Notes under the pieces: generated by a model
Databases searched by the model: none
The model's input: only the letters and a program-made list of their open reading frames with translations
What the model was told of the DNA's origin: nothing
Assembly (NCBI RefSeq): GCF_002002925.1
Contig: NZ_CP019511.1
Location: 3,069,001-3,133,000, forward strand
Reading direction: 5' to 3'
DNA from: Sphingomonas sp. LM7
GTDB lineage: Bacteria > Pseudomonadota > Alphaproteobacteria > Sphingomonadales > Sphingomonadaceae
Length of the DNA stretch: 64,000 nt
Shown: in pieces, positions 1 through 64,000 of the stretch
Layout of the letters: each line of letters begins with the position of its first letter
Numbering within the stretch: position 1 is the first letter of the stretch
Made by a program: the position numbers and the translations under genes

Positions 1-237
1 CGCGGCATAGAAGGCGGCATCGTCGAGCATCTTGAAATAGCTCGTCCCATGCACCGCGCCGGCGGCGTGGAAGAACCGCGAGTCGATGTCGAAGCGGATG
101 CGCGCGACACCGCCCTCGGCGATCTCGAGCACCGATTCGAACAGCCGGTTGATCGGCGCGGCGGCGTAGAGCGACTCCAGCGCGCGGAAATGTGCCTCGG
201 CGCCGCGAGGCTCGGGGCGCGGCTCAGGCGGCGTCAC
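1..237 (-). CDS. PaaI-type hotdog thioesterase, 3' end cut by window edge
   Basis: Only the first 79 codons are visible; the gene runs off the left edge. It starts at a GTG at 237 that overlaps the last 14 nt of ptsN in another frame, so the two are probably translationally coupled. The visible protein has a helix-rich start (HFRALESLYAAAPIN), a strand stretch, then an HxxGAVHGTSYFKMLDDAAF-like segment, which matches the hotdog-fold substrate loop and central helix of PaaI/4HBT acyl-CoA thioesterases. The natural acyl-CoA substrate cannot be told. Two further thioesterases of this fold lie at the other end of the window (62196-63013). Confidence 0.75.
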   Translation of the reverse strand, partial: MTPPEPRPEPRGAEAHFRALESLYAAAPINRLFESVLEIAEGGVARIRFDIDSRFFHAAGAVHGTSYFKMLDDAAFYAA

Positions 238-691
238 GCGTCTCCACGCCGGCCAGCAGCGCGAACAAGGCGTCGGGCGAACCCGCACCGCGCAGCTTGG
301 CGGCGAAATTGCGGTCGCGCAGCTTGCGCGAGACGCAGGCCAGCGCCTTGAGATGCTCCGCGCCCGCACCCACCGGCGAGAGCAGCATGAATATCAAGTC
401 GACGGGCAGATCGTCGATCGCCGCGAAATCGACCGGCTGGTTGAGCCGGACGAAGACGCCGACGACGTGGCGCAATCCTTCGAGCTTGGCGTGCGGGATC
501 GCGATTCCCGAGCCGAAGCCGGTCGATCCCAGCTTCTCGCGCAGGGTCAGGCCGTCGGTCACCTGCCTGGCGTCGACTTCATAGGCATTCGCCGCCGCGG
601 CGCCGAGTTGCTGGAACAGGGTCTTCTTGTTTGCCGCCGCCATGCCGGCGAGCACCGCCTCGGGCGTCAGCAAATCGCTGAGTTCGGTCAT
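224..691 (-). CDS. ptsN: PtsN, nitrogen-PTS enzyme IIA
   Basis: A 155-aa single-domain EIIA-Ntr protein. It accepts phosphate from NPr in the regulatory nitrogen phosphotransfer chain and controls partner proteins rather than sugar uptake. The phospho-acceptor histidine lies at about residue 67 in the motif GIAIPHA. I chose the ATG at 691 (MTELSDLL) because family members begin near this point and are about 150 aa; the open frame extends upstream to 757 without matching the family. It lies downstream of hpf in the same direction, the usual alphaproteobacterial hpf-ptsN order, although rpoN is not between or beside them here. Confidence 0.93.
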   Translation of the reverse strand: MTELSDLLTPEAVLAGMAAANKKTLFQQLGAAAANAYEVDARQVTDGLTLREKLGSTGFGSGIAIPHAKLEGLRHVVGVFVRLNQPVDFAAIDDLPVDLIFMLLSPVGAGAEHLKALACVSRKLRDRNFAAKLRGAGSPDALFALLAGVETRDAA

Positions 692-826
692 TGGTCGTCC
701 AAATGCAGTCCGCCCCCGCGGCGGCCCTCCCCTAGGCCGATGTGCGGTCGGGCTCAAGCCGCCGGCCGGCCGCCGCGAAAGCGACGGACGACCGGCCGAT
801 ACTCGGTCAAAATCTTCCGCGCGCGA

Positions 827-1405
827 CTAGGTCCGGTTGGGCTCGACCCAGCCGATCGTCCCGTCGCCGCGGCGATAGACCATGTTGTGCGTGCCGGTCG
901 CGGTATTGCGGAACAGCAGCGCATTGGTATGCCGAAGATCGAGCATCATCACTGCGTCCGAAACCGTCGCCTCGGGCACGTCGACGCGCGTCTCGGCGAT
1001 GATCAGGGGTGCGTCGGCAGGCTCTTCTTCCTGCGTGGTCTCCTGGAACAGCGTGTAGCCGGCGTCGTACGCGCCGTTCTCGGCGAGCGCGATCACCGCG
1101 CCTGCCTGGCGATCCTTCAATCGGCTGGTGTAGCGGCGCAGCTGCTTGTCGATGCGATTGGCGGCGCCGTCGAACGCGCCATTGGCTTCCATGCCGGTGT
1201 TCGAAGATTTGAGCACCAGCCCCTGCATGACGTGCATGACGATGTCGCAGGTGAAGCCGTTGTCGTGCGGTCCCTTGCCGAAGGTGGTGTGTGCCGAAAT
1301 CGACCGCGAGAAATATTTGTCGGCGATACCCTGGAGTCGTTCGGTGACCAGCGTCTTGAGCGCTTCGCCGGTTTCGACCTGATGGCCTGAGACTCGGATA
1401 TCCAT
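827..1405 (-). CDS. hpf: Long ribosome hibernation-promoting factor
   Basis: A 192-aa long-type HPF. The N-terminal half (about residues 1-100) is the ribosome-binding HPF/RaiA domain; after a linker with an acidic TTQEEEP stretch, the C-terminal domain (MMLDLRHTNALLFRNTATG, then MVYRRGDGTIGWVEP) is the dimerisation domain that joins two 70S ribosomes into a 100S particle. The start is the ATG at 1405, preceded by GGAGG with seven to eight bases spacing; an in-frame GTG at 1414 would fall inside that ribosome binding site. It probably has its own promoter upstream at 1406-1463 and reads on to ptsN after a 135-nt gap. Confidence 0.95.
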   Translation of the reverse strand: MDIRVSGHQVETGEALKTLVTERLQGIADKYFSRSISAHTTFGKGPHDNGFTCDIVMHVMQGLVLKSSNTGMEANGAFDGAANRIDKQLRRYTSRLKDRQAGAVIALAENGAYDAGYTLFQETTQEEEPADAPLIIAETRVDVPEATVSDAVMMLDLRHTNALLFRNTATGTHNMVYRRGDGTIGWVEPNRT

Positions 1406-1463
1406 GACTTTCACCTCCGCTTCAAAATGAGGTCGCTCCGTCGCGGGCCTCGCCCGTATCCGA

Positions 1464-2156
1464 TCAGCCGGATGCGGTCAGGGCCCAGAGCGGCTCCTCC
1501 AACCCTTGGACAAAGGCTGCGTGGCGCTCAAGTTCCACAGCCGATGCCGCAAAATGCCGCGCGGGCCGCACATGGACCCGAGTCGAGGCCTCGGCCGGCG
1601 TCTCGCGCATCACCGGCGCATCGACGGCGAGGCCCAGCGTGATCTGGCGGCCGCCGGTCAGCTCGACATAGACCTGCGCCAGCAGCTGCGCATCGAGCAG
1701 CGCCCCGTGGAGCGTGCGCGCGCTGAGATCGATGCCATAGCGTGAGCACAGGGCGTCGAGCGTGTGCTTGGCGCCGGGATGCTTCACGCGCGCAATCGCC
1801 AGCGTATCGACCATCCGGGTCGTACAGATCACCGGCCGCCCGCACCGCCCCAGCTCTCCGTTCAGAAAGGCGAAGTCGAATCCGGCATTGTGCGCGACCA
1901 GCGGACAGTCGCCGAGAAACTCGATGATGTCCTCGACCACGTCGTGGAACAGCGGCTTGTCCGACAGGAAGCGCGCGCTGAGGCCGTGGACGCGCTCGGC
2001 CTCGGCCGGCATGTCGCGCTGCGGATTGACGTACCGATGCAGGTGCTTGCCGGTCGGCACGCGGTTGACCAGCTCGATGCACCCGATCTCGACCAGCCGG
2101 TCTCCGCCCGCGAAGCTGAGCCCCGTAGTTTCCGTATCGAACACGATTTCGCGCAT
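1464..2156 (-). CDS. dnaQ: DNA polymerase III epsilon subunit (proofreading exonuclease)
   Basis: A 230-aa 3'-5' exonuclease of the DEDDh type that proofreads for the replicative polymerase. The first motif is FDTETTGL with Asp7 and Glu9; the second is AHNAGFDFAFL; the third contains HGALLDAQ, which supplies the catalytic His and last Asp. The C-terminal tail after about residue 175 is where the alpha subunit binds in the family. It follows coaE by 6 nt and is the last gene of the aroE-coaE-dnaQ run. This order beside the origin is common in alphaproteobacteria. Confidence 0.95.
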   Translation of the reverse strand: MREIVFDTETTGLSFAGGDRLVEIGCIELVNRVPTGKHLHRYVNPQRDMPAEAERVHGLSARFLSDKPLFHDVVEDIIEFLGDCPLVAHNAGFDFAFLNGELGRCGRPVICTTRMVDTLAIARVKHPGAKHTLDALCSRYGIDLSARTLHGALLDAQLLAQVYVELTGGRQITLGLAVDAPVMRETPAEASTRVHVRPARHFAASAVELERHAAFVQGLEEPLWALTASG

Positions 2157-2162
2157 GCCGCC

Positions 2163-2756
2163 TTATCCTCCCGCCGGCGTCGTGAGGCAAGTGAGGACCG
2201 CGCGTACCTTTTCACGGGTTTCTTCGATCGGCGCGTCGGTACAAATCACGAAGTCGGCACGGCGGCGCTTCTCGGCGTCGGGAAGCTGGCGGACGAGGAT
2301 CGCCTCGAACCGCTCGGCAGTCATGCCCGGGCGGCCCAGAACACGGTCGCGCTGCACTTCGGGCGGTGCCGAGACGACGACGATCTTGTCGACGCCGGCC
2401 CAGCCGCCCGCCTCGAACAGCAACGGCACGTCGAGCACCACCACCGGCGCGTCGGCATTGGCCGCGAGAAACGCATCGCGCTCGGCCGCCACCGCCGGGT
2501 GGACCATTGCCTCGAGCCGGCAAAACGCCGCCTCGTCGCCGAACACGACTTCGCGCAACGCCGCTCGATTCACCCCCTCGGCGCCGGTCGTGCCGGGGAA
2601 GGCAGCCTCGATCGCTTGGACCAGCGCGCGGCCGGGCCCCTGCAACGCGTGGACAGTCTCGTCGGCGTCGAACACCGGCACGCCTTCATCGACGAACATC
2701 TGCGCCACGGTCGACTTGCCCATGCCGATCGACCCGGTGAGGCCGACCGTGATCAT
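2163..2756 (-). CDS. coaE: Dephospho-CoA kinase
   Basis: A 197-aa cytosolic kinase catalysing the last step of coenzyme A synthesis, ATP-dependent phosphorylation of the ribose 3'-hydroxyl of dephospho-CoA. The P-loop GSIGMGKST is at residues 8-16, and the family DADETVH and DVPLLFE motifs are present. The start codon overlaps the stop of aroE by 4 nt, so the two are translationally coupled. Length and both ends match the family. Confidence 0.96.
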   Translation of the reverse strand: MITVGLTGSIGMGKSTVAQMFVDEGVPVFDADETVHALQGPGRALVQAIEAAFPGTTGAEGVNRAALREVVFGDEAAFCRLEAMVHPAVAAERDAFLAANADAPVVVLDVPLLFEAGGWAGVDKIVVVSAPPEVQRDRVLGRPGMTAERFEAILVRQLPDAEKRRRADFVICTDAPIEETREKVRAVLTCLTTPAGG

Positions 2757-3586
2757 TTGGTCAGCAAGTCCCTGACTTCCTCGTCGCGGTCGCGCGGCGG
2801 CTCGGCACCGAAAAACAGCTCGAAGGCGAGCGCGGCCTGCCCGATCAGCATGTCGAGGCCATCGACCGTGTCGAGCTCGCGGGCGCGTGCCTGGGCCAGC
2901 AGGGGCGTCTCCAGCGGCGCATAGACGATGTCATAGACCACTGCGTCTTCGGGAAGCGGCGCCAGATCGAGTTCGAGCGGCGGCTGGCCGACCATGCCGA
3001 GCGCACTGGCATTGACCAGCAGATCCACCGGAGGAAGCGGGCTGCGCAGCGGAACGGCGTCGCCCTTGATCCCGAAGCTCGACAGCAGCGCCGCCGCCTT
3101 GAGCACGTTGCGGTTGAGGATCGTCACCCGGCCGATCCCGACCCGCGACAGGGCGAACAGGATCGCGCGCGCGCCGCCCCCCGCGCCGATCACCGCGGCG
3201 TGGCGCCCTTCGAGATCGAGCCCGGCGATCGGTGCGTAGAAGCCGCCGGCATCGGTATTGGTTCCGATCAGCACGCCGTCCTCGGCGCGGACCACCGTGT
3301 TGATCGCGCCGATCGAGCCGCGAACGTCGCCGCGATCCTCGACATGATCGAGCGCCGCCTGTTTGTGCGGGAGGGTAATGTTCGTCCCGCGCCAGTCGGG
3401 ATCCTCTCGCTTCGCCTCGAAATAGGCGCCGAGCCCGTCGGGCGTGACATGCGTCGCGCGATATTCGGCGTCGATGCCGAGCGCATTCAGCCAGAAGCCG
3501 TGGATCAACGGCGACTTGGAATGCGCGATCGGATCGCCGATCACTTCGGCATAAGCCTGTCCCGAGCCTCGTCGAGGGAGCGTCAT
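2753..3586 (-). CDS. aroE: Shikimate dehydrogenase (NADP+)
   Basis: A 277-aa enzyme that reduces 3-dehydroshikimate to shikimate in aromatic amino acid synthesis. The shikimate site is IGDPIAHSKSP (residues 16-26); the catalytic lysine lies in NITLPHKQA; the nucleotide fold has GAGGGARA followed by LNRN, the NADP-type ending. I start at the ATG at 3586 (MTLPRRG), which overlaps the maf stop by 4 nt; the open frame extends further upstream inside maf without family similarity. Confidence 0.94.
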   Translation of the reverse strand: MTLPRRGSGQAYAEVIGDPIAHSKSPLIHGFWLNALGIDAEYRATHVTPDGLGAYFEAKREDPDWRGTNITLPHKQAALDHVEDRGDVRGSIGAINTVVRAEDGVLIGTNTDAGGFYAPIAGLDLEGRHAAVIGAGGGARAILFALSRVGIGRVTILNRNVLKAAALLSSFGIKGDAVPLRSPLPPVDLLVNASALGMVGQPPLELDLAPLPEDAVVYDIVYAPLETPLLAQARARELDTVDGLDMLIGQAALAFELFFGAEPPRDRDEEVRDLLTK

Positions 3587-4203
3587 GACGTCAAAACTCC
3601 GCGAACGCGCAGATAGTCGAGCAGCGGTAAAATCGGCATACCGAGAATCGTGAAATGGCTGCCTTCGGTGCGGCTGAACAGCTGCACGCCGGGCCCCTCC
3701 ATCCGATAGCAGCCGACGCAGCCGCCGATCGCGGGCCATTCGGCGTCGAGATAGGATTGGATGAAGTCCTCCGACAGCGACCGCACATGCATCCGCGCGC
3801 GATCGACATGCCGCCAGATCCCGCGCCCGCCCTCGGCGATCACCGCCGCGCTGTAGAGATCATGGTGCCGGCCCGACATCATCCGGAGATGCTCGGCGGC
3901 GTTCTCGCGGCTCACCGGCTTGTCGAGCAGCGTCCCGTCGTCGAGCGCCACTACCGAATCGCAGCCGAGGACCAACGAGCCGGGCGCAAGCCGCGATACC
4001 TTGAGCGCCTTCAGTTCGGCGAGCGCATCGGACAAGTCGCGGGCGGAAATGCCCCCGGCGATCAGCGAGTCCTTGGCCGAAGCCTCGTCCACTTGCGCGG
4101 CGACCGCTTCGTACGGCACGCCCGCGGCGTCGAGCATCGCCCGGCGCGACGCGCTTTGCGAAGCGAGGATCAGGCCTGCCCCTGGGGGACCCGACGGAGT
4201 CAT
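3583..4203 (-). CDS. Maf-family nucleoside triphosphate pyrophosphatase
   Basis: A 206-aa house-cleaning pyrophosphatase that hydrolyses non-canonical or methylated nucleotides. The Maf signature is near the N-terminus (ILASQSASRRAML), followed by DEASAK, a CDSVV segment and DKP. The exact substrate class (dTTP/UTP or m7GTP) cannot be assigned by eye. The ATG at 4203 overlaps the stop of the upstream DUF299 gene by 4 nt, and its own stop overlaps the aroE start. Confidence 0.92.
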   Translation of the reverse strand: MTPSGPPGAGLILASQSASRRAMLDAAGVPYEAVAAQVDEASAKDSLIAGGISARDLSDALAELKALKVSRLAPGSLVLGCDSVVALDDGTLLDKPVSRENAAEHLRMMSGRHHDLYSAAVIAEGGRGIWRHVDRARMHVRSLSEDFIQSYLDAEWPAIGGCVGCYRMEGPGVQLFSRTEGSHFTILGMPILPLLDYLRVRGVLTS

Positions 4204-5021
4204 GCGTCGCGCGCCTTCAAGGCCCGCTCGTTGCACAGCTGGATGATCGCCGCCGCGGTCTCCTCGATCGAGCGCCGGGTGACGTCGATCACCGGCCAGC
4301 CATTGTCGGCGAACATGCGGCGGGCAAAGGCGATCTCGCGCTGGACCGAATCCTGGTCGACATAGCTCGTCTCCGTCGCCTGGTTGAGCGACAGCAGCCG
4401 GTTGCGGCGGATCGCCACCAGCCGGTCGGCGCTGGTGGTCAGGCCGACGACCAGCGGATGGCGCAGCGTGAACAATTCGGGCGGCGGCGGCGATTCGACC
4501 ACCACCGGGATGTTGGCGGTCTTGTAGCCGCGATTGGCGAGGTAGATCGATGTCGGCGTCTTGGACGATCGCGACACGCCGGCGAGGACGATATCGCATT
4601 CCTCCCAGTCCTCGGCGCCGATCCCGTCGTCATGCGCCATGGTGAACTGGATCGCATCGACGCGCGCGAAATAGGCGGCGTCCAGGGTGTGCTGCCGCCC
4701 CGGCCGCGCCTTGGCCTCCTGGCCGAGCAGGTTGGAGAGGGCATTGCTCACTGCATCGAGCGGCGCGATCGCGGGCAGTCCCATCGCGCGGCAGCGGCTT
4801 TCCAGCGTGCGGCGGACGTCGTTGTTGACCAGGGTGAAGATCACGAGTCCCGGATTCTGGGCGATTTCCTCGAGAATCCGCTCGAGATGCGCCTCGCTGC
4901 GCACCATCGGCCAGAAATGGCGCAGCGTCTCGACATCGTCGAACTGCGCCAGTGCAGCCTTGGCGATATTCTCCAAAGTCTCGCCGGTTGAGTCCGACAG
5001 AAGGTGAAGATGGAGGCGCAT
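4200..5021 (-). CDS. ppsR: PEP synthase / PPDK regulatory protein (DUF299)
   Basis: A 273-aa bifunctional kinase/pyrophosphorylase of the DUF299 family, which reversibly inactivates phosphoenolpyruvate synthase or pyruvate phosphate dikinase by ADP-dependent threonine phosphorylation. The P-loop-like GVSRSSKTPTS is at residues 148-158. The ATG at 5021 (MRLHLHLLSDSTGET) matches the family N-terminus; the open frame continues to 5225 through the putative origin and is not real there. It is the first leftward gene beside that gap. Its homologue (RP001 in Rickettsia) flanks the origin opposite hemE, as described for Caulobacter and Rickettsia. Confidence 0.95.
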   Translation of the reverse strand: MRLHLHLLSDSTGETLENIAKAALAQFDDVETLRHFWPMVRSEAHLERILEEIAQNPGLVIFTLVNNDVRRTLESRCRAMGLPAIAPLDAVSNALSNLLGQEAKARPGRQHTLDAAYFARVDAIQFTMAHDDGIGAEDWEECDIVLAGVSRSSKTPTSIYLANRGYKTANIPVVVESPPPPELFTLRHPLVVGLTTSADRLVAIRRNRLLSLNQATETSYVDQDSVQREIAFARRMFADNGWPVIDVTRRSIEETAAAIIQLCNERALKARDA

Positions 5022-5473
5022 CAGGACGCAGTGCGTGAATCTGTGGAGAACATGCCCAACACCCGCTAGCGCAACCACGCGCAACGGCCAAGCGCGCGAA
5101 ACCGGGGACTCGGCTCGCGATCTTTCCACAACCCCGTCCCCAAGCTCGGGTTCCGATCCACAGGCTGTGGAAAGCGGGGAGATTGCTTCCGAATCGAAGG
5201 GGTCTGGTGGAGCCGGCAGAGTCAATCTGTGGGCAAGATGAGGGCGATTCCACAGTTCCCGGCATCCACGCCCCTACTGACTCCAACAACCTATAGATTC
5301 TCTTTTTTATAGATATTGGGTTCGCTGAATCGGGGTGCCCGACACACGGATCCGTTCGTGCTGCACTCGTCGAAGCACAGCCCTCAAGCACTAGGTTCGC
5401 GGCACGACTCCCTTCGACAGGCTCAGGACGAACGGACTGGAACTGGCTGTGGGGACGGTGCAGAGACGGCCAG
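5022..5473. other. oriC: Putative chromosomal origin of replication (oriC)
   Basis: A 452-nt non-coding gap between divergent genes: ppsR leftward and hemE rightward. It holds a cluster of DnaA-box-like motifs: TGTGGAGAA at 5042-5050 (one mismatch to the consensus TGTGGATAA), CTTTCCACA at 5122-5130, CGATCCACA at 5154-5162, TGTGGAAAG at 5166-5174, TGTGGGCAA at 5228-5236 and GATTCCACA at 5246-5254. An AT-rich stretch at 5291-5317, with two ATAGAT copies and a run of six T, could be the unwinding element. An inverted repeat (5351-5436) fills the hemE side. Gene strands switch here and parS-like sites lie 7-9 kb away. The hemE/RP001 setting matches Caulobacter and Rickettsia origins. Confidence 0.75.
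5351..5436. repeat. Inverted palindromic repeat pair (REP-type), in the origin gap
   Basis: TCCGTTCGT at 5351-5359 pairs perfectly with ACGAACGGA at 5428-5436, and each arm continues into a GTCGAAG / CTTCGAC block. The right copy reads CTTCGACAGGCTCAGGACG followed by AACGGA, a form I recognise from sphingomonad intergenic DNA; the left copy is a degenerate inverted version. Two inverted REPs about 50 nt apart fit a REPIN-like mobile unit. Confidence 0.6.
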
Positions 5474-6514
5474 ATGCAACCTGCCAGTTCCAAGCCCCTG
5501 CTCGCGACTCTCAAGGGCGAGCGTCAGTCGATTCCGCCGATCTGGCTGATGCGCCAGGCGGGACGCTATCTCCCCGAATATCGCGCGTTGCGGGAGGAAA
5601 AGGGCGGCTTCCTTGCACTGGCGATGGACAGCGATGCCGCGGCGGAAATCACCCTCCAGCCGATCCGCCGATTCGACATGGATGGCGCGATTCTATTTTC
5701 AGACATATTGATCGTGCCGATGGCGCTGGGGCAGGACCTGTGGTTCGAAACCGGCGAAGGTCCGCGCCTGGCCCCTACCGTCCAGGCCCGTGACGTGCTG
5801 GAAGGGCTCCAGGCGGCGCCTGAGAAGCTCGAACCCGTCTATGGCACCGTGCGGCGTGTCGCAGCGCAATTGCCCCCTCAGACCAGCTTCCTGGGCTTTG
5901 CAGGCAGTCCCTGGACCGTCGCGACTTATATGATCGCCGGGCAGGGCAGCCGCGAACAGGCCGAGGCGCGCCGGCTCGCGTATCGCGACACCGCACTGAT
6001 GCAGGCGATGGTCGATCGTATCGCCGAATGCACGATCGACTATCTGCTCGGCCAGATCGCGGCCGGGGTCGAGGCGGTGCAGCTGTTCGACAGCTGGTCG
6101 GGCAGCCTTTCTCCCGCGCAGTTCGAGCAATGGGTGATCGCGCCGACCGCGCGGATCGTCGCCGCGCTGCATGAACGCGCACCGGGTATCCCGGTGATCG
6201 GCTTTCCCAAAGGTGCCGGCGGGAAGCTCCCTGCCTATGCCCGCGAGACCGGCGTCGATGCAATCGGCGTTGACGAGACAGTCGACCCGGTATGGGCACA
6301 CGCATCGTTGCCTGAGAACATGTCGGTGCAGGGCAATCTCGATCCGCTCGCGCTGATTGCGGGTGGCGCGACGCTCGACACGGCTATCGACCGCATCCTT
6401 TCCGCTTTCGCCGAGCGCCCGCATGTATTCAATCTTGGCCACGGCATCCTGCCCGACACACCGATCGCGCATGTCGAGCAATTGCTGGCGCGGGTGCGGG
6501 GAGGCAAGGCGTGA
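5474..6514 (+). CDS. hemE: Uroporphyrinogen decarboxylase
   Basis: A 346-aa cytosolic enzyme that removes four carboxyl groups from uroporphyrinogen III to give coproporphyrinogen III. The first signature, MRQAGRYLPEYR, is at residues 26-37, followed by FSDILIVPMALG with the catalytic Asp, and GFAGSPWTVATYM. Its stop overlaps the GTG start of hemJ by 4 nt. It is the first rightward gene beside the putative origin. Confidence 0.96.
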   Translation: MQPASSKPLLATLKGERQSIPPIWLMRQAGRYLPEYRALREEKGGFLALAMDSDAAAEITLQPIRRFDMDGAILFSDILIVPMALGQDLWFETGEGPRLAPTVQARDVLEGLQAAPEKLEPVYGTVRRVAAQLPPQTSFLGFAGSPWTVATYMIAGQGSREQAEARRLAYRDTALMQAMVDRIAECTIDYLLGQIAAGVEAVQLFDSWSGSLSPAQFEQWVIAPTARIVAALHERAPGIPVIGFPKGAGGKLPAYARETGVDAIGVDETVDPVWAHASLPENMSVQGNLDPLALIAGGATLDTAIDRILSAFAERPHVFNLGHGILPDTPIAHVEQLLARVRGGKA

Positions 6515-6963
6515 CCGGGTGGCTCGGCAACGCCTATTTGTGGGTCAAGGCGTTCCATATCATCTTCGTAATCTTCTGGATGGCGGGGCTTTTTCTGCTG
6601 CCACGCTATCTCGTCCATCACCAGGAAGCGCTCGGCACGCCTGAGGCAGTGGCGTGGGAAAAGCGCGAGGGGACGCTTCGCCGGATGATCCTCAGTCCCT
6701 CGATGATCTTGGTCTGGCTGCTCGGCATCGCCCTCGCCGCCAATGTCGGGTTGTTCGATGGCCAACCTGGTCTTGGCTGGCTCCATGCCAAGCTGCTCCT
6801 CGTGCTCGCGTTGAGCGGCTATCATGGCTGGGCGGTCGGCTATTCGAAGAAGCTGGCCAAGGGGCAGGGCAATATCGCACCGCGCCGCTTGCGCATGCTG
6901 AATGAGATCCCCGCTCTTGCCGCCGTGCTCATCGTCATCCTCGCAGTGGTCAAGCCGTTCTAA
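6511..6963 (+). CDS. hemJ: HemJ protoporphyrinogen IX oxidase
   Basis: A 150-aa membrane protein of the UPF0093/HemJ family, which oxidises protoporphyrinogen IX to protoporphyrin IX. Four hydrophobic segments are visible (about residues 10-31, 58-80, 88-108 and 128-148). The first contains the conserved histidine in KAFHIIFVIFWMAG, and RYLVHH follows. The start is GTG inside the hemE stop (GTGA), so the two haem enzymes are coupled. Confidence 0.93.
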   Translation: MTGWLGNAYLWVKAFHIIFVIFWMAGLFLLPRYLVHHQEALGTPEAVAWEKREGTLRRMILSPSMILVWLLGIALAANVGLFDGQPGLGWLHAKLLLVLALSGYHGWAVGYSKKLAKGQGNIAPRRLRMLNEIPALAAVLIVILAVVKPF

Positions 6964-7022
6964 ATTTGCAGCAGCGCTGAACTTCCCGCAATTTTGATGC
7001 GCGCGAATCGGTGCGATGCCCG

Positions 7023-7051
7023 TTGACTTGCGGGAGTCCCGCACCTAATTC
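7023..7051 (+). promoter_or_regulatory. Likely sigma-70 promoter of rho with a palindrome filling the spacer
   Basis: TTGACT at 7023-7028 and TAATTC at 7046-7051 are separated by exactly 17 bp. The spacer holds a perfect inverted repeat, TGCGGGA-G-TCCCGCA (7029-7043). A third copy of the half-site, TCCCGCA, lies upstream at 6984-6990. The arrangement suggests repressor or activator control of rho, but the hairpin could instead act as the hemJ terminator. The following leader to the rho start is about 110 nt. Confidence 0.5.
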
Positions 7052-7161
7052 TCAGGAGACCGGTCGCTCCTCGGGCGGCGGTTCCTTCCTTTAGCATCGC
7101 CACTCGTGCGCATTCGCCGATCCGACGCTCTCCCCATAGCTTTCCAGCACCCGGACTCCCC

Positions 7162-8418
<1,257 letters not shown>

Positions 8419-8536
8419 CCGCCAGCAGCCTGGATTAGCCTCGCTAATTCAGGACTTGCTTCGGCTCGGTCGGCAGAGCGTCGTTTCTACTGACGGTATA
8501 GGGCTTGCCATACTAGCCGAGGGGGAAGCCACAAGC

Positions 8537-8830
8537 GTGATCGTCGAACACGCCCTTCTCCAAGTCCGCGCAGGCGAAGGCACTGCCTTCGAAGCGGCAA
8601 TGCGCCAGGCTCGGCCGCTGATCGCCGCATCGTCGGGCTTCGTCTCGATCGAGGTCCGCCCTGCCGCCGAACATGCGGACCGCTACCTACTTCGCGTCGT
8701 CTGGACCGATATCGCCGCGCATCGGGACGGCTTTCGTATGTCGGACCGCTATCAGGACTGGCGCAAGCTGCTCCACGGCTTCTATGAACCGATGCCGCTG
8801 GTCGAATATTTCGGGGAGTCGATCGTTTGA
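8537..8830 (+). CDS. Antibiotic-biosynthesis-monooxygenase (ABM) domain protein
   Basis: A 97-aa dimeric ferredoxin-like ABM domain protein (EHALLQVRAGEGTAFEAAMRQARPLI, then SIEVRPA and YLLRVVWTDIAAH). Such proteins include quinol monooxygenases and haem-degrading enzymes, but no substrate can be assigned. I start at the GTG at 8537, which has a GAGGGGGA ribosome binding site; the open frame extends to 8456 without family similarity. Its stop overlaps the TTG start of the TerC gene (TTGA). Confidence 0.82.
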   Translation: MIVEHALLQVRAGEGTAFEAAMRQARPLIAASSGFVSIEVRPAAEHADRYLLRVVWTDIAAHRDGFRMSDRYQDWRKLLHGFYEPMPLVEYFGESIV

Positions 8831-9561
8831 GCCTGTTAGCGCTGCTGTCTGCCGTTACGCCTGCCGTAAGCGGCATGGGGTCTCCGCTGGAGATCTGGCA
8901 CCATATCGTCGCCGATTTCTCGAACATTACCGAACCGGCGGCGCTCGCCGCATTCGGATCGGTGCTGATGATCGACCTGGTGCTGGCCGGCGACAATGCG
9001 ATCGTCGTCGGCGCGCTCGCCGCGGGGCTCCCCGCCGACCAGCGCAAGAAGGTCATCCTGATCGGCATCGGCGCAGCGTTGGTGCTGCGGATCTTCTTCG
9101 CGCTCATCGTCAGCTGGCTGATGGGGATCGTCGGGCTGATCTTTGCCGGCGGATTGCTGTTGTTGTGGGTCAGCTGGAAATTCTGGCGCGAAATCCGCGA
9201 GGGCAGTCACAGCCCGGGCTCGGAAGAGATTCACGGCGACGAGCGTTCGGGCGTCAAATCGGCCCGGAGCTTTGCCGGCGCCGCCTGGGCAGTCGCTGTC
9301 GCCGACGTGTCGATGAGCCTCGACAATGTCCTCGCCGTCGCCGGCGCGGCGCGCGAGCATCCCGGCATCCTGGTCGTCGGACTGCTGCTGTCGGTCGCGC
9401 TAATGGGCCTCGCCGCCAACTTCATCGCCAAGCTGATCGATCGCTATCGCTGGATTGCCTATATCGGCCTTGCCGTGATCGTCTTCGTCGCCGGCAAGAT
9501 GATCTACGAAGGCTGGGTCGGCAGCCACGAGACCCCGGGGATTATCAGCTTCTTCGTCTAG
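8827..9561 (+). CDS. TerC/YjbE-family integral membrane transporter
   Basis: A 244-aa inner-membrane protein with about seven hydrophobic segments. The two conserved acidic TerC motifs are LVLAGDNAIVVG (about residue 50) and VSMSLDNVLAVAG (about residue 160), repeated in the two halves of the fold. TerC members are linked to metal (manganese) export and insertion of metal-dependent membrane proteins. The start is TTG, overlapping the upstream stop by 4 nt, so it is co-translated with the ABM protein. Confidence 0.88.
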   Translation: MSLLALLSAVTPAVSGMGSPLEIWHHIVADFSNITEPAALAAFGSVLMIDLVLAGDNAIVVGALAAGLPADQRKKVILIGIGAALVLRIFFALIVSWLMGIVGLIFAGGLLLLWVSWKFWREIREGSHSPGSEEIHGDERSGVKSARSFAGAAWAVAVADVSMSLDNVLAVAGAAREHPGILVVGLLLSVALMGLAANFIAKLIDRYRWIAYIGLAVIVFVAGKMIYEGWVGSHETPGIISFFV

Positions 9562-9563
9562 TG

Positions 9564-9628
9564 GTCACCCCGCGAAGGCCGAGAGCTGAACGCTTGTCGC
9601 CTGAGACCCCGGCTTTCGCCGGGGTGAC
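9564..9628. repeat. REP-type inverted pair acting as a likely bidirectional terminator
   Basis: GTCACCCC (9564-9571) pairs with GGGGTGAC (9621-9628), and the right copy contains the hairpin CCCCGGC-TTTC-GCCGGGG (9607-9624). The left copy is a degenerate inverted version of the right one. It sits between two converging genes, where a bidirectional terminator would be expected. There is no T-tract. Confidence 0.6.
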
Positions 9629-9631
9629 GGT

Positions 9632-10324
9632 TCAGCGGATATGCTCGGCAAAGAACGCCGCCGTGCGCTCGTCTGCGAGCTGCGCCGCCGCCTCCGAGCG
9701 GCGTTTGCCCATCTCGGCCGCGAAGCCGTGATCCTCCCCGGGATAGTCGTAGATCGTCACCTTGGGATGATCATCGAGACCCTCATGCATCTTCGCCTGG
9801 ATGTCCGGCGTGACGAAATGATCGGCGCCGGCGACATGGAGCAGCACCGGGTTGGCGATCGCATGCTTCTCGCCAAGCAGATTATCGATGCCGACGCCAT
9901 AATAGCCGACGCTCGCGTCCGAATCGGTCCGCGTCGCGGCCATGAAGGCGAGGCGGCCGCCCAGGCAATAGCCGACCACGCCGACCTTTCCGCCGCCTAG
10001 CTTCGCGCGCGCCGCTTTGATCGCCGCCTTGATATCGGCGACACCCAATTGCTGGTCGAACTTGTTCATCCAGCCGAAGGCCTCCTGCATCTGCTCGGGA
10101 ATGTCCGGGTCCAGCTCGATGCCGGGCTCGAGCCGCCAGAAAAGATCCGGCGCCAGCGCGAGATAGCCGGCGGCTGCCCAATCGTCGCACTTCTGGCGGA
10201 TCCCAGGGTTCACCCCGAAAATCTCCTGGATCACGACGATTGCGCCGCGCGGCATGTCCGCGGGCTCGGCAATATAGGCGTCGAAGCTGCCGCTGCCGTC
10301 GCTCGCGTCGATCTGGATCGTCAT
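9632..10324 (-). CDS. Dienelactone hydrolase family protein
   Basis: A 230-aa alpha/beta hydrolase. The nucleophile elbow is GYCLGG with Cys120 in place of serine, as in true dienelactone hydrolases; Glu34 (QEIFG), an Asp in AGADHFVTPD and the His in EDHGF complete the site. In the family it opens dienelactone to maleylacetate in chloroaromatic breakdown, but many genomic members have unknown substrates, and no aromatic pathway genes flank it. Its start overlaps the stop of ogt by 4 nt. Confidence 0.9.
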   Translation of the reverse strand: MTIQIDASDGSGSFDAYIAEPADMPRGAIVVIQEIFGVNPGIRQKCDDWAAAGYLALAPDLFWRLEPGIELDPDIPEQMQEAFGWMNKFDQQLGVADIKAAIKAARAKLGGGKVGVVGYCLGGRLAFMAATRTDSDASVGYYGVGIDNLLGEKHAIANPVLLHVAGADHFVTPDIQAKMHEGLDDHPKVTIYDYPGEDHGFAAEMGKRRSEAAAQLADERTAAFFAEHIR

Positions 10325-10800
10325 AACAAAGTTCCTTCCGGATGCCGCCGCTCATGCTCGAGCAGCCACGATTTGGTCTTGGGTCCGTCGCTTGCCGAAT
10401 AAGCGCCAAGCGCGCCGCCGCTGCCGAGCACGCGGTGGCAGGGCACGACGATCGGGAAGGGATTACGTGCGCAGAGCTGGCCGATTGCGCGCGGGCTCGA
10501 TCCCAGCGCCCTGGCCAGCGCGCCATAGCTCAGCGTCGCGCCATAGCCGACAGCGATCAAACCGGCGCGAAGTACGTCGCCACGCGGTGTGCCGGCAGGG
10601 GTAAGCGGAAGATCGAAACTCTCACGCTCCCTGGCGAACCATTGCTCGAGCTGCTTGGCCGCTTCGCGCACTGCCATGCTACCGCCGCTGGATCGGGCAC
10701 CCTCGCCCCCGATGCGGATACCCGTCAGCGCGACATCGTCGCCCTCGACTCGGATCGCTCCGATGGGCGTTGCGATCAGGGCATGGTCGCGCGCATACAT
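10321..10800 (-). CDS. ogt: Methylated-DNA-[protein]-cysteine S-methyltransferase
   Basis: A 159-aa DNA repair protein that transfers the methyl group of O6-methylguanine to its own cysteine. The active-site motif is VVPCHRV with Cys121; SYGALARALGSSPRAIGQ upstream is the DNA-binding helix-turn-helix. The family VW before the helix is VL here. I start at the ATG at 10800; the longer open frame upstream is antisense to the next genes. It could be named ada-C or ogt; there is no Ada regulatory domain. Confidence 0.92.
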   Translation of the reverse strand: MYARDHALIATPIGAIRVEGDDVALTGIRIGGEGARSSGGSMAVREAAKQLEQWFARERESFDLPLTPAGTPRGDVLRAGLIAVGYGATLSYGALARALGSSPRAIGQLCARNPFPIVVPCHRVLGSGGALGAYSASDGPKTKSWLLEHERRHPEGTLL

Positions 10801-10848
10801 GTCCCAAGACCTAGCAGCCGCTCCGCGGCCCGCGCAACGGAGATGGCC

Positions 10849-11079
10849 GTGAAGATCAATGTCGAAGTCGAGTGCACGCCCGAAGAGGCGCGCCGGTTCA
10901 TGGGGCTCCCCGACCTCTCGCCGGTGCACGATCGCTATGTGCAGATGATGGTGGAAGCCGTCGACAAGCAAGGTACGCCGGAAGGCTTCGCCGATATGGT
11001 TCGTAACTGGGGCCCGATGGGCGAGGGCGCTATGAGCTTCTGGCGCACGATGTTCGAGACCGGCAACAAAAGCGGCTGA
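10849..11079 (+). CDS. DUF6489-type small protein
   Basis: A 76-aa acidic helical protein beginning VKINVEVECTPEEARRFMGLPDLSPVHDRYV. I recognise it as an uncharacterised family of short alphaproteobacterial proteins that also occur upstream of mnmE. The GTG at 10849 has GGAG at 10839-10842 with ideal six-base spacing, whereas the in-frame ATG at 10843 directly abuts that site, so GTG is preferred. The stop is followed after 1 nt by the mnmE ATG, so the two are probably co-transcribed. Function unknown. Confidence 0.75.
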   Translation: MKINVEVECTPEEARRFMGLPDLSPVHDRYVQMMVEAVDKQGTPEGFADMVRNWGPMGEGAMSFWRTMFETGNKSG

Positions 11080-11080
11080 G

Positions 11081-12361
11081 ATGGATACGATCTTCGCGGT
11101 ATCGAGCGGCGCGCCGCCAGCCGCCATCGCCGTGCTGCGGCTGAGCGGTCCGCACGCCTTCGATGCCGCCGAATTGCTGGCGGGCACGCTGCCGGAACCG
11201 CGCCGCGCCGGTTTGCGCGCGCTACTCGATCCGGCGAGCGGCGAATTGCTGGATCGGGCGCTGGTCCTGACCTTTCCGGGACCGAACAGCGCGAGCGGCG
11301 AGGATCTGGTCGAGCTACATCTTCATGGCGGCCGCGCGGTGGTGCGTGCGGTCGAGGCGGTGCTGGGCGATATAGACGGCTTGCGCGCTGCGGAGCCGGG
11401 CGAGTTCACCCGCCGCGCGTTGCTTCATGGCCGAATGGATCTCAGCGAGGCCGAGGGGCTTGGTGACCTGCTGATGGCCGAGACCGAGGCGCAGCGGCGT
11501 GTCGCGGTACGCTCGGCCGAGGGCGCAGTCCGTCGTCAGGTGGAGGAGTGGTCGCACCGTCTTCTCGGGCTTGCCGCGCATGTCGAGGCGCAACTCGATC
11601 ACAGCGACGAGGACGATGTCGCGGGTGGTGCCGAAACACTTGCCGCACTGCATGCTGCCGCGGCGGCGCTGGCAGGGGAGATCGCGCACATCACTGCGCG
11701 GCCGCCGGTGGAGCGGCTGCGGGATGGATTGCGCGTCGTGCTCGCCGGCCCTCCCAACGCAGGGAAATCGACTTTGCTCAATGCGATGGTCGAGCGTGAC
11801 GCAGCGATCGTCTCGCCAATTGCCGGTACGACGCGCGACCGGATCGAAGCGCCGGTGGTACGCGGTGGCATCGCCTGGCTGCTGATCGATACCGCCGGTC
11901 TGGCCGAGGCAACCGCTGACCCGATCGAAGCGATCGGCATCGGTCGGACACGGGCCGCACTGGCAGAGGCGGACATCGTGCTGTGGTTGGACGACACGCC
12001 GCCGACGCATCCTTCGGCACTGTGGGTCCGTGCGCGGGCGGACCTGCCGGGCCGGGAGGCAGGCGAAGGGATGGCGGTGTCGGCGACGACCGGGGCTGGC
12101 GTCGACCTGCTCTGGACGAGGCTGGAGGCACTCGGCAGAGCGCTGCTCCCGCCGCCCGATTTGCTTGCGTTCAATCGCCGGCAGCGCAATTTGGCGGAGG
12201 CGGCCTGGAAATCACTGGATCGTGCTGCAACGCAACATGATATGCTGTTGCTTGCCGAAGAGCTTCGCAGCGCACGTCGTGCTTTTGACGCTATCACCGG
12301 GAGAGCCGGGGTGGAGGCGATGCTTAACACTCTTTTTGCCCGTTTCTGCATCGGCAAATGA
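11081..12361 (+). CDS. mnmE: tRNA modification GTPase MnmE
   Basis: A 426-aa GTPase that works with MnmG to place the carboxymethylaminomethyl group on U34 of certain tRNAs. The N-terminal folate-binding domain (1-115) is followed by a helical domain into which the G domain is inserted (G1 GPPNAGKST at 223-231, GTTRD at 249-253, DTAG after it). The C-terminus CIGK carries the catalytic cysteine Cys423. It is somewhat shorter than the roughly 450-aa enterobacterial enzyme, as is usual in this group. Confidence 0.96.
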   Translation: MDTIFAVSSGAPPAAIAVLRLSGPHAFDAAELLAGTLPEPRRAGLRALLDPASGELLDRALVLTFPGPNSASGEDLVELHLHGGRAVVRAVEAVLGDIDGLRAAEPGEFTRRALLHGRMDLSEAEGLGDLLMAETEAQRRVAVRSAEGAVRRQVEEWSHRLLGLAAHVEAQLDHSDEDDVAGGAETLAALHAAAAALAGEIAHITARPPVERLRDGLRVVLAGPPNAGKSTLLNAMVERDAAIVSPIAGTTRDRIEAPVVRGGIAWLLIDTAGLAEATADPIEAIGIGRTRAALAEADIVLWLDDTPPTHPSALWVRARADLPGREAGEGMAVSATTGAGVDLLWTRLEALGRALLPPPDLLAFNRRQRNLAEAAWKSLDRAATQHDMLLLAEELRSARRAFDAITGRAGVEAMLNTLFARFCIGK

Positions 12362-12363
12362 AA

Positions 12364-12379
12364 TGTTTCACGTGGAACG
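12364..12379 (+). promoter_or_regulatory. parS: parS-like ParB binding site 1
   Basis: TGTTTCACGTGGAACG matches 14 of 16 positions of the conserved parS palindrome TGTTTCACGTGAAACA. It lies between the mnmE stop and the mnmG start. Confidence 0.8.
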
Positions 12380-12417
12380 CTTTTGACGTGGGGCGTGTGA
12401 TTCTCTAGCGAGCCGCT

Positions 12418-14250
12418 ATGCACTTTGATGTCATCGTCATTGGCGGGGGCCATGCCGGCACCGAGGCTGCGGCTGCGTCGGCGCGCCGCGGCGCTCGCAC
12501 CGCGCTTCTTAGCTTCGACTTGACTAAGCTCGGCGCGATGTCTTGCAACCCGGCAATCGGCGGTCTCGGCAAGGGCCACCTTGTCCGCGAAGTCGATGCA
12601 TTCGATGGTCTGATCGCCCGCGCCGCCGATGCAGCCGGCATCCATTATCGCATGCTAAACCGGAGCAAGGGCACAGCAGTACAAGGGCCGCGGGTCCAAG
12701 CCGATCGCGTGCGCTATGCCATGGCGATCCAGGCAATGCTGGCCACCCAAGACAATCTGACGCTAGTGCAAGGCGAGGCAAATTCGCTGGAGCTGGACGC
12801 CGGCAAGATCGCGGGCGTCCGGCTCGCTGACGGTACGCTGATTACCGCACGCGCCGTTGTACTGGCCACCGGCACCTTCCTCGGCGGCCGGATCTTCCGA
12901 GGCGAGGAGCGTGAGTCGGGCGGGCGCGTGGGTGAGGCAGCGGCTACGCGGCTCGCCGAACAACTCCGCGCACTCGACCTGCCAATGGCGCGGCTCAAGA
13001 CCGGTACGCCGCCACGGCTAGATGGCCGGACGGTCGACTGGACGCGGGTCGCCGAGCAGCCCTCTGATGAAGATCCTTGGACGATGTCGCCGGTCACCCC
13101 GGGTCGCGTATTGCCGCAGCTTCACTGCGGCGTAACTCGAACGAACGAGGCGACGCATGACGCGATACGCAGTGGTCTCGTGCGCTCCCCCCTGTTCACC
13201 GGCGCGATCGACGCGCAGGGTCCGCGCTACTGTCCGTCGATCGAAGACAAGATTCACCGCTTCGGTGACCGCGATGGCCATCAGATTTTCCTGGAGCCCG
13301 AGGGGCTCGACACGCCTCTGATCTACCCGAACGGCATGTCTACATCGCTCCCGGTAGATATTCAGGAAGCAATGGTTGCCTCGATTCCGGGGCTTGAGCG
13401 GGCTCGAATTGTCACTCCGGGCTATGCGGTCGAGTATGACTATCTCGATCCCCGGGCATTAAACGCGACGCTCGGTCTACCCAGGGTCCCCGGCCTGTAT
13501 TGCGCGGGACAGATCAATGGAACGACCGGCTATGAGGAAGCTGCAGGGCAGGGGCTAGTCGCTGGGATCAATGCCGCTGCGCAGGCATGCGACCTGGAGC
13601 CGCTAACGCTCAACCGGGCGACGTCCTATCTGGGTGTCATGGTCGATGATCTCGTTCTTCAGGGTGTAACCGAGCCCTACCGAATGCTCACTGCCCGTGC
13701 TGAGTTCCGCTTGCGGCTCCGTGCTGACAATGCGGAGACGCGGCTGGGTGCGGCGGCGGCTCGCCTCGGCTTGCTCGGCGCCACACGGCGCGCCCGCTAT
13801 GTGGGGCGCGACGCTGGTCGCGAGGCCTTGGAGCGGCGGTTTGCTGTTTCCCTGACAGCGTCCACCCTCCATTCTCGCGGGGCGCCAGTGGGACTTGATG
13901 GGGCACGGCGGTCGGCAAAAGAGTGGCTCCGCTTCCCAGGCGTGGAGGGGCATCATGTAGTCGAGCAAGTAGAAGCCGATCAGCAGCTTCTCGCCGAGTT
14001 TATCCAAGACGCCCGGTACGCACCCTATCTCGAGCGGCAACAGGCGGACGTCGATCAGCTTCGCGCCAACGACAGTGTTCGCCTGAACGTCGATCTCGAT
14101 TTCACGGCCATCCCCGGGCTCTCCAACGAGATGGTAGAGAAACTTGATACTGCTCGCCCTGAAACACTCGGCGCTGCATCGCGCATTCGGGGTATCACGC
14201 CCGCGGCGCTGTCCGCCATCCTGCTTCATACGCGAAAATCTGCCGCATGA
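12418..14250 (+). CDS. mnmG: tRNA modification enzyme MnmG (GidA)
   Basis: A 610-aa FAD protein, partner of MnmE in modifying the tRNA wobble uridine. The FAD-binding motif [10 protein letters not shown] is at residues 9-18, and the MnmG signatures [16 protein letters not shown] and GYEEAAGQG are present; the C-terminal helical domain binds MnmE. It shares the usual mnmE-mnmG-rsmG-parA-parB order and its stop overlaps the rsmG start by 4 nt. Confidence 0.97.
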
Positions 14251-14867
14251 CCGAAGACGAGGCACGAATCTGGATCCGGGATCGCTTTGGCGTTTCACGT
14301 GAAACGCTGCTCACCCGCTACGCCGAGCTTCTTCGGGCTGAGGCAGCAAACCAGAACCTGATCGCTTCCTCAACTCTAGCGACGTTGTGGGCGCGTCATT
14401 TCGTCGATTCGGCCCAACTGCTGTCGTTGGTGGCGGATGCTCCGCGTGGAACGTGGCTGGATGTGGGAAGCGGGGCGGGGCTACCCGGCCTGGTTGCAGC
14501 AATCTTACTGGACAGACCGGTGGTGCTTGTCGAACCGCGCGCGCGGCGCGTCGAATTTCTGAGAAATGTGATCAATGGCCTGAAACTGCCGCGTGTCACT
14601 GTCGAGGCCAGCCGGGTGGAAACCTATCGCCCAAAAAATCGGGCAGCAATAGTTTCGGCCCGGGCAGTGGCGGAGTTGGACCGGCTCCTGACGTCCGCCG
14701 CGCATTGCGCGGATTCGTCCACACTTTGGGTGCTCCCAAAGGGGCGGAATGCGCAATCAGAGGTAGAAGCCGCGCAAGCGAAATGGCAAGGTGTGTTCCA
14801 CGTGGAACCAAGCATCACGCAACCGGATTCAGGTATCGTGGTAGCCCGGGGAGTGCGGCCCAGATGA
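14247..14867 (+). CDS. rsmG: 16S rRNA (guanine-527 N7) methyltransferase RsmG
   Basis: A 206-aa SAM-dependent methyltransferase acting on G527 of 16S rRNA. The SAM motif is [13 protein letters not shown] (about 70-82), with [11 protein letters not shown] as the acidic loop region. Two of the three parS-like sites lie inside this coding sequence, one near the start and one near the end. The stop overlaps the parA ATG. Confidence 0.95.
14291..14306 (+). promoter_or_regulatory. parS: parS-like ParB binding site 2, inside rsmG
   Basis: CGTTTCACGTGAAACG is a perfect 16-bp palindrome that differs from the consensus parS only at its two end bases. It encodes part of the rsmG N-terminus (VSRET), so the site is constrained twice. 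Confidence 0.85.
14794..14809 (+). promoter_or_regulatory. parS: parS-like ParB binding site 3, near the end of rsmG
   Basis: TGTTCCACGTGGAACC matches 13 of 16 parS positions and keeps the palindromic core. It lies about 55 bp upstream of the parA start and could also allow ParB to affect parAB expression. Confidence 0.7.
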
Positions 14868-15646
14868 TCTGTATAGCGATCGCCAACCAGAAGGGCGGAG
14901 TGGGGAAGACCACCACCGCAATCAATGTCGGCACCGCACTTGCAGCGACCGGCAAGCGGGTGTTGTTGATCGATCTCGATCCACAAGGCAATGCATCGAC
15001 CGGTCTCGGTATAGGGCGCGCCGATCGCGCCAAATCGAGCTATGATCTACTCGTCAGCGAACTCGATCTCGATCACGTTGCAATTTCTACCAAAGTGCCA
15101 CGGCTCGACATCGTCCCGGCTACTCAGGACCTGTCCGGCGCCGAGATTGAACTGATCGAGTTTGAGGCACGCACGCATCGTCTGGATGCCGCACTCAGCC
15201 GACATGCCGCGCAACGCTGGGATGTGGTCCTAATCGATTGCCCGCCGTCACTTGGGCTGCTGACCATAAACGCGATGGTCGCCGCGCACGCGTTGCTCGT
15301 GCCGCTCCAGTGCGAGTTTTTCGCGCTTGAAGGGCTTAGCCAGCTGCTGAGTACGATCGACCGCATTCGCAGCCGGTTCAATCCGGGGCTATCGATTCTT
15401 GGCGTGGCACTAACTATGTACGATCGCCGCAATCGCCTGACCGACCAAGTCGCCGACGATGTTCGTGCAGTGCTTGGCCGCGTGGTGTTCGATACGGTGA
15501 TCCCGCGCAACGTCCGGCTGTCCGAGGCGCCGAGCCACGGCATGCCCGCGCTGATCTACGATTATCGCTGTGCCGGGTCCGAAGCCTATATTGCGCTTGC
15601 GCGCGAAGTGATCGAACGCCTGCCCAAGCTCAGGAAAGCAGCATGA
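14864..15646 (+). CDS. parA: Chromosome partitioning ATPase ParA
   Basis: A 260-aa deviant-Walker ATPase that drives segregation of the ParB-parS complex. The motif KGGVGKTTT is at residues 10-18 with the signature first lysine; IDLDPQGN and VLIDCPPS follow as Walker A' and B. I start at the ATG at 14864 overlapping the rsmG stop; the ORF upstream is only a shadow of rsmG. Confidence 0.97.
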   Translation: MICIAIANQKGGVGKTTTAINVGTALAATGKRVLLIDLDPQGNASTGLGIGRADRAKSSYDLLVSELDLDHVAISTKVPRLDIVPATQDLSGAEIELIEFEARTHRLDAALSRHAAQRWDVVLIDCPPSLGLLTINAMVAAHALLVPLQCEFFALEGLSQLLSTIDRIRSRFNPGLSILGVALTMYDRRNRLTDQVADDVRAVLGRVVFDTVIPRNVRLSEAPSHGMPALIYDYRCAGSEAYIALAREVIERLPKLRKAA

Positions 15647-16533
15647 CCGAACCTGCCCCACGCAAACACGGTCTTGGTCGTGGCCTTAGCGCGCTGCTCG
15701 GCGATACGGTGCCGGAGGCCCCGATCTCCGGTGGCTCAGAGACCAGCAGCACTCCGGGGTTGCGCACGCTGCCGGTCAGCGCGATGGCGCCGCATCCGGG
15801 GCAACCGCGCCGTCATTTCGACGAGGCCGCGCTCGACGACCTGGCCGAGTCGATATCGGCGCGCGGACTGATTCAGCCGATCGTCGTTCGCCCGCACGGC
15901 CACAGCTACCAGATCGTCGCCGGCGAGCGCCGCTGGCGCGCGGCGCAGCGTGCGCGGCTCCACGAAGTCCCGGTGATCGTCCGCGAGCTTACCGATGCAG
16001 AGACGATGGAAATCGCGCTCGTCGAGAATATTCAGCGCGAGGATCTTAACGCGATCGAAGAGGCCGAGGCCTATTCGCGGTTGATCGGCGAGTTCGGCCA
16101 TACCCAGGAAGCACTTGCCCGGCTGGTCCACAAGTCGCGCAGTCATGTTGCTAACTTGTTGCGATTGTTAGATCTTCCCCAGCCGATCCGCCAGATGGTG
16201 GTCGAGGGCGCGATCGAGATGGGCCATGCGCGCGCGCTCATTGGCGCGCCCGACGCCGAGCGGCTGGCGCGCACCGTTGCGGAGAGGGGCCTGTCGGTTC
16301 GCGAGACCGAGAAGCTCGCACGCGATGCCAAGCCTGCGTCGAAGCGCAAGGGTGGGGAAGGGGCCGCGATTCGCGACGCGGATATCCAGGCGCTCGAACG
16401 CCAGCTCGGCGACGTGCTGGGGCTCAACGTCAAGATCGCGCACGGGGCGAAGGGCGGCACGCTGACGCTGGCCTATTCGACGCTCGATCAGCTCGACATG
16501 GTCTGCCAGCGCCTGACCGGCGAACGGATCTAG
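15643..16533 (+). CDS. parB: Chromosome partitioning protein ParB
   Basis: A 296-aa CTP-dependent DNA clamp that loads at parS. The N-terminal KHGLGRGLSALLG segment is the ParA-interaction region; the CTPase box GERRWRA is at 94-100 and ENIQREDLN at 128-136; a helix-turn-helix follows (HTQEALARLVHKSRSHVANLLRLL); the C-terminal dimer domain ends at RI. It overlaps the parA stop by 4 nt, and its end overlaps the convergent holA end by 4 nt. Confidence 0.97.
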   Translation: MTEPAPRKHGLGRGLSALLGDTVPEAPISGGSETSSTPGLRTLPVSAMAPHPGQPRRHFDEAALDDLAESISARGLIQPIVVRPHGHSYQIVAGERRWRAAQRARLHEVPVIVRELTDAETMEIALVENIQREDLNAIEEAEAYSRLIGEFGHTQEALARLVHKSRSHVANLLRLLDLPQPIRQMVVEGAIEMGHARALIGAPDAERLARTVAERGLSVRETEKLARDAKPASKRKGGEGAAIRDADIQALERQLGDVLGLNVKIAHGAKGGTLTLAYSTLDQLDMVCQRLTGERI

Positions 16534-17546
16534 CCGCGCGCTCGCGCCGCCGCGCGGGCGATGGCGCTGCATTCGGCTTCAGCGAGCACTTCGCCGACGC
16601 TTCCCGAGTGCATCAGCGCACGTTCGGTCTGGCGGACGCGATCGATCGCCCGCGCGATCTGGCCGGCATTCCAGCGCCGCAACGCGCGAGCCGTCGAAGC
16701 CTTTTCGCGAAAGAAGACGCGATGCTTCTCGAGCACGTCCTCGACGCTGGCGCCCTTGTCCATGTCGCTTCGGAGTTCGGCCAAGGTGAGAAGCCTGCGC
16801 GAGAGCTGGCGCATCAGCGGCACGGCCATGCCGTCGCCGAGCCTCGCGAGCTCGCTGCCGATCTCCGCTACACGCCCGTCGAGGACCGCTTCGATCGTGT
16901 GGAACAGCTCCGTGTCCCCCAGGTCCGCGCCAATCGCGTCGAGCGCGGCACCGTCGGCATCGCGCGGACGATCGGGCGCGGCATCGAGAAAGAGCGCCAG
17001 CTTCTCAATTTCACGAGCCAGGATCGCCCGATCTCCGCTCGTCGCCGCCGCCAGCCGCTGGGGCACGTCGCCGGTAAGGCGCAGGCCGTGCTCGCGCGCC
17101 ACCGTCGTCGCCAGCCGGGCCGCATCAATGCCCTCGGGCACATAGCAGGCGAAAGTCAGCGCAGCAGGCGCGGAGATCGCCATCTTGACCAGCTTTCCGC
17201 TCGTCTTGAGCCCCGGACCGATCGCGATCACTGGATTGCCGGCACGCTCGGCGCCCAGCAGCAGCGCGAGCGCCTCGGCCGCGCCTTCCTCGATGCCGGT
17301 CACGCGGATATAGCGCACCCCGCCGAACAGCGAGAGCGACGCGGCTTCATCGGCGAGCCGGCCGGGCTGCTCGCGCAGACCCTTCATGTCGATGTCGACG
17401 CGTTCGGCTTCCGGTCCCAGCGCGCGCGCCAACCGCTCGGCGAGTTCGGCAGCGCCTGCCTCGTCGGGGCCGTGGAACAGATACAGCCGCGTCGCGGGGT
17501 TAGGCTTGTCGACGGCGGCGCGAATCTGCCCCGCACTGGCCTTCAT
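16530..17546 (-). CDS. holA: DNA polymerase III delta subunit
   Basis: A 338-aa clamp-loader subunit that opens the beta sliding clamp. The N-terminal AAA-like domain begins LYLFHGPDEAGAAELAERLA without a functional Walker site, as expected for delta; the C-terminal helical collar domain holds PLMRQLSRRLLTL and RWNAGQIARAIDRVRQTERALMHSG. It overlaps the lptE stop by 4 nt, forming a leuS-lptE-holA operon that is standard in proteobacteria. Confidence 0.94.
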   Translation of the reverse strand: MKASAGQIRAAVDKPNPATRLYLFHGPDEAGAAELAERLARALGPEAERVDIDMKGLREQPGRLADEAASLSLFGGVRYIRVTGIEEGAAEALALLLGAERAGNPVIAIGPGLKTSGKLVKMAISAPAALTFACYVPEGIDAARLATTVAREHGLRLTGDVPQRLAAATSGDRAILAREIEKLALFLDAAPDRPRDADGAALDAIGADLGDTELFHTIEAVLDGRVAEIGSELARLGDGMAVPLMRQLSRRLLTLAELRSDMDKGASVEDVLEKHRVFFREKASTARALRRWNAGQIARAIDRVRQTERALMHSGSVGEVLAEAECSAIARAAARARG

Positions 17547-18079
17547 CGCGCGCCGGCAGGGGCGGGCGCAGCCGCGCTCGCAGGGACATTCGATCCTGAT
17601 TGGGCGAAGCGCGCTACCCGCGCGATGATCTGGTCGGCGACGATACCCGAAAGCCGCTCGAGCGCGCTCTTTTCGGCGGCGATCGTGGCATATTCGGAAC
17701 CGACCACGTCGATGCCGGCATCGGAGCCGGCCGTCGCATCGAGCACCACTGCGCCACTGGCGAGATCGACCAGCTGGTAGCGCGCACGCAACGTCCGGCG
17801 TTCGCGCGCGACGCTGTCGTCGCTACGCACGCCGAGCCCGGCGATCGAATCGTCGAGCTGGACTTCGAGCCGATAGCGCGCCGCAACGTCCTCGCCGATG
17901 CTCAGCCGGTCGCGCAGGGCGTTCGATACCAGCCAGCCCGACTGCCCCTCGATCGGCGCCACCTGCACCGACGCGAGCAGGGTCTGCACCGATCCACCCG
18001 CGCCGCCGCCATAGAGCGGCCGCAGACCGCAGCCCGACAGCGCCAGCGCCGCCACGCATAGGAGCGCCACGGTCCTCAT
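17543..18079 (-). CDS. lptE: LPS-assembly lipoprotein LptE
   Basis: A 178-aa outer-membrane lipoprotein that plugs the LptD barrel and helps insert lipopolysaccharide. The lipobox LSGC gives Cys17 as the lipidated residue, followed by GLRPLYGG, typical of alphaproteobacterial LptE. Its position between leuS and holA supports the assignment. The start overlaps the leuS stop by 4 nt, and a tail of A/P repeats ends the protein. Confidence 0.9.
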
Positions 18080-20613
18080 GCGACGATATTCACCAGACGG
18101 TCGGGCACGACGATCACCTTCCTCGGGGCTTTGCCTTCGAGCGCACGAACGATCTTGTCGGCGGCAAGTGCCGCGGCTTCGACCTGATCCTTCGGCGCAC
18201 CCTTGGGCAATACCAGCGTATCGCGCAGCTTGCCATTGACCTGCACTGCGATCGTGACTTCGTCGTCGATAAGCAATGCGGGATCGACTTCGGGCCACGC
18301 CGCGTCGGCAATCAGCCCGTCCTGGCCCATCGCCGCCCAGGCTTCTTCGGCGATATGCGGCACCATGGGGGCAACGATCCGGATCATCGTGCGAATGGCG
18401 TTGGTGCGCGAGGCCGAGGGTGCGGCTTTTTCGACAGCGTTGACCAGCTCGTAGAGCCGCGCGACGGCCTTGTTGAAGGTCAGCGCCTCGATATCGCCCG
18501 CGACGCCTGCGATCGTGCGGTGCAGGCGGCGGTCGAGATCCTTGTCCTCGCCAGTCGCATCCTCGAGCCCGTCGAACAGCCGCCACAGCCGCTGGACGAA
18601 GCGCCATGCGCCCTCGATGCCGTTCTCGCTCCACTCGAGATCGCGCTCGGGCGGCGAATCCGACAGCATGAACCAGCGCACTGCGTCGGCACCATATTGG
18701 TCGACGATCGGCTCTGGATCGACGGTGTTCTTCTTCGACTTGGACATCTTCTCGATGCGGCCGACTTCGGCGACATCGCCCGATGCGATCTCGACCGCGC
18801 CGGCGCTGTCCTTGCGAATTTCCTCGGGCGAGAGCCAGCGCCCATCAAGCGACTTGTACGTCTCGTGGGTCACCATCCCCTGGGTGAACAGCCCCGCGAA
18901 CGGCTCGGCGACGTCGAGCTTGCCAATGTGCTGGAGCGCCCGGGTAAAGAAGCGTGCGTAGAGCAAATGCAGGATCGCATGCTCGACTCCGCCGATATAC
19001 TGGCCGACCGGCAGCCATTGCTCGGCCACCGCCTTGTCGAACGGCCTGTCGGCGGGCTGGCTCGCGAAGCGTATGAAATACCACGACGAATCGAAGAACG
19101 TGTCGAGCGTGTCGGTCTCGCGCCGTGCCGGGGCGCCGCACTTCGGGCAATCGACATGCTTCCAGGTCGGGTGCCGGTCGAGCGGATTGCCCGGAATGTC
19201 GAACGACACATCCTCGGGCAGCACCACCGGAAGCTGCTCGTGCGGCACGCCCACCGGACCGCAGCTTTCGCAATGGATAATCGGGATCGGGGTGCCCCAA
19301 TAACGCTGGCGGCTGACGCCCCAGTCGCGCAGGCGCCACACGGTCTTACCGGTGCCCCAGCCACCGGCTTCGGCGCGCTGGATTACGGCGCGCTTGGCGT
19401 CGGCGATATCCATCCCGTCGAGGAAGTGCGAGTTCACCAGCGTGCCGGGACCGCCATAGGCCTCGTCATCGTGGAATTCGGGTGCGGTCTTGTCGCCTTC
19501 GGAGACTACGCGGCGGATCGGGAGCGCGTATTTGGTCGCGAAGTCGAAGTCGCGCTGATCGTGCGCCGGCACGCCGAACACCGCACCGGTGCCATAATCC
19601 ATCAGCACGAAATTGGCGATGTAGACCGGCAATTCCCAATCTGAATCAAAGGGATGCGTCGCACGCAGCCCGGTGTCGAGACCCAGCTTCTCCTGTGTTT
19701 CGAGTTCGGCCGCGGTCGTGCCGCCCTGCTTGCAGCGCTCGATGAACGCCTGCACTTCCGGGTTGCCGGCCGCGAGCGCCTGCGCGATCGGATGGTCCGC
19801 CGCGATCGCGACAAAGCTCGACCCGAAGATCGTATCGGGGCGCGTGGTGAACACTTCGACTTCGCCACCATCCGACAGCGCGAACGTGAACTGCAGCCCC
19901 TCGCTCTTGCCGATCCAGTTCTCCTGCATCAGCTTGACCTTGTCGGGCCAATGCTCGAGCGCTTGGACACCGCTGAGCAGCTCGTCGGCGAACTGGGTGA
20001 TCTTCAGGAACCACTGGCTGAGCTTCTTGCGCTCGACCAACGCGCCCGAGCGCCAGCCGCGTCCGTCGATCACCTGCTCGTTGGCGAGCACGGTCATATC
20101 GACCGGATCCCAATTGACTGCCGATTCCTTGCGGTAAACCAGTCCATTCTCGAAGAAATCGAGGAAGATCGCCTGCTCGTGGCCGTAATAGTCCGGCTCG
20201 CAGGTCGCCAGTTCGCGCGTCCAGTCGAGCGCAAAGCCCAAGCGCTTCAACTGCGCCTTCATCGTTGCGATGTTCTGGCGGGTCCAGTTGCCCGGATGGA
20301 CCTTCTTTTCCATCGCCGCATTCTCGGCAGGCATGCCGAACGCATCCCAGCCCATCGGATGGAGCACTTCCATGCCCTTCATCCGGCGAAAGCGCGCGAG
20401 CACGTCGCCCATCGTGTAGTTGCGGACATGGCCCATATGGATGCGCCCCGAAGGATAGGGGAACATCTCGAGGACGAAGCTCTTGGGCTTGGGGCTGTCG
20501 TCGCGCGCGGCAAAGGTACGGCGCTCGTCCCACACCTTCTGCCAATGCGAATCGGACTTCAGCGCGTTGAACCGGGACACCGGAATTCCTTCAATTTCTG
20601 CAGCTTTGGGCAC
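18076..20613 (-). CDS. leuS: Leucyl-tRNA synthetase
   Basis: An 845-aa class I synthetase charging tRNA-Leu. The HIGH motif is HMGH (59-62) within [20 protein letters not shown], and the KMSKS motif is [12 protein letters not shown]. The editing domain lies between, with TRPDTIFG and the [17 protein letters not shown] segment. Several CxxC-like zinc positions occur (CESCG, CPKCG). The ATG at 20613 gives the family N-terminus. Confidence 0.97.
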
Positions 20614-20650
20614 TAGGCAGCGGGGGAGGCGCGATCAAGCCATAGCTTCC

Positions 20651-20821
20651 AATCCCGCTCCCGTCGGGAGAGGGTTGCGCAGACTTAGGCCTTCGCGAAG
20701 CGGCCTTAGTCGGAGCTCAGTGAGGGGATCGCCCTCACGATAGAATGAAACCCTCAACTAGCTACGCTAGGCGGCGGAGCCGCCAAGCTGCGCTACCTCT
20801 CCCATCGGGAGAGGTATAGGG
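20651..20821. repeat. Large REP-type inverted pair between leuS and a lipoprotein gene
   Basis: The left copy starts CTCCCGTCGGGAGAGGG and continues into GTTGCGCAGACTTAGG; the right copy, read on the minus strand, starts CTCTCCCGATGGGAGAGG and continues into TAGCGCAGCTTGGCGG. Each therefore has its own short hairpin followed by a shared tail, and the two face each other. The whole 210-nt gap between leuS and the next gene is taken up by this element. Confidence 0.65.
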
Positions 20822-20823
20822 GA

Positions 20824-21255
20824 TCAGTTCGCGATGGCAGCGCGGCGAAGGTCGCGGGCGCGGGTGAGGATGATGTCCTCAAGCTTCTGCACCGTCGCGG
20901 CCTGCACCGGGGCGGCGACCCACTGGCCGGTGCGGTTGACTTCGCGCAGCGCGGCGACGCGGAGCGCATCGGCGCGCAGGTCCTGGTCGAGCACTGTCAC
21001 CGTGACCTTCATCCGCTCGGTCGGCGTGTTGGGGTTCACGTACCAGTCGGTGACGATGACGCCGCCGTTCGAATCGGTCTGGAGCAGCGGCATGAAGCTC
21101 AGCGTGTCGAGGCTGGCGCGCCACAGATAGGAATTCACGCCGATCGTCGTCACCTTGGACGCAGCAAGGTCCGCTTCGGGGCGCTTGCCGCCGCCGCACG
21201 CGGTGATCGAAAGAGCAAGCGACCCCAGGATCGCGGTGCGCAACAGGCGGTTCAT
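20824..21255 (-). CDS. DUF3576 lipoprotein
   Basis: A 143-aa predicted lipoprotein: signal peptide with lipobox SITAC (Cys20), then GGGKRPEADLAASK. The body (GVNSYLWRASLDTLSFMPLLQTDSNGGVIVTDWY) matches the alphaproteobacterial DUF3576 family of unknown role. I start at the ATG at 21255 (MNRLLRT), which has AGGA upstream and a proper signal peptide, not at the upstream open frame. It probably sits in the envelope. Confidence 0.82.
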   Translation of the reverse strand: MNRLLRTAILGSLALSITACGGGKRPEADLAASKVTTIGVNSYLWRASLDTLSFMPLLQTDSNGGVIVTDWYVNPNTPTERMKVTVTVLDQDLRADALRVAALREVNRTGQWVAAPVQAATVQKLEDIILTRARDLRRAAIAN

Positions 21256-21480
21256 CGACACATTCCTAAAGGCGAAAGGATAAAGCGAAAGCATCTATAG
21301 GGGCTCGTGTGGCGGGAGCAAGGCGGCAGCACGCGGACGAATCCGGAGCGAATCATCGGCTATCAAGTCGATTCGCTGCCGAATCTGTGGGCATCGGGCA
21401 ACACTGGCACGAAATTTGAGCCGGCGGTGGAACCTTGCTTCCCAATCATGGTACGCACCTCCATATAAAAGGGGATGAAA

Positions 21481-22209
21481 ATGCGTTTGGCACGGTGGAC
21501 GACGGTGATGGGACTGGGGGCGATCTGCGCCGCCGGTGCTTTCGTCGCGCCGGCGCTTCAGGCGCAGGAAGGCAACCGTGCCGAACGTGCCTTTGCCAAG
21601 CGCCCCGCCATGGCGCTGCGCGCCGGTATGGGCACTTTCACCCCGGCAGCCGCCGATCCCAAGCTTGCCGCGATCCTCGCGCGCAGCGGCCTGCCCGAAA
21701 GCGGCTTCCGCTTCACGCCATCCGAATCGCGCCGTGGCGCCAGCCGTGCCGTGACGGTTGCGGTCCGCGCGCGCTCGACTCGCAACGGTGCGGTCGCCGG
21801 ACGCGATGCGCTTGCTTCGGCAGCGCCGGTCAGCCTGGCGCCGATTGCCTATAATCTCGGCGTCTCGGTCGGCTGGAAGCGCTTCGCCGTCGCCGGCGAC
21901 GTGACTCGCGTCGAGCTCGCCACCCAGCCGGGCAGCACCGAGCGCGCCAATGTCGGCGTCAGCTATGCCGGCAACCGCGTTACCGGCCGCGTCCTCGCTG
22001 CCGCCGAGCGTCCGCTGGCGGACACCCCGGTGCTCATTGGTGACAAGCCGAGCTATTCGATCGACGTCGGCGGCAGCTACTCGCTGACTCGCAACCTCGA
22101 TGTGACGGCGGGCCTGCGCTACAAGAGCGAGCAGGATCGCCTGCCCAAGGTGACCGACAACCGGCGCGACAGCCAGGCGGTCTATGTGGGCACCGCCTTC
22201 CGCTTCTGA
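21481..22209 (+). CDS. Predicted outer-membrane beta-barrel protein, family unknown
   Basis: A 242-aa protein with a clear signal peptide (cleavage near QAQ-EGN), a low-complexity middle and a C-terminal half of alternating short strands (GVSVGWKRFAVAGDVTRVEL, YSIDVGGSYSLTRNLDVTAGLRYKS) that ends in TAFRF. The terminal aromatic residue is the usual outer-membrane assembly signal, so an outer-membrane barrel is likely. The ATG at 21481 has AAGGGG with six-base spacing, better than the ATG at 21475. The upstream region contains TATAAAA. I do not recognise the family. Confidence 0.65.
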   Translation: MRLARWTTVMGLGAICAAGAFVAPALQAQEGNRAERAFAKRPAMALRAGMGTFTPAAADPKLAAILARSGLPESGFRFTPSESRRGASRAVTVAVRARSTRNGAVAGRDALASAAPVSLAPIAYNLGVSVGWKRFAVAGDVTRVELATQPGSTERANVGVSYAGNRVTGRVLAAAERPLADTPVLIGDKPSYSIDVGGSYSLTRNLDVTAGLRYKSEQDRLPKVTDNRRDSQAVYVGTAFRF

Positions 22210-22281
22210 GGTCTTCAGCGGCCCTGCGAAAGCAGGAGCCCGGAGCCACAAGCGACGACCTTCATAACTTTCGCTGGAGCG

Positions 22282-22809
22282 CTAGGATTGGGTGCTCCAG
22301 GCATCGATACCAGCCCAGCCATGGATGCCGATCGGCCATAACCCCGCCGCACGCCGCGCATCCATCCCGCCCAGTGCAATCACTGGCACCTGCAACCCGC
22401 GAATCAGCAACCCCAGCCGCACGCGCCCCAGCACTCGGGCGGCGGGATGCGATCGCGTCGCGAACACCGGCGATACGAACACCAGGTCTGCCCCCGCACG
22501 CTGCGCCGCCACCGCCTCGCGCCGCGAATGCGCAGCGAAGGTCCGCAGACCGCCGCCGCGCCGGCCATGCACGCCATGCTCGCCGCGTCCCAGCGGCTCG
22601 GCACCGGCGCGAATCACTATCAGCCCCCGCCGCCGCGCCACTTTCGTAACCTTCGCGAACAATACGCGCCGCTCGGCGGTCGCGAGCCCGTAGTGCCGGA
22701 ACACCACGCCGCTGCCCCGCGGCAGCCGCGCGAGCGCGTGCCACAGCGAATCGCCCATCCGTTCGTCGGTCATCAGCCAGAGGTGCGGCAGAGGGTGGCG
22801 GGGTCGCAT
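22282..22809 (-). CDS. Thiamine-phosphate-synthase-like protein (ThiE/TenI fold)
   Basis: A 175-aa TIM-barrel protein of the ThiE/TenI family. It begins with PLPHLWLMTDERM, includes GVVFRHYGL and GLIVIRAG, and has the signature AGADLVFVSPVFATRSHP and VPVIALGGMDARRA. ThiE joins HMP-PP and thiazole-phosphate to thiamine phosphate; TenI members have a regulatory or isomerase role. It is shorter than typical ThiE, so a stand-alone thiamine role is probable but not certain. No thiamine genes or TPP switch are nearby. Confidence 0.75.
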   Translation of the reverse strand: MRPRHPLPHLWLMTDERMGDSLWHALARLPRGSGVVFRHYGLATAERRVLFAKVTKVARRRGLIVIRAGAEPLGRGEHGVHGRRGGGLRTFAAHSRREAVAAQRAGADLVFVSPVFATRSHPAARVLGRVRLGLLIRGLQVPVIALGGMDARRAAGLWPIGIHGWAGIDAWSTQS

Positions 22810-22831
22810 TTGCCCGCCTATAGCGCGGCGC

Positions 22832-23503
22832 ATGCCCCTAGACGACGCCTCAACCCGGCTCGCCGACGTTCGCGAGAAGATTACCCGCGCCGCCAGCCTC
22901 GCCGGCCGCGAACCCGATTCGATCGAGCTGATCGCAGTCTCCAAGACACACGATGCTGCGTCGATCCGTCCGCTGATCGACGCGGGCCAGCGCGTGTTCG
23001 GCGAGAACCGCGTCCAGGAGGCCGCCGCAAAGTGGCCCGAGTTGCGCGAGACGACTTCGGGCATCGCGCTCCACCTCATCGGCCAGCTCCAGTCGAACAA
23101 GGCCGAGGAAGCGGTGGCGCTGTTCGACGCGATCCATTCGGTCGATCGGCCGTCGCTGGTCGATGCGCTGGGCAAGGCGATGGACAGGACCGGCAGGCGC
23201 CCGGCCTGCTTCATCCAGGTCAATATCGGCGACGAACCGCAAAAGGGCGGGTGCCTGGTCGCGGATCTCCCGGCGCTGCTTGCCGGGGTGCGCGCCGCCG
23301 ATCTGCCGCTGGCGGGGCTGATGTGCATTCCCCCTGCGGATGTGGAACCGGCGCCCTATTTCGCGCTGCTTGCCAAGCTCGCGCGCGATTCCGACTGTTC
23401 CGGGCTCAGTATGGGAATGTCCAGCGACTATGAAACCGCTGTCAACATCGGCGCGACATGTGTCCGCGTTGGCACTGCCCTGTTCGGAACACGCGAAATA
23501 TGA
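22832..23503 (+). CDS. yggS: PLP-binding homeostasis protein (YggS/PipY/PROSC)
   Basis: A 223-aa protein of the YggS family that binds pyridoxal 5'-phosphate and keeps vitamin B6 balance. The PLP lysine is in IELIAVSKTH (Lys38); later motifs are FGENRVQEA, HLIGQLQSNK and the phosphate site SMGMSSDYETAVNIGATCVRVG (SMGMSSD). It is divergent from the ThiE-like gene with 22 nt between starts and overlaps the HAD gene start by 4 nt, so the two rightward genes form an operon. Confidence 0.92.
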   Translation: MPLDDASTRLADVREKITRAASLAGREPDSIELIAVSKTHDAASIRPLIDAGQRVFGENRVQEAAAKWPELRETTSGIALHLIGQLQSNKAEEAVALFDAIHSVDRPSLVDALGKAMDRTGRRPACFIQVNIGDEPQKGGCLVADLPALLAGVRAADLPLAGLMCIPPADVEPAPYFALLAKLARDSDCSGLSMGMSSDYETAVNIGATCVRVGTALFGTREI

Positions 23504-24162
23504 AGTACGACGCGATCATCTTCGATTTTGACGGGGTGCTGCTCGAAAGCGAATATGCCGGCAATCGCCAGATCGCCGAGTATCTGACCAGCATCGGCCA
23601 TCCGACGAGCCCCGAGGATTCGGTGGCGAACTTCATGGGGCTGTCCGGCGCGGGCTTCCTCGGCGCGATCGAGAAATGGATCGGCCGGACGATCCCCGAC
23701 GATTTCCACGCCGCGCGCGCCGTGGAAGACCATCGCGCGCTGGAGGAGGGGCTTCCCGCCGTTGCCGGCGCGATCCGCTTCATCGAAACCTTGCCGGCGG
23801 CATTGCCACGCGCGATCGCCTCGTCGAGCAGCACCGAGTGGATCACCCGGCACCTCGACCATCTCGGGGTGCGCGATGCATTCGGCGACCGGATCTTCAG
23901 CGGCCGCGAACATGTCCCGCGCGGCAAGCCGGCGCCGGACATCTATCTCCATGCCGCACGAGCGCTCGGTGTCGATATCCGACGCACCGTGATTCTCGAG
24001 GATTCGCCGGTCGGCGTACGAGGGGCAGTCGCGTCGGGGGCCTATGTCATCGGCCTGTGCGCGGGCACCCATTGCGCGCCCGGCCACGCCGATCGCCTGC
24101 GCGCACTGGACGTCCAGGCGATCGCGGCCGATTTCGACGACGTCGCCCGCCTGATCGCCTAG
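23500..24162 (+). CDS. HAD-superfamily phosphatase (beta-phosphoglucomutase-like)
   Basis: A 220-aa HAD hydrolase. The nucleophile motif is FDFDGVLLES (Asp9 and Asp11), motif II is ASSSST, and motif III/IV is GKPAPDIYLHAA ... VILEDSPVGVRGA. The cap is helical, as in beta-phosphoglucomutase and phosphoglycolate phosphatase-like enzymes. The substrate is unknown. I start at the ATG at 23500, which overlaps the yggS stop; the upstream in-frame ATG at 23458 is inside yggS. Confidence 0.88.
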   Translation: MKYDAIIFDFDGVLLESEYAGNRQIAEYLTSIGHPTSPEDSVANFMGLSGAGFLGAIEKWIGRTIPDDFHAARAVEDHRALEEGLPAVAGAIRFIETLPAALPRAIASSSSTEWITRHLDHLGVRDAFGDRIFSGREHVPRGKPAPDIYLHAARALGVDIRRTVILEDSPVGVRGAVASGAYVIGLCAGTHCAPGHADRLRALDVQAIAADFDDVARLIA

Positions 24163-24596
24163 CGATTCTCGCGCGCGAGCAGGTGGGCGCGGAGTGCAAC
24201 CGCGTCGTGATACGCATTGTGCGGCACGGCGCTGAGCAGGTTCGAGTCGAAGCCGAATGCGTCGCACAGCTCGAAGCGGATACGGTCGATATTGTGCCGG
24301 CGTCCGGGTGCCGCGATCAGCGCCATCGATGCGTGCGCGATATCCTCGGGCCAGTCGGCGACCAGCAGCGGATCGGGGTCGTCGCCGAGATAGCGCGCCA
24401 GACTGCGGCCCAGTTCGTCACGCGATATCGGATCGGTGCCGAGCACGGGCAGCACATGCGCCGTCACCCACTCGGTCGGCCGCGCGCATTCCAGCGCCGC
24501 GTAGAAGGGCGCCGCGTCGGCTTCCTCGGGCACCAGCGCCAGCGATATCAGCGGGCCGCAAAAGCCGTTGAATTCGGTGTCGAGGAAATAGCGCAT
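24159..24596 (-). CDS. Probable 3'-5' exoribonuclease-like (DEDDh) protein
   Basis: A 145-aa protein starting MRYFLDTEFNGF, with Asp6-Thr-Glu8, a middle VADWPED segment and a C-terminal PHNAYHDAVALRAHL. This order gives the four acidic residues and histidine of a DEDDh exonuclease and resembles the Rv2179c-like 3'-5' exoribonuclease family. The role is inferred from motifs only. The ATG at 24596 overlaps the ribA stop (TGATG), so it is the last gene of xthA-ribA-exonuclease, all coupled. Confidence 0.7.
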   Translation of the reverse strand: MRYFLDTEFNGFCGPLISLALVPEEADAAPFYAALECARPTEWVTAHVLPVLGTDPISRDELGRSLARYLGDDPDPLLVADWPEDIAHASMALIAAPGRRHNIDRIRFELCDAFGFDSNLLSAVPHNAYHDAVALRAHLLARENR

Positions 24597-25654
24597 CAGA
24601 GCTGGTGCCCGGTGCGGTCGCGCTTGGTGGCAAGGTAGCGTTCGTTGTGCGGATTGGGCGGCAGCTTGTGCGCCACGCGTTCGATGACGGTGATTCCGGA
24701 GGTTTCGAGCGCGGCGACCTTGTCGGGATTGTTGGTGAGCAGTTGCACCTTGCGCTGGCCGAGCAGCGCCAGCATCCGTCCAGCCACGGCGAAGTTGCGC
24801 GCGTCGATGGCGAAGCCGAGCCGGGTATTGGCATCGACGGTGTCGAAGCCTTGGTCCTGGAGTGCATAGGCGCGCAGCTTGTTGATAAGCCCGATGCCGC
24901 GGCCTTCCTGGCGCAGATAGAGCAGGATCCCCCAGCCGCTCGCCTCGATCTCGGCGATCGCGGCGCGGAGTTGTGGCCCGCAATCGCATTTCAGGCTGCC
25001 GAGCACGTCGCCGGTCAGGCATTCGCTGTGGAGTCGGACCAGCGGCGGATTGCCGTCGGGCTGGCCGATCAGCAGCGCGACATGCTCGCCGGGCATCTCA
25101 TCGGTGCGGAAGGCGACGATCTCGCTGTCTTCCGCGCCTTCGACTGGCAGGCGCGCTCGACCGACGATGCGCAACCGGTCGGCATCCTCATGCGCATCGA
25201 TGTCGGCGGGGGTGATCGAGTCGGCAGCCTCGCCGGGCGCTGCGAAGAATGCCGGGAGCAGCCCGGCGACGCGCGCCAACCGCAGCGCTGCGCTCGCGGC
25301 ATCGCTCTGCGCGATTTCGATCGCGCGGAACGGTCCCTTGAGCGGCGTCGCCAAGTCGAGCTGCGGGTCAGCGAGCGCGGTGGCGGTATCGAAGTCGAGC
25401 CACGGCACGCGATCGACTAGCACCGGTCCGTCGGGCGCTGCCGCTGCGCGCTGATTGGCCAGCTTGAGCGTCGTTGCGCGGCCGGCCGAGAGCAGCACCG
25501 GCGCCGTGGCGTCGGGGTCGAACGCCGCGAGCCGCTCCGCATCGGCGGTCTCGATCGCGAGCAGCCGGAGGGTGCCGTCGTGGCCGCGGATCGCCACCGG
25601 CCATCCCCGCCGCAGCGCATCGACTGCGCGGGCAACGGCGCGCGGATCGCTCAA
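24596..25654 (-). CDS. ribA: GTP cyclohydrolase II with extra N-terminal domain
   Basis: A 352-aa enzyme for the first step of riboflavin synthesis, GTP to the diaminopyrimidine. The C-terminal half (about 160-352) is cyclohydrolase II with zinc ligands in SECLTGDVLGSLKCDCG and the RQEGRGIGL site. The N-terminal half resembles a worn RibB (DHBP synthase): AVDALRRGWPVAIRGHDG and VPWLDFDTATALADP are in place but its catalytic acidic and cysteine residues appear lost. Start: TTG at 25654, inside the xthA stop (TTGA). This layout is seen in sphingomonads. Confidence 0.85.
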   Translation of the reverse strand: MSDPRAVARAVDALRRGWPVAIRGHDGTLRLLAIETADAERLAAFDPDATAPVLLSAGRATTLKLANQRAAAAPDGPVLVDRVPWLDFDTATALADPQLDLATPLKGPFRAIEIAQSDAASAALRLARVAGLLPAFFAAPGEAADSITPADIDAHEDADRLRIVGRARLPVEGAEDSEIVAFRTDEMPGEHVALLIGQPDGNPPLVRLHSECLTGDVLGSLKCDCGPQLRAAIAEIEASGWGILLYLRQEGRGIGLINKLRAYALQDQGFDTVDANTRLGFAIDARNFAVAGRMLALLGQRKVQLLTNNPDKVAALETSGITVIERVAHKLPPNPHNERYLATKRDRTGHQL

Positions 25655-26433
25655 AAGTCGAACTCGGTGAGGATTGGAACGTGGTCGGAAGGCTTGAGCC
25701 AGCTTCGGCACGGCTCGTACACTTTGTGGCCGGTCGCCTTGTCGGCGACGTCGCGGCTGGCCCACATATGGTCGAGCCGCCGCCCGCGGTCCGATGCTGC
25801 CCAGTCCTTGGCGCGGTAGCTCCACCAGGTGAAGCAGCGCTCGGGTGCGGGGATGAAGTGGCGGCCCAGATCGACCCAGTCGTGCGCAGCCTGCAGCCGG
25901 CCCAGCGCTGCCACTTCGATCGGCGTGTGGCTGACGACGTCGAGCAACTGCTTGTGGCTCCACACGTCCGATTCGAGCGGCGCGATGTTGAAGTCGCCGG
26001 TGAGGATCGAGGGGACGGTCAGCGTTTCCGACCAGCGCGTCATCCGCTCGATGAAATCGAGTTTCTGGCCGAATTTGGGGTTCACCTCGCGGTTCGGCAC
26101 ATCGCCGCCAGCGGGGACATAGACATTCTCGAGCCGCACCCCGTTGGGCAGCCGCACGCCGACGTGCCGCGCTTCCTGGTTGGCCTGCCAGTCGAAACGG
26201 TCGTCCTCCACCACCGGCACGCGACTGATGATCGCCACACCGTGGTGCATCCGCTGGCCGTGCTTGATAACGTGATCATAGCCGAGCGCGTGGAAGGGCG
26301 ATTCAGGGAAGTCGCCGTCGATCACCTTGGTTTCCTGCAGGCAGAGGATGTCAGGCGATTCCTCGCGGAGGAACTGCTCGACGATCTCGATGCGGAAGCG
26401 GACGGAATTGATGTTCCAGGAGGCGATCTTCAT
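25651..26433 (-). CDS. xthA: Exodeoxyribonuclease III
   Basis: A 260-aa endonuclease/exonuclease/phosphatase-fold DNA repair enzyme that nicks abasic sites and degrades DNA 3'-5'. The motifs are ASWNINSVR, CLQETKV (catalytic Glu), GDFNIAPLESDVW and RLDHMW ... PSDHVPI (catalytic His). I start at the ATG at 26433 (MKIASWN) by family N-terminus. It leads the coupled xthA-ribA-exonuclease group. Confidence 0.94.
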   Translation of the reverse strand: MKIASWNINSVRFRIEIVEQFLREESPDILCLQETKVIDGDFPESPFHALGYDHVIKHGQRMHHGVAIISRVPVVEDDRFDWQANQEARHVGVRLPNGVRLENVYVPAGGDVPNREVNPKFGQKLDFIERMTRWSETLTVPSILTGDFNIAPLESDVWSHKQLLDVVSHTPIEVAALGRLQAAHDWVDLGRHFIPAPERCFTWWSYRAKDWAASDRGRRLDHMWASRDVADKATGHKVYEPCRSWLKPSDHVPILTEFDF

Positions 26434-26556
26434 CGCCCGGCATGTAGCGCGTTTCGGGCGCGGTTCCAGTAGCCGGGTGGAGTGGTCCGTCGCCAACCTG
26501 ACATTGTCACCGGGGCTGGTGCGCGCCAGACTGCAATGCGGGCAGGGGGCCTATGC

Positions 26557-27253
26557 ATGGAGAACGACTCGGTCTTCCAGTGGACCAAGATGATCCTCGA
26601 TCATCTGTGGATGCTGATCCCACTCGTCCTGACGGTGTATGTCATCTGCCAGCCCGACATCCTGCGCCATATCTCGCGGGTAAAGCTCGGCGATTTCGAG
26701 CTAGAGCTCGCCACGTTGAAGGAGGAGCTGAAGGACACCAGGCAGCAGCTGATGAAATCGCATTCCGGAGTCCGCGCGCTGATCGAGAAGCTCGGTGCGA
26801 CCGGACCCGTGGCGACCCCGCAGGGTATCAAGGTTCGTGCGGTGCACCTCTCGGGGGAGGACCTCGCCGAAGGCCTGGCCGGGCTGCAGCCCCGCTGCGT
26901 TGCATGCCGCGGCGGTCATCGCGCGCAAGCGCGTCGATCCCGCTGCGCTGGGCGCGATCGTCGATTGTCTGGATCGGCTGGGCTCTGCCCCGGACTTGGG
27001 CGGCATCCGCCTCAACACGATCTGGCAACACGCGAGCGCCGCGCATCTGACGCTCGTCGCGATCTACAAGAACGGCGCGACGCCGATACCCGAGCGCACG
27101 CTACTCGTGCGCGGCAAGGCGGTATTCGAGCGGCTCGTCGCGCATCCGCGGGTTCAGCAGGATCGGCCTTACGATCCGAGCAAGGGCGTACGCGGGCCCG
27201 CAGGCCACGCGCTGCGCTGGCTAGCTACCGGCGTTGCGGCATCGGCGGGCTGA
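26557..27253 (+). pseudogene. Membrane protein gene broken by a one-base frameshift
   Basis: The first frame gives MENDSVFQWTKMILDHL, one TM segment (about residues 13-35) and a coiled coil (LATLKEELKDTRQQL). It runs to EGLAGLQP and then becomes meaningless. Reading with one C removed from the run CCCC at 26890-26893 restores a protein that continues AALHAAAVIARKRVDPAALGAIVDC to a stop at 27253, giving about 231 aa in total. The true gene could be intact if the extra C is a sequencing error. I do not recognise the family. The start is the ATG at 26557. Confidence 0.6.
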
Positions 27254-27278
27254 CAACGGCGCTCGCGCCAAAAGGAAA

Positions 27279-27311
27279 GGCCCCCGCTCCGGGGGCAATG
27301 GAGCGAGGGCC
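27279..27311 (+). terminator. Possible terminator with two alternative hairpins
   Basis: GGCCCCCGCTCC (27279-27290) pairs with GGAGCGAGGGCC (27300-27311) with one mismatch. The inner alternative is GCCCCCG-CTC-CGGGGGC (27280-27296). No T-tract follows. It lies 26 nt after the broken membrane gene and upstream of lolA on the other strand. The rest of 27312-27448 shows nothing I can assign. Confidence 0.4.
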
Positions 27312-27448
27312 GACCTAGCGTTCGTCACGCAGGCGGGAAGTGGTTCGATCCCGAGCAACAGGGGGAAAATCCCGAGTACCGCCCCACATCCGCAAGACCG
27401 TTTCTAGGGGCTGCAACCTGTCGGCAACATGAACGATCGTCAGAAAAC

Positions 27449-28063
27449 TCAGCGATTCCGCGGGCCTTGCCTCCGCGGGTCGTTCCAGCGGAACACTCCG
27501 TCGGACACGCTGCCGTTGATCTGCTGGCCGGATAGACGGATCGTCGTACGATTGTTCTGCGAATCCAGCGCGACCCAGCCCTGCAGCACCAGCCCCGCGG
27601 GCCCGGCAGCGTTCTTCTGGAAAATCATCGTGATCCGGCCATATTCGGGATGCGCCGGATCATGGACTTCGATCGAGACGACGCGGGGATCGCCGGTCGA
27701 GTTCAGCTTGGCGAACTTGGCGATGTCGCGCTTGGGGTTGAGCAGAACCGCCAGCGGGGAATTGCCGATCGGCCAGCGATCGACCTGGCGCACCTGATAA
27801 TCGATGAAATAGAGGCTGTTTCCGTCCGCTACGATCAACTGCGGCACACCCTTCTGATATTGGAAGCGTATCTTGCCGGGGCGCTTGAGCGTCATCGTGC
27901 CGGTCAGCACGCGATTGTTGCGGTCGGTCTGGCTGAATGCGGCGGTCATGCTGGTGACGCCGGCCAGATGCTGCTGAACCTGCGCCAGCTCGTCCGCGAC
28001 GGGCGCCGCCGAGACCAGCATCGGCGCGGCGAACAGGGTGAGGGCTAGGGACCGTGCAAACAC
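27449..28063 (-). CDS. lolA: LolA outer-membrane lipoprotein carrier
   Basis: A 204-aa periplasmic chaperone that carries lipoproteins from LolCDE to the outer membrane. A signal peptide (LALTLFAAPMLVSA) precedes the mature protein, which has the fold of LolA with FSQTDRNNRVLTGTMTLKRPGKIRFQYQ and PLAVLLNPKRD. The start is GTG at 28063, with GGAGAA upstream; in-frame codons upstream lack a signal peptide. It lies downstream of ftsK, a usual order. Confidence 0.92.
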   Translation of the reverse strand: MFARSLALTLFAAPMLVSAAPVADELAQVQQHLAGVTSMTAAFSQTDRNNRVLTGTMTLKRPGKIRFQYQKGVPQLIVADGNSLYFIDYQVRQVDRWPIGNSPLAVLLNPKRDIAKFAKLNSTGDPRVVSIEVHDPAHPEYGRITMIFQKNAAGPAGLVLQGWVALDSQNNRTTIRLSGQQINGSVSDGVFRWNDPRRQGPRNR

Positions 28064-28148
28064 GTCTATCTTCTCCGAAAGCTTTGGGCGAGGCCGTAGC
28101 GGGGGCGGCTTGAATGCCCCCTGAACCCTCATCCCTCCGAAACGATCC

Positions 28149-30470
<2,322 letters not shown>

Positions 30471-30622
30471 GGCCCGTTCTCCAAAATGTCAGGGGGTGCG
30501 GCGGAATCATCGCCTACGCGGACTCTGACGTCAAGATGGACCTGTTTTTGTACTTCCACCGTGACCTGTGGATCGTGTCTTCGCGCTTCCTCTCTGACGG
30601 CCTTGTGGTTAGTGCCACACAC

Positions 30623-31840
30623 ATGGATAGCGCAGACGTACTCATCCTCGGCGGCGGACTGGTCGGCAGTGCGCTGGCGACCGCGCTCGACGCGCATGGC
30701 CTCACCGCAATCGTCATCGACCCCGCCGATCCCGCGACGATCCTCGCCGCCGGGTATGATGGCCGCGCCTCGGCGATCGCCAGCGCGCCGATGCGGATGT
30801 TCGACGCGATCGGCGTCGCGCCGCGGCTCGCCGGCAAGGGGTGCCCGATCGAAGGCATCCGAGTCAGCGACGGCCTCGCCCCCGGTAAGCTAGATTTCAC
30901 GCCCGATGCCGACGGTGGCGCGCTCGGCCATATGTTCGAGAATCGCATTCTCCGGACTGCCCTATTCGAGGCTGCGCAGGCGGCGCCGGGCGTCGATCTG
31001 CGGATGCAGACGCGCGCCGTTTCGGTCGAGCGCGGTGAGTTCGGCGTTACCGCGACGCTCGATTCGGGTGCAGTGGTCCGTGCACCGCTGCTGATCGCTG
31101 CCGAGGGCCGCAATTCGCCGACGCGCGATGCTGCCGGGCTTAAGACCGCGCGGTGGAGTTATGACCATGCCGCAATGGTCGCGACCTTCGGGCACGAGCG
31201 CTCCCACGAGAATATCGCCTTCGAAATCTTCTATCCGGAGGGGCCGTTCGCGATCCTGCCGCTGCTCGACGATGCCAATGGCCATCGATCGGCGATCGTC
31301 TGGACGGTCAATGCCCGCGATGCGGCGGGGATGAACAAGATCTCTGACCGCGCCTATCTCGCCGAGGCGGAGAAGCGCATGGGCGGCTTTCTCGGCACGC
31401 TCGGGCCGCTTTCGGGCCGGTTCAGCCATCCGCTGGGCTTTCACCACGCCGCGTGGATCACTTCGAACCGGCTCGCTTTGGTCGGCGACGCCGCGCACGG
31501 CATCCACCCGATCGCGGGGCAGGGCGTCAATGTCGGCTTCCGCGACGTCGCGACGCTGGTCGAGGTGCTAGTCGAGGGCAAAAGGCTCGGCATGGACCTC
31601 GGCGATCCGCAGCTGCTCGCGCGCTACCAGCGCTGGCGCGGGCTCGACACTTTTATGGTCGCTGCCGCTACGGACGGGCTGACTCGCCTGTTCGGCATTC
31701 CCGGCAAGACCGCCGCCGCGGTCCGCCGCTTTGGCTTGTCGGCAGTCGACAAGCTGCCGCCGCTCAAAGACTGGTTCATGGCCGAGGCGCGCGGCGAAAG
31801 CGGTGACGTGCCCAAGCTGCTGCAAGGGCTGAGCGTCTAA
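30623..31840 (+). CDS. UbiH/UbiF/COQ6-family FAD monooxygenase
   Basis: A 405-aa flavoprotein hydroxylase. The N-terminal dinucleotide motif is [14 protein letters not shown], and the second FAD motif is [25 protein letters not shown] is the family substrate-side loop. It most likely hydroxylates the ubiquinone ring; which carbon cannot be told. I start at the ATG at 30623 because the FAD fold begins right after it, although the frame is open upstream. Its stop overlaps the convergent Trm112 gene by 4 nt. Confidence 0.85.
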
Positions 31841-32004
31841 GGCAGCATCCGCGCCGCCTCGACGAGCATCACGGGCACGCCGTCGCGAATAGGGTAGGCG
31901 AGGCCGGCCTCGTCGGACACCAGCTCCAGCCGCGCCTCGTCATGGCGCAGCGACGTACGCGTAACCGGGCACACCAGCTTTTCGAGCAGCCACGGGTCGA
32001 TCAC
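31837..32004 (-). CDS. Trm112-family small protein
   Basis: A 55-aa protein, below the usual ORF-length cut-off. It reads [19 protein letters not shown], then [18 protein letters not shown], which fits the Trm112/YcaR zinc-ribbon-like family whose members activate methyltransferases in other organisms. Only one cysteine (Cys12) remains. The start is GTG at 32004, inside the stop of the Lon-domain gene (GTGA), which supports real translation. It also overlaps the UbiH-like gene end. Confidence 0.85.
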
Positions 32005-32612
32005 TGCAGGGTCACTCCGCCTTCTTCGCCGTGGCGGCCGAAGAATTGCATCAGCTGGACGATCAGGTCGGCGCGGGCGGAAAGCCCGTCGGCTTCGATC
32101 AATGCCTGTTTCGATGCGGTGTCGAACGGCGCGATCTGGGCGATGCCGTTGACCAGCGATTCGTCGTCGAGCCGGGTTACCGCTTCCCAGTCGACGGCAT
32201 AGCCGAGCCCGTCGGCGAAGCGGCGCGATTCCATTTCGAGCGAGGCGCGCTCGGCGATCGCGAGCACTTCGCCTTCGCCGGCAGCCTCCAGCTCGGCTTC
32301 GACTTGGCGGAACGGGGTCGTGACGTCGAGTTCGCGGAGTACCGTGAAGCGGGCCAGCCCTTCGAGCACGATATCATAGCGGCCGTCGGGCAGTGCCTCG
32401 ACTTCGGCGATGCGGCCGACACAGCCGATGTCGAACAGCGCCGGGGGATCGCCCGCGTCGCGCGGCTGGATCATGCCGATTCGCCGATCGCGGGCTAGCG
32501 CGTCCGAGATCAGCGCGCGGTAACGGGGCTCGAAGATGTGGAGCGGCAGGTGCATCCGCGGGAACAGCAGCGCCCCGGCGAGCGGAAACACCGAAAGCCG
32601 CGTCACGGTCAT
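32001..32612 (-). CDS. LON substrate-binding domain protein
   Basis: A 203-aa protein built of the Lon N-terminal (PUA-like) domain alone: [30 protein letters not shown] is the signature, followed by [27 protein letters not shown]. No ATPase or protease domain follows. Such proteins are of uncertain function, perhaps in substrate recognition. It overlaps the CnoX gene stop by 4 nt and the Trm112 start, so the three genes form one operon. Confidence 0.9.
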
Positions 32613-33562
32613 CCGAACAGGATCGCCGAGAGCTTGCGCCGCTGCGCCGAGACCCAGGGATCTTCGAGACCGACGGCTTCGAACAGCTTGAGCAGGCGCG
32701 CGCGGGCGGCGCCTTCGTTCCAGTCGCGGTCTTCGGCGATCATCGCGAGCAAGGTCGCGGCAGCCGCTTCGCGATCGCTGGTCATCTGGCCGCCGGCGAG
32801 TTCGTAGCGCGCATCCATGTCGCCGGTAGCGGCCTTGGCTTCCAGCCCGGACAGATCCTCGACCGGCACCACTTCCTTCGCCAGCGCGAGCGCGGCGCGC
32901 GCCTGCTCGATCTCGGGGCCCTTGGCTGCATCCTCGGGAAATGCAGCCAGCACGGCTTCGGCATCGTCGGTCCGTCCCAGCGCGAGCAGCGCGCGTGCGC
33001 GGCCCGCGGCGATCTGCGGATGCTCGGGCGCCACCTCGGCGATTTGCTCGAACACCGAGAGCGCGCGTTCGTGGTCGCCTTCGGCCAGCACCTGCTCGCC
33101 CATCGCGATCAGTGGCTCCAGCTCAGCCTCGGCGGAGGCTTCCTCGCTCTGGACGGGCAATTGGCGCAATATCTGGTCGAGCATCGTGCGCAGCTGGGTT
33201 TCGGTGCGGGCGGTGGTCAGATCGGCAACGAGCTGGCCCTGGAACATCGCATAGACGGTCGGGATCGAGCGGACCTGGAACTGGGCCGCGATAAACTGAT
33301 TCGCGTCGACATCGACCTTGGCGAGCGTCACGCCCTTCGCCGCATAGTCGGCGGTTACTTTCTCCAGCACCGGAGTCAGCGCCTTGCACGGGCCGCACCA
33401 TTCGGCCCAGAAGTCGATGACGACGAGGCTGGTCATCGACGGCTCGACGACGTCGCGGCGGAAGGCCTCGACGGCTTCCTTCTCGGCGGGGGACAGTCCA
33501 AGCGTGGCCAACGGGGTGCTCCTGAGCGTAATGTCGGGTTGCGCCGCTATGTGGGCGTTCAT
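32609..33562 (-). CDS. cnoX: CnoX/YbbN-type thioredoxin-fold co-chaperone
   Basis: A 317-aa protein with a thioredoxin domain (about 25-130) and a C-terminal TPR-like region (150-317; GEQVLAEGDHERALSVFEQIAEVAPEHPQIAAGRARALL). The active site is WCGPC (55-59), so unlike E. coli CnoX, which lacks the second active-site pattern, this one should keep redox activity; such CPxC-type variants are known in alphaproteobacteria. The ATG at 33562 fits, but a later start cannot be excluded. Confidence 0.85.
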   Translation of the reverse strand: MNAHIAAQPDITLRSTPLATLGLSPAEKEAVEAFRRDVVEPSMTSLVVIDFWAEWCGPCKALTPVLEKVTADYAAKGVTLAKVDVDANQFIAAQFQVRSIPTVYAMFQGQLVADLTTARTETQLRTMLDQILRQLPVQSEEASAEAELEPLIAMGEQVLAEGDHERALSVFEQIAEVAPEHPQIAAGRARALLALGRTDDAEAVLAAFPEDAAKGPEIEQARAALALAKEVVPVEDLSGLEAKAATGDMDARYELAGGQMTSDREAAAATLLAMIAEDRDWNEGAARARLLKLFEAVGLEDPWVSAQRRKLSAILFG

Positions 33563-33683
33563 GCTTCCCGCGCCAAGCCTTTTCCAGAATCGGTCGTTGG
33601 GGGTTGCGCTGTCCGAATCCCGCTGCTAGTGGCCGCGCCTCACCCGCCCCCAGCGCCAAGTCGCGAAGGGGCAGAACGCCAGA

Positions 33684-33758
<75 letters not shown>

Positions 33759-33888
33759 GCTTCTCGCCGTGATCCAGCGGCGCTAGATCACATCAGCGAG
33801 AAGCACCGCCGGCGCCGAGGCCAGGCGATTTCCGAGTTCCACTCCGTTCAGCGTGCGGCCATCCCGATTGTTTGATAGAGCACGCGTG

Positions 33889-34308
33889 ATGCACTCTATC
33901 GTTTCCAAAATGCTGGCGGTCGCCCTTGTCGCGCTGCCCCTCGCCACCCCCGCCTTCGCCGACGAGCCGCCGACGCCGATCGCGACCGAATGGCGCAATC
34001 CGAGCAACAGCGTCCATGTCCGCATCGACAAATGCGATGGCAAGCTGTGCGGCACGGTGACTTGGGCCAGCGACAAGGCCCAGGCCGATGCCCGCCGCGG
34101 CGGCACGCCGAATCTGATAGGCACCCGCCTGTTCCGCGATCTCGAGCCCTCCGGGGCCAGCAAATGGCACGGCAAGGTATTCGTGCCCGATATCCGCAAA
34201 ACCTTCTCGGGCACGCTCAGCTTCACCGATTCGAACACGATGGTCGGCAAGGGCTGCGTATTGTTCGGCGTGATCTGCAAGTCGCAGACGTGGAAACGCA
34301 TCAGCTGA
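33889..34308 (+). CDS. DUF2147 exported protein
   Basis: A 139-aa secreted protein with a signal peptide (MLAVALVALPLATPAFA, cleaved before DEPP). The mature part (ATEWRNPSNSVHVRIDKCDGKLCGTVTW ... DLEPSGASKWHGKVFVPDIRKTFSGTLSFTDSNTMVGKGCVLFGVICKSQTWKRI) matches the DUF2147 lipocalin-like barrel of unknown role. It carries two cysteine pairs. I start at the ATG at 33889 because it begins the signal peptide. Confidence 0.88.
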   Translation: MHSIVSKMLAVALVALPLATPAFADEPPTPIATEWRNPSNSVHVRIDKCDGKLCGTVTWASDKAQADARRGGTPNLIGTRLFRDLEPSGASKWHGKVFVPDIRKTFSGTLSFTDSNTMVGKGCVLFGVICKSQTWKRIS

Positions 34309-34365
34309 ATTCGAACGCAGCTTCCGGGACTGACCGGGTGCGGTTTCTCGGCTAGAGTCGAAATC

Positions 34366-35163
34366 ATGGCAAGCGCACCCATAAGAATCGGCATCGGCGG
34401 CTGGACCTTCGAGCCATGGCGCGGGACCTTCTACCCCGAAGGGCTCGTCCAGAAGAAGGAGCTCGAATACGCCTCGCAGCAGCTCAGCGCGATCGAGATC
34501 AACGGCACCTATTATTCGAGCTTCAAGCCCGCGACGTTCGAAGGCTGGGCGAAGACCGTGCCCGAAGGCTTCGTCTTCACGGTCAAGGGCTCGCGCTTCT
34601 GCACCAATCGCAAAATTCTCGCCGAGGCGGGCGAATCGGTCCAGCGCTTCGTGTCGCAGGGGTTGGTCGAGCTCGGCGACAAGCTCGGCCCGCTCTTTTG
34701 GCAGTTCATGGCGACCAAGAAATTCGACGCGGAGGATTTCCGCGCCTTCCTGGCACTACTCCCGCGCGAGGAGGCTGGGGTGAAGCTCCGTCACGCGATC
34801 CAGGTTCGCCACGACAGCTTTCATGTCCCCGAATTCGTGGCGATGTGCCGGGAGGCTGACGTCGCGATCGTCTATGCCGATTCGCCGCAATATCCGGCAA
34901 TCGCCGATATTACAGGCGACTTCATCTATGCCCGGCTGGAGGCAGGTGAGGACGACAACCCGCTTTGCTACCCGGAGGCCGATTTCCCGCGCTGGACGCA
35001 AGCGGCGGAGGTGTGGGCGGCCGGTGGTCGGCCCGACGGTCTGCCCTATGTCGAGACCAAGACCCCGCCCAAGCAACCGCGCGAGACGTTCGTCTTCTTC
35101 ATCCACGGCGGCAAGGTCCGCGCCCCCGCCGCAGCGCAGGAACTGATTCGCCGGCTAGCTTGA
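34366..35163 (+). CDS. DUF72 protein
   Basis: A 265-aa cytosolic TIM-barrel-like protein of the DUF72 family. The N-terminal pattern IGIGGWTFEPWRGTFYPEGL and the later EINGTYYSSFKPATFEGWAKTVPEGFVFTVK and IVYADSPQYP segments are typical. The function is unknown; roles in nucleic acid or sugar chemistry have been proposed without proof. It is followed by a small repeat-like tract before the CoA transferase end. Confidence 0.9.
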   Translation: MASAPIRIGIGGWTFEPWRGTFYPEGLVQKKELEYASQQLSAIEINGTYYSSFKPATFEGWAKTVPEGFVFTVKGSRFCTNRKILAEAGESVQRFVSQGLVELGDKLGPLFWQFMATKKFDAEDFRAFLALLPREEAGVKLRHAIQVRHDSFHVPEFVAMCREADVAIVYADSPQYPAIADITGDFIYARLEAGEDDNPLCYPEADFPRWTQAAEVWAAGGRPDGLPYVETKTPPKQPRETFVFFIHGGKVRAPAAAQELIRRLA

Positions 35164-35186
35164 CCCCTCCTTGGGAGGGAGGCCAG

Positions 35187-36296
35187 TTACGGCCGCTTCG
35201 GGCTCGGCTTGTCGGATACCATCCGTTCGCCGTCGATGACGATCGGGCTCGCCAGCCCGGGCACACCATCGCGCCCGATCTGCATGCCGCGCGCCGTCAC
35301 CTGGACATCGGCGAACACTTCATCGACAGCGTTGATCGGTCCCGCCGGCACGCCTACCGCTTCGAGCGCTTCGTAGAGATCGGCCTTTGCCCGAACCCGG
35401 ACCGCCGCCTCGATCGCCGGTATCAGCAGTGCGCGGTGGGTCACCCGTGCCGGATTGGTCGCGAATTGCGGATCATCGGCCAGATCGAGGCCGAGTACGT
35501 CGCACAGCTTCCGGAACTGCGAATCATTGCCCACCGCGACGATCAGCGCGCCGTCGCGCGTCTCGAAGGCCTGGTACGGCACGAGGTTGGAATGGCCGTT
35601 ACCCATCCGGTGGGGCACCTTGGTGGGGTTGGCCATCCAGTTGAGCGCCTGGTTGGCGAGCACTCCCACCTGGGTGTCGAGCAGTGCCATGTCGATATGC
35701 GCGCCTTCGCCAGTGACGTCACGACGTCGCAACGCAGCGAGGATCGCCACTGCCGAATAGACTCCGGTGAATATGTCGGCATAGGCGACCCCGGCCTTTT
35801 GCGGGGGACCGTCGGGCTCGCCGGTCAGCGACATCGCGCCGCCCATGCCCTGGATGATGAAATCGTATCCGGCGCGATGGGCATAGGGGCCGTCCTGCCC
35901 GAAGCCGGTGATCGAGCAGACCACGAGCCGCGGATCGGCCGCGCGCAGGCTGACGGGATCGAGCCCGTATTTGACCAGCCCGCCGACCTTGTAATTCTCG
36001 ATCACGACATCGGCGCCGGCGATCAGCGCGCGGACCTCGGCCTGCCCCTCGGGCGTAGCGATGTCGATCGCGCGGCTCTCCTTGCCGCGGTTGGTCGCGT
36101 GGAAATAGGCTGCGTCGAGCGTCTCGCCGTCCGCGCCGTGCAGGAAGGGCGGCCCCCAATGCCGGGTATCGTCGCCCGAGCCGGGACGCTCGACCTTGAT
36201 CACCTCCGCCCCCAGATCGGCGAGCAACTGGCCACACCACGGCCCGGCAAGGATCCGTGCCAGCTCGATGACTCGAAGCCCTTCGAGGGGCTTCAC
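35187..36296 (-). CDS. CaiB/BaiF CoA-transferase family protein
   Basis: A 369-aa family III CoA transferase, which moves CoA between carboxylic acids. The N-terminal MKPLEGLRVIELARILAGPWCGQLLADLGAEVIKVE is characteristic; the catalytic aspartate is in the RAGYDFIIQGMGG segment. The neighbouring glutaryl-CoA dehydrogenase-type gene and the GNAT gene overlap or adjoin it, and in other genomes this pair acts on glutarate. The acyl substrate is inferred. Confidence 0.9.
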   Translation of the reverse strand: MKPLEGLRVIELARILAGPWCGQLLADLGAEVIKVERPGSGDDTRHWGPPFLHGADGETLDAAYFHATNRGKESRAIDIATPEGQAEVRALIAGADVVIENYKVGGLVKYGLDPVSLRAADPRLVVCSITGFGQDGPYAHRAGYDFIIQGMGGAMSLTGEPDGPPQKAGVAYADIFTGVYSAVAILAALRRRDVTGEGAHIDMALLDTQVGVLANQALNWMANPTKVPHRMGNGHSNLVPYQAFETRDGALIVAVGNDSQFRKLCDVLGLDLADDPQFATNPARVTHRALLIPAIEAAVRVRAKADLYEALEAVGVPAGPINAVDEVFADVQVTARGMQIGRDGVPGLASPIVIDGERMVSDKPSPKRP

Positions 36297-36817
36297 GGCC
36301 TGCGAATCTCGTAGATCACATGCGGCTTCATTTCGCCTGCCATCAGCCGCAGCTCGGGCGGTCCCGCGCGCAGCACGCCGCCATTCTTCTCCATTGCCTT
36401 GCGGGAGCGGACATTGTTCTCACCGACAGTGAACACCACGGTGCCGACGAAGCGGTGGATGTAGTCGAGCATCAGCCGCTTGATCTCGCGATTGGTATCA
36501 CCACCCCAATAGTCGCGCTTGAGATAGGTCCAGCCGATCTCGATCTCGTAGGCCTCCGGCTTCCAATTGTCGAAGCGCGACGATCCGATGACTTCGCCAG
36601 TCGCGCGGGCGAGGATGGTCAGCGCGCCGCCGCTGGCGATCCCGGCGTCGAAATAGGCGCGGAATACACTTTCCTGCCAGCGATCATGCGCGGGATGAAC
36701 TTCCCAGATCAGCGGATCGGACGCGACGGCGTAGAGCGCATCCCAATCCTCCGCCGTGCTGGGACGCAGGATCACGCGGTCACCCGTCAGTGTCGGTTGG
36801 CGATCCAGCTCGATCAC
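36293..36817 (-). CDS. GNAT-family acetyltransferase
   Basis: A 174-aa N-acetyltransferase of the RimJ/RimL type: TGDRVILRPSTAEDWDALYAVASDP ... YEIEIGWTYLKRDYWGGDTNREIKRLMLDYIH and VFTVGENNVRSRKAMEKNGG, with the C-terminal helix and acetyl-CoA loop. The substrate is unknown. The start is GTG at 36817 with a good GGAGGA site; that site lies in the end of an inverted repeat (36822-36899). The stop overlaps the CoA-transferase start by 4 nt. Confidence 0.85.
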   Translation of the reverse strand: MIELDRQPTLTGDRVILRPSTAEDWDALYAVASDPLIWEVHPAHDRWQESVFRAYFDAGIASGGALTILARATGEVIGSSRFDNWKPEAYEIEIGWTYLKRDYWGGDTNREIKRLMLDYIHRFVGTVVFTVGENNVRSRKAMEKNGGVLRAGPPELRLMAGEMKPHVIYEIRRP

Positions 36818-36821
36818 ATTT

Positions 36822-36899
36822 CCTCCGTTCGCTTTGAGCGCAGTCGAGAAGCCTTTGTCACCGTTTCCGTTTCTCGACTTCGCTCGAAACAAACGGAGG
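36822..36899. repeat. REP-type inverted pair providing a ribosome binding site
   Basis: CCTCCGTT (36822-36829) pairs with AACGGAGG (36892-36899). Inside lie CAGTCGAGAAG (36841-36851) and TTCTCGACTTCGCTCG (36871-36886), inverted copies of one motif. The element fills the gap between the glutaryl-CoA dehydrogenase end and the GNAT start, and its terminal GGAGG (minus strand) is the SD of the GNAT gene. Confidence 0.65.
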
Positions 36900-36918
36900 C
36901 ATCAGAATGATGTCGATA

Positions 36919-38103
<1,185 letters not shown>

Positions 38104-38113
38104 GTCACTTCCC

Positions 38114-38968
38114 TCAGGTGGCGGCCGGGCGCGGGGGTGCCGCAACCGGCGGCGTGGCGGGCGGCGCTTCCAACGCGGCCCGTTCGATTTCGAGCAATCC
38201 CTGCCGCGCGGCGATATAGCGGCGCGCCGCGACGATCCAGCTCTCGGCGCTGACCATGCCGGGCATGTGCACCACCTCGGCGAGTGCTGTCTCGACATCG
38301 CCATGGTCGAGCGCGAGCCGGGCGCGGCGCAGCCGATCTGACGTGCGCGGGCTCGGCGATTCGGCCTGGCGCAGCACGACTAGGTCGCTCAGCAGCCGCC
38401 GAACGCCCATCCACATGCTGTCATCGGCGCCACTGGCGAGCCGCGGCGCGATCGTCTCAAGCGCGAGCCGCAAATCGCCCAGCGTCACCGGTTCGGCCGA
38501 GGCGCGTAGGATCATTCCCACTGCTTCGCCGCGCGCTTCGCCGAAGCGCCGGCGCAGCTGGCCTTCCAACTGGCCCAGCGGCTGGCCGCGTTCGATCGCG
38601 CGGCGGACGCCTGCCGCGATCATCAGCCGCTCGGCGCGAGTAGCGTAGGAAGACGCGTTGCGGGCGCTGCCGTCGATATCGCGCAGCCGCAGCTCGAGCT
38701 GGTCGAGCTTGCCGGCAAGCTCCTGCTCGCGCGCGCCTAAAGTCGCCATGTCGGTGCCGGGCGGCAGCGATGCCACGGGGTTCGCCGGTTGCGTGGCCTC
38801 GATCGGCGGGGGCACGGGCGCATTGCGCGGCGATCCGATTCCGCCAGCAAGTTGGAATGCGGCCGCCGTCACGGCGATGCCGCCGACAAAGGCAAGTCCG
38901 CCAATAAGATAGGGTGTCCGCGTCTCGGGGCCGCGGGCCGGCTCCGGCGCGAGGGGCTCGTCGCTCAT
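38114..38968 (-). CDS. Mic60/mitofilin-like membrane protein (COG4223)
   Basis: A 284-aa inner-membrane protein: short N-tail, one membrane segment (about residues 19-42: [19 protein letters not shown]), a proline-rich stretch, a coiled coil ([23 protein letters not shown]) and a helical C-terminal domain ([36 protein letters not shown] ... [16 protein letters not shown]). This design, next to hemD and hemC, fits the alphaproteobacterial Mic60 homologue that shapes inner membranes. A proline/alanine tail ends it. The similarity is inferred from architecture and context. Confidence 0.75.
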
Positions 38969-38998
38969 GCCCCCTTATTCGCTGCCCTGCCCGCGCGG

Positions 38999-39667
38999 TC
39001 AATCGGCCAGCGCGATTGCGGCGTCGATCAGCGCCTCGCTGGAGATCGATTCGGGCACCACGACCTGCTCCCAACCGCCTCCGACGGCCGCTGCCGCGCG
39101 TTGGCTCAGCGCGACGATCGCCATTCCGCTGCGCGAAATCGCCGCCGCATCGACGACCTCCCCTAGCCGCACGCCTCCGCGGGCGGACTGCACCAGGGCT
39201 ATGCAGCCGTCGAGTTGAGACACGTCCCGTGGCGCAAGCGTCTCGCTCGCATAGACGGTGATCACTTGCGCGATGACCCCGCCCGGCTCGATCGTCCGTT
39301 CGCGCCCGGCGAGATGCAGCGCCCGCTCTATCCCCGCCGCCTGGGCGTTCGCAGTTAGCGCTGCCGCGTCCTCCTCGCCCACAAAGACGACGTCGAAGCC
39401 CGCGCGCTGCGCCGAATCGGCAGTCGCCTTGCCGACGGCATGGACCGGCAGTCGATGCAGCGCCGAAAGACCGGCGCCGCCATGGCGCACGGCGTTGGCG
39501 CTGGTCAGGATCAGCGCATCGAAGGCTTCGGCAGCGGGAACGCCCCACGCCACCGGTCGAACCTCGAACAGCGGCATTCGAATCGCGGTGCGTCCCCGTG
39601 CCTCGATCGCCGCCGCAGTCACGCGGTTGCCCGGCTCGGGTCGCAGCACCGCGATTTGGCGAGTCAT
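38999..39667 (-). CDS. hemD: Uroporphyrinogen-III synthase
   Basis: A 222-aa enzyme that closes hydroxymethylbilane to uroporphyrinogen III. The sequence is weakly conserved in this family; AVLRPEPGNRVTAAAIEARG, FDALILTSANAVRH, VHAVGKATADSAQRAGF and IVALSQRAAAAV are its usual landmarks. Its position directly after hemC (overlap 4 nt) is decisive. The start is the ATG at 39667. Confidence 0.88.
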   Translation of the reverse strand: MTRQIAVLRPEPGNRVTAAAIEARGRTAIRMPLFEVRPVAWGVPAAEAFDALILTSANAVRHGGAGLSALHRLPVHAVGKATADSAQRAGFDVVFVGEEDAAALTANAQAAGIERALHLAGRERTIEPGGVIAQVITVYASETLAPRDVSQLDGCIALVQSARGGVRLGEVVDAAAISRSGMAIVALSQRAAAAVGGGWEQVVVPESISSEALIDAAIALAD

Positions 39668-40578
39668 CCGCCGAACAGCCGGCGGATTTCTTCGGGCGCT
39701 CCGATCAGCAAGTCGCGCGCCACGGCGATCGGCAATACCTGGTCGGTCGGCGCGCCGGCCTCCTGGGCGTAGACATGGACGCTGCCGTCTTCGGAAAGGA
39801 GCTCGGCGCGCAGTGTCATGATCGCGCCCTCGATCGTCGCCAGCGCGCCGACCGGCGAATGGCAATCGGCCTTGAGCGCGGCGAGCAGCGCACGCTCGGC
39901 GAGGACGCAAGCATGCGTCTGCGGATCGTCGATCTTCGCCAGCATCGCCCGGGCATGCGAGTCGGTCCCGCGGCACTCGATCCCCACTGCGCCCTGCGCC
40001 GGCGCAGGGAGCATCACGTTGATCGGGATCGCCACGCCGACGTCATGACGCCCGAGTCGCTCGAGCCCCGCGGCGGCCAGCAACGTCGCATCGACCTCGC
40101 CCGCCGCCAGCTTGGCCAGCCGCGTTTCGACATTTCCCCGAAACACGATGATCTCCACATCCGGCCGAAGCTTGCGGATCTGCGCCGCCCGTCGCGGCGA
40201 GCTGGTGCCGATGACTGCGCCGTGACGCAGCGCTTCGATCGATTCGGCGCCGATGAGCCGGTCGCGCACGTCGGCACGGGGAAGGATGGCGGCGATCGTA
40301 ATTTCGGGCGGGCGGACGGTCTCGACGTCCTTCATCGAATGGACTGCGCCGTCGATCGCGCCGTCGATCAGTGCGCGATCGAGCTCCTTGGTCCATAGCG
40401 CCTTGCCGCCAATCTCGGCGAGCGCGCGGTCCTGGACCCGGTCGCCGGTAGTGCGGATCGGAACGATCTCGATGGCGTCGGCCGGCAGGGCATGCGCGGC
40501 GAGCAGCGCATCGCGCACCATATGGGCTTGGGTGAGGGCGAGCGGCGAGCCGCGGGTGCCAAGGCGGAACTGGAGCAT
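39664..40578 (-). CDS. hemC: Hydroxymethylbilane synthase (porphobilinogen deaminase)
   Basis: A 304-aa enzyme that joins four porphobilinogen units. It begins LQFRLGTRGSPLALTQAH, with TTGDRVQDRALAEIGGKALWTKELD and VHSMKDVET as the active site; the dipyrromethane cofactor cysteine is in ALKADCHSPVGA. The end LFGG is complete. I take the ATG at 40578; a TTG at 40602 in frame is possible. Confidence 0.93.
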   Translation of the reverse strand: MLQFRLGTRGSPLALTQAHMVRDALLAAHALPADAIEIVPIRTTGDRVQDRALAEIGGKALWTKELDRALIDGAIDGAVHSMKDVETVRPPEITIAAILPRADVRDRLIGAESIEALRHGAVIGTSSPRRAAQIRKLRPDVEIIVFRGNVETRLAKLAAGEVDATLLAAAGLERLGRHDVGVAIPINVMLPAPAQGAVGIECRGTDSHARAMLAKIDDPQTHACVLAERALLAALKADCHSPVGALATIEGAIMTLRAELLSEDGSVHVYAQEAGAPTDQVLPIAVARDLLIGAPEEIRRLFGG

Positions 40579-40606
40579 GGGTTGTGCTAATGCCCCCAGC
40601 AATTAG

Positions 40607-41641
40607 ATGGATGCAATGGCGCTGATCCTTGGCCTTGAATCGAGCTGCGACGAAACCGCCGCCGCGCTGGTGACGAGCGATCGTCAAATCCTCGCGCACA
40701 AGCTGGCGGGCCAGGAGGCGGCGCATCGACCCTATGGCGGCGTCGTCCCCGAAATCGCAGCGCGCGCGCATGTCGAAGTGATGAGTCCGCTGGTCGAGGC
40801 GGCGCTGGCCGAGGCGGGGGTGACGCTGGCGGATGTGGACGCCATCGCCGCAACCGCCGGCCCCGGGCTGATCGGCGGTGTGATGGTCGGCCTGGTCACC
40901 GCCAAGGCGCTCGCGCTGGCAAGCAACAAGCCCCTCGTTGCAGTCAACCATCTCGAGGGGCATGGCCTGTCGCCGCGGCTGACCGACCCAGACCTCGCTT
41001 TCCCCTATCTGCTGCTGCTTGTTTCGGGCGGACATTGCCAATTGCTGCTGGTCGAGGGCGTCGGCGCCTATCGCCGCCTCGCCACCACGATCGACGATGC
41101 CGCGGGCGAAGCGTTCGACAAGACTGCCAAGCTGCTCGGCCTCGGCTTTCCCGGCGGTCCCGCGGTCGAGAAGGCGGCGGCGCAAGGAAATCCGCGTGCC
41201 GTCCCGCTGCCGCGCCCGCTGCTCGGCTCGCCCGAGCCGCATTTCTCCTTCGCCGGCCTCAAGAGCGCCGTCGCCCGCGTCGTCGGCCTGTACGACGCCG
41301 AAGACATTGCCGCCTCGTTCCAGCAGGCGGTGGTCGACTGCTTGCTGGATCGCACGCGCCGTGCGCTGCAATCGGTCGATGTGACGGCGTTGGTCGTTGC
41401 CGGCGGCGTTGCCGCCAATGGTAGCGTCCGCGTCGCGCTTTCGGGACTAGCCGCCGAACATGGCCTGCGCTTCGTGGCGCCGCCCTTGTGGCTGTGCACC
41501 GACAATGCCGCGATGATCGGCTGGGCCGGTGCCGAGCGCTTCGCCGCCGGGCTCACCGATCCGCTCGATTTCCCGGCGCGACCCCGCTGGCCGCTCGATC
41601 CGGGAGCGGAGAAGGTGCGCGGTGCAGGAGTGAAGGCATGA
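40607..41641 (+). CDS. tsaD: tRNA N6-threonylcarbamoyladenosine synthase TsaD
   Basis: A 344-aa enzyme (with TsaB and TsaE) that places threonylcarbamoyl on A37 of tRNAs reading ANN codons. The signature is [17 protein letters not shown]; the iron-binding histidines are His115 and His119 in [20 protein letters not shown] and GGVAANG follow. It is divergent from hemC and overlaps gpsA by 4 nt. Confidence 0.96.
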
Positions 41642-42615
41642 GGATCGGAGTGATAGGCGGCGGCGCCTGGGGCACGGCACTCGCGCAGGTCGCAGCGCGG
41701 GACGGGCAGCCCGTCACCCTGTGGGCGCGCGAACCCGATGTGGTCGAAAGCGTCAACGGATCCCATGAGAATCGCCAGTTCCTCGCCGGCGTGCCGCTTT
41801 CCGAATCGATCCGCGCCACTGGAAACCTCGCTGATCTCGCCAGTCACGACGCGCTGCTCATAGTCGCGCCGGCGCAGCATGTCCGCGCCGTGCTCGCCGC
41901 CGCGCCGGTCGGCGGCACCCCGCTGGTGCTGTGCGCCAAGGGAATCGAGGCGGGCACCCGGCTGCTCGTCGGCGAAGTCGCGCATCAGGCCGCGCCCGAT
42001 GCGCCGATCGCAGTGCTCTCCGGGCCTACCTTCGCGCACGAAGTCGCCGCTGGCAAACCCACTGCGGTGACGCTAGCCTGCGAAAACGAGGTGCTGCGCA
42101 ACCGGCTCTCCGAACGCCTCGCCGGCCCAGCCTTTCGCACCTATGGCTCGGCCGATGTGATCGGCGCGGAGATCGGCGGCGCGGTGAAGAACGTCCTCGC
42201 CATCGCGTGCGGCGTGGTCGAGGGGGCCGGTCTCGGGCTCAACGCCCGCGCCGCGCTGATCGCCCGCGGTTTCGCCGAGATGACGCGATTCGGTCTCGCC
42301 CGCGGCGGCCAGGCGGAGACGCTCACCGGGCTTTCGGGTCTGGGCGATCTCGTCCTCACTTGCTCCTCGACCAACTCGCGCAACTTCTCGCTCGGTGTCG
42401 GACTTGGCCAGGGCCGCGGCGCCGCCGAGCTGATGGCCGATCGCAAGACCGTCGCCGAAGGCGCGCATACCGCGCCGGTGCTGCGCGAGGCTGCAGTCGA
42501 CGCAGGCGTCGACATGCCGGTGACCGAGGCTGTCAACGCGTTGCTCGAAGGCGCGGCGGTGCGCGACGTCATCGAGGCGCTGCTCAGCCGCCCGTTGCGT
42601 GAGGAAAAAGCGTGA
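41638..42615 (+). CDS. gpsA: Glycerol-3-phosphate dehydrogenase [NAD(P)+]
   Basis: A 325-aa enzyme that reduces dihydroxyacetone phosphate to sn-glycerol 3-phosphate for phospholipids. The nucleotide motif is [13 protein letters not shown] (4-16); [20 protein letters not shown] and [24 protein letters not shown] hold the substrate site. It starts at the ATG at 41638 inside the tsaD stop, and its end overlaps the DUF1697 GTG start. Confidence 0.95.
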
Positions 42616-43148
42616 AGCGCTGGGCGGCCCTGCTCAAGGGCGTCAATGTCGGCGGCAACCGCAAGCTGCCGATGGCCGAGCTGCGGGTGCTGGTCGAAGC
42701 GCTCGGCTACATCAACACGAAGACGCTGCTCGCCTCGGGCAACATCGTGTTCGACGCGCCGGACACCGCCGCCGAGATCGTGGCGAAGCTGGAGTCCGCC
42801 CTCGCCGGCCATGGCTGCAAGACCGAAGTGATCCTCCGCGACCTGAACGAGATCGACGCAGCGATCGCCGCCAATCCCTATCCCGACGCCGCCGCCGATC
42901 ATCCGAGCCATTTGCTGGTGGTATTCCACCGCGACCCCTTCCCGACGGGGTTGATCGACAAGGTGGCGGAAATCCACACCGGCCCCGAGCAACTTCACGC
43001 CGAAGGCCGCGAACTGTTCATCGACTATCCCGAGAATATCGGCGAATCGAAGCTCGATCGTGCGTTGGCGAAGCTCAAATTCCCTGCACTCGCCACGGCG
43101 CGCAATTGGAATACGGTCGGCAAGCTGCGGGCGATGCTCGCCGCCTAG
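42612..43148 (+). CDS. DUF1697 protein
   Basis: A 178-aa protein of the DUF1697 family. [49 protein letters not shown] is the clear signature; the C-terminal NWNTVGKLRAML is also typical. No function is known. The GTG start overlaps the gpsA stop by 4 nt, so it shares that operon. Confidence 0.9.
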   Translation: MKRWAALLKGVNVGGNRKLPMAELRVLVEALGYINTKTLLASGNIVFDAPDTAAEIVAKLESALAGHGCKTEVILRDLNEIDAAIAANPYPDAAADHPSHLLVVFHRDPFPTGLIDKVAEIHTGPEQLHAEGRELFIDYPENIGESKLDRALAKLKFPALATARNWNTVGKLRAMLAA

Positions 43149-43297
43149 AAGTCGATCGCGACGCCCTTGCGCTCCCAGTCGCCGTAGCGCGTCGGGTCGA
43201 GCGGGTCCTTTGCCGGGACAGCCGGCGCGGGTTTGGGGACCGGCGGGCTCTCCGTAAGGTATTTCGGGGGCTTCACATGGCTCGGGCGCTGGCCCAT
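43145..43297 (-). CDS. DUF1674 small protein (SdhAF4-like)
   Basis: A 50-aa protein ending DPTRYGDWERKGVAIDF, the invariant tail of DUF1674, which in mitochondria is succinate dehydrogenase assembly factor 4. It is preceded by KYLTESPPVPKPAPAVPAK. It may help flavinated SdhA in bacteria too. I use the ATG at 43297; an upstream ATG at 43327 is possible. It starts antiparallel to the RsmB-like gene and converges on DUF1697 by 4 nt. Confidence 0.82.
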   Translation of the reverse strand: MGQRPSHVKPPKYLTESPPVPKPAPAVPAKDPLDPTRYGDWERKGVAIDF

Positions 43298-43310
43298 GGC
43301 ACTGGCTCCA

Positions 43311-44600
43311 ATGAACAAAACTCCCAATCGTCCCCGCCGCCCTAGCGGTCAAGAGCCCGATGGCCCCGGCGTCCCCGCGCGCCGCGCCGCACTGAAACTG
43401 CTCGATGCCGTACTGCGCCGCGGCCTCGCGCTCGAACAGGCACTCGATTCGGCGGCCTCCGGGCTTGCGCCCAATGATCGCGGCCTTGCTCACGCTATCG
43501 CCGCCGAGACGCTGCGCCGCCTTCCCGATCTCGATGCGCTGATCGATTCGGCGACTCAGCGCCCGCTTCCCGACGACGCCAAGGCGCGTTTCGCGCTGCG
43601 CATCGGGCTGGTCCAGGCGCTCGTTCTCGGCACGCCGGGTCACGCCGCGATCTCTACCGTGCTGCCGCTGGTCGATGGCGGCCCTCGTAAACTCGTCCAT
43701 GGCGTTTTCGGCACGTTGGTCCGCCAGGGCGCGACGCTTCCCGAGCCGCCGACGCTGCCCGATCCGGTCGCGCTACGCTGGCACGCCGCCTGGGGCGACC
43801 AGATGATCGAGGATGCCGAGCGCGCGATCGCCGTGCCGCCGCCGCTCGACCTGACGCTACGCGACTCCGCCCGCGCGCCGGATCTTGCCGGCACGATCCT
43901 GCTCCCCGGCCATCTCCGCCTCGACGAGAAGGCGGCCGTCCCTACGCTCGAAGGCTATGCCGAGGGCGACTGGTGGGTGCAGGACCTCGCTGCGTCGATC
44001 CCCGCACGGCTGATCGGCAACGGCAGCGGCACTGCGCTCGACCTCTGCGCCGCGCCCGGCGGCAAGACGCTCCAGCTCGCCGCCGCGGGCTGGCAAGTGA
44101 CCGCCGTCGATGTCTCGGAAAGTCGTCTGGCGCGACTTCATGAGAACCTCGAACGCACCGGCCTGGAGGCGAAGGTTGTCGCCGCCGATCTCCTCGAATG
44201 GCAGCCATCCGAGCTCGCTGACGCGGTGCTGCTCGACGCGCCGTGCAGCGCCACCGGCATCTTCCGCCGCCATCCCGATGTGCTCCACCGCGTTCGTCCC
44301 TCGCTGATCGCCGAGATGGCAGCGCTCCAGACGCGCCTGCTCGCCCGCGCCGCGCAATGGGTGACGCCGGGCGGTACGCTCGTCTTCTCGACCTGCTCGC
44401 TCGAACCGCAGGAAGGCGAAGCACAGCTCGATCGCTTCCTCGGAAGCCATTCAGGGTTCGAGATCGTGCCGATTACGCCCGACGAACTCCCGCAGGGCAT
44501 CACCCCGCGCGAGGACGGCACGCTGCGTCTCCTGCCGGGCGCGCTCATCGAAGCGGGCGGCCTCGACGGCTTCTTCATCGCGCGGCTGCGGCGTTCCTGA
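43311..44600 (+). CDS. rsmB: RsmB/NOP-family rRNA cytosine-C5 methyltransferase
   Basis: A 429-aa SAM-dependent RNA methyltransferase with an N-terminal NusB-like helical domain (about 25-140: RRAALKLLDAVLRRGLALEQAL, then FALRIGLVQALVLGTPGHAAIS) and a C-terminal catalytic domain (LDLCAAPGGKTLQLAA). The two catalytic cysteines are in DAPCSATG and STCSLEP. The NusB-like part indicates the RsmB type acting on 16S rRNA C967. The start may be the ATG at 43311 or the one at 43296; neither has a good SD. It precedes rpe, heparinase-like and purH. Confidence 0.9.
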   Translation: MNKTPNRPRRPSGQEPDGPGVPARRAALKLLDAVLRRGLALEQALDSAASGLAPNDRGLAHAIAAETLRRLPDLDALIDSATQRPLPDDAKARFALRIGLVQALVLGTPGHAAISTVLPLVDGGPRKLVHGVFGTLVRQGATLPEPPTLPDPVALRWHAAWGDQMIEDAERAIAVPPPLDLTLRDSARAPDLAGTILLPGHLRLDEKAAVPTLEGYAEGDWWVQDLAASIPARLIGNGSGTALDLCAAPGGKTLQLAAAGWQVTAVDVSESRLARLHENLERTGLEAKVVAADLLEWQPSELADAVLLDAPCSATGIFRRHPDVLHRVRPSLIAEMAALQTRLLARAAQWVTPGGTLVFSTCSLEPQEGEAQLDRFLGSHSGFEIVPITPDELPQGITPREDGTLRLLPGALIEAGGLDGFFIARLRRS

Positions 44601-44663
44601 TCGAGACCTCCACGGGCGTGAACCCCGGTTGCGCGCGACTCATGCCATGCTAGAGCAACGAAT

Positions 44664-45323
44664 ATGTCCGCCGTCCGCATCGCCCCCTCGATCCTCTCCG
44701 CCGACTTTGCCCGCCTGGGCGAGGAAATCCGCGCGATCGACGCGGCGGGCGCCGACTGGATCCATGTCGATGTCATGGACGGCCATTTCGTGCCGAACAT
44801 CACGATCGGGCCGGCAGTGATCAAGGCGCTGCGGCCGCATACTGCCAAGCCGTTCGACGTCCATCTGATGATCGCGCCGGTCGATCCGATGCTCGCCGCC
44901 TTCGCCGATGCGGGCGCCGACACCATTTCGGTGCATCCTGAATCGGGCCCGCACCTTCATCGCACGCTCCAGACGATCAAGGCGCTGGGCAAGCGCGCCG
45001 GCGTGGTGCTGAACCCGGCGACGCCGGTGAACGTTGTCGATCATGTGATGGACATGCTCGATCTGATCCTGGTGATGAGCGTCAATCCCGGTTTCGGCGG
45101 GCAGAAGTTCATCGAGAGCCAGCTCCCCAAGATCACCGAGCTTCGCCAGCGGATTACGGCGTCGGGCCGCGCGATCGATCTCGAAGTCGATGGCGGAGTT
45201 GATCGCGACACTGCGCCGCGAGTGATCGCCGCGGGCGCCGATGCGCTGGTCGCGGGCACCGCCACCTTCACCGGTGGGCCCGATCGCTACGCCGCCAACA
45301 TCGCTGCGCTACGAGGCGGATGA
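44664..45323 (+). CDS. rpe: Ribulose-phosphate 3-epimerase
   Basis: A 219-aa TIM-barrel enzyme interconverting ribulose 5-phosphate and xylulose 5-phosphate. [17 protein letters not shown] and [17 protein letters not shown] hold the metal ligands; [13 protein letters not shown] and [11 protein letters not shown] are the other signatures. The stop overlaps the next gene by 4 nt. Confidence 0.95.
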
Positions 45324-47053
45324 AGGACGCGCCGCCCGAGTCCGGTGCCGACGGAGTCGAGGAAGGCAAACGGCTCATCCGCACCGGCGGCGATCGCGGC
45401 CTGAGCCTAGCCGAGCGGATTTCCGAGCGTTTCAATCGCCTCACCTGGGGCACGCCGCTCCACGCCATGCGGCTGCGCGGGCGGCACCCGCTCAAGCTGA
45501 TCGCAGTTCCCGACGATCCCTTTTTCGGCGACGCTCATCGCGGCAACGCCCTGCTCGAAGGTGTGGTCCGCTTTCGCGGCGAGGATCGGCCGATCGAAAA
45601 GCTCGATTTCGCCCGGCCAGACTGGACGCCTGCTTTCGGCGACTATCTCCAGAGCTTCGCCTGGCTGCGCGATCTCTCCAGCGTCGCTACCCGCGCACGC
45701 GGCGTGCCGATCGCCGAAGCGATCATGCGGCGCTGGCTGGCGGCGCATGGCGAGAAAGTGTCCGATCCCGCGTGGCGCGCCGACATCTGGGGCCGCCGCA
45801 TCCTGTTCTGGACCGCGCACGCGCCGCTGATCCTGTCCTCGACCGACCTCGTCTATCGTTCCAGCGTGCTCCACGCGCTGGCCCGCGGCGCGCGGCACCT
45901 CGATCGTGGCGCAGATCGCGTCCAGCCGGGCGCGGGACTGATCGCTGCATGGTCGGGCGTGCTGGTCGCAGGGTTGTCGATGCCCGGCGGCGATCCGCGC
46001 CGGGCCTATGGCGAGAATGGTCTTCGCCGCGCGCTCGATCAATCGGTGTTCGAGGATGGCGGCAGCGTCACGCGCTCGCCCGCCGCGCAGCTCGAATCGA
46101 TCCAGCTGCTCACCGTGCTCGGCGAAGCCTATGCCGCGCGCCGCCTCACCGCGCCTGGGTTCATCGAAGAGACGCGCGGCCGCATGGTCACGGCGCTGCT
46201 AGGGCTGTGCCATGGCGACAAGGGGCTTTCGAGCTGGCAGGGCTCCGGCCCCATCCCCGGGGACGTCATCGAGCAGCTGGTCGAAGCCACAGGCGTGCGC
46301 ACCCGCCCGCTCAAACAGGCGCGCGAATGGGGCTATCAGCGCCTGTCGGCTGGAACGAGCGTGCTGATCATGGACGTCGCGCCGCCGCCGCTCGCGCGGC
46401 TGGTCGAGGGCGGCTGCGCCTCTACGCTTGCGTTCGAGCTCTCCGACGGTGCCGATCGCCTGGTCGTCAATTGCGGCGGCGCGCGTGCGGCCAACGCCCA
46501 GGTTCCCCCGGCGCTCGCCGAGGGGCTGCGCACCACCGCCGCGCATTCGACCTTGGTGCTCAGCAATTCCAATTCGACGGCGATCCACGCCGACGGCACG
46601 CTTGGCCGCGGCGTCGTCGAAGTCGAGCTGGTGCGGCATGAGACCGACACCGCCAGCCGGATCGAGGCGAGCCATGATGGCTATGTCCGCCGGCTCGGTT
46701 ATCTCCACCGCCGCGTGCTGGCGATGTCGCCCGACGGGCGCGACGTGCGCGGCGAGGACATGCTGCTCCCCGCCGATCGGCGCAAGCACAAGGCGCCTAC
46801 GGTGTTCACTGCGCGGTTCCATCTCCATCCGCAGGTCCAGGTCACGCCCACTGCCGACGGGTTGGCGGCGATCCTGCGCACAGCCTCGGGTCATCTCTGG
46901 CAGTTCCGCTGCAAGGGCGGCAGCCTCGCGGTAGAGGACAGTATCTGGATCGACGGGCGCGGCCGCCCGCTCACCAGCCAGCAACTTGTCGTCACCGGCG
47001 CGAGCCCGGCGGGCGGCACCAATGTCAGCTGGCTGTTCCACCGCGCCAAGTAG
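45320..47053 (+). CDS. Heparinase II/III-like protein
   Basis: A 577-aa protein. An N-terminal alpha/alpha-toroid-like region (W/L-rich, [24 protein letters not shown]) is followed by a beta-sandwich C-terminal part ([18 protein letters not shown] and [34 protein letters not shown]), as in heparinase II/III proteins. No signal peptide is visible, which is unusual for a polysaccharide lyase. The order RsmB-like, heparinase-like, purH is widely kept in alphaproteobacteria, but its role is unknown; an envelope polysaccharide function is possible. Confidence 0.85.
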
Positions 47054-47102
47054 CGGCAATTAGGGGTTGCGGGGCGGGGCTCGATCCTTAGGAGGACGGG
47101 CC

Positions 47103-48674
47103 ATGGATCAGGTCACCATCAAGCGCGCGCTCCTTTCGGTCTCCGACAAGAGCGGCATCGTCGAACTCGGCCAGGCGCTCGCTGCGCACGGCGTCGAGCT
47201 GGTCTCGACCGGCGGCACTGCCAAGGCACTGCGTGATGCGGGGCTGGAGGTGCGCGATATCTCCGATCTCACCGGTTTCCCCGAGATGATGGACGGCCGC
47301 GTCAAGACGCTTCACCCCAAGGTCCATGGCGGGCTGCTCGCGGTGCGCGGCAATGCCGAGCATGTCGCCTCGATGGACGAACATGACATCGGCGCGATCG
47401 ATCTGGTGGTGGTGAACCTCTATCCCTTCGCCCAGACCGTCGCGCGCGGCGCGGGGCGCGACGAGGTCATCGAGAATATCGACATCGGCGGCCCCTCGAT
47501 GGTCCGCTCGGCCGCGAAGAATCACGATTCGGTCGCGATCCTCACCGATCCTGCCGACTATCCGCTGGTCTACGGCGGCAGCACCACGTTCGAGCAGCGC
47601 AAGAAGTTCGCCGCCAAAGCCTATGCCGCCACCGCCGCCTATGATTCGGCGATCGCCGGCTGGTTCGCCCATGTCGACCAGGGCGAGCGCTTCCCCGAAA
47701 GCGTCGCAGTGCCGATGATCAAGCAGGCCGAACTTCGTTATGGTGAGAACCCGCACCAGATCGCCGCACTCTACACCCAGTCCGCCGGCGGCGTGAACGG
47801 CGTCGCGCAGGCGCGGCAGATCCAGGGCAAGGAGCTGTCGTACAATAACTATAACGACGCCGATGCCGCGCTCGAACTGGTCAGCGAATTCCGCGACGGC
47901 CCGCCGACGGTGGTGATCGTCAAGCACGCCAATCCCTGTGGCGTCGCCACCGGGAACACGCTGGTCGAGGCGTATGAAGCGGCGTTCGCCTGTGACACCG
48001 TCTCCGCGTTCGGCGGGATCATCGCCGTCAATCGTCCGCTCGATGGCCCGACCGCCGAGGCGATCTCGGGGATCTTCACCGAAGTCGTCGCCGCGCCCGA
48101 TGCCGACGAAGCGGCGCGCGCGGTGTTCGCGCGGAAAAAGAACCTTCGCTTGTTGCTCACCGGCGACCTGCCTGATCCCGCACGGCGCGGGCGGGCGATG
48201 AAATCGATCGCGGGCGGTTTTCTGATCCAGTCGCGCGACAACGGCATCGTCACCGATGCGGACTTGAAGGTGGTGACGAAGCGCGCGCCGACCGCGCAGG
48301 AACTCGCCGATTGCCGCTTCGCCTGGACCGTCGCCAAGCACGTCAAGTCGAACGCGATCGTCTATGCCAAGGGCGGTAGCACCGCCGGTGTAGGGGCGGG
48401 TCAGATGAATCGCCTCGAGTCGGCGCGCATCGCCGCGTGGAAGGCCAAGGACGCTGCCGACAAGGCCGGCTGGGCGGAGCCGCGCACGATCGGCTCGGCA
48501 GTCGCCTCGGACGCGTTCTTCCCCTTCGCCGACGGCCTTCTCGCCGCAGTCGAGGCCGGGGCTACCGCCGTGATACAGCCGGGTGGATCAATCCGCGACG
48601 ACGAAGTCATCGCCGCTGCCGACGAGGCCGGGCTCGCGATGGTGTTTACTGGGATGCGGCATTTCCGCCACTGA
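47103..48674 (+). CDS. purH: Bifunctional IMP cyclohydrolase / AICAR formyltransferase
   Basis: A 523-aa enzyme for the last two steps of IMP synthesis. The N-terminal cyclohydrolase domain begins [17 protein letters not shown] with TGGTAKAL and [13 protein letters not shown]; the formyltransferase domain has RYGENPHQ and [10 protein letters not shown]. The ATG at 47103 has AGGAGG at the usual spacing. It ends a cluster that begins with the RsmB-like gene. Confidence 0.96.
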
Positions 48675-48690
48675 GCGGGATCGAATTTAA

Positions 48691-48737
48691 GGTCAGGCTT
48701 GCTGACCTACTCGACAAGGCTTTTGAAATTTTATAAC
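48691..48737 (+). promoter_or_regulatory. Inverted repeat and likely -10 element upstream of the BCKDH operon
   Basis: GGTCAG (48691-48696) and CTGACC (48702-48707) form a 6-bp inverted repeat, and TATAAC lies at 48732-48737. No perfect -35 at the right distance is seen. The repeat may be the purH terminator or an operator for the E1 alpha gene. Confidence 0.35.
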
Positions 48738-48800
48738 AAGCGTCCGGAAACCGGGCCCGTGCGTTCATAGAAGCGATACGGTCCGCAATTCGGAGAGATC

Positions 48801-50066
48801 ATGGACGCTCCGCGCGCCAATTTGCCGCCGCTTTCGCTGCACGTGCCGGAACCGAAGTTCCGTCCCGGCGACGAAGCCGACTTCAGCGATGTCGATGTCC
48901 CGTCCGCGGGATCGGCCCGCCGTCCCGACACCGCCGCCCCCGCTGACAGCTTCCACGAGCTCGCTTACACGCTCATCCGCGTGCTCGACGACTCTGGCCA
49001 GGCAGTCGGCCCGTGGAACCCGAGGCTCGATCCCGATGCGCTGCGCAAGATGCTGCGCTCGATGGCGATGGTCCGCGCGTTCGACGAGCGCATGTTCCGC
49101 GCCCAGCGCCAGGGCAAGACCAGCTTCTACATGAAGTCGACCGGCGAAGAGGCCGTGTCGGTCGCTGCGACGATGGCGCTCGCTTCGGACGACATGTGTT
49201 TCCCCAGCTATCGCCAGCAGGGCATCCTGATCACGCGCGGCTATCCGCTGGTCACGATGATGAACCAGATCTACTCGAACAAGGGCGATCCGCTGCAGGG
49301 CCGCCAGCTGCCGATCATGTATTCGGCCAAGGATTTCGGCTTCTTCTCGATCTCGGGCAACCTCACCACCCAATATCCGCAGGCAGTCGGCTGGGCGATG
49401 GCGAGCGCCGCCAAGGGCGACAGCCGCATCGCGGCGACCTGGTGCGGCGAGGGCTCGACAGCCGAGGGCGACTTCCACTCCGCGATGACCTTCGCGACGG
49501 TCTACAAGGCCCCGGTGATCATGAACGTGGTCAACAACCAATGGGCGATCTCGAGCTTCTCGGGCTTCGCCGGGGCGGAGGCGACGACCTTCGCCGCGCG
49601 TGCGATTGGCTATGGCCTCGCTGGCCTGCGTGTCGACGGCAATGATGCGCTCGCAGTCTATGCTGCCACCCAATGGGCGGCCGAGCGCGCGCGGACCAAC
49701 CAGGGCCCGACGTTGATCGAGCATTTCACGTATCGCGCCGAGGGCCATTCGACTTCGGATGATCCGACTGCGTATCGCTCGGCCGGCGAGCCCAATGCCT
49801 GGCCGTTCGGCGATCCGGTCCGCCGCCTCAAGGAGCACCTCATCGCTCTCGGCGAATGGGACGAGGAACGCCACGCCGCGCAGGACCTCGAACTCGCCGA
49901 GCAAGTGAAGCGCGCGCAAAAGGAAGCCGAGAAGAACGGCATTCTCGGCCACGGCATGCACCAGCCGTTCGATTCGATGTTCGAAGGCGTGTTCGAGGAC
50001 ATTCCCTGGCACCTCAAGGAACAGCAGCAGCAGATGCTCGACGAACAAAAGGCCGCCGGACTGTGA
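48801..50066 (+). CDS. bkdA1: Branched-chain 2-oxoacid dehydrogenase E1 alpha
   Basis: A 421-aa thiamine-diphosphate subunit of the 2-oxoisovalerate-type complex. The first 60 residues are a variable leader; MVRAFDERMFRAQRQGKTSFYMKSTGEEAVSV and CFPSYRQQG are conserved; the TPP motif is GEGSTAEGDFHSAMTFATVYKAPVIMNVVNNQWAIS. RAEGHSTSDDPTAYR holds the phosphorylation loop. The ATG at 48801 has GGAGAG upstream. It leads the operon; the last base of the stop region overlaps the hydrolase GTG. Confidence 0.93.
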   Translation: MDAPRANLPPLSLHVPEPKFRPGDEADFSDVDVPSAGSARRPDTAAPADSFHELAYTLIRVLDDSGQAVGPWNPRLDPDALRKMLRSMAMVRAFDERMFRAQRQGKTSFYMKSTGEEAVSVAATMALASDDMCFPSYRQQGILITRGYPLVTMMNQIYSNKGDPLQGRQLPIMYSAKDFGFFSISGNLTTQYPQAVGWAMASAAKGDSRIAATWCGEGSTAEGDFHSAMTFATVYKAPVIMNVVNNQWAISSFSGFAGAEATTFAARAIGYGLAGLRVDGNDALAVYAATQWAAERARTNQGPTLIEHFTYRAEGHSTSDDPTAYRSAGEPNAWPFGDPVRRLKEHLIALGEWDEERHAAQDLELAEQVKRAQKEAEKNGILGHGMHQPFDSMFEGVFEDIPWHLKEQQQQMLDEQKAAGL

Positions 50067-50923
50067 ACTGGATCCTCAATCGCCGCACGCTGCTCAAGGG
50101 CGCCGCGGCGCTCGGCGGGATCGCGCTGCTCCCGCCGAGCCTGCACGCTGCCGCTGCCGGCCCCGAGACGATCGACCTGACCGTCGGTGCACGCACCACC
50201 AAGCTCAGCATTTGGCGTCCGGCCAGCACTCCGCGCGGGCTGCTGCTGTTCTCCACGGGGCACGGCTCGTGGCCCGAACGCTATGAGGCGATCATCGGAA
50301 CGATGGTCGCGGACGGCTATGCCGTACTCGCGCCGCTCCATGTCGATTCGATGCGCCATCCCGATCGCGAGAAGTTCAACGCGCAAACCGGATTCTTCGA
50401 GCGCGTCGCCGACATGAAGGCGACCAGCGCGCATGCCGCCAAGAGCTTCCCAGGCATTCCCGTCGCGGCGATGGGCCACAGCTTCGGCACGCTGATTGGC
50501 CTAGGCATGGGCGGCGCCTATGCCAATCTGATGCCGATGCGCGACCCGAGCGTCACTGCGGTGCTCGGCTTCTCCTCGCCCGGCGCGATACCCGGGCTGG
50601 TGCGGCTTGGCGCCTATCAGTCGCTCGCTGTCCCGGCGATGCTGATCACCGGCACCGAAGACCGCGTGCCCGGCTTCGTCACCAACCCGGCGGATCACCT
50701 TCAGCCAATCGAGCTGAGCCCGGCCGGCGACAAATATGCTCTTGTGATCAAGGACGGCGGCCACGGTCTGATCGGCGAGGCCGGCACTGGCGGCTTTACC
50801 CGTGGCCAGCTTGCGGCGCGGCGCTTCCTCTCGGCCTATCTCCCCGGCGATGCCGCGGCCAAGGCGCGACTGGTAGAGACCTCGGCCGCCCCCGGCGACC
50901 GCTTTATCGTGCGGGAGGGCTGA
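50063..50923 (+). CDS. Tat-type exported alpha/beta hydrolase, inside the BCKDH operon
   Basis: A 286-aa hydrolase. The N-terminus NRRTLLKGAAALGGIALL is a twin-arginine-like signal, cleaved near HAA. The nucleophile elbow is GHSFG (Ser140); the later TGTEDRVPGF and GGHGLIGE give the acid and histidine. The family resembles PAF-acetylhydrolase/dienelactone-like exported lipases. Its GTG start overlaps the E1 alpha stop (GTGA), so it is translated with the operon, yet it should be outside the cytoplasm. The substrate is unknown. Confidence 0.8.
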   Translation: MNWILNRRTLLKGAAALGGIALLPPSLHAAAAGPETIDLTVGARTTKLSIWRPASTPRGLLLFSTGHGSWPERYEAIIGTMVADGYAVLAPLHVDSMRHPDREKFNAQTGFFERVADMKATSAHAAKSFPGIPVAAMGHSFGTLIGLGMGGAYANLMPMRDPSVTAVLGFSSPGAIPGLVRLGAYQSLAVPAMLITGTEDRVPGFVTNPADHLQPIELSPAGDKYALVIKDGGHGLIGEAGTGGFTRGQLAARRFLSAYLPGDAAAKARLVETSAAPGDRFIVREG

Positions 50924-50926
50924 GCC

Positions 50927-51940
50927 ATGGCGCATATGAACATGATCCAGGCGATCAACAGCGCCATGGACGTGATGATGGAGCGCGACTCCGACGTGGT
51001 CGTAATGGGCGAGGATGTCGGCTATTTCGGCGGCGTGTTCCGCGCCACGGCCGGGCTCCAGGCGAAATATGGCAAGACCCGCGTCTTCGACACGCCGATC
51101 ACCGAGATCGGCATCATCGGCGTCGCGATCGGCATGGGAGCCTATGGCCTGCGCCCGGTTCCCGAGATTCAATTCGCCGATTATATCTATCCCGCGCTCG
51201 ACCAGCTCGTCTCCGAAGCTGCGCGGCTGCGCTATCGCTCGGCGGCGGATTTCACCGCGCCGATCACGGTGCGCTCGCCCTATGGCGGCGGCATCTTCGG
51301 CGGCCAGACGCATAGCCAGTCGCCCGAGGGCATCTTCACCCATGTCTCGGGTATCAAGACGGTAATCCCGTCGACGCCGTACGACGCCAAGGGGCTGCTG
51401 ATCGCCGCGATCGAGGACAACGACCCCGTACTCTTCCTCGAGCCCAAGCGCATCTACAACGGCCCGTTCCATGGCCATTATGATCGTCCGGCCAAGACCT
51501 GGGCCGATCATCCGGGCGCCGACGTGCCCGCGGGCCATTACCGCGTCGAACTCGGCAAGGCCGCGACGGTTCGTGCCGGCGAGGCAGTGACAATCCTATG
51601 CTATGGCACGATGGTCCATGTCGTCGCCAATACGATCGAGGAAATGGGTATCGACGCCGAGATCATCGACCTGCGCACCCTCGTCCCTCTCGACATCGAA
51701 GCGATCGAGACATCGGTCAAGAAGACCGGCCGCTGCCTGATCGTCCACGAAGCTACCCGCACTGGCGGCTTTGGTGCCGAGCTTTCCGCGCTCGTCCAGG
51801 AGCGCTGCTTCTATCATCTCGAAGCCCCGATCGAGCGCGCCACCGGCTTCGACACGCCGTACCCCCACAGCCTGGAATGGGCCTATTTCCCCGGCCCGGT
51901 GCGCATCGGCACCGCGCTCAAGAAACTCCTGAAGGACTGA
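50927..51940 (+). CDS. bkdA2: Branched-chain 2-oxoacid dehydrogenase E1 beta
   Basis: A 337-aa transketolase-like beta subunit. MNMIQAINSAMDVMMERDSDVVVMGEDVGYFGGVFRAT and FDTPITEIGIIGVAIGMGAYG are the signatures; the C-terminal half (LCYGTMVHVVANTIEEMGIDAEIIDLRTLVPLD) is the transketolase C domain. It ends 5 nt before the E2 start. E1 alpha plus E1 beta form the heterotetramer that decarboxylates the oxoacid. Confidence 0.94.
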   Translation: MAHMNMIQAINSAMDVMMERDSDVVVMGEDVGYFGGVFRATAGLQAKYGKTRVFDTPITEIGIIGVAIGMGAYGLRPVPEIQFADYIYPALDQLVSEAARLRYRSAADFTAPITVRSPYGGGIFGGQTHSQSPEGIFTHVSGIKTVIPSTPYDAKGLLIAAIEDNDPVLFLEPKRIYNGPFHGHYDRPAKTWADHPGADVPAGHYRVELGKAATVRAGEAVTILCYGTMVHVVANTIEEMGIDAEIIDLRTLVPLDIEAIETSVKKTGRCLIVHEATRTGGFGAELSALVQERCFYHLEAPIERATGFDTPYPHSLEWAYFPGPVRIGTALKKLLKD

Positions 51941-51945
51941 TCCGC

Positions 51946-53271
51946 ATGGCCCGCTTCACTTTCCGCCTGCCGGACATCGGCGAGGGCATCGCCGAAGCCG
52001 AGATCGTCGCCTGGCACGTCAAGGTCGGCGAGCGCGTCGAGGAAGACCAGCAGGTCGCCGACATGATGACCGACAAGGCCACCGTCGAGATGGAATCGCC
52101 GGTGTCGGGCGTAGTGGTCGAGCTGGCTGGCGAAGTCGGCGACCAGGTCGCGATCGGATCGGCGCTGATGGTGGTCGAGACCGACGGTGACGCCAATGCG
52201 CCGCAGGAACCGGAAGAGGATCAGCTCGAAGCCGAAAATCCTGGGGTCGAGGAAGTAGCTGAAACTCCCCTCCCTGCAAGGGAGGGGCCGGGGGTGGGTG
52301 CGAGCGCAAGCGAGCCTACCACGCCTGCGCCAAAGGCCGACGCCGGGGCATCGAGCCCCGTCGCTAGCCAACCCACCCCCGGCCTCTCCCTGGAAGGGAG
52401 GGGAGTAGAAAAGCACGTCCTCGCCTCCCCGGCGGTCCGGGCGCGCGCCAGGGACCTCGGCATCGATCTCGCCTCCGTGAAAGCCGAGGGCGACCGCCTG
52501 CGCCACGCCGATCTCGACGCCTATCTCCGCTACGGCCATGGCCAGGGCTATCACGCCCCACATGCCAGCCGCGCGCGCGAAGACGAGCCCATCAAGGTCA
52601 TCGGCATGCGCCGCCGCATCGCCGAGAACATGGCCGCGTCGAAGCGCACGATCCCGCACTTCACCTATGTCGACGAGATCGACGTCACGGCGCTCGAAGC
52701 GATGCGCGGCGACTTGAACGCCAATCGCGGCCAGCGTCCCAAGCTGACGATGCTGCCGTTCCTGATCGTCGCGATCTGCCGGACGATCCCCGATTTCCCG
52801 ATGATCAATGCGCGCTACGACGACGAGGCCGGCGTGGTCACGCGCCACGGCCGCGTCCATCTCGGCATGGCCGCGCAGACCGATGCCGGGCTGATGGTCC
52901 CGGTGATCCGCGACGCGCAGGATCGCAACGTCTGGCAGCTCGCGTCCGAGATCGGCCGCCTCGCCGAGGCCGCGCGCACCGGCAAGGCCAAGAGCGAGGA
53001 ACTGAGCGGATCGACGCTTACGATCACGTCGCTCGGCCCGCTCGGCGGCATCGCCACCACGCCGGTAATCAACCGTCCCGAGGTTGCAATCATCGGCCCC
53101 AACAAGATCGTCGAACGGCCGATCTTCCAGGGCGACGAGATCGTCCGCGCCAAGCTGATGAACCTCTCGATCAGCTGCGATCACCGCGTCGTCGATGGCT
53201 GGGATGCGGCGAGCTTCGTCCAGGCAGTGCGGAAATTGCTCGAGACCCCGGTGCTTCTGTTCGCCGACTGA
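51946..53271 (+). CDS. bkdB: Dihydrolipoamide acyltransferase (E2) with repeat-derived linker
   Basis: A 441-aa E2. The lipoyl domain (1-80) has lipoylated Lys44 in MTDKATVEME. The acidic linker is followed by a stretch (about 107-155) made by an inverted REP pair in the DNA. Then come the peripheral-subunit-binding domain (about 157-195: HVLASPAVRARARDLGIDL) and the catalytic domain (MRRRIAENMAASKRTIPHFTYVDEID to the active-site CDHRVVDGWDAASF). The E3 is not in the window. The linker insertion keeps the frame open. Confidence 0.93.
   Translation: MARFTFRLPDIGEGIAEAEIVAWHVKVGERVEEDQQVADMMTDKATVEMESPVSGVVVELAGEVGDQVAIGSALMVVETDGDANAPQEPEEDQLEAENPGVEEVAETPLPAREGPGVGASASEPTTPAPKADAGASSPVASQPTPGLSLEGRGVEKHVLASPAVRARARDLGIDLASVKAEGDRLRHADLDAYLRYGHGQGYHAPHASRAREDEPIKVIGMRRRIAENMAASKRTIPHFTYVDEIDVTALEAMRGDLNANRGQRPKLTMLPFLIVAICRTIPDFPMINARYDDEAGVVTRHGRVHLGMAAQTDAGLMVPVIRDAQDRNVWQLASEIGRLAEAARTGKAKSEELSGSTLTITSLGPLGGIATTPVINRPEVAIIGPNKIVERPIFQGDEIVRAKLMNLSISCDHRVVDGWDAASFVQAVRKLLETPVLLFAD
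52264..52406. repeat. REP-type inverted pair inside the E2 coding sequence
   Basis: ACTCCCCTCCC (52264-52274) pairs perfectly with GGGAGGGGAGT (52396-52406). GGCCGGGGGTGGGT (52286-52299) pairs with ACCCACCCCCGGCC (52371-52384). Each arm also contains its own hairpin (CCCTCCCTGCAAGGGAGGG at the left). The element is 143 bp and encodes part of the protein linker. Confidence 0.8.
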
Positions 53272-53272
53272 G

Positions 53273-53572
53273 GTGGCGCACTTCCTGCTCCGCTACGAAC
53301 TGGCGTCCGACTATCTAGAGCGCCGGGTGGCGCTGCGTGACGCGCATCTGGCGCTTGCCTGGGAAGCAGTAGAGCGGGGTGCGTTGCTGCTCGGCGGCGC
53401 CGTCGGCGATCCGGTCGAAACGGCGCTGTTGCTGTTCACCGATGCAGATGCTGCGCGCGTCTTCGCCGAATCAGATCCCTATGTGACCGAAGGGCTGGTC
53501 ACGCATTGGCGCGTCCGGCCCTGGATCACTGTTGTCGGTGAGGAGGCAGCCAGCCCGGTGCGACCGCCCTAG
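53273..53572 (+). CDS. YciI-family protein
   Basis: A 99-aa ferredoxin-like YciI protein: HFLLRYELASDYLERRVALRDAHLALAWEAVERGALLLGGAVGDPVETALLLFTDADAARVFAESDPYVTEGLVTHWRVRPW. The His and Asp pair of the YciI pocket (RDAHL, DPY) is present. The GTG start at 53273 is 1 nt after the E2 stop, so it is probably in the same operon. Its function in the family is uncertain. Confidence 0.82.
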   Translation: MAHFLLRYELASDYLERRVALRDAHLALAWEAVERGALLLGGAVGDPVETALLLFTDADAARVFAESDPYVTEGLVTHWRVRPWITVVGEEAASPVRPP

Positions 53573-54519
53573 CTGCCCGCGAAGATCGACTTGCTCAGCA
53601 CGTCGCGGACCATATCTCGGCCGCGCGCCATCCGCTCCTGCGATGCGCGCTCGATCGCCTCGACTTGTCCGGTCAGTTCCATGCGGGCCTTCGACAATGC
53701 CCGGAAGCGAGTCTCGTCGGCACCGTTGCGGAAGCCGAAATAGCCGCCATTGTTGAACCAGCCCCGCTTTGCCAGCAGCGCGCAGAGGTCTGAGGTCGCG
53801 GCAACCATAGCCAATTGGTTGTCGAGCCGCGGATCGCCGGTCCCGGCCGGCGGTCCCGCCATCAGGCCGATCCCTTCCTTCGCCTTTGCCGGCAAATTGG
53901 CCTTGGCGAGCGCGTCGGCCATTGCCTCGTTGCGCTGTACGCGCGCCGCCGCCTGCGACTGTGCCAACGTCGCCATCGCCTTGACTGCGTCGCATTGCGA
54001 CAGCGCCTTGGGATCCTGTTCGAGCAGATAGGGGCTGGTCAGGTTGGCGACGCCGAGCCGGCCGAACGCCGTGCCGAAATCGCGCTGTGCCTGCGCGTCG
54101 GCCGCCACACCCTCGGCGAACCGCTTCGACAGCGGCCCGCGCGCGGGGGCGCCGGCGGGAAGCTTCACGTTGCTGCCGGGGCCGAACTCGACTTCGGCGA
54201 AGCTGCTCGCATCGGCGCGCGACAGCGTCTCATACTGGCCATGCGCGATCGTCGCTGCAACGGCGCCCGCAACCAGCAGCAGCGCGAGCGAGCCCAGCTT
54301 CCACGGCAAGGTCGAATAGCGTGTCGTCGCTACGAAGCCGATCGCCCAGAGCAGCAGCGCCAGGCCGAGACCGGCGCCGATCAGCGTTCCCAGCGGCTGC
54401 TGCGGCACGAAGCGTGGCGCCAGCAGTGCGCCGAGCACCAATATCGCCGCCCCAGCGAGCGTCGCGATCACCGGATGGTCGTACGGGGTCTGCCGACCCG
54501 CTTCTTCGATATCGTCCAT
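53569..54519 (-). CDS. Membrane protein of unknown function
   Basis: A 316-aa protein with three close membrane segments near the N-terminus (about residues 17-36, 40-64 and 74-92). The remainder (about 100-316) is a soluble helical region rich in alanine with two cysteines (SQCDAVKAM and TSDLCALLAKRGWFNNGGYFGFRNG). I do not recognise the family. The ATG at 54519 has GGGGAG upstream. It converges on the YciI gene by 4 nt. Confidence 0.7.
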   Translation of the reverse strand: MDDIEEAGRQTPYDHPVIATLAGAAILVLGALLAPRFVPQQPLGTLIGAGLGLALLLWAIGFVATTRYSTLPWKLGSLALLLVAGAVAATIAHGQYETLSRADASSFAEVEFGPGSNVKLPAGAPARGPLSKRFAEGVAADAQAQRDFGTAFGRLGVANLTSPYLLEQDPKALSQCDAVKAMATLAQSQAAARVQRNEAMADALAKANLPAKAKEGIGLMAGPPAGTGDPRLDNQLAMVAATSDLCALLAKRGWFNNGGYFGFRNGADETRFRALSKARMELTGQVEAIERASQERMARGRDMVRDVLSKSIFAGS

Positions 54520-54647
54520 GAATTCTCCCCTTGGACGTAGGAAGTAGCCGAGTTCGGGCGGCAGGCAAGAGGGCAGCGTAGCGCGGCTTTGCGCGGACAA
54601 AGCAGGTGCGGCTTGCCGATCGCGCCCAACCGGACGAAGGGAGGCGC

Positions 54648-55553
54648 ATGCGTACCTCGTCCCAACCCGGTGCCGCGGGTCTCGCGTTCGGCGTCGGCTC
54701 CTACACGCTCTGGGGCGTGCTGCCGCTCTACATCCATCTGCTGAAGGGCGTGCCGGCGCTCCAGGTGCTCGCGCACCGCGTGCTCTGGTCGCTGCTCCTG
54801 CTCGCGATCCTCATCCTCGTCCTGCGCCGCGCACGCGGGATCATCGCCGCGGCAAGGGGGCGTACCTTGTTGCTGCTCGTCGGCAGCGCGCTGATGATCG
54901 CGATCAACTGGATCGTCTATATCTGGGCGGTGCAGAACGCGCATGTCCTCGAAGCCAGCCTCGGCTATTTCATCAATCCGCTGGTCAATGTCGCGCTCGG
55001 CTTCGCGTTTCTCGGCGAGCGGCTGCGGCGGCTCCAGGGCGTGGCGATCGGGATCGCGGCGTTGGGCGTCGTGGTGCTCGCGGCGAGCGGCGGTGGCGCG
55101 TTGTGGATTTCGCTGCTGCTCGCGACAAGTTTCGGAATTTATGGGCTGCTGCGCAAGATCGCGCCGATCGATGCGCTCGGCGGACTCACGGTAGAGACGC
55201 TGCTACTCGCGCCGTTCAGCATCGCGCTGCTGCTTCACGCCAGCCAGGCAGGCACCAATGCGTTCGGCACATCGCCACATCTCGACTGGCTGCTCGTCCT
55301 CGCGGGGGTGGTCACCGCCGCACCACTGCTGCTATTCGCCGCCGCCGCACGCCGGCTGCCGCTCGCAACGCTAGGGCTGCTCCAATATATCGCGCCCACG
55401 CTCCAATTTGCCGAGGCCGTGCTGATCTTCGGCGAGCCGATGCAAACCGCCCATATCGTCACCTTCGGGCTGATCTGGACGGGCTGCGCACTCTACGCGT
55501 TCGACGCGATCCGCGCCGTACGCGCTCCGGCACCAGCAGTATTACCCGAATGA
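54648..55553 (+). CDS. rarD: RarD-type EamA-family transporter
   Basis: A 301-aa inner-membrane permease with ten hydrophobic segments of the DMT/EamA type. The RarD signature is SYTLWGVLPLYIHLLKGVPALQVLAHRVLWSLLLL and NWIVYIWAVQNAHVLEASLGYFINPLVNVALG. The substrate of RarD is not established. The start is the ATG at 54648, with GGAGG seen at 54640-54643 region upstream. Its stop is followed after 2 nt by the first ArsR operator. Confidence 0.9.
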   Translation: MRTSSQPGAAGLAFGVGSYTLWGVLPLYIHLLKGVPALQVLAHRVLWSLLLLAILILVLRRARGIIAAARGRTLLLLVGSALMIAINWIVYIWAVQNAHVLEASLGYFINPLVNVALGFAFLGERLRRLQGVAIGIAALGVVVLAASGGGALWISLLLATSFGIYGLLRKIAPIDALGGLTVETLLLAPFSIALLLHASQAGTNAFGTSPHLDWLLVLAGVVTAAPLLLFAAAARRLPLATLGLLQYIAPTLQFAEAVLIFGEPMQTAHIVTFGLIWTGCALYAFDAIRAVRAPAPAVLPE

Positions 55554-55555
55554 TA

Positions 55556-55573
55556 TTCAACCATATGGTTGAC
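55556..55573. promoter_or_regulatory. ArsR operator, upstream copy
   Basis: TCAACCATATGGTTGA at 55557-55572 is a perfect 16-bp palindrome. It is repeated exactly 40 bp downstream, and its right end provides TTGACT (55569-55574), a -35 hexamer. Confidence 0.8.
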
Positions 55574-55598
55574 TAAATGGCGCGGCCTGTGCTAATTC
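55569..55598 (+). promoter_or_regulatory. Predicted promoter of the ArsR operon
   Basis: The -35 TTGACT (55569-55574) is followed by TAATTC (55593-55598) with 18 bp, or CTAATT with 17 bp. The same hexamers occur upstream of rho. A start site 6-7 bp downstream would fall at or next to the ATG at 55605, so the transcript is likely leaderless. Confidence 0.55.
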
Positions 55599-55613
55599 AA
55601 CCATATGGTTGAA
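55596..55613. promoter_or_regulatory. ArsR operator, copy centred on the start codon
   Basis: TTCAACCATATGGTTGAA is a perfect 18-bp palindrome. The ATG at 55605-55607 begins at its exact centre, so the first codons (MVE) are part of the operator. No Shine-Dalgarno motif fits upstream. Confidence 0.85.
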
Positions 55614-55928
55614 CAACGACTCGACACCACCTTCCATGCGCTGGCCGATCCCACGCGGCGCGGCATGCTCGCCACGCTCGCGTTCGGCGAAAGATCGATT
55701 GGCGAGCTCGCCGAGCCCTTTTCGATGAGCTTCGCCGGCGCTGCCAAGCACGTGAAAGTGCTCGAAGGCGCGGGTCTCGTCGCGCGCCGCAAGGTCGGAC
55801 GAAACCAGCTCTGCCGCCTCAATGCCGGGCCGCTGGCCGAAGCCGACAAATGGCTGCGGCAATGGGAGCAATTCTGGAACGTGCGCCTCGATCGGCTCGC
55901 GTCGCTCATCGAGGAGGACCAGAAATGA
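55605..55928 (+). CDS. ArsR-family winged-helix repressor
   Basis: A 107-aa ArsR-type regulator (DTTFHALADPTRRGMLATLAFGERSIGELAEPFSMSFAGAAKHVKVLEGAGLVARRKVGRNQLCRLNAGPLAEADKWLRQWEQFWNVRLDRL) of the group linked to AHSA1/SRPBCC proteins; it lacks the CxC metal site of arsenic sensors. It probably represses its own operon at the two palindromes around its start. Its stop overlaps the VOC gene by 4 nt. Confidence 0.93.
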   Translation: MVEQRLDTTFHALADPTRRGMLATLAFGERSIGELAEPFSMSFAGAAKHVKVLEGAGLVARRKVGRNQLCRLNAGPLAEADKWLRQWEQFWNVRLDRLASLIEEDQK

Positions 55929-56320
55929 CCAGCATGACGCCTTTCCTCATGTTCCAGGGCGGTAAGGCGCGGGCCGCGCTGGACTTCTATGTCGCGACCG
56001 TCCCCGACAGCCGCATCGTCTCCCTCGATCGATTCGGCCCCGATGGCCCGGGCCCCGAAGGCACGGTGCTCCGCGCACATGCCGTGATCGCCGGGCAGCC
56101 GGTGATGGCGCATGACAGCTTCATCACCCACGATTTCGATTTCACGGCGTCCTGGTCGTTCTTTCTGGAGTGCGAGGACGAATCGGACTGCGAACTGCTG
56201 TTCGCCGCGCTGGGCGAAGGCGGGCAGATCCTGATGCCGCTCGACAATTATGGCTGGAGCCGCCGCTTCGGCTGGGTCTCCGACAAGTTCGGCGTGGCGT
56301 GGCAGATCAACCTGAAATGA
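55925..56320 (+). CDS. VOC-family protein (PhnB/glyoxalase-like)
   Basis: A 131-aa betaalphabetabetabeta-fold protein of the PhnB-like or 3-demethylubiquinone-methyltransferase-like group: MTPFLMFQGGKARAALDFYVATVPDSRI ... GWSRRFGWVSDKFGVAWQINL. The substrate is unknown. The ATG at 55925 overlaps the ArsR stop, and the next gene is an SRPBCC protein, so the three form an operon. Confidence 0.88.
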   Translation: MTSMTPFLMFQGGKARAALDFYVATVPDSRIVSLDRFGPDGPGPEGTVLRAHAVIAGQPVMAHDSFITHDFDFTASWSFFLECEDESDCELLFAALGEGGQILMPLDNYGWSRRFGWVSDKFGVAWQINLK

Positions 56321-56435
56321 TCTTCGCACGCACGCTCACCCATTAAATCGACCGCAATGCGCGGGATACGAGGCCCAGGCCCGCAAGGTCTGAATGACGT
56401 CCTCGAAAGCCTCGCCCGGAAATTGGAGAACTGAC

Positions 56436-56954
56436 ATGGCCGACACGATCACTGCAGAGACGCTGCGCTTCGAGCGCGAACTGGCCGCGCCGGTCGAGAC
56501 GGTATGGCAATATCTGATCGATCCCGAACTGCGCGCGCGCTGGTTCATGGGCGGGCCGACCGAGGCGCGCGAAGGCGGCAAGCTCGGCTTCACCTTTGCG
56601 CATGAAGATCTCTCCGACGACGATGTCCCCAACCCCGAGCGCTATGCCGGCAATCAGGGCAAGGCATGGTCGGAGACGATCACCCGGATCGAGCCGCCGC
56701 ATTTGCTCGCCTTCACCTGGAACGACGGCGACGCCGGCGAAGTGACGATCGAGCTGGCCGAGGCCGGCGCGGTGCGGACGACGCTCACGCTCACCCATGC
56801 CGGGCTGCGCGGCGCGCCGGATGCGAAGAATTTCGGCGGCGGCTGGGGCGCGCATCTCGCCGTGCTCGAAAAGCGGCTGGCCGGCGAGCGTGTCGCCAAT
56901 TTCTGGACGCTTCATGCCGAGGCGGAAGCGCGGGCGGTTGCAGCTTTGGGCTAG
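56436..56954 (+). CDS. SRPBCC (AHSA1-like) protein
   Basis: A 172-aa helix-grip protein of the Activator of Hsp90 ATPase-1-like family: LRFERELAAPVETVWQYLIDPELRARWFMGGPTEAREGGKLGFTF and LAFTWNDGDAGEVTIELAEAGAVRTTLTLTHAGL. Such proteins are commonly paired with ArsR repressors; the ligand is unknown. The start is the ATG at 56436, 115 nt after the VOC stop, with an AACTG spacer and a GAGAA site. The gap 56321-56435 shows no clear element. Confidence 0.9.
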   Translation: MADTITAETLRFERELAAPVETVWQYLIDPELRARWFMGGPTEAREGGKLGFTFAHEDLSDDDVPNPERYAGNQGKAWSETITRIEPPHLLAFTWNDGDAGEVTIELAEAGAVRTTLTLTHAGLRGAPDAKNFGGGWGAHLAVLEKRLAGERVANFWTLHAEAEARAVAALG

Positions 56955-57281
56955 GGTCCGGGCCAGATCGGAAGCCCTGGCTGGGCGGGCGAGGGCTGTC
57001 CCAGCGGGCATTGCGACAGCAAAGGTCACACCAGGGTCACACTGTCGCGCATGTTCCAGCGGCGGCGGGACGATACGGAAAATCGCAACGGTCACCCCAG
57101 CGCGAATCTGCGTTCCGGCTGGGATCGACACTGTCAAAGAGCGAGGGCCAAGTGCCCCAGCGTCGATTTCAGCAGGCGAAATCCTACATTTCAAGCTGTT
57201 GTCAGGCCGCAGCCAGGCCCCTCGGCCTCCGGGAACGGCCGCCGCCAAGCTGCACCCGATCGATCCAACTGTGTCCGGACC
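56955..57281. other. Non-coding gap with stem-loop and repeated TGTGACC motifs
   Basis: A 327-nt gap between converging genes. GCGACAG (57013-57019) and CTGTCGC (57042-57048) form an inverted repeat, and between them lie two GGTCAC motifs (57024-57029 and 57035-57040; TGTGACC on the other strand) with a third at 57090-57095. No gene is apparent. It may act as a bidirectional terminator or a regulator site. Confidence 0.45.
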
Positions 57282-58475
57282 CTATGGAATTTCGAACAGA
57301 CCGGCGGCGCCCATGCCGCCGGCAGTGCACATCGAGACGACGACATAGCGCACGCCGCGCTTCCGTCCCTCGATGAGTGCATGGCCGACGAGCCGCGATC
57401 CGGTCATGCCGAATGGATGGCCGATGGCGATCGCGCCGCCATTGACGTTGAGCCTGTCGGGATCGATGCCGAGCGTGTCGCGGCAATAGAGGCATTGGCT
57501 GGCGAACGCCTCGTTGATTTCCCACAGCCCGATATCGGCGACCGTGAGGCCGGCGCGCGCGAGCAGCTTGGGCACGGCGAATACCGGCCCGATCCCCATT
57601 TCGTCGGGCTCGCACCCGGCGACCTGGAAGCCGCGATAGATGCCGAGGATCTCCTTGCCCTCGGCCTGCGCGGTCTGGCGGGCCATCAGGATCTGCGCGG
57701 CGGCGCCGTCGGAGAGCTGGCTGGCATTGCCGGCGGTAACGTGCCGGCCCTGCTGTACGAAGTCGCCGTCCTTCCACACCGTCTTGAGTCCGGCGAGCGC
57801 CTCTTCGGTAGTGCCCGGCCGGATGCCCTCGTCCTGGGTTACCGTCACGGTCTCGCTGCCGGTGCGGTTGCCTTCCCTGTCGAAGATCACCCTGTGGACC
57901 GTGATCGGCACGATCTCCTCGGCAAAGGCGCCGTTCGCGAGCCCTGCGGCGGCACGTTGCTGGCTTGCTGCGGCGAATGCGTCCTGCGCGGCGCGGCTGA
58001 TCCCGTGGCGCTCTGCGACGATCTCGGCGGTCTCGATCATCGGGATGTACGCGGCGGGCACCGGATCGATTACCGAGCGGTTCACTACCCGAGGCGCGTT
58101 CTTCATCGTCAGGCTGATCGATTCCATGCCGCCAGCCAGTGCGACGTCGATTTCGTCGGTCATGATCGATCGCGCGGCGAGTGCGATCGCCGTCAGTCCC
58201 GAACCGCATTTGCGGTCGAGGCTGAAGGCGGGAACGCTGTGCGGGATGCCCGCGGCGAATAGCGCGAGCCGCGCCATGTTGCCGCCCTGCGTGCCCCATT
58301 GATTGCCCATGCCGTAGAATACGTCATCGATCCGGGCGGGATCGATCCCTGCGCGCTCGACTGCCGCGTTCATGACATGCGCGGCGAGGACCGGCGCTTC
58401 GGTATCGTTGAAATAGCCGCGCCCGGCCTTGCCTACGCCGCTTCGTGCAGTGGAAACGATGACAGCCTCTCGCAT
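57282..58475 (-). CDS. Acetyl-CoA acetyltransferase-type thiolase
   Basis: A 397-aa thiolase. [19 protein letters not shown] opens the family; the nucleophile is in [24 protein letters not shown] holds the active-site His and [13 protein letters not shown] the second cysteine. It acts in acyl-CoA breakdown or acetoacetyl-CoA synthesis; the direction is not clear. It starts at the ATG at 58475, although a GTG 12 nt upstream is possible. It follows the crotonase by 68 nt and probably shares its operon. Confidence 0.92.
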
Positions 58476-58543
58476 CTCGGGACTCACGTTTCGAGTTTCG
58501 GGTATGGCAAACCCTCTAGTGGAACGTGCCCCGATTGCAAGAC

Positions 58544-59323
58544 TCAGTCGGTAAAGGCAGGCGCGCGCTTCTGCATGTTGGCCATCACTGCCTCGATCTG
58601 GTTGGGCGAGCGGAGCAGCGCCGCCTGTTCGACGCTTTCGGCGATCAGGATGCCGGCGGAATCGCTCTCCTGATTCGCGAGCCGCTTTGCAGCGCGCACC
58701 GCGTCGGGGTTGCGCCCTGCAATCGCCTTGGCCAGCGCAATCGCCTGGGCATGCGGATCGGCAGCGATGCGGGTGACGAAGCCGAGTGCCTGCGCTTCCT
58801 CCGCGTCGAACTCGCGCGCGGTGTAAACCAGCTCGCGCAGCACATCGTCGCGGACATTGCCGCGCCACAGTGCGAAGCCGGCCATGTCGGGGACGATTCC
58901 CCATTTCATTTCCATCGCCGAAAGCCGCGTGTCGGGCGCCGCGATCCGCACATCGGCGCCGCTGGCGATTTGCAGCCCGCCGCCGAAGGTGACGCCATGC
59001 ACTGCCGCGATCACCGGCACCTTGAGCGTCCGCCAGCCCCACGCCACCTGCTGAAAATCATTGGCGAGCCCGTGCGTCCGTGCGGCAAGGTCGATGCCCG
59101 ATCCGCCGCTCGCCATGCTTGCCATGTCGAGCCCCGCGCAAAAGCCGCGCCCCACTCCCGACAGCACTACAGCGCGCAGTCCGGGCATCGCCCCCAGCTG
59201 CGCGATCGCGCCAATCAGCGCGGTGAACATCGCCGGATCGAGCGCATTGAGCTTGTCCGGTCGCGCCAGCCGGACATTGGCGACATGGTCTTCGAATGCG
59301 ATGGTGACGCGCTGTTCGGTCAT
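58544..59323 (-). CDS. Enoyl-CoA hydratase/isomerase (crotonase) family protein
   Basis: A 259-aa crotonase. The oxyanion-hole motifs are [12 protein letters not shown] and [19 protein letters not shown]; the usual first catalytic glutamate position appears in [14 protein letters not shown]. It likely hydrates or isomerises an acyl-CoA in beta-oxidation with the downstream thiolase. The ATG at 59323 gives the family start. Confidence 0.92.
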
Positions 59324-59366
59324 TCCGGTTCCTCTCCTGTTGCCGGCACGCTAGCGCAAAGCGCGG

Positions 59367-60008
59367 TCACGGGTCAGCCCGTTCGCTGAGCCGATAGCCG
59401 CGGCCGCGTTCGGTCACCAGCATCGGCGCCGCGAAGCCGCGGTCGAGCTTGGCGCGCAGCCGCGAGACATGAACCTCGACGACATTGGTGCCCGGATCGA
59501 ACCGCAGCCCCCACACTGCCTCGAGCAGTTCCGCGCGCCCGACGCAGCGGCCCGCCGCGCGGGCGAGGTGCAGCAGCAGCGCATATTCGCGCGGCAGCAG
59601 CGCGACGGCCCGGCCCTCGCGCTCGACGCGCCGTTCGACAGGATCGATCCGCAATCCCCCAACCTCGACTGCGGGCGCCCGACCGCGGAGCCGCGCCGCT
59701 AGCCGCGCGGCGATTTCGCCGGCGCAGGCGGGAAGCGTCACGGCATCATCGGCGCCGGCATCGAGTGCGCGGGCGACGCTCAGGCCACCGCCGTCGGATA
59801 GCGCGAGCATCAGTGCCCCGCGCCAGCCCTGCGCGCGAACCATCGCCACGCAGGCGGCCGGATCTCGTCCCTCCAGTCCGATGATCGCGATCTGCGCGCC
59901 GCTATGCGCCAGCGCGGCGGCGGCGACGGGGACGATATCGAGCCCCCGCGCGCCGGCGGCCTCTCTCAGTCTCGGGATGTGGAGCGCGCATGCGACGAGT
60001 CCGGCCAC
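59367..60008 (-). CDS. OmpR-type regulator with degenerate receiver domain
   Basis: A 213-aa protein. The C-terminal winged helix (about 115-210: VEVGGLRIDPVERRVEREGRAVALLPREYALLLHLAR ... TNVVEVHVSRLRAKLDRG) is a normal OmpR/PhoB DNA-binding domain. The N-terminal receiver lacks the acidic pair and the phospho-acceptor Asp (the position reads IIGLEG), so phosphorylation looks impossible. No histidine kinase is near. The start is GTG at 60008. It is the last gene of the unit starting at 62064, 48 nt after the previous gene. Confidence 0.82.
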   Translation of the reverse strand: MAGLVACALHIPRLREAAGARGLDIVPVAAAALAHSGAQIAIIGLEGRDPAACVAMVRAQGWRGALMLALSDGGGLSVARALDAGADDAVTLPACAGEIAARLAARLRGRAPAVEVGGLRIDPVERRVEREGRAVALLPREYALLLHLARAAGRCVGRAELLEAVWGLRFDPGTNVVEVHVSRLRAKLDRGFAAPMLVTERGRGYRLSERADP

Positions 60009-60056
60009 CGCAACAGTCTAGCGCCCATTTGTCCGATCCGGATCAAAACATCTCCG

Positions 60057-60959
60057 TTACGGAGCAACTCGTGCCGCCCCGCGCATCGCCAGCCGCAGCC
60101 GTGCGTGGCCCGAGACATAGCGGCTCGGGGCGGACGCCGCCCGTTCGAGGATCGCTATCGCCTGTTCGGGCTGTGCCGAGGCGAGCGCATCGATCGCAGT
60201 CACGCGCATTCGGTCGCACGGGTGTTGGCGGGCGAACTCGGCCGCGAGATCCTGTCCGTCGGCGATGTGCGCCGCCACGGCAAGTAGCGCCTCCGCCCCG
60301 GTGCAGGTCAGTCCCTCGGCGATCACGCCGCGGCCGATGTCGAAGCGATATTGGTCGAGCCAGGGCTGGGCCGGATCGGCGCCGAGGATGTTGAGCGACA
60401 CCGAAAACGCGTCCGGGGGCAGCTGGACATGGATGTCGCGGCGCATGCGATAGAGCATCAGCCTGCCCGGCTCGAGCCGCGAACGTTCGACGAAGCGCAG
60501 CTTGGCATCCTCGCCGGGCACGCCGACAAGCGCGTCGACGTCATAGTCGAAATAGTCGCTCCAATATCCCGGTCCCAGATAGCCATAGGTCAGGAACGGG
60601 AAATTATGGTCGTGCGGCAGTCCGTAATAGAACGCTGCCGGCCCGCTGGCGCGCACCACCGGATCGCCTGCCGCCGGCCAGAAATTGGCGCGCAGAACAT
60701 AGCGGCCGTTGGGCGGGCGCAGCAGGAAGACCTGCGCGCCATAGCCATTGCCGCGACGCTGGCCTTCGCAGCGGCCCTTGAGCTCGTCGATCGCCAGTTC
60801 GGCGAGGAAGTCGGGATTGTGCCCCAGCCGGGCGAGCAGCGGTCCCAGCGCCGCGAAACTATCCTCGTCGCGCGCGTCGAATGCAGTGGTGTCGAGCGCC
60901 TCGACCAAGTCGTCGAGGCCGATCGGCGCGCTATCGCCGGGTGCGATCAGGCGGGGCAT
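60057..60959 (-). CDS. Cupin-like protein with HEAT-type tail, unknown
   Basis: A 300-aa protein. The middle (about 85-210) is beta-rich and cupin-like, with HDHNFPFLTYGYLGPGYWSDYFDYD and a second strand set DIHVQLPPDAFSVSLNIL; the HxH pair is kept but the usual metal glutamate and second histidine are not obvious. The C-terminal part (about 225-300: CDRMRVTAIDALASAQPEQAIAILERAASAPSRYVSGHARLRLAM) looks like HEAT repeats. The start at 60959 overlaps the upstream gene by 13 nt. I do not recognise the family. Confidence 0.6.
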   Translation of the reverse strand: MPRLIAPGDSAPIGLDDLVEALDTTAFDARDEDSFAALGPLLARLGHNPDFLAELAIDELKGRCEGQRRGNGYGAQVFLLRPPNGRYVLRANFWPAAGDPVVRASGPAAFYYGLPHDHNFPFLTYGYLGPGYWSDYFDYDVDALVGVPGEDAKLRFVERSRLEPGRLMLYRMRRDIHVQLPPDAFSVSLNILGADPAQPWLDQYRFDIGRGVIAEGLTCTGAEALLAVAAHIADGQDLAAEFARQHPCDRMRVTAIDALASAQPEQAIAILERAASAPSRYVSGHARLRLAMRGAARVAP

Positions 60960-61900
60960 CGCGCATCCGCCAGCCGGCCTTGGACCACCGGCAGCATTCG
61001 CACCGCGGCGCGGCGGACCTCGTCGCTCGGATCTGCGGCGGCCATTTCGGCGAGCCGCGGCATCGCCCGCGCCGCATCGAGTGCCAGCCATTCGCGCATC
61101 GCCGTCCAGCGCAGGTGGAAGTCGTCCGTTCGGGTCTCGGCTTCGAAGCGGTCCTGCGCATCGGCGCGGCCGGCGACGCGGAGGAAGTGTAGCAACATCC
61201 CCTTCCGCGATGGCCGGTCGTCCGCATCCGCGACGCGCAGCAGCACGCCCGTTGCGATGTCGTATTCGCGCATCAGCGGCGCGGCGCCGCTGCGGATCGT
61301 CGCGACCAGAGTCACGACATCGTCCGCCGCGTCGACGATCAGTTGGGCCTGGGTTCGGCCGTCGGTGCGATGCACCGCGTCGTCGTGGAGCGGACGGACG
61401 TCGTCCGGCGTGCAGCGGCCGGCGCCGGTAGAGCCGAACTGCGCGTGCATCGGCGCGGCGATCCAGCGGCGCAGCGAGGCACCGCCTGCCCGGATCGTGC
61501 GCGTGACGGCGAGCCTGCCGGTGAATACGATCGTTGCAGGCGGCGGCAGCGTCGCCATCGCCGCGGCGCCGGTGACGCTCGCCGCGATCGAGGCGGTGGG
61601 GCAATCGAACAGCACCGCTCCGACGCGCAACGCATCGCGGTGGAATTTGAGCGCAGGCTCGAACAGCGGGTCGGCTGCCAATGCCCGCACCAGCGGCGCG
61701 AGCAATGCTCCGGCCCAGTCGGGATCCGCCAGCAGCCGCTCGGCGCAGTCCGCGGCATGTTCGGGCGAGTCGCCGCAATCGGCAAAGGCCGCGCCGGCTG
61801 CCCGGTACGCGCTGCCCTCGCGCCATTCCAGCATCGTCGCCCGGCTTCGCGCACCGGCCGCGATCAGCGCCTCCCGCGTCGCCAGAATCGTAGCGGGCAT
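60947..61900 (-). CDS. HEAT-tail protein, related to the next gene, unknown
   Basis: A 317-aa protein with the same plan as its neighbour: a helical N-part, a beta-rich middle (about 105-235: SIAASVTGAAAMATLPPPATIVFTGRLAVTRTI ... LHDDAVHRTDGRTQAQLIVDAADDVVTLVATI) and a C-terminal repeat region (LRWTAMREWLALDAARAMPRLAEMAAADPSDEVRRAAVRM). The two are probably diverged paralogues. It starts 5 nt after the stop of the 52-aa peptide gene, so the three are tightly linked. The function is unknown. Confidence 0.6.
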   Translation of the reverse strand: MPATILATREALIAAGARSRATMLEWREGSAYRAAGAAFADCGDSPEHAADCAERLLADPDWAGALLAPLVRALAADPLFEPALKFHRDALRVGAVLFDCPTASIAASVTGAAAMATLPPPATIVFTGRLAVTRTIRAGGASLRRWIAAPMHAQFGSTGAGRCTPDDVRPLHDDAVHRTDGRTQAQLIVDAADDVVTLVATIRSGAAPLMREYDIATGVLLRVADADDRPSRKGMLLHFLRVAGRADAQDRFEAETRTDDFHLRWTAMREWLALDAARAMPRLAEMAAADPSDEVRRAAVRMLPVVQGRLADARCPA

Positions 61901-61905
61901 GGCGC

Positions 61906-62064
61906 TCAGCGCGGCGCGAGTTCGTAGATCAGCACCGCGATGCCGACGAGCAGCTCGAACAGGTCGTCGCCGCTCGCGATCTCCGCTGCCCGCACGGCGC
62001 CGTGCACTGCCACCTGCGTATCCAGTTCGACGATCTCCGACTGATCGATCTGCACCAGTTTCAT
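61906..62064 (-). CDS. Small 52-aa peptide, first gene of the unit
   Basis: A 52-aa ORF starting MKLVQIDQSEIVELDTQVAVHG and ending with a hydrophobic helix DLFELLVGIAVLIYELAPR. It has a good GGGGGG-type SD before the ATG at 62064 and is 5 nt from the next gene, so it looks real. There are no cysteines. It could be a leader or modified peptide, a small membrane protein or a partner of the two HEAT-tail proteins. Confidence 0.55.
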   Translation of the reverse strand: MKLVQIDQSEIVELDTQVAVHGAVRAAEIASGDDLFELLVGIAVLIYELAPR

Positions 62065-62122
62065 GTGCCGCCCCCCTGCGAATGCCCGAGGCCGGTGCTA
62101 GCGCGCGGCGCCGCCGCAGAGC

Positions 62123-62138
62123 ACGTTACATCCTTGTA
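62123..62138. promoter_or_regulatory. Inverted repeat, possible operator for the peptide unit
   Basis: GTTACA-TCCT-TGTAAT is a near-perfect inverted repeat about 60 bp upstream of both the 52-aa peptide start (minus strand) and the thioesterase start (plus strand). OmpR-family regulators such as CopR and CzcR bind similar ATTACA-N-TGTAAT boxes. The binding protein may be the regulator at 59367. Confidence 0.45.
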
Positions 62139-62195
62139 ATGTCGCGACTCCGCCCCGGTTTGCGCGGGTCGGTCCGGCGCGCTAGGGGCATCGCC

Positions 62196-62645
62196 ATGAC
62201 CGACAGCGAGACGCCCCCGGCGCGGGCCTTCGATCCCCGCAAGCTGTTCGGTGGCCGCTTCGGCGGGCACGGCGGCCGGCTGGGGATCGTCTATCACGAC
62301 AGCGGCGACGACTGGGCCGAGCTCGCGCTGCCCTATGACGCCGCGCTGGTCGGCGACGTGTCCTCGGGAGTCATCGCCTCGGGCCCGATCCTTGCGCTGA
62401 TGGACATGGCGGCCAGCGTTGCGGTGTGGCTCAAGCTCGATGCGTTCAAGGCGCACGCGACGCTCGACCTGCGCATCGACTATCTGCGTCCTGCACGTCC
62501 CGGCCACACCGTGATCGGCCGCGCCGAATGCTATCGCATCACGCGCTCGATCGCGTTCGTCCGCGGCCAGGCGCATGACGGCGACCCCGGCGATCCGCTC
62601 GCGCATGTCGCCGGCACCTTCATGGCAGTCGAGGGCTATCGATGA
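62196..62645 (+). CDS. Hotdog-fold acyl-CoA thioesterase, first of a pair
   Basis: A 149-aa PaaI/4HBT-type protein: FGGHGGRLGIVYHDSGDDWAELALPYDAALVGDVSSGVIASGPILALMDMAASVAVWLKL and TLDLRIDYLRPARPGHTVIGRAECYRITRSIAFVRGQAHD. The ATG at 62196 is used. Its stop overlaps the next gene by 4 nt, so they are translated together and may form a heteromer. The acyl substrate is unknown. Confidence 0.85.
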   Translation: MTDSETPPARAFDPRKLFGGRFGGHGGRLGIVYHDSGDDWAELALPYDAALVGDVSSGVIASGPILALMDMAASVAVWLKLDAFKAHATLDLRIDYLRPARPGHTVIGRAECYRITRSIAFVRGQAHDGDPGDPLAHVAGTFMAVEGYR

Positions 62646-63013
62646 TCCCCTATGCCGAACTGCTCGGGCTCAGCATCGAGCCGGGCGAGACCGCGCCGAC
62701 CTTCGTCATGCCCTTTGCAATCGATGTGGTCGGGCGCCCGGGTTTCCTGCATGGCGGCGCGATCGGCGGGCTGCTCGAAGTCGCGGCGATCGGTGCGCTG
62801 AAGCAGGCGCTCGATGCCGAGGGCGGTGGCCGGATCAAGCCGATCAACCTGACCGTCGACTATATGCGCGGCGGCCGCGACAAGCCGACCCGGGCCCGCG
62901 GCACCGTCACGCGGCTCGGCACCCGTGTCGCCAATGTCGAGGCGGTGGTGTGGCAGGACGAACCCGAACGCCCGATTGCTGCGGCGCGGATGAACTATCT
63001 GATCGTGCGCTAG
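62642..63013 (+). CDS. Hotdog-fold acyl-CoA thioesterase, second of a pair
   Basis: A 123-aa PaaI-type protein with FLHGGAIGGLLEVAAIGALKQAL as the hotdog helix and PINLTVDYMRGGRDKPTRARGTVTRLGTRVANVEAVVWQ as the dimer-edge strands. It lacks the first part of the usual chain, which fits a minimal hotdog domain. Coupled to the previous gene by a 4-nt overlap. Confidence 0.85.
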   Translation: MIPYAELLGLSIEPGETAPTFVMPFAIDVVGRPGFLHGGAIGGLLEVAAIGALKQALDAEGGGRIKPINLTVDYMRGGRDKPTRARGTVTRLGTRVANVEAVVWQDEPERPIAAARMNYLIVR

Positions 63014-63019
63014 GCAGGC

Positions 63020-64000
63020 TCAGCCCGGCGTCAGCCGGAGCAGCCTGCCCGTGGTCGAATCCTCGAGCACCCAGATCGCGCCATCGGGCCCTTGCTCGAC
63101 TTCGCGGATGCGCTGGCCGAGCGCGATTCGCTGCACCTCGGCTGCGCTCGTCGCCGTGAAGCGCACCCGCACCAGCCCCTGGCTAACCAGCCCGGCGATG
63201 ATTGCATCGCCCTGCCACGCGCCGAATAGCGACCCCGAATAGAGGATCATCCCGCCGGGCGCGATCACCGGCGTCCACCATGCCAGCGGCGCGACATAGC
63301 CGTCGCCGGGCGCGTGGTCGGGGATGTTGCCGCCGCCATAATCCTGGCCGTTCGACGCATTGGGCCAGCCATAGTTGCCGCCGCGGGCGATCAGGTTGAA
63401 CTCGTCGCCGCCCTCTGGCCCCATCTCGTTCTCCCACAGCCGCCCGGCGGAGTCGAAGAACAGGCCATAGGGGTTGCGATGGCCGTACGACCAGATCTCG
63501 GTCCGCGCGCCGGCGGTGCCGATGAAGGGATTGTCGCCGGGAATGGTGCCGTCGGCGTTGAGCCGGACAATCTTGCCGAGCGTCCTGGTCAGATCCTGCG
63601 CGGGCGAGCCCTGTTGCCGCTCGCCCGCGGTGACGAACAGATGCCCCGTCGGCCCGAACGCCATGCGTCCGCCGAAATGCCCGGAGCCGCCAACCTTGGG
63701 ACTCTGCTGCCAGAGCACCGATACTCCGGTCAGCCGCGGGCCCGCGCCGTCTTCGACCAGCGTCCCGCGCGCCACCGCGAGCCCGGCGCCGCCGGCGCCC
63801 GATTCGGCGTAGCTCAGATAGACCAGCTTGTTGGTCGCGAAATCGGGATGCAGCGCCACGTCGAGCAACCCGCCCTGGCCGGCTGCGGCGACTGCGGGGA
63901 CTCCGCCCAGCGCCGCAGACTTGAGCCCGGCCTGGGTGACGATCCGTAGCGTGCCGCCCTTTTCGGTGACCATCGCGCGACCGTCGGGCAGGAATACCAT
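63020..64000 (-). CDS. PQQ-type soluble sugar dehydrogenase, 5' end beyond window
   Basis: The last 326 residues of a six-blade beta-propeller of the soluble glucose/sorbosone or aldose sugar dehydrogenase (YliI/GdhB) type: GMVFLPDGRAMVTEKGG-like start, GQGGLLDVALHPDF, YLSYAESG, GSGHFGGRMAF, GHRNPYGL, ENEMGPEGGDEFNLIARGGNYGWP and VAPLAWWTPVIAPGGMILYSG. These hold the calcium and PQQ sites. The N-terminus, with any signal peptide, lies past 64000. Confidence 0.88.
   Translation of the reverse strand: MVFLPDGRAMVTEKGGTLRIVTQAGLKSAALGGVPAVAAAGQGGLLDVALHPDFATNKLVYLSYAESGAGGAGLAVARGTLVEDGAGPRLTGVSVLWQQSPKVGGSGHFGGRMAFGPTGHLFVTAGERQQGSPAQDLTRTLGKIVRLNADGTIPGDNPFIGTAGARTEIWSYGHRNPYGLFFDSAGRLWENEMGPEGGDEFNLIARGGNYGWPNASNGQDYGGGNIPDHAPGDGYVAPLAWWTPVIAPGGMILYSGSLFGAWQGDAIIAGLVSQGLVRVRFTATSAAEVQRIALGQRIREVEQGPDGAIWVLEDSTTGRLLRLTPG

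Follow-up and report, generated by a model that had tools for sequence, protein, structure and literature searches.

The locus described here raises the question how an inverted pair of repetitive, hairpin-capable DNA sequences came to lie in frame within the gene of a conserved enzyme, and whether this was a single event or one of many at a site that accepts them. The gene is located in the window, i.e. the whole stretch of 64,000 nucleotides of Sphingomonas sp. LM7 DNA that was analysed. Our comparisons indicate that the interdomain linker concerned is probably a permissive site at which REPIN-like elements have landed repeatedly in Sphingomonas and neighbouring genera.

The E2 gene and its REPIN-like element

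The gene (51946..53271, + strand) encodes 441 aa and was delimited by its open reading frame, its translation and Pfam domains. A lipoyl domain (PF00364, residues 5-76, 51958..52173, +), an E3-binding or peripheral subunit-binding domain (PF02817, residues 158-182, 52417..52491, +) and an acyltransferase domain (2-oxoacid_dh, PF00198, residues 212-439, 52579..53262, +) follow one another in the order expected from Pfam for an E2 acyltransferase. Genes of the E1alpha and E1beta type precede it, and this cluster suggests an E2 of the branched-chain 2-oxoacid dehydrogenase type; every match of the protein to an NCBIfam E2 model was under the model cut-off. The E2 core is highly conserved, and the closest named relative, from Sphingomonas sp. 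DG1-23 (L102), reached 92% in the best segment. The interdomain linker (residues 77-157, 52174..52416, +), taken as the gap between the first two Pfam domains, is the site that appears recurrently colonised when 220 E2 loci, duplicates included, are compared.

Within this linker, motif matches, an inverted-repeat search and an alignment of copies delimited an element of 143 bp (52264..52406, +). It lies wholly inside the linker, in frame, and corresponds to residues about 107-154; the roughly 48 in-frame residues that the initial annotation had placed between the lipoyl and subunit-binding domains are thus bounded by Pfam domains on both sides. Two REP-like sequences in opposite directions had been reported there as well, with arms of 11 bp and 14 bp. 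Both motifs were indeed found: ACTCCCCTCCC at 52264-52274(+) and 52396-52406(-), its only matches in the window with ≤1 mismatch, and GGCCGGGGGTGGGT at 52286-52299(+) and 52371-52384(-), with one further match, with 2 mismatches, at 7697 of the window. The true arms are longer, however, and the inner part of the element is dispersed as well. Inverted repeat and open reading frame define a left REP arm (52264..52299, +), corresponding in translation to TPLPAREGPGVG, and a right, inverted arm (52371..52406, -), read on the + strand as QPTPGLSLEGRG(V). Each has 36 nt, of which 33/36 (92%) are complementary, and 71 nt separate the two. Between them, two inner boxes were recognised by eye in the alignment of 20 copies: GCGAGCGCAAGCGAGCC (52300..52316, +), which other copies carry in the same form or in a second form of the GCGCGCGTCTGCGCGC type, and GGGGCATCGAGCCCC (52345..52359, +), with a GGCATCGAGCC-like box in about 14/19 other copies.

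As single words with mismatches, the motifs are not much above chance in the window, where shuffled sequence reached the observed count in 27/100 cases for ACTCCCCTCCC and in 4/100 for GGCCGGGGGTGGGT; the inverted pair, unlike its single words, is far beyond chance there. Folding of the element strand gave -112.2 kcal/mol, compared with -71.6 (sd 4.8) for 200 shuffles (z -8.4). The best inverted repeat of the linker scored 28.5, whereas the 99th percentile of 8800 codon-shuffled linkers, taken over all linkers, was 12.5 and their maximum 16.0. With two inverted REPs, a spacer and the capacity to form a hairpin, the element shows the architecture of a REPIN.

Copies of the element elsewhere in the genome

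The genome (4,155,514 bases, one contig) contained 19 matches to the stem pattern, with 0 for the reversed-pattern control, and 28 matches to the tail pattern with ≤1 mismatch (reversed control 1); a separate count of the tail pattern in this genome gave 24 (reversed control 0). The window element could be aligned with 19 other genomic copies, to which the E2 copy was 66-78% identical. For this alignment 22 of the 34 entries for REP loci were taken and two with a span below 100 bp were dropped; some of the remaining 20 are truncated owing to the way in which their ends were located. Arms and inner boxes are common to the aligned copies, the whole doublet being dispersed as a unit in the manner of a REPIN. 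Among the 34 entries, which partly overlap, 19 had no reading frame open across them, an open frame in GC-rich DNA being weak evidence for a gene. A lack of copies elsewhere in the genome had been named beforehand as evidence against an inserted repeat, and the search for motif copies returned dispersed ones.

This dispersal also bears on the simplest alternative, namely that a GC-rich, low-complexity linker took on the look of a palindrome by accident. The linker DNA is GC-rich, in line with such an origin, but codon-shuffled linkers rarely score 13 and reversed patterns are almost absent from genomes. For the window element, chance is refuted because the whole element is dispersed in the genome, and we attribute next to no probability to it as a general explanation.

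The interpretation of the inverted REP pair as a REPIN holds as far as the dispersed inverted doublet is concerned, but not for the associated gene: Y1_Tnp (PF01797, RAYT) had no match in this genome, while the same search was positive in 5/14 control genomes. The RAYT gene may have been lost here or may be present in other strains. For this reason we call the element REPIN-like rather than a proven REPIN, the missing match being that to Y1_Tnp. The 20 aligned copies of the window element have no conserved GTAG or CGTC tag at their ends. The REP pattern of family B, one of the linker families described below, had 33 matches in this genome and those of families C and F had none. At least two REP families coexist in a genome without a detected Y1_Tnp gene. 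In the genes for PDH E2 and SucB of this genome, the one genome in which other linkers were compared, no REP core was detected, and their linkers had no strong inverted repeat (scores 8, 6.5, 8.0).

Other REP pairs of the genome may also touch coding sequence. Among ten loci inspected, a second, decayed REPIN-like pair was found in frame in another protein (L025:1360-1540, G000:C1 about 10040-10220), where it lies upstream of an Smr domain (PF01713) and again in a linker-like stretch. Two further pairs lie directly upstream of a gene, in one case for a peptidase M19 (PF01244) with a lipoprotein-like signal (L021, G000:C1 about 2012288) and in the other for a protein resembling a membrane protein (L017, about 3918817). 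In both, an open frame continues from the REP into the gene, and the N-termini may include REP codons.

Occupancy and turnover of the linker across the genus

An E2 match was obtained in 151/151 genomes of the genus. The best E2 region was compared for 144 of them (30 + 114), with seven genomes left out, and the linker was readable in 140, the exceptions being L265 and L271, whose linkers contain a frameshift, L272, which has no common frame, and L274, which ends at a contig edge. Both frameshifts (genomes G088 and G053, respectively) lie inside REP-bearing linkers and reflect either an assembly error at the palindrome or a broken gene. Pairs were called intact from an ungapped inverted-repeat score of 13 upwards. 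By this measure 98 of the 140 readable linkers held an intact inverted pair, 13 a decayed one and 29 none. Intact pairs were also present in named loci of other genera, namely Sphingobium (L147, L156), Hephaestia (L112) and Sphingosinithalassobacter (L150).

The intact pairs belonged to eight families (C 32, F 18, B 12, D 10, E 9, A 8, H 6 and G 3 genomes), as defined by ourselves from the linkers. A cautious count would be five groups, since A and D share a G-rich tail, E and G are alike and so are C and H; the sequences of B, E and F have little in common with those of other families. The encoded peptides illustrate the diversity: PLPAREGPGVG...PTPNPSLAGRG for A, VRAEPVEA...FDKLRANG for B, PSPLRGEG...PLPAGERE for C, ILPGTGRGT...GPPPRAGE for F and PAKAGAQ...GPRPSPG for E. 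Some labels were set by hand, i.e. family H (six E2s), B for L122, F for L136, f for the relics L243 and L273, and no insert for L137 and L249. The labels of decayed inserts are the weakest: the family-score threshold was 1.30, whereas the reversed-linker control had its 95th percentile at 1.31 and reached 1.47 at most.

The insertions share a common site. Downstream of one motif (TPAYE and variants), three loci had no insert (L246, L206, L219), and within a few codons of the same type of motif we found D (L202), C (L199), F (L218), G (L215) and H (L252, placed by eye). The initial annotation had regarded a linker shared by all relatives as unfavourable to it; comparison of their E2s instead showed other families, or none, at the same place. 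Its suggestion that a flexible linker tolerates such an insert is consistent with the occupancy of the homologous linker by many families. Relics and layers were also observed: in L069 a partial F element is followed by a full C element, and in L273 (G128) a single, collapsed REP hairpin is left in a linker of only 37 residues, whereas its relative L232 (G133) has the pair. From the letters, the L273 linker looks like the product of an in-frame deletion between short direct CCTCCCCG repeats of a former pair. In four linkers (L223, L252, L254, L255) a further element, about QHRVDRAPRDQGHAGGMTDP or a variant, was seen inside or beside the right REP arm, i.e. a repeat nested in a repeat.

Occupancy depended on the repeat load of the genome. 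The patterns of C, B, A/D and F were counted genome-wide in 151 genomes, E, G and H being left out. For B, A/D and F the reversed controls gave no or almost no matches; the one for C is uninformative because this pattern is near-identical backwards. A family was more abundant in the genomes whose E2 it occupied (B, P=0.0002; F, P=1.4e-5; A/D, P=0.02; C, P=0.036; kinship ignored). An intact E2 pair was found in 63/71 genomes with at least 30 copies of the four counted types, in 25/37 with 10-29 and in 10/32 with fewer than 10. Twelve of the 32 genomes with C in E2 had at most two C-pattern matches in total, perhaps the E2 copies themselves, and some repeat-rich genomes, e.g. G087 and G050, had an unoccupied linker. 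The named loci (75, of about 11 kb) held 135 REP cores of six families. Of these, 86 were located in the linker, i.e. 4.54 per kb vs 0.059 per kb elsewhere, and none in the rest of E2.

Switches between families were counted on a tree of 185 distinct E2s, calculated from the DNA of the lipoyl side and core of this single gene with the linker excluded. The labels changed at least 96 times, as compared with a mean of 121 and a minimum of 113 in 100 shuffles; we therefore conclude on inheritance plus much turnover. Collapse of branches with less than 95 SH-aLRT left at least 74 label changes for the 185 E2s and at least 51 family changes among the 133 intact ones. Merging the eight families to five gave at least 43 changes among these 133. 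Of the intact E2 pairs that were 95-97% identical, 9/13 belonged to different families whether or not similar ones were merged; these 13 pairs are not independent, since only 15 E2s are involved. The switch counts could be inflated by allelic exchange or by errors of a single-gene tree. The initial annotation had seen one insertion; it is present, but as one of dozens of events at a site where relatives hold other repeat families.

The possibility of exchange deserves attention, since homologous recombination might swap E2 alleles or linker segments between species, so that most switches would be transfers of a few old insertions. The highly conserved E2 core would ease such exchange, short flank motifs, as judged by eye, are common to some distant holders, and the single left-arm frame per family, described below, would follow from a single ancestral insertion. 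We nevertheless consider this rather improbable: occupancy tracks how many copies of that family the genome itself carries, inserts of the same family have clade-specific inner sequences, and five families occur at one shared motif, beside relatives without insert. Even less probable in our opinion is a single ancestral linker element that was converted in place to whichever family abounds. It would explain the constant site and the near-consensus arms, and the likeness of A to D, of E to G and of C to H would suit it, but B, E, F and the others have little sequence in common, insert-free linkers and layered remains exist, and switches stay frequent after similar families are merged.

Reading frame, hairpin and comparison with known systems

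The open frame suggests that the REP stretch is translated into the E2 protein. Of 127 intact inserts of families A to G, 86 had both strict anchors and were used to determine the frame. The left arm was found in one frame in five of the seven families (A 8/8, D 13/13, B 12/12, E 10/10, G 3/3), although common ancestry within clades makes some of these cases dependent on one another. In F the proportion was 12/15, and C used two registers (19 and 6), partly via loop length. For the right arm the frame was fixed in A, E, F and G and split in B (8 and 4), D (7 and 6) and C. Stop codons alone cannot explain the bias, because in the consensus arms of A, D, E, F and G, as written by ourselves, all three frames are stop-free. 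REP-derived residues were rich in Pro, Gly and Ala, with almost no Cys, Trp, Phe or Tyr.

These observations are most likely accounted for by REPIN-like elements that spread in the ordinary way, by a filter on reading frame and by a single permissive linker that is occupied, loses its insert to decay and is occupied anew. Whole elements, i.e. two inverted REP arms with their inner sequence, would spread through the genome, and insertions inside genes would presumably mostly be lost. An insertion into the linker would survive when the frame is kept and the peptide is soluble, with much Pro, Gly and Ala and hardly any Cys or Trp. The insert would later decay, be deleted or be overlaid by another family, and for this reason related species would carry different occupants at one homologous place. 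Each family switch would then represent a fresh insertion, and translation of the insert would yield a stable protein. The proposal that the translated element is a new source of linker sequence agrees with these data, insofar as the open frame reflects translation.

The arms evolved in an unusual manner. In 24 disjoint same-family pairs they differed by 4.0/5.8/5.0% at codon positions 1/2/3, the inner part by 9.7/9.0/16.1%, the linker flanks by 9.4/5.7/31.0% and the E2 core by 2.1/1.0/17.7%. The flat divergence of the arms is a DNA-like and not a codon-like pattern. It also stayed below the 14-20% obtained in neutral simulations that allowed for the picking of arms. Together with the very stable fold of the window element, this slow divergence speaks for a selected hairpin in E2, at the level of mRNA or DNA structure, that would pace translation after the lipoyl domain or aid transcript processing; elements would swap and the structure would stay. 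Intergenic REPs at shared sites, however, look equally slow (4.2% over 16 overlapping comparisons with few sites, a value that the search pattern biases low), so that slow arms are possibly a general trait of these repeats and no proof of a role in E2. Moreover, the 29 genomes without insert do without such a hairpin, and paired double changes in the arms were few (6 complementary and 7 other, with about 2.5 expected by chance). Compensatory pairing was accordingly too rare to be retained as support, and E2-specific hairpin selection, weakened by the intergenic REPs, was not retained as the main explanation; we regard it as unlikely. Somewhat better, if still doubtful, are the prospects of a wider hypothesis in which the linker is a standing niche throughout the Sphingomonadaceae. 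Families would compete for it and replace one another, the host would use any of them as linker protein and the hairpin itself would be selected, which would put about 240 bp under two kinds of selection at once, one on the protein spacer and one on the structure of the nucleic acid.

If the filled, decayed and refilled linker proposed above is confirmed, it provides a countable natural experiment on mobile repeats turning into protein sequence. One could then ask which reading frames persist, at what rate inserts decay and whether the sequence of a linker is important in a large enzyme complex.

In-frame palindromic repeats are already known from Rickettsia, O. terrae, ERIC and scattered other cases, according to PMC3733652 and PMC10969869. 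Among the open-access papers searched, titles and opening lines contained no report of REPs in Sphingomonas E2; single cases may sit in the supplementary list of PMC3733652, which covers some sphingomonads. REPINs are described in PMC3116915 as two inverted REPs with a spacer that is less conserved than the REPs, dispersed, hairpin-forming, mainly extragenic and RAYT-linked. The E2 case differs in that the hotspot lies in coding sequence and the genome gave no match to Y1_Tnp. The Rickettsia palindromic elements, about 100-150 bp long, lie in frame within conserved genes and are translated with them (PMC10969869 and PMC2229807). The parallel to these elements drawn in the initial annotation is borne out by the in-frame palindrome in a conserved protein gene in both systems, a likeness of architecture. 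The Rickettsia elements are reported from many different genes, whereas in E2 a single homologous linker receives many families across the genus, with replacement. ERIC and Correia elements, too, are fused in frame (PMC2229807, PMC10969869) and resemble our case as MITE-like repeats read as part of a protein. They concern other hosts and genes, and the sections consulted mention no recurrent single site for them. A parallel in position comes from PMC3733652, where GTAG/CGTC REP dimers inside ORFs encode 20-30 residues in several bacteria including S. alaskensis, and where recB of X. campestris and X. oryzae carries different REPs at about the same site. Both features, REP dimers in ORFs and different REPs at about one site, are shared by the E2 linker, but no end tag is conserved in the copies of the window element. 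Furthermore, the recB case, as reported there, involves two species, whereas recurrence in E2 extends to five to eight families and dozens of switches. In comparison with these systems, the E2 case stands out in that five to eight repeat families have been sampled at a single homologous linker, where relics, layers, insert-free relatives and switches at 95-97% E2 identity are seen as well.
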